The notes under the pieces: generated by a model | What the model was told of the DNA's origin: nothing | What the model saw: the letters and a program-made list of their open reading frames with translations, nothing else | The model's database searches: none | Shown: piece after piece, positions 1-35,548 of the stretch | Layout of the letters: every line of letters starts with the position of its first letter | Position numbering within the stretch: position 1 is the first letter of the stretch | Origin: Actinomyces sp. | GTDB lineage: Bacteria > Actinomycetota > Actinomycetes > Actinomycetales > Actinomycetaceae | DNA length: 35,548 nucleotides | Direction of reading: 5' to 3' | Assembly (NCBI RefSeq): GCF_030524025.1 | Contig: NZ_JAUNHI010000023.1 | Span: 1 to 35,548, forward strand | Made by a program: the position numbers and the translations under genes

Positions 1-5
1 CACCC

Positions 6-49
6 CGAGATCGGGACATATGACACCTCGAGATCGGGACATATGGCAC
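6..49. repeat. two-copy tandem direct repeat, 23-bp period
   Basis: A 21-bp unit (core GAGATCGGGACATATG followed by nCAC) occurs at 6-26 and again at 29-49, with one internal difference (A versus G at unit position 18). The array may continue upstream of the window edge. It lies about 70 bp before the -10 box of trmI, so it could be an operator pair or the end of a dispersed repeat. I see no other copy in this window, and its function is unknown. Confidence 0.75.
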
Positions 50-117
50 ACGCTTGACGACCATGCCGGGACCCGATCGACCGGCGGACGGCCGGGCCTG
101 GGGCCCGAGACGGTCAC

Positions 118-123
118 TAGACT
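118..123 (+). promoter_or_regulatory. -10 element TAGACT for trmI
   Basis: The hexamer TAGACT fits the actinobacterial TAnnnT -10 consensus. It ends 5 nt before a GTG (129) and 8 nt before an ATG (132), so transcription would begin at or next to the start codon and give a leaderless mRNA. No good -35 is visible. Confidence 0.55.
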
Positions 124-131
124 CGCCGGTG

Positions 132-1343
132 ATGACTGAGCAGCACACGAGCCCGCCACAGGCCCAGGACGCGACCGCCGTCGCCGACTCCCGGCAGACC
201 GCGGCCGTCCTCCCACCGCGCACGGCGACCCAGGAGGTCCTGGGCCAGGCGGGTCGGCGCGGTCCCTTCCGGTATGGCGAGCGCGTCCAGGTCACCGATG
301 TCAAGGGCGCCAAGAACACCTTCCAACTCGATCCCGGCGGCTACTTCCAGTCGGTGCGCGGCTCCTTCCGCCACCGCGACGTCGTCGGCCTGGAGGAGGG
401 CACGGTGCTCACCACGGAGTCGGGCCATGAGCTGCTCCTCCTGCGGCCCCTGCTGGCCGACTACGTCCTGTCAATGCCGCGTGGCGCCCAAGTGGTCTAC
501 GCCAAGGACTCCGGCCAGATCATCGCGATGGGCGACATTTTCCCCGGTGCCCGCGTCGTCGAGGCCGGCGTGGGCTCAGGAGCCCTGACGATGAACCTAC
601 TCAGCGCGGTCGGCGAGAGCGGGCGCCTGCTGAGCATCGAGCGACGTGCGGACTTCGCCCAGATCGCCGCCTCCAACGTCGACTCCTGGTTCGGGCGCCA
701 CCATCCCGCCTGGGAGCTGCGCACCGGCGACTTCGCCGAGGTCACGGCCCACCATGTCGCCCAGGGGAGTATCGACCGCATCGTGCTCGACATGCTCGCC
801 CCCTGGGAGAACATCGCCGAGTCCGCCCGCGTGCTCGTGCCCGGCGGCCTCCTCCTGGCCTACGTGGCCACCACCACCCAGCTGTCGCGCACGGTCGAGG
901 CCCTGCGCCACAGCCGCCTGTTCACCGAGCCCGAGTCCTGGGAGTCGATGGTGCGTACCTGGAACGTCGACGGGCTGTCGGTGCGTCCCGACCACCGCAT
1001 GGTCGCCCACACCGGCTTCCTGCTCACCGCACGGCGCCTGGCCGCCGGGTCGCTGCCCCTGACCCGCAAACGCCCGCCCGCCCGGGGCGCCTACGACGAC
1101 GCCGGCTACTGGCTGCCCGAGGACGTGCGCGAGCGCACCAGCACCGACCGCAAGGTCCGCCGGGTCCTGCGCGACTGCCTGGCCAAGCAGCCGCAGGACC
1201 GCACCCCGGTGCTGCCGGGGACACCACTGGGCCAGGACGGGGGCTCCGACAAGGCCCGACGCCGACCGGGGACGGAGGCGACTGACCTGACTGATATGAC
1301 CGACGTGACTGACGGGAATGACTCCTATGACGGGACTGCCTGA
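132..1343 (+). CDS. trmI: tRNA (adenine-58-N1)-methyltransferase TrmI
   Basis: SAM-dependent enzyme that methylates N1 of A58 in the tRNA T loop. The 403-residue product has an N-terminal beta domain (GPFRYGERVQV region) and a Rossmann methyltransferase fold. The SAM-binding glycine motif VVEAGVGSG lies at residues 142-150, followed by an acidic strand-2 end (SIERR) and the catalytic-loop motif LDMLAPW. The frame is open from 54, but ATG 132 (or GTG 129) is preferred because the TAGACT -10 box sits just upstream and homologous sequence starts only after it. The C-terminal tail is an acidic Thr/Asp repeat with lower GC3 that is not part of the family fold. It is first in a run with arc, dop, pup and pafA, the usual actinobacterial order. 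Confidence 0.93.
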   Translation: MTEQHTSPPQAQDATAVADSRQTAAVLPPRTATQEVLGQAGRRGPFRYGERVQVTDVKGAKNTFQLDPGGYFQSVRGSFRHRDVVGLEEGTVLTTESGHELLLLRPLLADYVLSMPRGAQVVYAKDSGQIIAMGDIFPGARVVEAGVGSGALTMNLLSAVGESGRLLSIERRADFAQIAASNVDSWFGRHHPAWELRTGDFAEVTAHHVAQGSIDRIVLDMLAPWENIAESARVLVPGGLLLAYVATTTQLSRTVEALRHSRLFTEPESWESMVRTWNVDGLSVRPDHRMVAHTGFLLTARRLAAGSLPLTRKRPPARGAYDDAGYWLPEDVRERTSTDRKVRRVLRDCLAKQPQDRTPVLPGTPLGQDGGSDKARRRPGTEATDLTDMTDVTDGNDSYDGTA

Positions 1344-3087
1344 CTCCGCGGCGCCCTCGGCGCCGTCCATCCCCCCGACGCGGCAGGGCGCGGCCCCCCA
1401 GGAGCTGGGCATGCCCGCCAAGGACTTCACGAGTCACCAGCTGCGCGAGGCCCGCTCTGAGGCGGTGAGCCTGGCCGCCAAGAATGAGCGCCTCGTCACC
1501 GCCCTGGGGGCGGCTCGCGAGCGCATCGCCGAGCTTGGCACCCAGCTCGACGCCGTGACCCTGCCGCCGGTCACCCTGGCCGTGCTCACCGGCCCGGCTG
1601 AGTCTCGCCAAGCGCCCAGGGCCGAGGACGACAACGAGGACGACAACGATGGCGCCGACGCCGAGACCGGCGCGGGTGGAGGGTGGCCGGTCGAGGTGCC
1701 GGTGGCGCTGGGCGGGCGCCCCATGCGCCTGGGTGTCCACCCCGGCCTCGACTCCGCCGAGCTGCGTGCCGGCAGGCTCGCGGCGGTCAACGACCAGATG
1801 CTCGTCGTCGACGTCCTGCCCGCGCCCGACACGGGGGAGGCGGTCGTCCTCGACGAGGTCCTCGACGAGCGCCGCGCGCTGGCGACCACCGGGGGAGGGG
1901 CCACCCGCGTGCTGGTCCTGGGCGGGGACCTCGACCATGACGCCCTGCGCCCCGGCGACACCCTGGCCGCCGACCTGCGAGCGGGCACGGCCACCGCGGT
2001 CATCGAGCGCACGAGCGTCGCCCAGCTCGTCGTCGCCGAGACCCCGGACGTCTCCTGGTCCGACATCGGTGGGCTGGCGCCGCAGATCGAGCAGATCCGC
2101 GACGCTCTCGAGCTGCCCTTCACCCACCCCGAGCTCTACCGCCGCTACGGGCTGCGGGCGCCCAAGGGACTGCTCCTGTACGGGCCGCCGGGCTGCGGCA
2201 AGACGCTCATCGCCAAGGCGGTGGCCACCTCCCTGGCGGGCTCGGCGCCGGGATCCGGACGGGGGGCGGCTTTCCTCAACATCAAGGGGCCCGAGCTGCT
2301 CTCGAAGTTCGTCGGCGAGACCGAGCGGCAGATCCGCGCCATCTTCGAGCAGGCCCGGAAAGTGGCCGCAGAGGACCGGCCTGTCGTCGTGTTCTTCGAT
2401 GAGATGGAGGCGTTGTTCCGCACCCGGGGAACCGGGGTGTCCAGCGACGTTGAGACGATGATCGTCCCCCAGGTCCTGGCCGAGATCGACGGCGTGGAGT
2501 CGCTGAGCAACGTTGTGGTCATCGGTGCCTCCAACCGGGAGGACATGATCGACCCGGCGGTTCTGCGCCCGGGCCGCCTCGACGTCAAGATCCGTGTCGG
2601 GCGCCCCGACGCCGCCGGTGCCCTCGACGTCCTGTCCCGGCACCTGACCCCCGCCCTGCCCCTGGACCCCGGGGAGCTCGCCGGGCACGGAGGGGACCGC
2701 GAGGCTACCGTGCAGGCCATGGGCCAGGCGGTTGTCGCGGCGCTCTACGCGCGCACGCCCTCGACCGCGGTCCTCGAGGTCACCGACACCTCAGGGGCGA
2801 CCGAGGTCCTGCATGTGGCGGACCTCGTCTCAGGGGCCATGCTCGCCGCCGTGGTCGCGCGGGCCAAGACCCAGGCGATCAAGGACGAGCTGGCCGGAGG
2901 CACCGGGGGGCTGTCGACGGCGGGGCTCCTACAGGCGGCCGCGGCCGAGGCACGCCAGAACGAGGAGATCACCGGTGCCACCAGCCCGGAGGGATGGGCC
3001 CGTCTGGTGGGCGGGCGCTCCATCCAGGTCGCCTCGGTCCGGCTGCTGGGCGGCGGGCCGCCGCCCGAGGCGGGGGAGCGGGGATGA
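1318..3087 (+). CDS. arc: proteasome-type AAA ATPase ARC/Mpa, lacking the C-terminal proteasome-docking motif
   Basis: Hexameric ring ATPase that recognises pupylated proteins through an N-terminal coiled coil and unfolds them. Seen here: a coiled-coil stretch (about residues 32-80, DFTSHQLREARSEAV onward), OB-type domains, and an AAA module with Walker A GPPGCGKT (289-296), Walker B VVFFDE ending at D361-E362, and RPGRLD for the arginine-finger region. Family members that feed a 20S proteasome end in a Gln-Tyr-Leu type tail. This one ends PPPEAGERG, so docking is unlikely. The start is uncertain. ATG 1318 and 1327 overlap the trmI end, while ATG 1411 has the best Shine-Dalgarno (AGGAG, 6-nt spacing) and begins at the coiled coil. 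The longest form is given. Its stop overlaps the dop start by 4 nt. Confidence 0.93.
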   Translation: MTPMTGLPDSAAPSAPSIPPTRQGAAPQELGMPAKDFTSHQLREARSEAVSLAAKNERLVTALGAARERIAELGTQLDAVTLPPVTLAVLTGPAESRQAPRAEDDNEDDNDGADAETGAGGGWPVEVPVALGGRPMRLGVHPGLDSAELRAGRLAAVNDQMLVVDVLPAPDTGEAVVLDEVLDERRALATTGGGATRVLVLGGDLDHDALRPGDTLAADLRAGTATAVIERTSVAQLVVAETPDVSWSDIGGLAPQIEQIRDALELPFTHPELYRRYGLRAPKGLLLYGPPGCGKTLIAKAVATSLAGSAPGSGRGAAFLNIKGPELLSKFVGETERQIRAIFEQARKVAAEDRPVVVFFDEMEALFRTRGTGVSSDVETMIVPQVLAEIDGVESLSNVVVIGASNREDMIDPAVLRPGRLDVKIRVGRPDAAGALDVLSRHLTPALPLDPGELAGHGGDREATVQAMGQAVVAALYARTPSTAVLEVTDTSGATEVLHVADLVSGAMLAAVVARAKTQAIKDELAGGTGGLSTAGLLQAAAAEARQNEEITGATSPEGWARLVGGRSIQVASVRLLGGGPPPEAGERG

Positions 3088-4820
3088 GCGCCGTCGGAAC
3101 CATGGACTTCCTGGGCCCGGTCTCCAGGCCGGTGGGGCTGGAGACTGAGTACGGCGTTGTCGAGCCCGGCAACCCCCGGGCCAACCCGGTCGTCCTGGCC
3201 ACCAGGGTCGTGGAGGCCTATGGCGCACTGTCCCGGCCGGGCCTGGAGGGCCCGCCCGTCGCCTGGGACTACGAGGCCGAGGACCCGCTGGCGGACCTGC
3301 GGGGCGGGCGGATGGATCGCTCTGCGGCCCACCCCAGCCAGCTGACAGACGACCCTGCGCGCCTGGCGCCCCCGGCCCCGGAGGGCTCCGGCTCCCCGGC
3401 CTGGGGCAGCCGGCCGCGCCCCTCGGCGGCCGAGGCACCGCTTCCGCGGGCCACGACGGCGGTGCTGACCAACGGCGCCCGGCTCTACGTCGACCACGCC
3501 CACCCCGAGTACTCCTCCCCGGAGGTCCTGACCCCGCGCGAGGCACTCGTGTGGGACCGGGCCGGGGAGGAAATCGCCCGGCAGGCCATGAGCGCTCTGG
3601 ACGCCGCGCCCGCCCGCGAGCCTTCCGCGGCTTTCGGCGGCGCGACTGGCGGCGGGGTCGTGCTCTACAAGAACAACGTCGACGGCAAGGGGGCGACCTA
3701 CGGCTCCCACGAGAACTACCTCGTGCGCCGCGACCTGCCCTTCCACGTCCTGGCCACCGCCCTCATCCCCTTCCTCGTGACCCGCCCGGTCATCGCCGGC
3801 GCGGGCCGGGTGGGCATCGGCCAGCGCAGCGAGGCGCCGGGGTTCCAGATCAGCCAGCGGGCCGACTACGTCGAGACCGAGATCGGCCTGCAGACCACCT
3901 TCAACCGGCCGATCGTCAACACCCGCGACGAGCCCCACGCCCAGGCCGAGCTCTTCCGCCGCCTGCACATCATCAATGGGGACGCCAACCGGTTCGACGT
4001 CCCCATCTACCTCAAGGTTGCCACCACCGACCTGGTCCTGTGGTACCTCGAGCGGGCGCACGACCGCGGCGAGGCGATGGCGGGGCTCGAGCGCCTGCGC
4101 CTGACGCGCGATCCGGTCGAGGAGCACTGGGGACTGAGCCACGACACGACACTGAGGCACGCCCTGGCCACGGCCACGGGCCCGATGACCGCCCTGGAGA
4201 TTCAGCGGGCCCATCTCGAGGCGGTCCGCGCCGCCATCACCGAGGACTTCGGGGGGACCGGCGCGCAGCAGGCCGGGCGGGACACCGCCGAGGCCCTCCA
4301 TCTGTGGGAGGAGGCGCTGTCGCGCCTCGAGGCCTACGCCCGGGCCCTGGACGGGCCGCGGGAGGGGTGGGCGGCATCTCGGGCCGCCGAGATGATCGAG
4401 TGGATCGCCAAGCTGCAGCTGTGCCGGGGCCTGCGGGAGCGCACCGGGGCGCCGTGGGACGATCCGCGGCTGGCGGCTCTGGACATCCAGTGGGCCGACC
4501 TGCGCACGGGACGCTCGGTGGCCGACAAGCTGATCGGTGCCGGGCTGACCCGACGGCTGTGCACGGATGAGGAGGTCGCCTCGGCTGCTGTGACGGCGCC
4601 CCGCGGCACCCGCGCCGCGGCACGTGGGCGTGCTGTCGCCGAGTTCGGCGAGGTCGTCGCCGCATCATGGACGAGCCTGGTCGTGGACGTTCCGGGCGGG
4701 CCCGACCTGCTGCGCCTCGAGCTTCCCGGCGAGGTCGTCCTCGATGAGGAGGGGGTCGAGGGGGTCCTGGCCGACATCCGGCGGGCGCTTGGGCGCAGGG
4801 GCTCCGGTGGGGGACACTGA
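3084..4820 (+). CDS. dop: Pup deamidase/depupylase Dop
   Basis: Glutamine-synthetase-fold enzyme that deamidates the C-terminal Gln of Pup to Glu and also removes Pup from substrates. The start ATG overlaps the arc stop (ATGA). The N-terminal metal/ATP motif GLETEYG is present, as are ARLYVDHAHPEYS with the catalytic Asp at about residue 137, YKNNVDGKG, GSHENY, and INTRDEPHA. At 578 residues it is longer than the roughly 500 usual for the family. Much of the extra length is a Pro/Ala/Gly-rich expansion of the Dop loop (about residues 80-124), between DYEAEDPL and AVLTNGARLY. Dop and PafA are paralogues. This one is assigned as Dop by the YVDHAHPEYS form and by its position before pup, whose product still carries a C-terminal Gln. 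Confidence 0.93.
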   Translation: MSAVGTMDFLGPVSRPVGLETEYGVVEPGNPRANPVVLATRVVEAYGALSRPGLEGPPVAWDYEAEDPLADLRGGRMDRSAAHPSQLTDDPARLAPPAPEGSGSPAWGSRPRPSAAEAPLPRATTAVLTNGARLYVDHAHPEYSSPEVLTPREALVWDRAGEEIARQAMSALDAAPAREPSAAFGGATGGGVVLYKNNVDGKGATYGSHENYLVRRDLPFHVLATALIPFLVTRPVIAGAGRVGIGQRSEAPGFQISQRADYVETEIGLQTTFNRPIVNTRDEPHAQAELFRRLHIINGDANRFDVPIYLKVATTDLVLWYLERAHDRGEAMAGLERLRLTRDPVEEHWGLSHDTTLRHALATATGPMTALEIQRAHLEAVRAAITEDFGGTGAQQAGRDTAEALHLWEEALSRLEAYARALDGPREGWAASRAAEMIEWIAKLQLCRGLRERTGAPWDDPRLAALDIQWADLRTGRSVADKLIGAGLTRRLCTDEEVASAAVTAPRGTRAAARGRAVAEFGEVVAASWTSLVVDVPGGPDLLRLELPGEVVLDEEGVEGVLADIRRALGRRGSGGGH

Positions 4821-4867
4821 GCCCGTCCCCGTGCGCCAGGCGCACTCATCCCAGCAGGAGGCACGCT

Positions 4868-5050
4868 ATGACCCAGCACGAGCAGATCCGGCCCACCGCC
4901 GGCCTGGGGGAGGATGCCCCGGCAGGGACGGGCGGCTCCGGCCAGGCCAGGGTGGTGGGCGTCGACGATATCCTCGACGAGATCGACACCGTCCTGGAGA
5001 CCAATGCGGCGGCCTTCGTCGAGGGCTTCGTCCAGAAGGGCGGGCAGTGA
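4868..5050 (+). CDS. pup: prokaryotic ubiquitin-like protein Pup
   Basis: Small, largely disordered tag that PafA couples to lysines of target proteins. The 60-residue product ends in Gly-Gly-Gln, so it must first be deamidated by Dop. The conserved C-terminal half is clear: a helix-forming segment VDDILDEIDTVLETNA, then FVEGFVQKGGQ, which binds the Arc coiled coil and the ligase. The N-terminal part is variable. A good Shine-Dalgarno (AGGAGG, 4857-4862) precedes ATG 4868. The stop codon overlaps the GTG start of pafA by 4 nt. In proteasome-bearing actinobacteria prcB and prcA sit at this junction, and here they are absent. Confidence 0.97.
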   Translation: MTQHEQIRPTAGLGEDAPAGTGGSGQARVVGVDDILDEIDTVLETNAAAFVEGFVQKGGQ

Positions 5051-6513
5051 GCACCTCGGACCCCGGCCGGGAGGCGGGCGTGACGGGTGGGCCGGCCCCC
5101 GGGCGCCGGCCCGCGGCCCGACGCGTCGTGGGCCTGGAGACCGAGTACGGCATCACCTGCGCCTCGACCACCGGCGGCCCGCCCCCGATGGACGCCGACA
5201 GCGCCGCCCACGAGCTGTTCGACCCGGTGGTCCAGCGCCACCGCGCCTCCAACGTCTTCACCCGCTCCGGTGCCCGCCTCTACCTCGACGTCGGCTCCCA
5301 CCCCGAGTACGCGACGGCCGAGTGCGACCGGCTGACCGACCTGCTGGCCCAGGACCGTGCCGGCGAGCTGGTCATGGCCGACCTGGCGGCCCGGGCCAAC
5401 GCCCGCCTGGAGGACCGGGAGGTCCCCGGCCGCATCCACCTGCTCAAGAACAACCTCGACGCCCGGGGCCAGGGCTTCGGCTGCCATGAGAACTACCTCG
5501 TGCGCCGTCGCGCCGAGTTCTGGAACGACGCCCGCACCCTCGTGCCCCACCTCGTCACCCGTCAGATCCTCGTCGGCGCGGGGCACCTCCTGGCCGGGCC
5601 CCGGGGGACGCGCTACGTCTTCTCTCAGCGGGCCGACCAGATGGAGGACGCGGTCTCCGCGGCCACGACCCGGGCGCGTCCCCTCATCAACACCCGCGAC
5701 GAGCCGCATGCGGACGCCGAGCGCTACATGCGGCTGCACGTCATCGTCGGCGACTCCAACATCGCCCAGGGATCGACCCTGCTCAAGGTCGGCGCCATGG
5801 ACCTGGTCCTCGACCTGCTCGAGCACGGCGGTGACCTGACCGACCTCGAGCTGGCGCAGCCCATGCGCGCCATCCGGGACACCTGTCACGATCTGTCGGG
5901 CTCGGCCGCCCTGGAGCTGGCGAGCGGCCGCACGATCACGCCGGTCGACCTCCAGGGCGAGCTGCTGGACCGGGTGGCCGACCACTGCCGGGCCGAGCTC
6001 GATCTCGATCCGCTGCGCGCCGGTGCCCTCGACCTGTGGGAGCGGGGCCTGGAGGCGGTGCGCTCGGGGGACCACACGCCGGTGGAGACCGACCTGGACT
6101 GGGCGGTCAAGCACCGGCTGCTCCTGCGCTACGCCGAGCGTGCGGGCACCGACCTGGACGACCCCCGGGTCCGGCGCCTGGCACTGGCCTACCACGACGT
6201 CGGCCCCGATGGCCTGAGGCCCGCGCTGGAGGAGGCGGGCCTGCTCAGGCGCGTTGTTGACGAGGAGACCTGTCGCCGGGCGGTGGACACGGCGCCGTCG
6301 ACCACCCGGGCCCGCCTGCGCGGCATGGCGGTGTCTCGGGCGCAGGACCTGCGCCGCGACCTCAGTGTCGACTGGGTCATGCTCCGGCTCGACGACGGCA
6401 GCGTTCCCCCGGTGTCCCTGCGCGATCCTTTCGCCGCCCAGGACGATCGTGTCGACGCCCTGCTGGCCGCGATGGACCGTCAGGCGACCGGCCAGCCGCC
6501 GCCGTGCGCCTGA
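5047..6513 (+). CDS. pafA: Pup-protein ligase PafA
   Basis: ATP-dependent ligase that forms the isopeptide bond between the C-terminal Glu of deamidated Pup and substrate lysines. The 488-residue product has the glutamine-synthetase/carboxylate-amine fold shared with Dop: RVVGLETEYG near the N-terminus, ARLYLDVGSHPEYA with the catalytic Asp at about residue 81, LLKNNLDARG, GCHENYL, INTRDEPHADAERY, and a C-terminal small domain (RAQDLRRDLSVDWV). It lacks the Dop loop, which separates it from Dop. The start is GTG 5047, coupled to the pup stop by a 4-nt overlap. The frame is open further upstream but without homology. Codon use matches the neighbours. Confidence 0.95.
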   Translation: MSTSDPGREAGVTGGPAPGRRPAARRVVGLETEYGITCASTTGGPPPMDADSAAHELFDPVVQRHRASNVFTRSGARLYLDVGSHPEYATAECDRLTDLLAQDRAGELVMADLAARANARLEDREVPGRIHLLKNNLDARGQGFGCHENYLVRRRAEFWNDARTLVPHLVTRQILVGAGHLLAGPRGTRYVFSQRADQMEDAVSAATTRARPLINTRDEPHADAERYMRLHVIVGDSNIAQGSTLLKVGAMDLVLDLLEHGGDLTDLELAQPMRAIRDTCHDLSGSAALELASGRTITPVDLQGELLDRVADHCRAELDLDPLRAGALDLWERGLEAVRSGDHTPVETDLDWAVKHRLLLRYAERAGTDLDDPRVRRLALAYHDVGPDGLRPALEEAGLLRRVVDEETCRRAVDTAPSTTRARLRGMAVSRAQDLRRDLSVDWVMLRLDDGSVPPVSLRDPFAAQDDRVDALLAAMDRQATGQPPPCA

Positions 6514-6524
6514 CTCGGTTCTGG

Positions 6525-6530
6525 CATACT
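6525..6530 (+). promoter_or_regulatory. possible -10 element CATACT for the FKBP-like gene
   Basis: In the 30-bp gap after pafA the hexamer CATACT (A at position 2, T at position 6) ends 13 nt before the ATG at 6544. It could give a transcript with a very short leader, in addition to read-through from pafA. No Shine-Dalgarno is obvious before this ATG. Confidence 0.3.
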
Positions 6531-6543
6531 CACGGGATCTCCT

Positions 6544-8058
6544 ATGACTACCCCCGACGACACGACCGACCTGCCGCTCGGCGGCGCTGACGGCAAGCCC
6601 CTCACGCGCCGCCAGATGAGGGAGCGCGAGCGCGCCCGGGAGGCGGCCGCCAGGGCCGCTGAGGCAGCGAGGGCCGCATCCGTGGCAACCCCTGCCGGCG
6701 AGCCTCGTGCCGCCGCCGTCGGGCGTCAGGCCCACGCCGTTCCGCCCGTTCCCACGGCCGCCACCCCTGAGGCCGCCCCCCGCGTCCCCCCGTTCCCGCC
6801 GCCCGGCCGGAACACACCTCCGGTGCTCACGCCGGCCCCCGCGCCCTCGGCCCTGCGCCGGGCGGCGGCCGGGGGCGTGAGCCGGGAGTCCAGGCGGACG
6901 GTGTCGCCTGTGCCGGTGGCGTCGGCAGGGTCGGCCGATGAGGCAGTGGGTGCCGCTTCCCCCGATGAGCCGGAGGACAGCGCGCAGGACCGGGACAAGG
7001 AGCCGGGGACCTCCACCGGCGCCCAGCGCGCCATCGGGGCGACCCTGGGCCGGCCTCGTCCGCGCGGGCGCGTCGCCCTGGTCCTGGCGGTTGTCGCCGC
7101 CCTGGCCATCGTCCTCGTGCCCGTGACGGTCTCCCGGTTCGCCGGGGGGACCGACGCCACGACCACCACGGCGAGCCAGGGCGCACCGGTGCCGGGAGAC
7201 GCCCCTCTCGACCAGGTCATGGAGGTTGCCGGGCGCGTGGGCAGTGTCCCGGTCGTCTCCCTGTCCGGGCCGTTGACGGCCGTCGAGGCCGTCCGCACCG
7301 ACGAGGTCGTCGTCGGGCAGGGCAGGGCGCTGGCCGCCGGTGAGGCCGTCCTGCTCAGCGTGTCGACCTTCTCGGGGACCGACGGGACGAACACGACGGG
7401 GACGACCGCGGGCAACCGGATCTACCGGGGGGTGCTCGACACCTCGACGCTCGGCCAGGCCCTGGCCGAAGCGGTCACGGGCGTCACGGAGGGGTCGCGC
7501 ATTGTGCTGCGCGCGCCCATCACCGATGCCGCGGGCGCGGTGTCCACGGAGATCACGGTGGTCGACATCCTGCCGACCACCGCCACCGGCGAGGAGCTGA
7601 GCCCTCCGGCCGGCACACCCGCCGTCACCGTCGCGGCCGACTCCACGGTGACGCTGTCGGTCCAGGGGCTGCCCGCCCCCACCCGCTCGGCCTCGGCGCT
7701 GCTCGTGCGCGGACAGGGCCAGCAGGTCGAGAGCGACGACGTCGTCATCGCCCGCTACGCGACGGTGGGCTGGGCCGATGGGGCCATGCGCAACAACACC
7801 TACGGGGTGACGACCGTCCCCAGCCTCATCGACATGACCGACACCCTGTCGGGCATCAGCCGGCACCTGGTCGATGTGACGGTCGGCTCCCGGATCGTCC
7901 TGTCCCTGCCGGCCGACCAGGCCACGGGTGACGGAGCGGTGGCCGTCGTCATCGACGTCCTGGCCATCGCCGACGACGAGGCGCTGGCGCAGGCCTCAGC
8001 CTCCCCCGAGGCCACCGAGGACGGGGTGGTTTACGTCACTCCGTCGGCCGCGCCCTGA
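6544..8058 (+). CDS. membrane-anchored protein with two degenerate FKBP-like domains
   Basis: The 504-residue product starts with about 165 disordered Ala/Pro/Arg-rich residues. A single transmembrane helix (about 176-197, VALVLAVVAALAIVLVPVTV) follows a basic stretch, so the C-terminal part is predicted outside the cell. Two repeats follow, about 215-345 and 360-490. Each carries remnants of the FKBP pattern: a DG turn, a GSRIVL strand, and a closing VVIDVL or ITVVDIL strand. The family's usual aromatic active-site residues (Tyr, Phe-Asp, Trp) are mostly missing, so prolyl isomerase activity is doubtful. FKBP-type isomerases often follow pafA in actinobacteria, which supports the assignment. 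It could be a chaperone-like or binding protein. Its stop lies inside the 3' end of the convergent gene. Confidence 0.6.
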   Translation: MTTPDDTTDLPLGGADGKPLTRRQMRERERAREAAARAAEAARAASVATPAGEPRAAAVGRQAHAVPPVPTAATPEAAPRVPPFPPPGRNTPPVLTPAPAPSALRRAAAGGVSRESRRTVSPVPVASAGSADEAVGAASPDEPEDSAQDRDKEPGTSTGAQRAIGATLGRPRPRGRVALVLAVVAALAIVLVPVTVSRFAGGTDATTTTASQGAPVPGDAPLDQVMEVAGRVGSVPVVSLSGPLTAVEAVRTDEVVVGQGRALAAGEAVLLSVSTFSGTDGTNTTGTTAGNRIYRGVLDTSTLGQALAEAVTGVTEGSRIVLRAPITDAAGAVSTEITVVDILPTTATGEELSPPAGTPAVTVAADSTVTLSVQGLPAPTRSASALLVRGQGQQVESDDVVIARYATVGWADGAMRNNTYGVTTVPSLIDMTDTLSGISRHLVDVTVGSRIVLSLPADQATGDGAVAVVIDVLAIADDEALAQASASPEATEDGVVYVTPSAAP

Positions 8059-8702
8059 GGGCGGGCCCCGACTGTGCACTGGTCGGTGACCACGATGAGC
8101 CGGGGCTCCCAGGAGGTGCCGCGCCACCGGTGCGCCACGATCGAGGCCTGGGACTCCCAGGCCTCGATGTCCCACGTATAGGGGTCTCGCCGCCTGATCC
8201 GATGGTGCCTCAGCTCCTCAGGCGCCTCGAGAAGGACCCGCAGTACCGCGAGGGCCTCCAGGTCCTGGGCCACCGCCGCCAGTGCGCCGCAGCCCTCGAT
8301 GAGGAGGACCGCGCCGTCCAGGGGCCCGATGACGAGATCGGTTCCCGGCGCCATGCGCCGCCAGTCCCAGCGCGGCGCCCGGGCGGGCAGTCCTCGGTCG
8401 AGGGCGGCCACGACCTGCGCGCACCGGTCGACGCCGGCGGACAGGCCCTGCCAGCCCGGAGCGAGGTCGTCGATCGCCAGGACGCCGGCGCACCGCTGTC
8501 CCAGCACCCCGGCGAGGCGGTCGGCCAGGGTGGATTTGCCCGCGCCGGGCGGGCCGTCAATGGCGATGACCACCCCGTGGGCGCGCCCCGGTGCGGTCCA
8601 CCGCTCCCGGTCGGAGCACAGGCGGGCCAGCTCCTCGAGCGCCTGCCCGGGAGTCACGACGCTCGGTCGGCTCACCGTCCCGTTGGCATGCGTAGAGGTC
8701 AT
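8031..8702 (-). CDS. P-loop kinase-like protein (uridine kinase family)
   Basis: The 223-residue product has Walker A GPPGAGKS at residues 50-57 preceded by a hydrophobic strand. It then has a uridine-kinase-like segment IDDLAPGWQGLSAGVD, a WDWRRM motif and the strand AVLLIEGCGAL. The C-terminal part contains RRRDPYTWD. These features fit the P-loop nucleoside-kinase group, but the substrate cannot be told from sequence. ATG is at 8702-8700, and a TAGCCT -10 box ends exactly 6 nt upstream, suggesting a leaderless mRNA. It converges on the FKBP-like gene with a 28-nt overlap and diverges from hisF. Confidence 0.7.
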   Translation of the reverse strand: MTSTHANGTVSRPSVVTPGQALEELARLCSDRERWTAPGRAHGVVIAIDGPPGAGKSTLADRLAGVLGQRCAGVLAIDDLAPGWQGLSAGVDRCAQVVAALDRGLPARAPRWDWRRMAPGTDLVIGPLDGAVLLIEGCGALAAVAQDLEALAVLRVLLEAPEELRHHRIRRRDPYTWDIEAWESQASIVAHRWRGTSWEPRLIVVTDQCTVGARPQGAADGVT

Positions 8703-8708
8703 CGCGTC

Positions 8709-8714
8709 AGGCTA
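8709..8714 (-). promoter_or_regulatory. -10 element TAGCCT for the P-loop kinase-like gene
   Basis: On the minus strand TAGCCT is followed by 6 nt and then ATG (8702). The start codon falls at the predicted transcription start, so the mRNA should be leaderless. Confidence 0.6.
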
Positions 8715-8770
8715 GATGATCGGTCCCGGGGGCGGTGGGCGGGCGCAGACAGGACCCCGGCCGACCGGTG

Positions 8771-8776
8771 TAGCCT
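8771..8776 (+). promoter_or_regulatory. -10 element TAGCCT for hisF
   Basis: TAGCCT lies 48 nt upstream of the hisF ATG. Transcription would start near 8783 and leave a leader of about 42 nt containing the Shine-Dalgarno GGGAGGG (8808-8814). Confidence 0.5.
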
Positions 8777-8824
8777 CGTGCCAGCCGAGCACACCGACAC
8801 GCCCGCCGGGAGGGACCACAGACG

Positions 8825-9595
8825 ATGAGTGTCGCGATCCGCGTCATCCCATGCCTCGACGTCAAGGACGGCCGCGTGGTCAAGGGCGTCAACTTCATGG
8901 GGCTGCGTGACGCCGGCGACCCCGTCGAGCTGGCCCGCCGCTACGACGAGCAGGGCGCCGACGAGATCACCTTCCTGGACGTGTCCGCCTCGAGCGAGGA
9001 CCGCTCGACGATGATGGAGGTCGTCTCGCGGACCGCCGAGCAGGTCTTCGTCCCGCTGACCGTGGGCGGAGGGGTGCGCAGCGTCGAGGACGTCGACAGG
9101 CTCCTGCGCGCCGGCGCCGACAAGGTCGGCATCAACACGGCCGCGATCCACCGCCCCGAGCTGCTGGCCGAGGTCGCCGAGCGCTTCGGCAACCAGGTGC
9201 TCGTCCTGTCGGTGGATGCCAGACGCTGCCCGCCGGGGGTGTCGACCCCCTCGGGCTACGAGGTGACCACCCACGGTGGCACCCGCTCAACGGGCCTGGA
9301 CGCGGTGGCCTGGGCCGTGCGCGCCGCCGGGATGGGCGCCGGGGAGATCCTGCTCAACTCGATGGACGCCGACGGTGTCACCGGCGGCTTCGACCTGGAG
9401 ATGCTCGACGCGGTGCGCGAGGTCGTCACCGTCCCGCTCATCGCCTCCGGTGGCGCGGGACGCGCGGAGGACTTCGCAGCCGCCGCCGACCACGGCGCCG
9501 ACGCCGTGCTGGCCGCCAGCGTCTTCCACTACGGGGTCCTGACCATCGCCCAGGCCAAGGACGCCCTGCGGGTGGGCGGCCACCCCGTACGCTGA
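8825..9595 (+). CDS. hisF: imidazole glycerol phosphate synthase cyclase subunit HisF
   Basis: Cyclase half of IGP synthase. It uses ammonia from the HisH glutaminase to turn PRFAR into imidazole glycerol phosphate and AICAR in histidine synthesis. The 256-residue beta/alpha barrel has both catalytic aspartates, D12 in [14 protein letters not shown] and D131 in LSVDARR. It also has the phosphate-binding loops [22 protein letters not shown] and [11 protein letters not shown], and the LLNSMDADG segment. The length is normal. The start is ATG 8825, with GGGAGGG 10 nt upstream. hisH and hisA are not in this window, while hisI lies about 1 kb downstream. Confidence 0.97.
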
Positions 9596-9629
9596 GCCCC
9601 ACCATGCGGCGCCGGGTCCGTCCTGCGGC

Positions 9630-9635
9630 TAGACT
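9630..9635 (+). promoter_or_regulatory. -10 element TAGACT upstream of the DUF4190-like gene
   Basis: TAGACT in the 114-bp gap after hisF would start a transcript near 9642, with a leader of about 68 nt ending in the Shine-Dalgarno AGAAAGG before ATG 9710. Confidence 0.45.
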
Positions 9636-9709
9636 TCGCTGGTGCTGGGGCCGGGTCTGGTTCCACGCCTGCACGATGCATGTGCCGTCCGACATAGAAA
9701 GGTTCTCCG

Positions 9710-10120
9710 ATGACCAGCAACAACCCCGACCAGTACCCGAGCAACCAGGCCGGAGGTGACCAGGGGTACCCGGCCGGCCCGCCGCCCTACCAGACCGGAG
9801 GGGACCAGGGCTACCCGGCAGGCCCGCCGCCCTACCAGGGTCACAACGGACCTGCGTATGGTGGGTACAACGGCGGGACTGAGAAGAACAGCCTCGGTGG
9901 CTGGGCGCTAGGCCTGGGTATCGCCTCGATCGTCTGCTGCGGGCCCTTGACCGGCATCCCAGCGATCATTCTTGGCATCCTGGGCCTCCAGGCCGCCAAG
10001 GAGGGGCGTGCCACCAACAACGCCTTGTCGATCATCGGTATCGCTTTGGGTGCGATGGGAATCATCCTGACGATCGTTGGCTTCCTCACGGGCACCTACA
10101 CCGACTTGATCGGCTCCTGA
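9710..10120 (+). CDS. DUF4190-like small membrane protein with Pro/Gly/Tyr repeats
   Basis: The 136-residue product has a soluble, Pro/Gly/Tyr/Gln-rich N-terminal half with two identical-in-pattern 15-residue repeats (GGDQGYPAGPPPYQ core, residues 14-43). Two hydrophobic helices follow: ALGLGIASIVCCGPLTGIPA onward at about 64-90, and a second one at about 102-126. The GIPAIILGILGLQAAKEG segment is typical of DUF4190 proteins. The function is unknown. The proline-rich part is probably cytoplasmic. A Shine-Dalgarno AGAAAGG precedes ATG 9710. The next gene starts 4 nt after the stop, so the two membrane proteins are likely cotranscribed. Confidence 0.75.
   Translation: MTSNNPDQYPSNQAGGDQGYPAGPPPYQTGGDQGYPAGPPPYQGHNGPAYGGYNGGTEKNSLGGWALGLGIASIVCCGPLTGIPAIILGILGLQAAKEGRATNNALSIIGIALGAMGIILTIVGFLTGTYTDLIGS
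9749..9838 (+). repeat. 45-bp tandem repeat, two copies, inside the DUF4190-like gene
   Basis: Copies at 9749-9793 and 9794-9838 encode GGDQGYPAGPPPYQ preceded by Ala or Thr. They differ mainly at synonymous positions, as expected for an old or selected in-frame duplication. Confidence 0.8.
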
Positions 10121-10124
10121 CTCG

Positions 10125-10592
10125 GTGGGCGCGGCCGAGGCCCCGGAGGTCACCGGGGGCAGGAGTGGGCTGACAGCGGCACAGCGTACGGCGCTCGCTG
10201 CTTCCTTCCTGCCCTGCGTCGTGCTCCTCGGGTCCCAGGTGCTGGGCGGTGGAGTCCCGGCCGGACCCGACCTGTGCCCCGTGCACCGGCTCACCGGGTA
10301 CTGGTGCCCCCTGTGCGGCGGCACCCGCGCGACCCATGCGCTGGTCCATGGGGACCTGCACACCGCCGTGGGCTACAACCCCTTCGCCCTGCTCCTCCTC
10401 GTGGCCGGAGGCGCCCTCGTGGCGCGCTGGCTCCTGCGCCGCGTGCGGGGCAGGCCCCGTCCGTTGCTGACGGGGCTTGTCACCGGCAGGGAGGTCGCGG
10501 TCCTGGCCGGCGCCGCCGCCCTGTTCGCCGTCGTGCGCAACATGCCGGGCATGTGGGTCCACCTGGGCCCGCTCCTGGGGCCTCCGGGCTAG
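10125..10592 (+). CDS. DUF2752-like membrane protein
   Basis: The 155-residue product has about three hydrophobic segments (residues about 22-42, 85-103 and 120-140). It carries the DUF2752 hallmark [17 protein letters not shown] after a first [11 protein letters not shown] cysteine pair, so four cysteines lie on the same face. The function of the family is not established. Members often sit in the actinobacterial trp region between hisI and lgt, which matches this position. The start is GTG 10125, 4 nt after the preceding stop. No strong Shine-Dalgarno is visible, so translational coupling is likely. Confidence 0.75.
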
Positions 10593-10633
10593 GCGGGACC
10601 GGACGCCCCGGCCACGGTCCGCAACCGGCGTGC

Positions 10634-10639
10634 GACAAT
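10634..10639 (+). promoter_or_regulatory. -10 element GACAAT for hisI
   Basis: GACAAT (A at position 2, T at position 6) is followed by exactly 6 nt and then GTG 10646, matching the leaderless arrangement seen at other genes in this window. Confidence 0.5.
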
Positions 10640-10645
10640 CGAGGC

Positions 10646-11071
10646 GTGACCGTCCCGAGCTCATCGACACCCACCTCAGCGGCACCTGCGCGGCGCCCCG
10701 ACGCCCCCGGGCTGCCCGCCGGGATCGCCGCACGGCTCAAGCGGGACCGGGACGGCCTGGTCGCCGCGGTCGTCCAGCAGCACGACACCCGTGAGGTGCT
10801 CATGGTCGGGTGGATGGACGACGAGGCACTCCGGCGCACCCTGAGCCAGGGGCGTGTCACCTTCTGGTCGCGCTCCCGCCAGGAATACTGGCGCAAGGGC
10901 GACACCTCGGGCCACCACCAGTACGTCAAGGCGGTCAGCATCGACTGTGACGGCGACGCCCTGCTCGTCGAGGTCGACCAGGTCGGTGCCGCCTGCCACA
11001 CCGGGGCGCGCACCTGCTTCCTCGCCGGAGGCGACCTGGAGGCGGTCGAGGGCGGGCGTCCCGTCACCTGA
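10646..11071 (+). CDS. hisI: phosphoribosyl-AMP cyclohydrolase HisI
   Basis: Opens the adenine ring of phosphoribosyl-AMP in the third step of histidine synthesis. The 141-residue product has the [20 protein letters not shown] motif at about 73-92 and the metal-binding cluster D100-C101-D102-x-D104 with C117 and C124, all present. The first 25 residues are a low-complexity extension. The start at GTG 10646 is chosen because a -10-like GACAAT ends 6 nt before it. The frame is open further upstream but would run back through the DUF2752 gene. It is monofunctional, with no HisE domain. Confidence 0.95.
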
Positions 11072-11105
11072 GCGGATTTGCCTGTCAGGCCCGTGGCCGA
11101 GGACC

Positions 11106-11177
11106 ATGGGCGTGGACAACGACGTCGGCTCCCTGGCAGACCGAGTCCCGGGCCACGGCGAGGAGGTGCACCCATGA
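11106..11177 (+). CDS. possible 23-codon ORF coupled to the trpC-like start
   Basis: ATG 11106 opens a 23-residue frame (MGVDNDVGSLADRVPGHGEE and on) whose stop overlaps the downstream ATG as ATGA. It holds no Trp, so it is not a classical attenuation peptide. A weak GAGGA lies just upstream. It occupies the place where other actinobacteria carry small genes before trpC, so it may be a remnant or simply chance. Confidence 0.2.
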   Translation: MGVDNDVGSLADRVPGHGEEVHP

Positions 11178-11998
11178 CCGTCTTCGACACCCATGTCGCC
11201 GCCGCCAAGGCGGCGGTGGAGCGTCGCGAGCGGCTCACCCCCCTGGAGGACCTGCGCGAGCTCGTGCGCTCGGTGACCAGCACCCGGGACGCCAGCGCCC
11301 TGCTGCGCACCCCCGGGCGCGCGGTGGCCGTCGTCGCCGAGGTCAAGCGTGCCACCGCCACCTTCGCCGACCTGACCGGGGTGGGGGACCCGGCGGTCCT
11401 CGCCCGCTTCTACGAGGCCGGCGGGGCCGCCTGCGTGTCGGTGGTCACCGAGCCGTTGCGCTCCCACGGCTGCCTGGCAGACCTCGATGCCGTCCGCGCC
11501 GCCGTCGACGTGCCCGTGCTCGTCAACGACCTCGTCGTCACCCCCTACCAGGTCCACGAGGCGCGAGCCCACGGCGCCGAGCTGCTGCTGCTCGACGCCC
11601 GCCTCGAGCCACTGGTCCTCGAGTCGCTCATCGAGCGCACCCACTCGATGGGGATGACTGCGGTCGTCGACGTCCACTCCCGCCGCGAGGCGATCACCGC
11701 CGTGGAGTCGGGAGCCCGCGTCGTGGCGGTCGACGCCCGTGACCACGAGACCCTGGCCGTCGATCGACGCCGCTTCGAGCAGGTCGCCGAGCTCCTGCCC
11801 GCCTCGGTGACCCGGGTCGCCACCGGGGGAGTGCGGGGCCCCCGCGACGTCATGGGCTACGCTCGCGCGGGCGCCGACGTCGTCATCGTGGGGGAGGCCG
11901 TCCTGCGCTCGGCCGACCCCCAGCAGTTCGTCGCCGAGCTGGTCGCCGCGGGAAGCCATCCCGCCCTGCTGACCGCCACCCACAGAGAGGGGCTCTAA
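11174..11998 (+). CDS. TrpC-like (indole-3-glycerol phosphate synthase) protein with substituted catalytic residues
   Basis: The 274-residue beta/alpha barrel aligns along its whole length with actinobacterial TrpC. The AEVKR motif (E56, K58), VSVVTE, PYQVHEARAHGA and GEAVL segments are preserved. Key positions differ. The LRKDF catalytic lysine is Asn118 (LVNDL). The SPS phosphate motif is TAT (61-63). The catalytic Glu of LVEVH is Asp166. The Asn of GVNARDL is Asp187 (AVDARDH). The ESG motif is TGG (217-219). The frame is intact and the codon use normal, so the protein is maintained but unlikely to be an indole-glycerol-phosphate synthase. It starts at ATG 11174 after a good AGGAGG and abuts lgt. 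A gene symbol is withheld because the activity is doubtful. Confidence 0.8.
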   Translation: MTVFDTHVAAAKAAVERRERLTPLEDLRELVRSVTSTRDASALLRTPGRAVAVVAEVKRATATFADLTGVGDPAVLARFYEAGGAACVSVVTEPLRSHGCLADLDAVRAAVDVPVLVNDLVVTPYQVHEARAHGAELLLLDARLEPLVLESLIERTHSMGMTAVVDVHSRREAITAVESGARVVAVDARDHETLAVDRRRFEQVAELLPASVTRVATGGVRGPRDVMGYARAGADVVIVGEAVLRSADPQQFVAELVAAGSHPALLTATHREGL

Positions 11999-13057
11999 GT
12001 GCCCGCAGCCGCAGCGGCGGTCGCCGCGCATCTGACCGCGCTCGTGCCATCCGCGGCCTCATCGGCCTCATCGACCTCCTCGGTGGGGCCCGTCTCCATC
12101 CCCAGCCCCTCCCAGTCCGTGTGGTACCTGGGCCCCGTCCCCCTGCGCGCCTACGCCCTGTGCATGCTCGCCGGCATTGCCGTGGCCGTGTGGTGGACCG
12201 ACCGGCGCTACCGGCGTGCGGGCGGGCCACAGGACACCGTCCTGGACCTCGCACTCGTCTCGGTGCCGGTGGGCATCGTCGGGGCCAGGCTCTACCACGT
12301 CCTGTCCTCCCCGGAGCGCTACTTCGGCCCGGAGGGCGACCTGTGGCTCATCCCCAGGATCTGGGAGGGCGGCCTCGGCGTGTGGGGGGGCATCGCCGCG
12401 GGTGCCGCGGCCTGCGCCTGGCTGCTGCGCCGCCGCGGCCTGCGCGTGGCCCCCTTCGCCGACGCCGCGGCCCCCACCGTCCTCGTGGCCCAGGCCATCG
12501 GGCGTCTGGGCAACTACTTCAACCAGGAGCTCTTCGGCGGACCGACGACACTGCCGTGGGGCCTGGAGATCGACGCCGCGCACCTGCCGCTCGGGTACGC
12601 ACCGGGAACCCTGTTCCACCCCACCTTCCTCTACGAGGCGCTGTGGAACCTGTTCGGCGCGCTCGTCCTGCTCGGGCTGGGGCGGCGCCTGACCCGCGAC
12701 GGCGGGGTCAGCGGCGGCCGGCTCATGTGGGCCTACCTCATGGTCTACACCTCCGGCAGGGTGTGGATCGAGTACCTGCGCGTCGATGACGCCCAGGTCG
12801 TGGCCGGGCTGCGCCTCAACGTGTGGACCTCGCTGGTCATCTTCCTCGTCGGCCTGGTGGGCTACGTATGGTCCTCCCGGCGGCCCCTGAGCGATGACAT
12901 CGCCCTGCCCGGCCGGGCCCCCGCTCACTCGGAGGACCCCGAGACGGCGCCGGCCTCCTCCACCGGTACCCGCCCGGACGACGATGCGCAAGCCGAGGAT
13001 CGCGTAATTCATGCGAAATCACGGCCTGACAGGCTTCGCGAGGACGAGACGCAGTAG
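11999..13057 (+). CDS. lgt: prolipoprotein diacylglyceryl transferase Lgt
   Basis: Integral membrane enzyme that transfers diacylglycerol from phosphatidylglycerol to the lipobox cysteine of prolipoproteins. The 352-residue product has about seven hydrophobic segments, the family signature GRLGNYFNQELFG, the WEGGLGVWGG loop, HPTFLYEALWN, and SGRVWIEYLRVDDAQ near the C-terminus. The first 35 or so residues are Ala/Ser-rich and the last 50 are a hydrophilic tail. Both are variable in the family. The start is GTG 11999, directly after the trpC-like TAA, with GAGAGGGG upstream. An internal start near 12084 is possible. One predicted client in this window is the Asp-rich lipoprotein at 30002. Confidence 0.94.
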   Translation: MPAAAAAVAAHLTALVPSAASSASSTSSVGPVSIPSPSQSVWYLGPVPLRAYALCMLAGIAVAVWWTDRRYRRAGGPQDTVLDLALVSVPVGIVGARLYHVLSSPERYFGPEGDLWLIPRIWEGGLGVWGGIAAGAAACAWLLRRRGLRVAPFADAAAPTVLVAQAIGRLGNYFNQELFGGPTTLPWGLEIDAAHLPLGYAPGTLFHPTFLYEALWNLFGALVLLGLGRRLTRDGGVSGGRLMWAYLMVYTSGRVWIEYLRVDDAQVVAGLRLNVWTSLVIFLVGLVGYVWSSRRPLSDDIALPGRAPAHSEDPETAPASSTGTRPDDDAQAEDRVIHAKSRPDRLREDETQ

Positions 13058-13135
13058 TCCCGCATCTCGGACAACGGTCTGCGTCGCGGGGCGACGGCGT
13101 CGACGAGGACGGCGACGACGACAAGGACGGTCCGC

Positions 13136-17699
<4,564 letters not shown>

Positions 17700-17707
<8 letters not shown>

Positions 17708-19160
17708 TCCCCGCGGCTTCCTGACGACGACCGAGCGCGAGCTCCCGTCCTACCGGCCGGTCGAGGTCCGCATCCTCGACTACCGGGAGGTCGAGGACCG
17801 CAGCACCCAGGACGAGGCGATGGTGCGGCGGCAGGCCTCGCGCTGCATGAACTGCGGCATCCCCTTCTGCCACTCCGCCTGCCCCCTGGGCAACCTCATC
17901 CCCGAGTGGAACGACCTGACGTGGAAAGGCGACCTGGCCTCGGCGGTCGAGCGCCTCCACGCGACCAACAACTTCCCCGAGCTGACCGGCAGGCTGTGCC
18001 CGGCGCCCTGCGAGTACGCCTGCACCCTGGGCATCAACCAGCCGGCGATCACGATCAAGAACATCGAGCACTCCATCGCCGAGGACGCCTTCGAGGCCGG
18101 TCTGGTCGCCCCCCAGGTCCCGGCCTTCCTGACCGGGTCGACGGTGGCGGTCATCGGCTCGGGCCCCGCCGGGCTGGCCGCCGCCCAGCAACTGACCCGC
18201 GCCGGGCACACCGTGGCCGTCTTCGAGCGCGACGACCTGCCCGGCGGGCTGCTGCGCTACGGCATCCCCGAGTTCAAGCTCGAGAAGTCGGTCCTCGACC
18301 GGCGCCTGGCCCAGATGGAGGCCGAGGGGACCCGCTTCCGCACCGGCGTCGAGGTCGGTTCCGACATCACCGGCGCCGAGCTGCTCGAGTCCTACGACGC
18401 CGTGGTCATCGCGGTGGGCACCCCCCAGCGCCGGGACCTGCACGTGCCGGGCCGCGAGCTGGAGGGCACCGTCCAGGCGCTCGACTACCTGACCGCCGCC
18501 ACCCGGGAGGTCCACGGCCAGGGGCCGACCCCCATCAGCGCCGAGGGCAAGGACGTCGTCATCATCGGCGGCGGGGACACCGGCGCCGACTGCCTGGGCA
18601 CGGCGATCCGCCAAGGGGCCGCTTCGGTGACCTCCATCGAGATCATGCCCGCCCCGCCGGTCCAGCGGCCCGACAACCAGCCCTGGCCCACCTACCCCCG
18701 GCTGTACAAGGTCGCCAGCGCCCACGAGGAGGGCGGGGAGCGGCTGTGGGCCACCTCGACCGTCGAGATGGTCGATGACGGCCAGGGACGCGTGGGATCC
18801 CTACGGCTGACCGAGGTCCGCCTCGAGGGCGGCCGTCCGGTGCCCGTCCCGGGGACCGAGCGCGTCATCCCCGCCCAGCTCGTCCTGCTTGCCATGGGCT
18901 TCACCGGCGTCGCCCCCACCGGTGTCGTCGCCCAGCTCGGCCTCGAGGTCGACGGGCGCGGCCGGGTCGTGCGCGACAACCAGTGGGCCACCGCGGTCCC
19001 CGGGGTCTTCGTCGCCGGCGACGCCGGGCGCGGACAGAGCCTCATCGTGTGGGCCATCGCCGAGGGCAGGTCCGTGGCCGCCGCCGTGGATCGCTACCTG
19101 TCGGGGTCCACCGGGCTGGCCTCCCCGGTCACCCCGACCCAGGTCCAGTTCCAGCCCTGA
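17700..19160 (+). CDS. gltD: glutamate synthase small subunit
   Basis: Supplies electrons from NADPH through FAD and Fe-S clusters to GltB. The 486-residue product has N-terminal cluster cysteines C49, C52, C57, C61 ([13 protein letters not shown]) and C100, C104, C108 (CPAPCEYAC). The FAD-binding motif [14 protein letters not shown] is at about 149-162, the NADPH-binding motif [13 protein letters not shown] at about 286-298, and a second flavin contact is [12 protein letters not shown] near the C-terminus. The GTG start overlaps the gltB stop by 8 nt, so the two are translationally coupled. Length is normal for the family. Confidence 0.97.
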
Positions 19161-19242
19161 TGACCGAGCCGGCCTGGATCGCCGCGGGAGAGCTCCCCGG
19201 GGCGTAGCCGACACGACACTCCACCGCCCGGAGCCGATCATT

Positions 19243-19248
19243 TAGGCT
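19243..19248 (+). promoter_or_regulatory. -10 element TAGGCT for pyk
   Basis: TAGGCT is followed by exactly 6 nt and then ATG 19255, predicting a leaderless pyk mRNA. No convincing -35 box is present in the 94-bp gap after gltD. Confidence 0.6.
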
Positions 19249-19254
19249 TGACCC

Positions 19255-20673
19255 ATGCGCAGAGCCAAGATCGTATGCACCCTGGGACCAGCCACCGACT
19301 CCCCCGAGCAGGTGCAAGCGCTCGTGGACGCGGGCATGAACGTGTGCCGCATCAACCGCTCCCACGGGCGCGCCGAGGACCAGGAAGAGGTCATCGCCCG
19401 CGTGCGCGCGGCCGCCGAGGCCTCCGGGCGGCCGGTGGCCATCCTTGTGGACCTTCAGGGCCCCAAGATCCGACTGGGCAGGTTCGTGGGCGACCAGAAG
19501 GTCATGCTCAACAAGGGCGACGAGTTCACGATCACCACCGACGACGTCCTGGGCACCGTCAAGCGGGTGTCGACGACCTTCAAGGGCCTGCCCGGGGACT
19601 GCCGTCCTGGGGACCGCCTCCTCATCGACGACGGCAATGTCGCCGTGCGTGTCGTGGCCGTCACCGACACCGACGTGGTCACCAAGGTCGAGGTCCCCGG
19701 CTACGTGTCGAACAACAAGGGCATCAACCTGCCCGGTGTGGCCGTGTCGGTCCCGGCCCTCAGCGAGAAGGACCGTGGCGACCTGCGCTGGGCCCTCAAG
19801 ATCGGGGCCGACTTCATCGCCCTGTCCTTCGTACGCTCGGCCGATGACATCAATGACGTCCACGAGATCATGGACGAGGTCGGTGTGCGCATCCCCGTCA
19901 TCGCCAAGATCGAGAAGCCCCAGGCGGTGCAGAACCTCTTCGACATCGTCTCGACCTTCGACGGCATCATGGTGGCGCGCGGCGACCTCGGCGTCGAGAT
20001 GCCCCTCGAGGCGGTGCCCCTCGTCCAGAAGCGGGCCATCGAGCTGGCCCGCAGGCAGGCCAAGCCGGTCATCGTGGCCACCCAGGTCCTCGAGTCGATG
20101 ATCCACAACCCGCGGCCCACGCGCGCCGAGGCCTCGGACTGCGCCAACGCGATCCTCGACGGCGCCGACGCCGTCATGCTCTCGGGGGAGACCTCCGTGG
20201 GCGCCTACCCGATCGAGGCCGTGCGCACGATGGCCAGCATCATCGAGAACGTCGAGGAGAACGGCGGTGAGCGCATCGCCGCGCTGGGCTCCTACCCCCA
20301 GACCCGCGGCGGGGCGCTGACCCGCGCCGCAGCCGAGATGGGCGAGCAGCTCGACGCGACCTACCTGGTCACCTTCACCCAGTCCGGAGACACCGCCCGG
20401 CGGCTGTCCCGCCTGCGCTCCTCGATCCCGCTGCTGGCCTTCACGCCCCTGTGCTCGACCCGCAACCAGCTCGCGATCTCGTGGGGCGTGGCGCCCTACG
20501 AGGTGCCCGCGGTCACGCACACCGATGAGATGGTCGCCCAGGTCGACGAGATGCTTCAGGCCAGGCATCTGGCCCGCGTCGGGGACACGGTCATCATCGT
20601 GGCCGGCATGCCCCCCGGCACGCCGGGCTCGACCAACTCGATCCGCGTCCACACCGTCGGCGAGGTCGACTGA
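19255..20673 (+). CDS. pyk: pyruvate kinase
   Basis: Final ATP-forming step of glycolysis, phosphoenolpyruvate plus ADP to pyruvate. The 472-residue product has the N-terminal barrel (RRAKIVCTLGPA, NRSHG), the B domain cap, and the active-site signature VIAKIEKPQAVQN with the catalytic Lys. GIMVARGDLGVEMP (metal-binding segment), LDGADAVMLSGETSVGAYP and a C-terminal allosteric domain follow. NRSHG replaces the more common N-[FLM]-S-H-G, a mild oddity next to a metal-binding Asn. ATG 19255 has no Shine-Dalgarno, in keeping with a leaderless transcript. A strong hairpin follows the stop. Confidence 0.97.
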   Translation: MRRAKIVCTLGPATDSPEQVQALVDAGMNVCRINRSHGRAEDQEEVIARVRAAAEASGRPVAILVDLQGPKIRLGRFVGDQKVMLNKGDEFTITTDDVLGTVKRVSTTFKGLPGDCRPGDRLLIDDGNVAVRVVAVTDTDVVTKVEVPGYVSNNKGINLPGVAVSVPALSEKDRGDLRWALKIGADFIALSFVRSADDINDVHEIMDEVGVRIPVIAKIEKPQAVQNLFDIVSTFDGIMVARGDLGVEMPLEAVPLVQKRAIELARRQAKPVIVATQVLESMIHNPRPTRAEASDCANAILDGADAVMLSGETSVGAYPIEAVRTMASIIENVEENGGERIAALGSYPQTRGGALTRAAAEMGEQLDATYLVTFTQSGDTARRLSRLRSSIPLLAFTPLCSTRNQLAISWGVAPYEVPAVTHTDEMVAQVDEMLQARHLARVGDTVIIVAGMPPGTPGSTNSIRVHTVGEVD

Positions 20674-20678
20674 GACCG

Positions 20679-20711
20679 ACCGCGCCCCGGCGCACCGCGC
20701 CGGGGCGCGGT
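20679..20711. terminator. bidirectional hairpin between pyk and the tRNA gene
   Basis: A perfect 15-bp GC-rich stem (20679-20693 with 20697-20711) closes a 3-nt loop. No U tract follows, as is common in actinobacteria. It sits 5 bp after the pyk stop and 4 bp from the 3' end of the convergent tRNA, so it can serve both. Confidence 0.75.
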
Positions 20712-20714
20712 TAG

Positions 20715-20791
20715 TGGTACCTCCGGAGGGACTCGAACCCTCAACACTCCGATTTTGAGTCGGATGCCTCTGCCAGTTGGGCTACGGAGGC
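20715..20791 (-). tRNA. tRNA-Leu, anticodon CAA, 3' CCA encoded
   Basis: A full cloverleaf can be drawn on the minus strand. The acceptor stem is GCCTCCG/CGGAGGT with a G1-U72 wobble, the D arm is GCCC/AGGC, and the anticodon stem TCCGA/TCGGA carries loop CTCAAAA (anticodon CAA, Leu UUG codons). The variable loop is short at 5 nt (GTGTT), the T arm is GAGGG/CCCTC with loop TTCGAGT, the discriminator is A73, and the terminal CCA is encoded. Most bacterial tRNA-Leu have a long variable arm, which this one lacks. Identity therefore rests on the anticodon and A73. Confidence 0.85.
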
Positions 20792-20820
20792 GCGTGCGAC
20801 GTGCGATGCTGTGGATGAGC

Positions 20821-20826
20821 ATACTA
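20821..20826 (-). promoter_or_regulatory. -10 element TAGTAT for the tRNA gene
   Basis: On the minus strand TAGTAT lies 29 nt upstream of the mature tRNA 5' end, giving a predicted start near 20814 and a 5' leader of about 23 nt. It shares its TA step with the pdtaR -10 box on the other strand. Confidence 0.4.
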
Positions 20827-20830
20827 GGAT
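20825..20830 (+). promoter_or_regulatory. -10 element TAGGAT for pdtaR
   Basis: TAGGAT is followed by exactly 6 nt and then GTG 20837, predicting a leaderless mRNA. Confidence 0.6.
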
Positions 20831-20836
20831 CGTGGC

Positions 20837-21436
20837 GTGAGCAACGAGTCTGGTTCCTCCCGCACCCGCACGGTCATCGTCGCTGAGGACGAGACACTCA
20901 TCCGGCTCGACATTGTCGAGATCCTCACCGACGCCGGTTACGAGGTCGTTGCCGAGGCCGCCGACGGCGAGGAGGCGGTCCGCCTCGTCGACGAGCACCA
21001 GCCCGACCTCGTGGTCATGGACGTCAAGATGCCCGTCCTGGACGGCATCACCGCGGCCGAGCGCATTCTGGACAAGCACTCTCTGGCCGTGGTCATGCTC
21101 ACAGCCTTCTCCCAGACCGAGCTCGTTGAGCGCGCCAGCGCCGCGGGGGCCATGGCTTACGTCGTCAAGCCCTTCACTCCGGCCGACCTCATCCCGGCTT
21201 TGGAGATCGCGGTCTCCCGCCACGAGGAGATCCGCTCCCTGGAGTCGGAGATCTCCGACCTCCAAGAGCGCTTCGAGACCCGCAAGCGCGTCGACCGCGC
21301 CAAGGGGCTGCTCATGGAGAAGATGGGGCTCAGTGAGCCCGAGTCCTTCCGCTGGCTGCAGAAGACCTCGATGAACCGGCGCCTGACCATGCGTGAGGTC
21401 GCCGACGCCGTCATCGAGCAGGTCGGGGGCTCCTGA
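20837..21436 (+). CDS. pdtaR: ANTAR-domain response regulator (PdtaR type)
   Basis: The 199-residue product has a receiver domain (residues about 12-125) with acidic pocket E17-D18, phosphoacceptor D62 (VVMDVKMP), T89 and K111 (VKPF). A short coiled linker follows, then an ANTAR RNA-binding domain (about 138-195, AKGLLMEKMGLSEPESFRWL, REVADAVI). ANTAR proteins act as antiterminators by binding paired RNA hairpins near terminators when phosphorylated. The cognate kinase (PdtaS type) is not in the window. Position next to polA and rpsA is conserved in actinobacteria. The product starts with GTG and no Shine-Dalgarno. Confidence 0.93.
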   Translation: MSNESGSSRTRTVIVAEDETLIRLDIVEILTDAGYEVVAEAADGEEAVRLVDEHQPDLVVMDVKMPVLDGITAAERILDKHSLAVVMLTAFSQTELVERASAAGAMAYVVKPFTPADLIPALEIAVSRHEEIRSLESEISDLQERFETRKRVDRAKGLLMEKMGLSEPESFRWLQKTSMNRRLTMREVADAVIEQVGGS

Positions 21437-21454
21437 GCCGGGCACCCGCGCGCC

Positions 21455-22027
21455 TCACTCCCGCGGCTCGACGCTCCCGGCGACCTCCTCAAGGGGCTCC
21501 GGCGACGTCTCCACCGGGGTGTACAGCGAGCGCAGGCTGCCGCGGGCGACGGGCTCGCCGTCCTCGTCGGAGACGCGGACCTCGTAGACGGCTGTGCGGC
21601 GGCCCCGGTGGGTCGGCGTGGCCACGGCCGTCACCCAGCCGCGGTGCGCCGGGCGCAGGTGGCTGACGTGGAGCTCGGCGCCCACCGGTACGGTCCCCTC
21701 CGGTCCGGCCTGCCGTGCGGCCACTGAGGCGGCCGTCTCGATGAGCGCCGCGCTCGCCCCGCCGTGCAGGATCCCCACGACCTGCCGAGCCCCCTCGACC
21801 GGCATGCGTACGACCGTCCGCTCCGCAGAGCGCTCGATGACCTCCATCCGCAGCGTCGCCATGAGCGTGCCGCGCTCGGAGTCCTCCAGCCCCGCCGTGC
21901 CCAGCGCGCTCGTGGCCGACACCGCCGAGCCCGCCGGGCGGGGGTCGGGGAAGGGCCGGGCGGCGAAGGCGGGGAAGGCCACAGGCAGGTCGGCGGACTG
22001 GGAGGTCGGGGGGTTGTCGTCGCTCAT
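21455..22027 (-). CDS. PaaI-type hotdog thioesterase
   Basis: The 190-residue product has an acyl-CoA thioesterase hotdog fold in its second half. The helix-capping motif GILHGGASAALIETAAS is followed by VGAELHVSHLRPAHRGWVTAVA and GRRTAVYEVRVSDEDG. The first 50 residues are a disordered Pro/Ala/Ser-rich extension. The likely role is hydrolysis of an acyl- or aryl-CoA. The substrate is unknown. ATG is at 22027-22025. CAGCCT on the minus strand ends 6 nt upstream, overlapping the polA -10 on the other strand, so both genes appear leaderless and divergent. It converges with pdtaR with an 18-bp gap. Confidence 0.85.
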   Translation of the reverse strand: MSDDNPPTSQSADLPVAFPAFAARPFPDPRPAGSAVSATSALGTAGLEDSERGTLMATLRMEVIERSAERTVVRMPVEGARQVVGILHGGASAALIETAASVAARQAGPEGTVPVGAELHVSHLRPAHRGWVTAVATPTHRGRRTAVYEVRVSDEDGEPVARGSLRSLYTPVETSPEPLEEVAGSVEPRE

Positions 22028-22032
22028 ACCCG

Positions 22033-22039
22033 TAGGCTG
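22033..22039. promoter_or_regulatory. shared divergent -10 element for polA (+) and thioesterase (-)
   Basis: On the plus strand TAGGCT (22033-22038) is followed by 6 nt and GTG 22045. On the minus strand CAGCCT (22039-22034) is followed by 6 nt and ATG 22027. One 7-bp block can therefore act as the -10 hexamer in both directions, in an intergenic gap of only 17 bp. Confidence 0.55.
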
Positions 22040-22044
22040 GCACG

Positions 22045-24813
22045 GTGACCACCACTGAGACCAGCCCAGGCACCGCAGAGCCCTCCGCAGGACGCCTCTT
22101 GCTCATCGACGGACACTCGATGGCCTTCCGCGCCTACTTCGCGCTGCCCGTCGACAGCTTCACGACCTCGACCGGGCAGACGACCAACGCCGTGCACGGC
22201 TTCGTGTCGATGTTCCTGTCCCTGCTCGAGCAGGAGGAGCCCACCCATGTAGCGGTCGCCTTCGACCTGCCCGGCGGCACCTTCCGCACCGAGGAGTACG
22301 ACCAGTACAAGGCGACGCGTGACGAGACGCCTGCGCCCTTCGTCGGCCAGGTCGAGCTGGTCGACGAGGTCCTGTCGGCCATGCGGGTGCGCACGGTGAC
22401 CGCCGAGGGCTTCGAGGCCGACGACATCCTGGCCACGCTGGCCGCCCGCGGTCAGGAGGAGGGCATGGAGGTCCTCATCTGCTCGGGGGACCGCGACTCC
22501 TTCCAGACGGTGACCGAGCGGTGCACGGTGCTCTACCCCGTCAAGGGGGTCTCGACGATGAGACGCATGACGCCGGCCGAGGTCGAGGAGCGCTACGGAG
22601 TCCCGCCCCAGCGCTACCCCCACCTGGCGGCGCTCGTGGGGGAGTCCAGCGACAACCTGCCCGGGGTGCCCGGGGTGGGCCCCAAGACCGCGGCGAAGTG
22701 GATCAACCTCTACGACGGCCTCGAGGGGGTCATCGCACACGCCGACCAGATCAAGGGCAAGGCGGGCCAGTCCCTGCGGGACCACCTCGACGATGTCCTG
22801 CGCAACCGGCGCCTCAACCACCTGCGCACGGACCTCGAGCTGGGCATCGACCCGCTGCGGGACCTTGCGGTCAGGGGCGCTGACCGGACCGAGCTGGCCC
22901 GGGTCATGGAGGTCCTGGAGTTCCGCACCCTGCACCAGCGGGCCGAGCGCGTCCTCGACTTCGACTCCGAGAGCCCCGGTGCCACCGGCGGCCCCGCCGA
23001 GGACCTGGAGGTGGCGGTCCTGGGGCACGACCTGACCCCCGGAGCGCTGGCGGGCTGGCTCGGCGAGCACTTCCCGGCGGCCGGCACGCCGGTGGTCCTC
23101 GGCCTCGACGTCGTCGGCGAGACCAGCCCCGGCCGGGGCCGTGCCGGGATCGTGGCCCTGTCGGACGGCAGCCGTGCGGTGGCCCTCGACCTCGAGGCGG
23201 CCGACGAGGCCGACACGGCCGCCCTGTCCCGCCTCCTGGCCGACCCGGACCGGCCCCTGGTTGTGGCCGACGCCAAGGGCGCCTGGCACGCCCTGTCGGG
23301 ATCGGGCATCGCGCTCGACGGCGTCGTGGCCGACCCCTCCCTGGCCGGCTACGTGTGCCGGCCCGAGCAGCGCTCCTACGACATCGCCACCCTGGCCCAG
23401 CGCTGGCTCGGCATCGACCTGGAGCTGATGGGGTCCCCCGCCCAGGAGACCGGGACCCAGAGCTCCTTCGATCTCGACGCCCTTGACGGCTCGGGCCCGA
23501 GGGCCGAGGAGCTGGCGGCCGCACGCCGCGCCGCCGTCGTCCTTCCCCTCCAGCGGGTCCTGGAGGAGCACATGGCCCAGATCGGCGCCCTCGAGCTCTA
23601 CGAGGACCTCGAGATGCCGGTGGCGGCGACGCTGGCGGCCATGGAGGACGCCGGCATCGCCGTCGACGACGCCGTCCTGGCCGCCCGCGCCGAGGAGCTC
23701 GACCGCCGGGTGGAGCGCTCGGCGGCCGCGGCCTACGCCGCGGTGGGCCACGAGGTCAACCTGGCCAGCCCCAAGCAGCTCCAGACCGTGCTCTTCGACG
23801 AGCTCGAGATGCCCAGGACCCGCAAGACGAAGACCGGCTACACCACCGACGCGGGCGCGTTGGCGGACCTGCTGGCCAAGACCGGTCACCCCTTCCTCGT
23901 CAACCTCCTCGAGCACCGCGACGCCACCAAGCTGCGTCAGACCGTCGAGGGTCTGCGCAAGGCGGTCGGCCCCGACTCCCGTGTCCACACCACCTTCCAG
24001 CAGACCGTGGCGGCCACGGGGCGTCTGTCCTCGAAGGACCCCAACCTGCAGAACATCCCGGCCCGCACCGAGGAGGGCCGGCGCATCCGGGAGGCGTTCA
24101 CGGTCGGGCCGGAGCACGAGTGCCTCATGACCGCCGACTACTCCCAGATCGAGATGCGCATCATGGCCCACCTGTCGGCCGATGAGGCCCTCATCGAGGC
24201 CTTCCGCTCGGGGGAGGACCTCCACCGTTACGTGGCGGCGCTCGTCCACGACGTCGAGGTCGAGGACATCACGGCCGACCAGCGCAACCGGGTCAAGGCG
24301 ATGAGCTACGGCCTGGCCTACGGCCTGTCCACCTTCGGCCTGGCCAAGCAGCTGGGTATCGACAACGCCGAGGCCGCGGCGCTGCGTGACGCCTACTTCG
24401 CACGTTTCGGCCGGGTCCACGACTACCTCGTCGGGGTCGTCGAACAGGCGCGGCGCGACGGCTACACGGCCACCATGTTCGGACGGCGCCGCTACCTTCC
24501 CGACCTGACCAGCGACAACCGCCAGCGGCGGGAGATCGCCGAGCGGGCCGCCCTCAACGCACCGATCCAGGGCTCGGCGGCCGACATCGTCAAGCGGGCC
24601 ATGGTCGAGGTCTCCCGCGCCCTGGAGGAATCGGGCCTGGCCTCGCGGATCCTGCTTCAGATCCACGACGAGCTCCTCCTCGAGATCGCCCGGGGCGAGG
24701 CCCAGGAGGTCGAGCGCCTCGTGCGCGAGCGCATGGCCTCTGCGGCGAGCCTGGCCGTCCCGCTGGACGTCTCGGTGGGCCGGGGGACCACCTGGGCGCA
24801 GGCGGCGCACTGA
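22045..24813 (+). CDS. polA: DNA polymerase I, proofreading domain degenerate
   Basis: Fills gaps in repair and lagging-strand maturation. The 922-residue product has a 5' nuclease domain (1-about 300; LLIDGHSMAFRAYFA, GEEYDQYKATRDETP-like arch, GESSDNLPGVPGVGPKTA). A 3'-5' exonuclease-like domain (about 320-490) follows. The polymerase domain has motif A DYSQIEMR (D698), motif B RNRVKAMSYGLAYG, and motif C IHDE (D875). In the exonuclease domain the DxE metal site reads D355-V-V357, so the Glu is missing and proofreading is probably absent, as in several other actinobacterial and thermophile enzymes. The GTG start 6 nt after TAGGCT predicts a leaderless mRNA. Confidence 0.97.
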   Translation: MTTTETSPGTAEPSAGRLLLIDGHSMAFRAYFALPVDSFTTSTGQTTNAVHGFVSMFLSLLEQEEPTHVAVAFDLPGGTFRTEEYDQYKATRDETPAPFVGQVELVDEVLSAMRVRTVTAEGFEADDILATLAARGQEEGMEVLICSGDRDSFQTVTERCTVLYPVKGVSTMRRMTPAEVEERYGVPPQRYPHLAALVGESSDNLPGVPGVGPKTAAKWINLYDGLEGVIAHADQIKGKAGQSLRDHLDDVLRNRRLNHLRTDLELGIDPLRDLAVRGADRTELARVMEVLEFRTLHQRAERVLDFDSESPGATGGPAEDLEVAVLGHDLTPGALAGWLGEHFPAAGTPVVLGLDVVGETSPGRGRAGIVALSDGSRAVALDLEAADEADTAALSRLLADPDRPLVVADAKGAWHALSGSGIALDGVVADPSLAGYVCRPEQRSYDIATLAQRWLGIDLELMGSPAQETGTQSSFDLDALDGSGPRAEELAAARRAAVVLPLQRVLEEHMAQIGALELYEDLEMPVAATLAAMEDAGIAVDDAVLAARAEELDRRVERSAAAAYAAVGHEVNLASPKQLQTVLFDELEMPRTRKTKTGYTTDAGALADLLAKTGHPFLVNLLEHRDATKLRQTVEGLRKAVGPDSRVHTTFQQTVAATGRLSSKDPNLQNIPARTEEGRRIREAFTVGPEHECLMTADYSQIEMRIMAHLSADEALIEAFRSGEDLHRYVAALVHDVEVEDITADQRNRVKAMSYGLAYGLSTFGLAKQLGIDNAEAAALRDAYFARFGRVHDYLVGVVEQARRDGYTATMFGRRRYLPDLTSDNRQRREIAERAALNAPIQGSAADIVKRAMVEVSRALEESGLASRILLQIHDELLLEIARGEAQEVERLVRERMASAASLAVPLDVSVGRGTTWAQAAH

Positions 24814-25214
24814 ATCGCCGGCCCACCTACGCTGGAAACCCGGTTGCCACCACGTGAGGGAATCCACGCAGGATGGCTGTAACTTTGTTGGTTACGACGG
24901 GGTCACGGTTTGAGATCCGCCTGATAGAGTCCTCATGTGCGTTCCTGGGCATACGCCCTGCGATCGATGTGAACTGTGTGAGCAGTCATGATCTGTGACC
25001 TGTCGTGCGGCGCAGTGCTGAGCATTGTCAGCATTCTCAGCGTTGTCCGTGCCGCCCGTCACTCCATGACGGGCTGTGACACGCCACCGCGTCGATTCAC
25101 TGTGCAGGGCATCGCCCAACCGCACTGCGGTTCCAGTCCGGGCTGGGCCGCGGTCCGGGGAGCGCGCGGTATCTATCGACCCGACCTTCAGTCCGCATTC
25201 GGAGCATCCACTCA
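24814..25214 (+). promoter_or_regulatory. 401-bp intergenic region with the rpsA promoter and structured leader
   Basis: This region is clearly lower in GC than the coding regions. A -10-like TAGAGT (24925-24930) would start a transcript near 24937 with a leader of about 278 nt. The leader holds two overlapping short ORFs at its 5' end and a 3 x 9-bp tandem repeat (25021-25047). A perfect 8-bp hairpin (25054-25061 with 25067-25074, loop CTCCA) and a 15-bp palindrome AACCGCACTGCGGTT (25118-25132) follow. Autoregulation of S1 synthesis is a reasonable guess, but nothing here proves it. I see no supported conventional gene. Confidence 0.5.
25021..25047 (+). repeat. three tandem 9-bp repeats in the rpsA leader
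   Basis: AGCATTGTC, AGCATTCTC and AGCGTTGTC follow each other without a gap. They are AT-richer than the surroundings and could be a binding array or part of a leader structure. Confidence 0.7.
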
Positions 25215-26672
25215 ATGACCACTACCACGCCAAGCCCCGCCCCGGTCGCCGTCAACGACATCGGCTCGACCGAGGAGATCCTCGCTGCCGTCGATGAGAC
25301 GATGAAGTACTTCGACGACGGTGACATCGTCGAGGGCACTGTCGTCAAGGTCGACCACGATGAGGTCCTTCTTGACATCGGCTACAAGACCGAGGGCGTC
25401 ATCCTGGCTCGCGAACTGTCCATCAAGCACGACGTCGACCCCGATGAGATCGTCTCCGTCGGCGACGAGATCGAGGCTCTGGTCCTTCAGAAGGAGGACA
25501 AGGAGGGTCGTCTGCTCCTGAGCAAGAAGCGCGCCCAGTACGAGCGCGCCTGGGGCACCATCGAGCGGGTCAAGGAGGAGGACGGCGTTGTCACCGGCTC
25601 CGTCATCGAGGTCGTCAAGGGCGGCCTCATCCTCGACATCGGCCTGCGCGGCTTCCTGCCGGCCTCCCTGGTCGAGATGCGCCGAGTGCGTGACCTGCAG
25701 CCCTACGTCGGCCGCGAGCTCGAGGCCAAGATCATCGAGCTCGACAAGAACCGCAACAACGTCGTGCTCTCGCGCCGGGCCTTCCTCGAGCAGACCCAGT
25801 CCGAGGTCCGCACCAACTTCCTTCAGACGCTGCAGAAGGGCCAGGTCCGCTCCGGCGTCGTGTCCTCGATCGTCAACTTCGGCGCTTTCGTCGACCTGGG
25901 CGGTGTGGACGGCCTCGTCCACGTCTCCGAGTTGTCCTGGAAGCACATCGACCACCCCTCGGAGGTCGTGGAGGTCGGCACCGAGGTCACCGTCGAGGTC
26001 CTCGACGTCGACTTCGACCGCGAGCGTGTGTCCCTGTCGCTCAAGGCCACCCAGGAGGACCCGTGGCAGGCCTTCGCCCGCACCCACGCTATCGGCCAGG
26101 TCGTCCCGGGCAAGGTCACTAAGCTCGTCCCCTTCGGCGCCTTCGTGCGCGTCGAGGACGGCATCGAGGGCCTCGTCCACATCTCCGAGCTCGCCCAGCG
26201 CCATGTCGAGGTGCCCGAGCAGGTCGCCAAGGTCGGTGACGAGGTCTTCGTCAAGGTCATCGACATCGACCTCGAGCGCCGCCGCATCTCGCTGTCCCTC
26301 AAGCAGGCCAACGAAGGCGTGGACCCCGCCTCGGAGGACTTCGACCCCTCGCTGTACGGCATGGCCGCGGAGTACGACGAGAACGGCAACTACAAGTACC
26401 CCGAGGGCTTCGACCCGGAGACCAACGAGTGGCTCGAGGGTTACGACGCCCAGCGCGAGGCCTGGGAGGCCGAGTACGCCGCGGCCCACGCGCGCTGGGA
26501 GGCGCACAAGGCCCAGGTCTCCAAGGCCCTGGAGGACGACCAGGACACCGGCTCGGCGGCTCCCGCGCCTGCCGGCGGCACCTCCTACTCCTCGGCCGCC
26601 TCGGAGGCCTCCGGCACCCTGGCCTCCGACGAGGCCCTCGCCGCGCTGCGTGAGAAGCTGACCGGCAACTGA
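25215..26672 (+). CDS. rpsA: 30S ribosomal protein S1
   Basis: Helps the ribosome capture mRNA. The 485-residue product has four S1/OB domains: about 36-105 (GDIVEGTVVKVDHDEVLLDIG), 123-190 (GSVIEVVKGGLILDIGLRG), 210-280 (RSGVVSSIVNFGAFVDLGG) and 295-367 (PGKVTKLVPFGAFVRVEDG). A C-terminal region of about 115 residues follows, with Trp/Tyr/Glu-rich and Ala/Ser-rich parts. Four domains is the actinobacterial form. E. coli has six. ATG 25215 follows GGAG with a 10-nt spacing. Codon use is strongly biased to NNC, with a lower GC3 than neighbours at some codons (GCT, GTC mix), in line with high expression. A very strong hairpin follows. Confidence 0.97.
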   Translation: MTTTTPSPAPVAVNDIGSTEEILAAVDETMKYFDDGDIVEGTVVKVDHDEVLLDIGYKTEGVILARELSIKHDVDPDEIVSVGDEIEALVLQKEDKEGRLLLSKKRAQYERAWGTIERVKEEDGVVTGSVIEVVKGGLILDIGLRGFLPASLVEMRRVRDLQPYVGRELEAKIIELDKNRNNVVLSRRAFLEQTQSEVRTNFLQTLQKGQVRSGVVSSIVNFGAFVDLGGVDGLVHVSELSWKHIDHPSEVVEVGTEVTVEVLDVDFDRERVSLSLKATQEDPWQAFARTHAIGQVVPGKVTKLVPFGAFVRVEDGIEGLVHISELAQRHVEVPEQVAKVGDEVFVKVIDIDLERRRISLSLKQANEGVDPASEDFDPSLYGMAAEYDENGNYKYPEGFDPETNEWLEGYDAQREAWEAEYAAAHARWEAHKAQVSKALEDDQDTGSAAPAPAGGTSYSSAASEASGTLASDEALAALREKLTGN

Positions 26673-26690
26673 GCGGCACGACCGAGTTCA

Positions 26691-26732
26691 TGACAACGGC
26701 CCGTCCACCCTGGGGTGGACGGGCCGTTGTCA
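26691..26732 (+). terminator. rpsA terminator hairpin
   Basis: A perfect 19-bp stem (26691-26709 with 26714-26732) closes a 4-nt loop CTGG, 18 bp after the rpsA stop. There is no U tract. It is the strongest inverted repeat I found in the window. Confidence 0.85.
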
Positions 26733-26844
26733 CCCGATACGCCTGGGGCCGCGCTCCCCATCGCCCGCAGTAGGTCGATGTGTGAGGCTGTGACCACGAC
26801 CCCGTGCCACCGGTGGGTGGCCCACGCCGATGACGGGAGGCACC

Positions 26845-28563
26845 ATGACGACCTGGGACGAGCTGCCCGTTCTCGTCGCCGCTGCGGGAGACCCCCGCAG
26901 CCCTGCGCCGCAGCGCAGGCTGTTCGACGTGCTGGTGCGCTCCCACCCCGCGGGTGAGCCCAGCAGACGAGAGGCGGTCGCCCTGGCCGAGGCACTCGGC
27001 ACGGTCGACCGGACCTGGCTGGCGGCCCTGGGCGAGGACCCGGTGCGCACCCGCGAGGAGGTGGACCAGGCCATCGACCTGTGCAGCGCGGTGCGCACAG
27101 CCGCCGGACAGAGCCTGCTGCCGCTGCGCTTCGCCAGGATTGAGCTGTGCACCTTCTTCGGCGAGGGTGCTGACGCCCTCGAGCAACTGCGCGAGGCCCG
27201 CTTGTTCTCCCACAGCGGTGTTGACGCCTCCGCGACCCTGGCGGCCGCCCGGCTTCATGACGACTACTCCGGGGTCATCCGCACAACGACGGCGGTGGTC
27301 AAGCGTCCCGACGCCGACCCCGCGGGCACGGCCAGGTCCTTGGGCGCTAGCCTGCTGCCGTACCTGGCCCAGGGGCGCAAGGTCGAGGCCGAGGACGCGC
27401 TCATGACCCTCGAGGAGCTCGATGTTCCTCCGTCCCTTCGATTCCGGCTGCTGGGAGACCGGCTGGAGTACCTCGGCCTGTCCAGCCAGTGGGAGCGGGG
27501 GCTGGCGGTGCTGCGGCACACGGACCTGGCCGAGACCGGTGCCTCGAGCGCCTGGGCGCTGCTCAACGCCGCGGTCGGGGCCAGCCTCGTCCTGCGTGCG
27601 GCCAACCGCGCCGGCTACGGTGCCAGCGCCCTGGGCTCGACGCTGCGTTGGGCCACTCCGTGGGCGCCGCCCCTCCAGCTCACCGGCTGGGACACCGTCG
27701 TCCACGCCTACGACGCCGTGACGGCCTTCGCCCGGTCCCTGGCCGTGCGCTTCGACACGCGCAACGGCAACAACGGTGTGTCCTACCGGCAGGAGTCGCG
27801 CATGGCGGCCGAGCCCGGGGGACTGTCGAGACGCTCCTACGGGACGGTGACCGCGGCAGCGGTCGACCAGTCCCGCCTGCCCAACCGTGTCGCTCTGCTG
27901 TCCGAGGTCAACCAGCTCCTCGTCCTGGCCCGCGGCTACGGCCTCCAGTCCGTTCATGACCGCGCCGTGACCACCGCCGAGACCGTCAGTGAGTCCCTGG
28001 CCACGGTCACCGACGACTCCCAGCTCGAGATCGTCGTCGACCTGCGGGTCGCCTTCGCACGCCTCCTCCTGGCCCTGGGGGCATCGGAGCGGGCCGAGCT
28101 TGAGGCGCTGGACACGGCCGAGCCGTGCCTGTCCCAGGGGTGGGTCGAGCTCGCCTGCGCCAGCCTGGCCACGGGCGCGCGGGCCGCCCTGTTCCGCGCC
28201 GACCATGCCGCGGTCCAGCGTTACTGGGAGCGGGTGGGCGAGCTGATGGCCGACTGGGGCACTGCACGGAGCAAAGAGCGGATCTCCGTGGTGGTCGAGG
28301 CGATCGGGGATCCGGCCACGGCCGCCCGGGTCATGGCCATCCTGGGCGAGGCCTTCGCCCAGGGGGTCGAGACCGACGCCGCCCGTGCCTCGGCCGCCCG
28401 GGAGGCCTGTAAGCGGGGACGAGAGCTCCTCGAGCGCTCCCAGACCGTCCCCGAAGGCGTGGCCGACCGCCTCGACGTCGTCGAGCGCACGGTGGCTCCC
28501 TTCGGGCGCGGGCGGGGCGGGCGCCACCGCGCGGTGCTGGCCGAGGAGGGATCTGACCAGTAG
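26845..28563 (+). CDS. unrecognised 572-residue soluble protein, helical-repeat-like
   Basis: I do not recognise the family. The product is predicted soluble, with no signal peptide or membrane span. It is mostly alpha-helical by composition, with Ala/Leu/Glu-rich stretches spaced about 35-40 residues apart (for example ALEQLREARLFSHSGVDASA, AEDALMTLEELDVPPSLRF, WERGLAVLRHTDL). This resembles tetratricopeptide-type repeats without clear consensus. It ends in a basic RGRGGRHR tail. ATG 26845 is chosen because GGGAGG lies 4 nt before it. The frame also has an ATG at 26830 inside that ribosome-binding site. It is flanked by rpsA and coaE, whose adjacency is common in actinobacteria, so this gene looks like a lineage-specific insertion. 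Codon use is like its neighbours. Confidence 0.75.
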   Translation: MTTWDELPVLVAAAGDPRSPAPQRRLFDVLVRSHPAGEPSRREAVALAEALGTVDRTWLAALGEDPVRTREEVDQAIDLCSAVRTAAGQSLLPLRFARIELCTFFGEGADALEQLREARLFSHSGVDASATLAAARLHDDYSGVIRTTTAVVKRPDADPAGTARSLGASLLPYLAQGRKVEAEDALMTLEELDVPPSLRFRLLGDRLEYLGLSSQWERGLAVLRHTDLAETGASSAWALLNAAVGASLVLRAANRAGYGASALGSTLRWATPWAPPLQLTGWDTVVHAYDAVTAFARSLAVRFDTRNGNNGVSYRQESRMAAEPGGLSRRSYGTVTAAAVDQSRLPNRVALLSEVNQLLVLARGYGLQSVHDRAVTTAETVSESLATVTDDSQLEIVVDLRVAFARLLLALGASERAELEALDTAEPCLSQGWVELACASLATGARAALFRADHAAVQRYWERVGELMADWGTARSKERISVVVEAIGDPATAARVMAILGEAFAQGVETDAARASAAREACKRGRELLERSQTVPEGVADRLDVVERTVAPFGRGRGGRHRAVLAEEGSDQ

Positions 28564-28599
28564 GCGGCGACCGACCCCCACCCCTTGGAGTCAATCGTC

Positions 28600-28605
28600 T
28601 AGCCT
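28600..28605 (+). promoter_or_regulatory. -10 element TAGCCT for the coaE fusion gene
   Basis: TAGCCT is followed by exactly 6 nt and then ATG 28612, predicting a leaderless mRNA and supporting this as the true start of the long reading frame. Confidence 0.6.
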
Positions 28606-28611
28606 CGGGGC

Positions 28612-29892
28612 ATGATCGAGCACCGCGCGACCGGGCAGTGCGGCGCGGCCGACCCGGCCCGCCCGGTGCGAGTGCGCCTGACGGCCTTCGAGGTCTGCGC
28701 CGGCAGGGCGCCCAGTCCCTCGTGGGAGGTCGTGCGCCGCGTGCCCGAGCGCCTCGCCGCTCCCGGCGGCACTGCCGAGGTTGACCGCAAGGTCCTGCCC
28801 GCCTGCGTCGATGGAGCCATGGCGGCCGCCCGAGCCCTGGTCGATGAGCAGCCCGACGTGCTTGTTGTCCTCGGGGTCGACCGGTCGGCGACGACGCTCC
28901 GCCTCGAGACCACGGCCACCCATCCGGCCACCCATCCGGCCACTGATCGTGCCGACGGCCCTCTGGTGCCCGACGGACCGCCGAGGCTGCCATCCACGTG
29001 GCAGGCCGGCGCCATGGTGGGCCGCCTGCGCGCTGCCGGGCACCGGGTCGAGCGCTCCGAGGATGCCGGCCGCGAGCTGTGCAACGCCGCCCTGTACGCA
29101 GCGCTCAACGCCGCACAGGGGCCGGGGCGCCGCGGGCCGGCTCCTGTCATCGGCCTCCTGTGCCTTGCCCCACCGGAGGTGATTCCTGCCGATCAGGCCG
29201 CGGCAGCGCTCCGTGACCTCATCATCGAGCTGTCCGACCAGGCCCGACGCGGCCGGTGCGCGCGCGGCGGCTGGTCGCGCCTGTCTGTCCACCGGGGGAG
29301 GCGCGTGATCCGGGTCGGCCTGACCGGGGGGATCGGCGCGGGCAAGTCGACGGCCGCCAGGGAGCTAAGGGACCGTGGGGCCCACATCGTGGACGCCGAT
29401 GCCATCGCCCGGGAGGTCCTCGAGCCGGGCACACCCGGCCTCGCCGCGGTGGCTCGGGCCTTCGGCCCTCGGGTGCTCGAGGCCGACGGCTCTCTGGACA
29501 GGGCGGCCTTGGCCGAGATCGTCTTCGACGACCCCTCGGCGCGCTCCCGCCTCGAGACCCTGACCCTGCCCCTGATCGCCGAGACGGCCGCCGAACGCAT
29601 GGAGCGCCATGGGGGCGCGCGGGTCGCCGTCTACGACGTTCCGCTCCTGGCCGAGGGCGGTATGGCGGACCTGTTCGACTGTGTCGTCGTGGTCGAAGCC
29701 CCCCTGGAGGAGCGGCTCGCACGCCTGGCCGGGCGGGGGATGAGCCGCTCCCAGGCGCTGGAGCGCATGTCCCACCAGGCCGGTGACCGCGAGCGCCGGG
29801 CCGTGGCGGACGTCGTACTGAGCAACGACGCCTCACCGGATGACCTCGCCGTGGCCGTCGGTCGCCTGTGGCGGTGCCTGACGGCGCAGTGA
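28612..29892 (+). CDS. coaE: pyroglutamyl-peptidase-I-like domain fused to dephospho-CoA kinase CoaE
   Basis: Residues 232-426 are a full dephospho-CoA kinase (last step of CoA synthesis). They carry P-loop GLTGGIGAGKST (236-247), VDADAIAREVLEPGTPG, VYDVPLLAEGGMADLFD, and RLAGRGMSRSQALERM. Residues about 20-210 match family C15 pyroglutamyl peptidase I: LTAFE for LTGFE, LPA for LPV, PDVLVVLG, Glu99 in LRLETTA, and Cys157 in DAGRELCNAALY. The catalytic His motif GFIHVP is GLLCLAP here (181-187), so His is lost. No stop codon separates the two parts. An internal GTG (29305) with GGGGGAG upstream could also yield CoaE alone. The leaderless -10 before 28612 argues that the fusion is made. Confidence 0.85.
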   Translation: MIEHRATGQCGAADPARPVRVRLTAFEVCAGRAPSPSWEVVRRVPERLAAPGGTAEVDRKVLPACVDGAMAAARALVDEQPDVLVVLGVDRSATTLRLETTATHPATHPATDRADGPLVPDGPPRLPSTWQAGAMVGRLRAAGHRVERSEDAGRELCNAALYAALNAAQGPGRRGPAPVIGLLCLAPPEVIPADQAAAALRDLIIELSDQARRGRCARGGWSRLSVHRGRRVIRVGLTGGIGAGKSTAARELRDRGAHIVDADAIAREVLEPGTPGLAAVARAFGPRVLEADGSLDRAALAEIVFDDPSARSRLETLTLPLIAETAAERMERHGGARVAVYDVPLLAEGGMADLFDCVVVVEAPLEERLARLAGRGMSRSQALERMSHQAGDRERRAVADVVLSNDASPDDLAVAVGRLWRCLTAQ

Positions 29893-29948
29893 GCAGCCGC
29901 CGGTCGCCTCGGGGCGAACGTCCCCTGGCACCTGTCGGCCGGCGGCTC

Positions 29949-29954
29949 TACAGT
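29949..29954 (+). promoter_or_regulatory. -10 element TACAGT for the Asp-rich lipoprotein gene
   Basis: TACAGT fits TAnnnT and lies 47 nt upstream of ATG 30002, giving a leader of about 41 nt that contains GGAAGG. Confidence 0.45.
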
Positions 29955-30001
29955 GTCGACTGTGGCGAAGATCGCCGCACGACGAGACGGAAGGTCACGG
30001 C

Positions 30002-30259
30002 ATGCGCACCCATCTCCCGACCCGCCGAGGGGCCCTGGCCCTGGCATCAACCGCCCTTGTGGGTGTTCTGGCCGCCTGCGCCGCCGACGACGCCGAGGAC
30101 ACCGACGACCGGGACGACGACCGGGACGACAATCAGGACGACTCGGGCACCAACAACGACACGGACGACCAGGACGACTCCGGCTCCACCGACGACAACA
30201 CGGATGACAACACCGACGACATCACCAACGACGCCGACGACAACCAGGACGACTCCTGA
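30002..30259 (+). CDS. small Asp-rich lipoprotein
   Basis: The 85-residue product has a signal peptide with a twin-arginine-like start (PTRRGALAL) and a lipobox LAAC with Cys26. The mature part should be lipidated and held on the outer face of the membrane. Of its 60 mature residues, 28 are Asp, in DD pairs separated by Asn, Thr, Ser, Gln or Arg. Only two are basic. It has no folded domain and is probably an extended polyanion that could bind Ca2+ or other cations. A good Shine-Dalgarno (GGAAGG, 7-nt spacing) precedes ATG. No close family is recognised. The repetitive codons (GAC GAC) suggest growth by slippage. Confidence 0.7.
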   Translation: MRTHLPTRRGALALASTALVGVLAACAADDAEDTDDRDDDRDDNQDDSGTNNDTDDQDDSGSTDDNTDDNTDDITNDADDNQDDS

Positions 30260-30317
30260 TGTCCGGGCCGCCGCGGTGAGGAGGCGGTCGGCGGTCGAGC
30301 ATGTCCGAGGGGCGACG

Positions 30318-30323
30318 TAGCCT
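30318..30323 (+). promoter_or_regulatory. -10 element TAGCCT for uvrB
   Basis: TAGCCT is followed by 7 nt and ATG 30331. It fixes the uvrB start at 30331 rather than the in-frame ATG 30301, which lies upstream of the promoter. Confidence 0.6.
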
Positions 30324-30330
30324 TGAGCAC

Positions 30331-32427
30331 ATGCGTCCCGTGACCGACCTGCGCCGTGCCGACAAGCCTTTCGAGGTCATCAGCCCCTACCGCCCCAGTG
30401 GTGACCAGCCGGCGGCCATCGCCGAGCTGACCGAGCGGCTGCGGGCGGGGGAGAAGGACATCGTCCTGCTCGGTGCCACGGGCACGGGCAAGTCGGCCAC
30501 CACCGCCTGGCTGGTCGAGCAGGTCCAGCGGCCCACACTCATCCTGGAGCCCAACAAGACCCTGGCGGCGCAGATGGCGGCGGAGTTCCGTGAGCTGCTG
30601 CCCCGCAACGCGGTGGAGTACTTCGTCTCCTACTACGACTACTACCAGCCCGAGGCCTATGTGCCCCAGACGGACACCTTCATCGAGAAGGACTCCTCGA
30701 TCAACGATGAGGTCGAGCGTCTGCGCCACAGCGCCACCAACTCCTTGCTCACCCGGCGGGACGTCGTCGTGGTCTCCTCGGTGTCCTGCATCTACGGGCT
30801 GGGCACGCCTCAGGAGTACGTCGACCGCATGACGCCGCTGCAGGTCGGCCAGGTCATCGACCGGGACGACCTACTGCGGCGCTTCGTGGGCATGCAGTAC
30901 GCCCGCAACGACATCGACTTCACGCGGGGAACCTTCCGCGTGCGCGGGGACACCGTCGAGATCATCCCCATGTATGAAGAGCTCGCCATCCGCGTGGAGT
31001 TCTTCGGCGACGAGATCGAGTCCCTGGCCACCCTGCACCCGGTGACCGGTAATGTCATCGACACCGTCGACCAGGTCTTCGTCTTCCCCGCCTCCCACTA
31101 CGTCGCCGGGCCCGAGCGGCTGGAGCGTGCGTTGGCGGGCATCGAGGACGAGCTCGCCCAGCGCTTGGCGGTCCTCGAGCGCGACGGCCGCCTGCTCGAG
31201 GCCCAGCGCCTGCGGATGCGCACGACCTACGACCTGGAGATGCTCCGTCAGATCGGGTCGTGCGCGGGGGTGGAGAACTACTCGATGCATATCGACGGGC
31301 GTGATCCCGGCACGCCGCCCAACACCTTGCTGGACTACTTCCCGGAGGACTTCCTGCTCGTCATCGACGAGTCCCATGTGACTGTCCCCCAGGTCGGCGC
31401 CATGCACGAGGGCGACGCCTCACGCAAGCGCACTCTTGTCGAGCACGGGTTCCGGTTGCCCAGTGCCCTGGACAACCGGCCGCTGACCTTCACGGAGTTC
31501 GAGGACCGCATCGGTCAGACCGTCTACCTGTCGGCCACCCCGGGCGACTACGAGATGGGGCGCTCTGACGGCGTGGTCGAGCAGATCATCCGCCCCACCG
31601 GCCTGGTGGACCCCAAGGTTGTCGTCAAACCCACCGAGGGTCAGATCGACGACCTGCTCGAGGAGGTGCGCGCCCGGGTCGAGCGCGAGGAGCGGGTGCT
31701 CGTCACGACGCTGACCAAGCGCATGGCCGAGGACCTGACGACCTACCTGGCCGACCGCGGCGTGCGGGTGGAGTACCTCCACTCCGATGTCGACACCCTG
31801 CGCCGCGTCGAGCTGCTGCGCGAGCTGCGGCTGGGCCGTTTCGACGTGCTCGTGGGCATCAACCTCCTCCGGGAGGGTCTGGATCTGCCCGAGGTCTCCC
31901 TCGTGTCCATCCTGGACGCCGACAAGGAGGGCTTTCTGCGCTCGACCCGCTCCCTCATCCAGACGATCGGGCGAGCGGCCCGCAACGTCTCGGGGGAGGT
32001 CCACATGTACGCCGACACGGTGACCCCCGCCATGGCCGAGGCCATTGAGGAGACCGAGAGGCGCCGCACCAAGCAGCTGGCCTACAACGCCGAGCACGGC
32101 ATCGACGCCACGCCTCTGCGCAAGAAGATCGCCGACGTCACCGACATGCTGGCGCGCGAGGAGGTCGACACCGCCGAGCTCCTGGCCGGGGGCTACCGCG
32201 GGCACGAGGAGCGGGCCGTCGTCGGACGGCGCAAGCGTGCCGCCGAGGCCACCGTGCGCGAGCGTCTGGCCGGCGCCGCCGAGTCCGACCTCGTCGCACT
32301 CATCGAGGAGCTGACCGCCCAGATGCGGGCCGCCGCCGCCGACCTCCAGTTCGAGCTCGCGGCCCGCCTGCGCGACGAGGTCCAGGACCTCAAGAAGGAG
32401 CTGCGGGACATGCGGGCGGCCGGCTGA
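30331..32427 (+). CDS. uvrB: excinuclease ABC subunit B
   Basis: Damage-verifying helicase of nucleotide excision repair. It takes over from UvrA, opens the DNA and recruits UvrC. The 698-residue product has Walker A GATGTGKS (about 48-55), the beta-hairpin [12 protein letters not shown] that inserts between strands, helicase motifs IDESH, YLSATPG and [24 protein letters not shown], and a C-terminal UVR domain ([24 protein letters not shown]) that binds UvrA and UvrC. Length is normal. The start is ATG 30331, supported by the TAGCCT box and by the conserved [16 protein letters not shown]-terminus. Confidence 0.97.
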
Positions 32428-32465
32428 GTCGGCCGCCCCCCCCGGCTCGGGGCCGCGCAGGCCCC
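32414..32465 (+). terminator. tandem hairpins at the end of uvrB
   Basis: A perfect 9-bp stem (32414-32422 with 32430-32438) spans the uvrB stop codon. A second 6-bp GC stem (32449-32454 with 32460-32465, loop GCGCA) follows. There is no U tract. Together they could end uvrB transcription before the arc operon control region. Confidence 0.5.
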
Positions 32466-32708
32466 CCACGCACGACTTTCGTCCCAGAAATGCCCGCCGG
32501 GACGGAATGAATAACTATTGTGAACCGCGAGTACACGCGGGGCCGAATCCGACCTATGACGGTGGTGGCGCCCGGAGGCGATGAGTATTCATTGTTTATG
32601 CGCGGCGCATAGTACCTATTCCGCCTGTCGCGGGCTTGCTTTGCTGGCAAGCCGGTTCTACGGTACGAGATGAGTGCACACCTCTATCTCGCAAAGGAGC
32701 GGGACACT
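32428..32708 (+). promoter_or_regulatory. arc operon control region
   Basis: After the uvrB hairpins the DNA becomes AT-richer. It holds an ArgR-box-like TGAATAACTATTGTGA (32508-32523), ATGAGTATTCAT (32581-32592), and a perfect 15-bp palindrome TATGCGCGGCGCATA (32597-32611, centred about 66 bp before the predicted start). A 7-bp inverted repeat GGCTTGC-N7-GCAAGCC (32633-32653) overlaps the promoter. This layout fits control by an arginine- or oxygen/carbon-responsive regulator. The identity of the regulator is not shown. Confidence 0.5.
32636..32664 (+). promoter_or_regulatory. arcD promoter, -35 TTGCTT and -10 TACGGT
   Basis: TTGCTT (32636-32641) and TACGGT (32659-32664) are 17 bp apart, the ideal spacing. 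Start is predicted near 32671, with a leader of about 38 nt carrying AAAGGAG. The inverted repeat 32633-32653 covers the -35, so a bound protein would block polymerase. Confidence 0.55.
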
Positions 32709-34160
32709 ATGTCATCTTCCCCGTCCGAGGCTGTTCCCGGCCAATCCGAGGATTCCCCGTCCTCGTCCCCCAAGGTCTCCCTCGCCGCGCTCACCGCCCT
32801 TGTCATCGGCTCGATGATCGGTGGCGGTATTTTCGGCCTGCCCCAGCAGATGGCCGGCGCCGCCGCACCCGGGCCGCTCATCATCGGCTGGCTCATCACC
32901 GGGTTCGGCATGCTCATGCTGGCCTTCGTCTTCCAGCGCCTGGCCGTCAACAAGCCCGAGATCGACGCGGGCATCTACGGCTACGCACGCGCGGGCTTCG
33001 GCGACCTGGTCGGATTCTCCTCGGCCTGGGGGTACTGGCTGTCGGCGTGGATCGGCAACGTCGGCTACCTCGTGCTGCTCATGGCCTCCATCGGTGTCTT
33101 CGTGCCCGGCTTCGGCGATGGCAACACGGCCCTGGCCATCGGCGTCGCCTCGGTGGTCATGTGGCTCTTCCACGTGCTCATCCTGCGCGGCATCCGTGAG
33201 GCCGCCATTGTCAACGCCATCGTGACCATCGGCAAGGTCCTGCCCCTGCTCGTCTTCATCGTCCTGGGGCTGCTGGCCTTCCGACTCGACGTCTTCACCC
33301 AGGACTTCTGGGGCAGCGCTGACTCTGGCTCCGTGCTCACCCAGGTCAAGGCCATGATGCTCGTGACCGTCTGGGTCTTCATCGGCGTCGAGGGGGCCTC
33401 GGTCTTCTCCGAGCGCGCCAAGAGCCGCACTGATGTCGGCCGGGCCACCATCCTGGGCTTCGTGTCCGTGCTCGCCCTGCTCCTGGCGGTCAACGTCCTG
33501 TCCTACGGCATCATGTCCCGCCCCGAGCTCGCCGATCTGAACGATCCCTCCCTGGCGGGCGTGCTCGAGGCCGCGGTCGGCGCCTGGGGGGCGAAGTTCA
33601 TTGCCTTGGGCCTCATCATCTCCCTCGTGGGGGCGCTGCTGTCCTGGTTCCTCATGTGCGCCGAGATCATTCGTGTCCCCGCTCAGGAGGGGCTCATGCC
33701 CAAGGCCCTGGGGCGTGAGAACGCCAAGGGTGTGCCCGTCAACGCCCTGTGGCTGACCATGGGGCTGGTCCAGGCCTTCCTCATCTGGACCTACTTCAAC
33801 GCCTCGACCTACACCAACCTCATCCTGCTGGCCTCCTCGCTCATCCTCCTGCCCTACCTCCTGTCGGCGCTCTACCAGCTCCTCGTCGCCGTCAGGGAGC
33901 GACCCGCCACGAGCTCGGTCGACCTCGTCGTCGGCGTCCTGGGATCCATCTACGGCATCTGGCTCATCTACGCGGCAGGCCTGGTCTACCTGCTCTACAC
34001 GGCGATCTTCTACCTGGTGGGCGTGCCCTTCTTCCTCTGGGCCCGCCGGGAGCAGGGCGGGCGCCTCCTCAAGCCCGTCGAGTGGGCGCTCGTGGCCCTC
34101 TTCGCGGTCCTGTCCGTCATCGCCGTCTTCGGCTTGGCCGTCGGAATGCTGGCCCTCTGA
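32709..34160 (+). CDS. arcD: arginine:ornithine antiporter (APC family)
   Basis: Exchanges external arginine for internal ornithine to feed the deiminase pathway. The 483-residue product has about 12-13 hydrophobic helices, the APC superfamily helix-1 motif [14 protein letters not shown], a conserved [16 protein letters not shown] segment (helix 6 to loop) and a cytoplasmic segment [14 protein letters not shown] 32709 has AAAGGAG 9-10 nt upstream. The frame is open from ATG 32670 but that codon lies at the predicted transcription start. Substrate choice rests on the arcA and arcB neighbours. Other basic amino acid antiporters in this family look similar. Confidence 0.88.
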
Positions 34161-34219
34161 CCACACCTCACCACACGCCGGGGCGAGGATGCCCCGCTCC
34201 CACACGAAAGGAAGTCAAT

Positions 34220-35461
34220 ATGTCCGAACAGAAGCACGGAGTCTACTCCGAGGTCGGAACCCTGCGGCGGGTCATGGTCTGCCGGCCGGGCCGCGCCCAC
34301 GAGCACCTGACACCGTCGAACTGCCACGACCTGCTCTTCGACGACGTCCTCGACGTCCCCAAGGCCCAGCGCGACCACGAGGTCTTCGTCAACCTCATGC
34401 GCGAGCGGGACATCGACGTCCTGGAGCTGCGCGACCTGCTGGCCGATGTCCTGGACATCCCCGAGGCGCGCGCCTTCATCCTCGACCGTCGGGTCAACCA
34501 CGCCACGATGGGCGTGGGCGTCGCCGAGGACCTGCGCGCCTGGATGGATGAGATGCCCTCGGCCGAGCTCGGCGAGCTCCTCATCGGCGGCCTCGTGTCC
34601 GACGAGGTGCCCGCCGACGTCTTCGGCACGTGCATCTCGCCCTTCCACGTCAACAGCGACGACCCCGAGCTGCTCATCGCCCCCCTGCCCAACACCCTGT
34701 TCACCCGCGACAACTCGGCCTGGATCTACGACGGCGTCGAGCTGTCCCGCATGTTCTGGGGCGCCCGCCGCCGCGAGGTCCTCCTCCTGACGGCTATCTA
34801 CCGCTACCACCCGCTGTTCAAGTACGACTACAACGTCTGGCTCGACACGGTCGACAAGGACATGGGGCACACCTTCATCGAGGGCGGCGACATCATGCCG
34901 ATCGGCAAGGGCATCGTCCTGATCGGCATGGGGGAGCGCTCGACCTTCCAGGCCGTCAGCCAGATCGCCAAGTCGCTGTTCGACGCCGGCTCGGCCGAGC
35001 GGGTCATTGCCGCGCGCATGCCCAAGGAGCGCGCCGCCATGCACCTGGACACCGTGTTCACGATGTGCTCCGAGGAGGTCGTCAACATCTACGACCCGGT
35101 CGTCAGGGCCATGGACACCTTCTCCCTGCGCCCCGACGAGACCGAGCGCGGCGGCATCAAGGTCACCTACGACGAGGGCTACTTCGTCGACGTCGTCTCC
35201 GACGCCCTGGGCGTTAAGCTCAATGCCGTGCAGTCGACCGCCGGCCGCTACGGCGCCGAGTGCGAGCAGTGGAACGACGGCAACAACGTCGTCGCGCTGT
35301 CCCCGGGAGTGGTTGTGGCTTACGACCGGAACTACTCGATCAACGCCAACCTGCGCGCCGCGGGCATCGAGGTCCTGGAGATCCCGTCCTCCGAGCTGGG
35401 TCGCGGCCGCGGAGGCGGCCACTGCATGACCTGCCCGATCGACCGCGACCCGGTCTACTGA
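34220..35461 (+). CDS. arcA: arginine deiminase
   Basis: Hydrolyses arginine to citrulline and ammonia, the first step of the ADI pathway. It gives ATP (via ArcB and carbamate kinase) and raises pH. The 413-residue product has the catalytic set D164 (LFTRDNSAW), the [11 protein letters not shown]lu motif, H275 (MHLDTVF) and the nucleophile C402 (GGGHCMTCP). It starts [14 protein letters not shown] like typical ADI. ATG 34220 follows AAAGGAAG. It sits 59 bp after arcD and 59 bp before arcB in one operon. Confidence 0.97.
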
Positions 35462-35469
35462 CAGTCCGG

Positions 35470-35475
35470 TAGGAT
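35470..35475 (+). promoter_or_regulatory. possible internal -10 element TAGGAT before arcB
   Basis: TAGGAT in the 59-bp gap after arcA fits the -10 consensus used elsewhere in the window and would start a transcript near 35482 with a 39-nt leader. It may let arcB be made separately from arcDA. Confidence 0.35.
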
Positions 35476-35520
35476 CGGCACCGCCGATTGTTGTCGACAC
35501 TGACGAAGGAGTCTTGGATT

Positions 35521-35548
35521 ATGAGTCATTCTCTGCAGGGGCGTCATT
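35521..35548 (+). CDS. arcB: ornithine carbamoyltransferase, 5' end only
   Basis: The window ends 28 nt into this gene. GAAGGAG lies about 9 nt before ATG 35521, and the first residues MSHSLQGRH fit the start of catabolic ornithine carbamoyltransferases (the LxGRHxL N-terminus). The position after arcA is the usual one. The assignment rests on nine residues and context. Confidence 0.65.

Follow-up and report, generated by a model that had tools for sequence, protein, structure and literature searches.

Why should an Actinomyces genome retain, immediately before lgt, an intact gene for a protein of the indole-glycerol-phosphate synthase (IGPS, TrpC) family in which most active-site residues of that enzyme have been replaced? 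The question was raised by an initial annotation of a 35,548-nucleotide stretch of Actinomyces sp. DNA (assembly GCF_030524025.1, contig NZ_JAUNHI010000023.1), referred to here at its whole length as the window. The features on which the answer depends are the following.

8825..9595, plus strand: hisF, the upstream marker of the ancestral his-trp-lgt site (TIGR00735, 342.2 bits against a cut-off of 294.55)
10802..11020, plus strand: PRA-CH domain of hisI (PF01502), inside the open reading frame 10274-11071
11160..11166, plus strand: Shine-Dalgarno-like GAGGAGG, 7 bases 5' of the ATG, as read in the sequence
11174..11998, plus strand: trpC-like gene, 274 amino acids, of predicted IGPS fold with a rebuilt active site (Pfam IGPS match, alignment, AF2 model)
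11339..11347, plus strand: codons E56-V57-K58, with the retained catalytic Glu and Lys (E57 and K59 of the Mycobacterium tuberculosis, Mtb, enzyme); Glu in 49/49 Actinomyces, Lys in 46/49 and Arg in 3
11354..11365, plus strand: codons T61-A62-T63-F64, in place of the S-P-S-K loop; present in 48, 49, 47 and 49 of 49 Actinomyces, respectively
11525..11527, plus strand: codon N118, replacing the catalytic Lys (Mtb K119); Asn in 47/49 Actinomyces, His in 2
11669..11671, plus strand: codon D166 (Mtb E168); Glu in 37/49 Actinomyces
11732..11734, plus strand: codon D187, replacing the Asn of GVNARD (Mtb N189); Asp in 47/49 Actinomyces, Ser in 2
11822..11827, plus strand: codons T217-G218 (Mtb E219-S220); Gly in 49/49 Actinomyces, position 217 variable
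11999..13057, plus strand: lgt (TIGR00544, 155.6 bits against a cut-off of 118.9); the opening GTG of the frame, a candidate start, abuts the stop codon of the trpC-like gene

The trpC-like open reading frame runs from an ATG through 274 codons to a stop codon and contains no internal stops. Its third-position GC content (0.935) falls within the range of five adjoining genes (0.912-0.963), so that its codon use looks ordinary, and together with the ribosome-binding-site-like motif this agrees with the original description of the gene as free of frameshifts, normal in codon use and properly preceded for translation. The gene order is hisF-hisI-trpC-lgt, with neither trpB nor trpA beside the gene. 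Two open frames 5' of hisF (6544-8058, 504 amino acids, and 8130-8828, 232 amino acids) have no Pfam or NCBIfam match, and a relative of the longer one lies near hisF in many of the compared loci. Further upstream (1318-6513), a proteasome-like ATPase followed by two Pup-ligase family frames forms a pupylation gene set. Three Actinomyces genomes (L033, L037, L049) have an open frame of about 670-690 amino acids between hisI and the trpC-like gene.

Membership of the IGPS family is clear. The window protein scores 165.9 bits against Pfam IGPS (PF00218; cut-off 27) over residues 8-256, and among solved structures it comes closest to Mtb TrpC (3qja, E 1.4e-68), with which it aligns from end to end, as first proposed. 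Against the NCBIfam TrpC equivalog NF001369 it reaches 287.1 bits, under the cut-off of 329; five out of five proteins with the TAT-type loop, four of them from Actinomyces, score 287-305, compared with 403-433 for five canonical stand-alone enzymes, all above the cut-off. Little can be made of this shortfall, because a TrpC with canonical residues that is fused to TrpB also lies below every TrpC cut-off compared. An AF2 model (60 rows) has a mean pLDDT of 90.3 and a barrel-like order of strands and helices, the changed loop (block 61-70, mean pLDDT 61) being its least certain part besides the C-terminal tail. Alignment and model are both consistent with a protein that remains a folded barrel and keeps the Glu-x-Lys-Arg strand as well as the glycines in its last two strands.

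The changes are concentrated in the known motifs: from Mtb TrpC (3qja) to the window protein, KRASPS becomes KRATAT, LRKDF becomes LVNDL, LVEVH becomes VVDVH, GVNARD becomes AVDARD and AESG becomes ATGG. The protein therefore has the Glu and Lys of AExKR (E56, K58) and a carboxylate at the place of E168 (D166), and is without the catalytic Lys (N118), the SPS loop, the Asn of GVN and ESG (TAT, D187, TGG). Compared with the Mtb enzyme (PDB 3qja, 3t40, 3t44), it shares the fold, the length and E57, K59, R60, R191, G221 and G242, but differs by Asn for K119, T-A-T for S62-P63-S64, Asp for N189 and Gly for S220; E219 is lost in most Actinomyces. The replacement of Lys, SPS and Asn by Asn118, TAT and Asp187, noted in the window, is lineage-wide (47-49 of 49 Actinomyces genomes), as is the retention of E56 and K58; D66 and the kept R59 occur in 49/49, and strand 4 carries the new residues D141 (45/49) and R143 (46/49). 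Two other replacements proposed for the window are real there and only partly hold for the lineage. At the position of Mtb E168, where the window has Asp, the 49 genomes have Glu (37), Lys (5), Gly (3), Asp (2) or Gln (2), so that the loss of Glu is no family trait; in the ESG motif only the change of Ser to Gly is fixed, the Glu position being Ala (22), Thr (16), Glu (6), Gly (2), Cys (2) or Gln (1). The Lys, the Asn, both Glu and the Ser are kept in 21/21 sampled copies of other genera and in 20/20 second, fused copies sampled from Actinomyces, all with canonical residues; lineage-wide exchanges in Actinomyces against an intact site elsewhere amount to more than chance. When 5.8 billion proteins were searched, 3357 matched at E 1e-60; among the 120 matches listed, the TAT/Asn/Asp/Gly type occurred only in proteins named Actinomyces or lacking an organism name, with a few variants (e.g. 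Ser for Lys in three that lack an organism name), and all others were canonical.

The gene is present in all 49 Actinomyces genomes, the 48 copies besides the query being 63-97% identical to it, and it is held there by purifying selection. Its dN/dS is 0.05-0.18 in 12 Actinomyces pairs, far from 1, in keeping with the initial suggestion that it is kept under selection, and lies under the value of lgt in 12/12 pairs; these are Nei-Gojobori estimates that ignore codon bias, and the contrast with lgt is therefore safer than the absolute values. The presence of a 97% identical copy in a second genome rules out a sequencing error or a pseudogene. The initial annotation had named a second normal trpC as the sign of a plain paralogue in decay. 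A canonical TrpC does exist in the genome, but 49/49 retention, open frames and low dN/dS rule out decay.

This second IGPS, at C10, is fused to TrpB, has canonical residues and adjoins trpE, trpD and trpA. The window genome therefore holds trpE, trpD, a TrpC-TrpB fusion and trpA away from the window, which contradicts the idea that loss of trp genes was the trigger in this genome. The fusion is of the same kind as the bifidobacterial TrpC-TrpB (PRK13802 / NF010375; PMC11085991, extract), although at 611.8 bits it stays below the cut-off of 1386 for PRK13802 / NF010375; it differs from the window gene in its canonical catalytic residues and its place in a trp set away from lgt. A second TrpC match occurs in 47/49 Actinomyces genomes, and in 45/47 of them the open frame containing it exceeds 700 codons, which is to be expected of a fusion. 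A tree rooted on the five fused rows places the window gene among actinobacterial TrpC, apart from those rows, from which it follows that the window gene is the displaced original trpC and not a decaying duplicate.

The consequences for activity can be judged from Mtb IGPS. According to the extract of PMC10591298 used here, Ala at E57, K59, K119, E168 or E219 abolishes activity, K119R lowers it more than 2700-fold, and E168D causes a 2-fold loss, to half of kcat. Of these positions, E57 and K59 are intact in the window protein, E168 carries the mild exchange to Asp, and K119 and E219 are missing. Since the catalytic Lys is gone, and in view of the published mutants, we infer that its IGPS activity would be lost. 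That it is still an IGPS, perhaps using unusual catalytic residues and backing up the fused TrpCB, would fit the strong family match, the kept E57 and K59 and the tolerance of E168D in Mtb (PMC10591298, extract), but we regard it as very improbable. The catalytic Lys is essential in Mtb (same extract), and two Actinomyces genomes (G002, G047) hold the gene as their only TrpC match, with a stand-alone trpB and without trpA and trpD, a setting that sets it apart from canonical TrpC.

What, then, keeps the gene in place? The trpC of related genera occupies the same chromosomal slot as the window gene. In 19/21 sampled loci of other genera trpC is followed by trpB, with lgt further on in 18/19, and trpA lies between trpB and lgt wherever coordinates were compared (e.g. 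G201, G110). The order in M. tuberculosis, which we take to be hisF hisI .. trpE .. trpC trpB trpA lgt, fits this as the ancestral slot. In 49/49 Actinomyces loci, by contrast with these clusters, lgt follows the slot gene directly and trpB is missing, and the same holds for 36/36 orphan loci of other genera, i.e. those of the slot-gene genomes without trpA, less two Actinomyces, plus those of genomes with another trp set. The 21 loci were picked from 164 non-Actinomyces genomes and supplemented with those showing trp loss, two copies or low scores; as the loci were chosen by hand, orphan frequencies do not represent a random sample. Two of the 21 (L057, L072) are themselves orphans and were moved or dropped in the residue comparison below. 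In one genome, two trpA copies of equal score lie 3.2 kb apart (G055:C1:1416302-1420222), perhaps in a duplicated trp segment.

Across the family, trpA scores above cut-off in 173/213 genomes. Of the 40 without it, a list completed from genomes absent among the trpA matches listed, 24 keep a slot-type TrpC, 13 have no match (one of these, G139, is 57% complete), two have weak non-IGPS matches and one has a copy of the replacement type. None of the 24 has trpD above cut-off, hisI is missing in seven of them, and no in-frame stops were reported in their slot copies, although that of G196 looks eroded. The slot gene thus outlives trpA, trpD and sometimes hisI and yet stays beside lgt, which makes a job in tryptophan or histidine synthesis unlikely; a histidine job in particular is disfavoured by the seven genomes without hisI together with one Actinomyces genome (G046). 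The gene is nevertheless absent in 16/40 trpA-negative genomes, and eight trpA-holding genomes (G049, G050, G056, G073, G075, G080, G083, G135) have only a replacement-type TrpC, a count that leaves out G180 (170 pieces), which would be the ninth; whatever the job is, it appears dispensable in some settings.

The constant proximity to lgt raises the question of whether the open frame is needed merely for transcription or translation of lgt, the protein itself being functionless. Such passive retention would explain why the gene lies just 5' of lgt in 49 Actinomyces loci and in 36 orphan loci of other genera, and why the GTG of the lgt frame abuts its stop codon in the window. It does not account for purifying selection on the amino acids that exceeds that on lgt in all 12 Actinomyces pairs, nor for a junction that, judged from predicted starts, differs by lineage, the two genes overlapping or touching in some and probably standing at least 90 bases apart in others. 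Moreover, trpB and trpA have been removed, so that loss of trpC should be easy, as it was in the 16 trpA-negative genomes that lost it. We consider this explanation quite unlikely. Elsewhere the contrast with lgt is less uniform: in 16 orphan pairs of other genera dN/dS is 0-0.20 where dS was computable (14/16, some pairs being saturated), and the slot gene exceeds lgt in two of the 16, G150/G144 (0.20 vs 0.15) and the g3 second copies (0.19 vs 0.03).

The orphan state arose repeatedly. At least nine changes between orphan and cluster state are required on the Lgt tree (71 rows, 16 of the 49 Actinomyces among them) and 10 on the TrpC tree (81 rows, 13 Actinomyces), both trees having been built quickly and containing unresolved forks as well as long rows. 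The AU test rejects a single orphan clade (p 4.3e-5 for 46 rows against 35, the latter including L219 and L246, two orphans that do not belong to the family), and four genera hold sister pairs of cluster and orphan state in Lgt and TrpC trees alike. These two results rule out one ancient second TrpC family as the origin of the orphans. In a scan of 77 loci from named genomes, trpC before lgt without trpB was found in five Pseudonocardia records and one Mycobacteriales metagenome-assembled genome; in the Pseudonocardia loci (L211, L219, L222, L229, L244) trpC stands directly before lgt and has canonical residues.

Residues kept and lost by the orphans outside Actinomyces are informative. The comparison used 33 orphan genomes out of 36, without G051 and G055, which are too divergent, and G205, which is nearly identical to G206. 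Retention is high for the catalytic Lys (91%), Asn189 (97%) and Ser220 (91%), compared with only 36% for Ser62, 18% for Ser64, 18% for Lys65, 9% for Leu92, 30% for Ile142 and 27% for Ala145; all nine positions are kept in 100% of 24 canonical rows, in which canonical G091 is counted twice. The changed positions presumably line the IGPS substrate pocket. Change of loop and pocket with the Lys kept looks, at the level of sequence, more like a switch to another ligand than like plain decay, although relaxed constraint on the anthranilate side alone would give a similar pattern. Among the copies examined, the catalytic Lys is lost only in Actinomyces, in three g16 genomes (Thr) and in two g3 second copies (Arg). 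The g16 genomes (L116, L117, L162) acquired Lys to Thr separately, have Ala for both E219 and S220, and are without trpA and trpD. The g3 genomes (L125, L126) hold a normal TrpC plus the second copy beside lgt, which has about 30% identity to Mtb TrpC, Asp for Asn and no SPS loop.

A stand-alone TrpB above cut-off, away from the trpC-lgt slot, is found in 15 of the 24 genomes without trpA and trpD (G002, G047, G111, G114, G117, G129, G130, G131, G143, G144, G150, G152, G174, G196 and G211; e.g. loci L248, L250 and L251) and is absent in nine. Stand-alone TrpB in such genomes suggests indole salvage, and its presence in 15/24 may tie the slot gene to indole or tryptophan. A general job as partner of TrpB is ruled out by the nine genomes that lack it. 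Nothing related was found among nine open frames scanned beside the stand-alone TrpB of three genomes.

Taken together, these observations favour, with a probability of about 0.6, a reading in which the slot TrpC is an enzyme that was kept and took on a new role, acting on a phosphorylated ligand; that the Actinomyces gene has a second job is probable. On this reading, the original, vertically inherited actinobacterial trpC has remained at its ancestral place between hisI and lgt, the IGPS step is carried in Actinomyces by the TrpB-fused TrpC of a separate trp gene set, and trpB and trpA have gone from beside the old gene, which was kept. Its product would no longer make indole-glycerol phosphate and would be either a small-molecule enzyme, possibly catalysing a new reaction, or a ligand-binding barrel, its phosphorylated ligand being different from CdRP. 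Most of the remaining orphan lineages have altered substrate-side positions and intact residues for the chemistry, and Actinomyces has replaced catalytic residues as well.

An alternative is that the Actinomyces protein is a pseudoenzyme, a non-catalytic barrel serving as ligand sensor, allosteric partner or scaffold (e.g. for TrpB, the fused TrpCB, HisF/HisI or Lgt). In its favour, 49/49 genomes have lost the catalytic Lys (47 Asn, 2 His) and 49/49 the Asn (47 Asp, 2 Ser), and the positions of E168, E219 and F121 (Mtb numbering) vary among Actinomyces, as they could in a non-catalytic protein. The tryptophan pathway also offers a precedent: the extract of PMC12727527 describes a eudicot TSB-like protein that has lost key residues, is kept and activates TSA without catalysis; unlike the window protein, it is a relative of TrpB, and its partner is known. 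On the other side, canonical and fused copies share 60 conserved columns. In 15 of these the residue has almost disappeared from Actinomyces, and in 9/15 a new one is at least 95% fixed, compared with 69/202 non-universal columns in a group whose pairwise identities have a minimum of 0.54 and a median of 0.67. This hints at a working pocket, and K119, E168 and N189 are kept in most orphans outside Actinomyces. We consider a pseudoenzyme rather improbable.

The second job itself could be older than the loss of the pathway. Actinobacterial TrpC might have had an ancestral role outside tryptophan synthesis, tied to lgt and the cell envelope, which would explain why trpC alone stays by lgt after trp loss in some ten lineages and would make Actinomyces a specialist. 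In one version TrpC may handle a glycerol or pentose phosphate, e.g. the glycerol phosphate that Lgt frees as a by-product. The link to lgt rests on position, which is itself inherited, and we offer this extension as a tentative one that is rather unlikely to hold.

The reading of a retained enzyme with a new role has a close precedent. The initial annotation drew a parallel with PriA, and this is apt: in Actinomycetaceae PriA gave rise to SubHisA2 and SubTrpF, kept and altered as his and trp genes were lost (eLife 2017 e22679, extract). PriA derivatives and the window gene are alike in being his/trp barrel enzymes of the same bacterial family, retained and altered where his and trp genes are lost, and the window gene likewise shows purifying selection after its original role was taken over. 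They differ in that the PriA derivatives keep one of two known reactions (eLife 2017 e22679, extract), whereas the known reaction of the window protein appears lost. The word 'trpC' is absent from the main text of the PriA paper as available in extract, and among the titles and opening lines of abstracts listed from the open-licence PMC literature, none described a repurposed TrpC or the retention of trpC beside lgt. Reuse of a his/trp barrel driven by gene loss is thus a known kind of event; the enzyme, TrpC, and the many parallel cases are new.

Where public records give these Actinomyces proteins a name, it is TrpC, and pathway predictions may as a result count such copies as evidence for tryptophan synthesis. 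If our reading is true, nature has run an experiment here: one enzyme was repeatedly deprived of its pathway and yet often survived. The question of what second job keeps an enzyme alive after the death of its pathway would then be testable in orthologues at different stages, with substrate-side changes coming first and changes of catalytic residues later.
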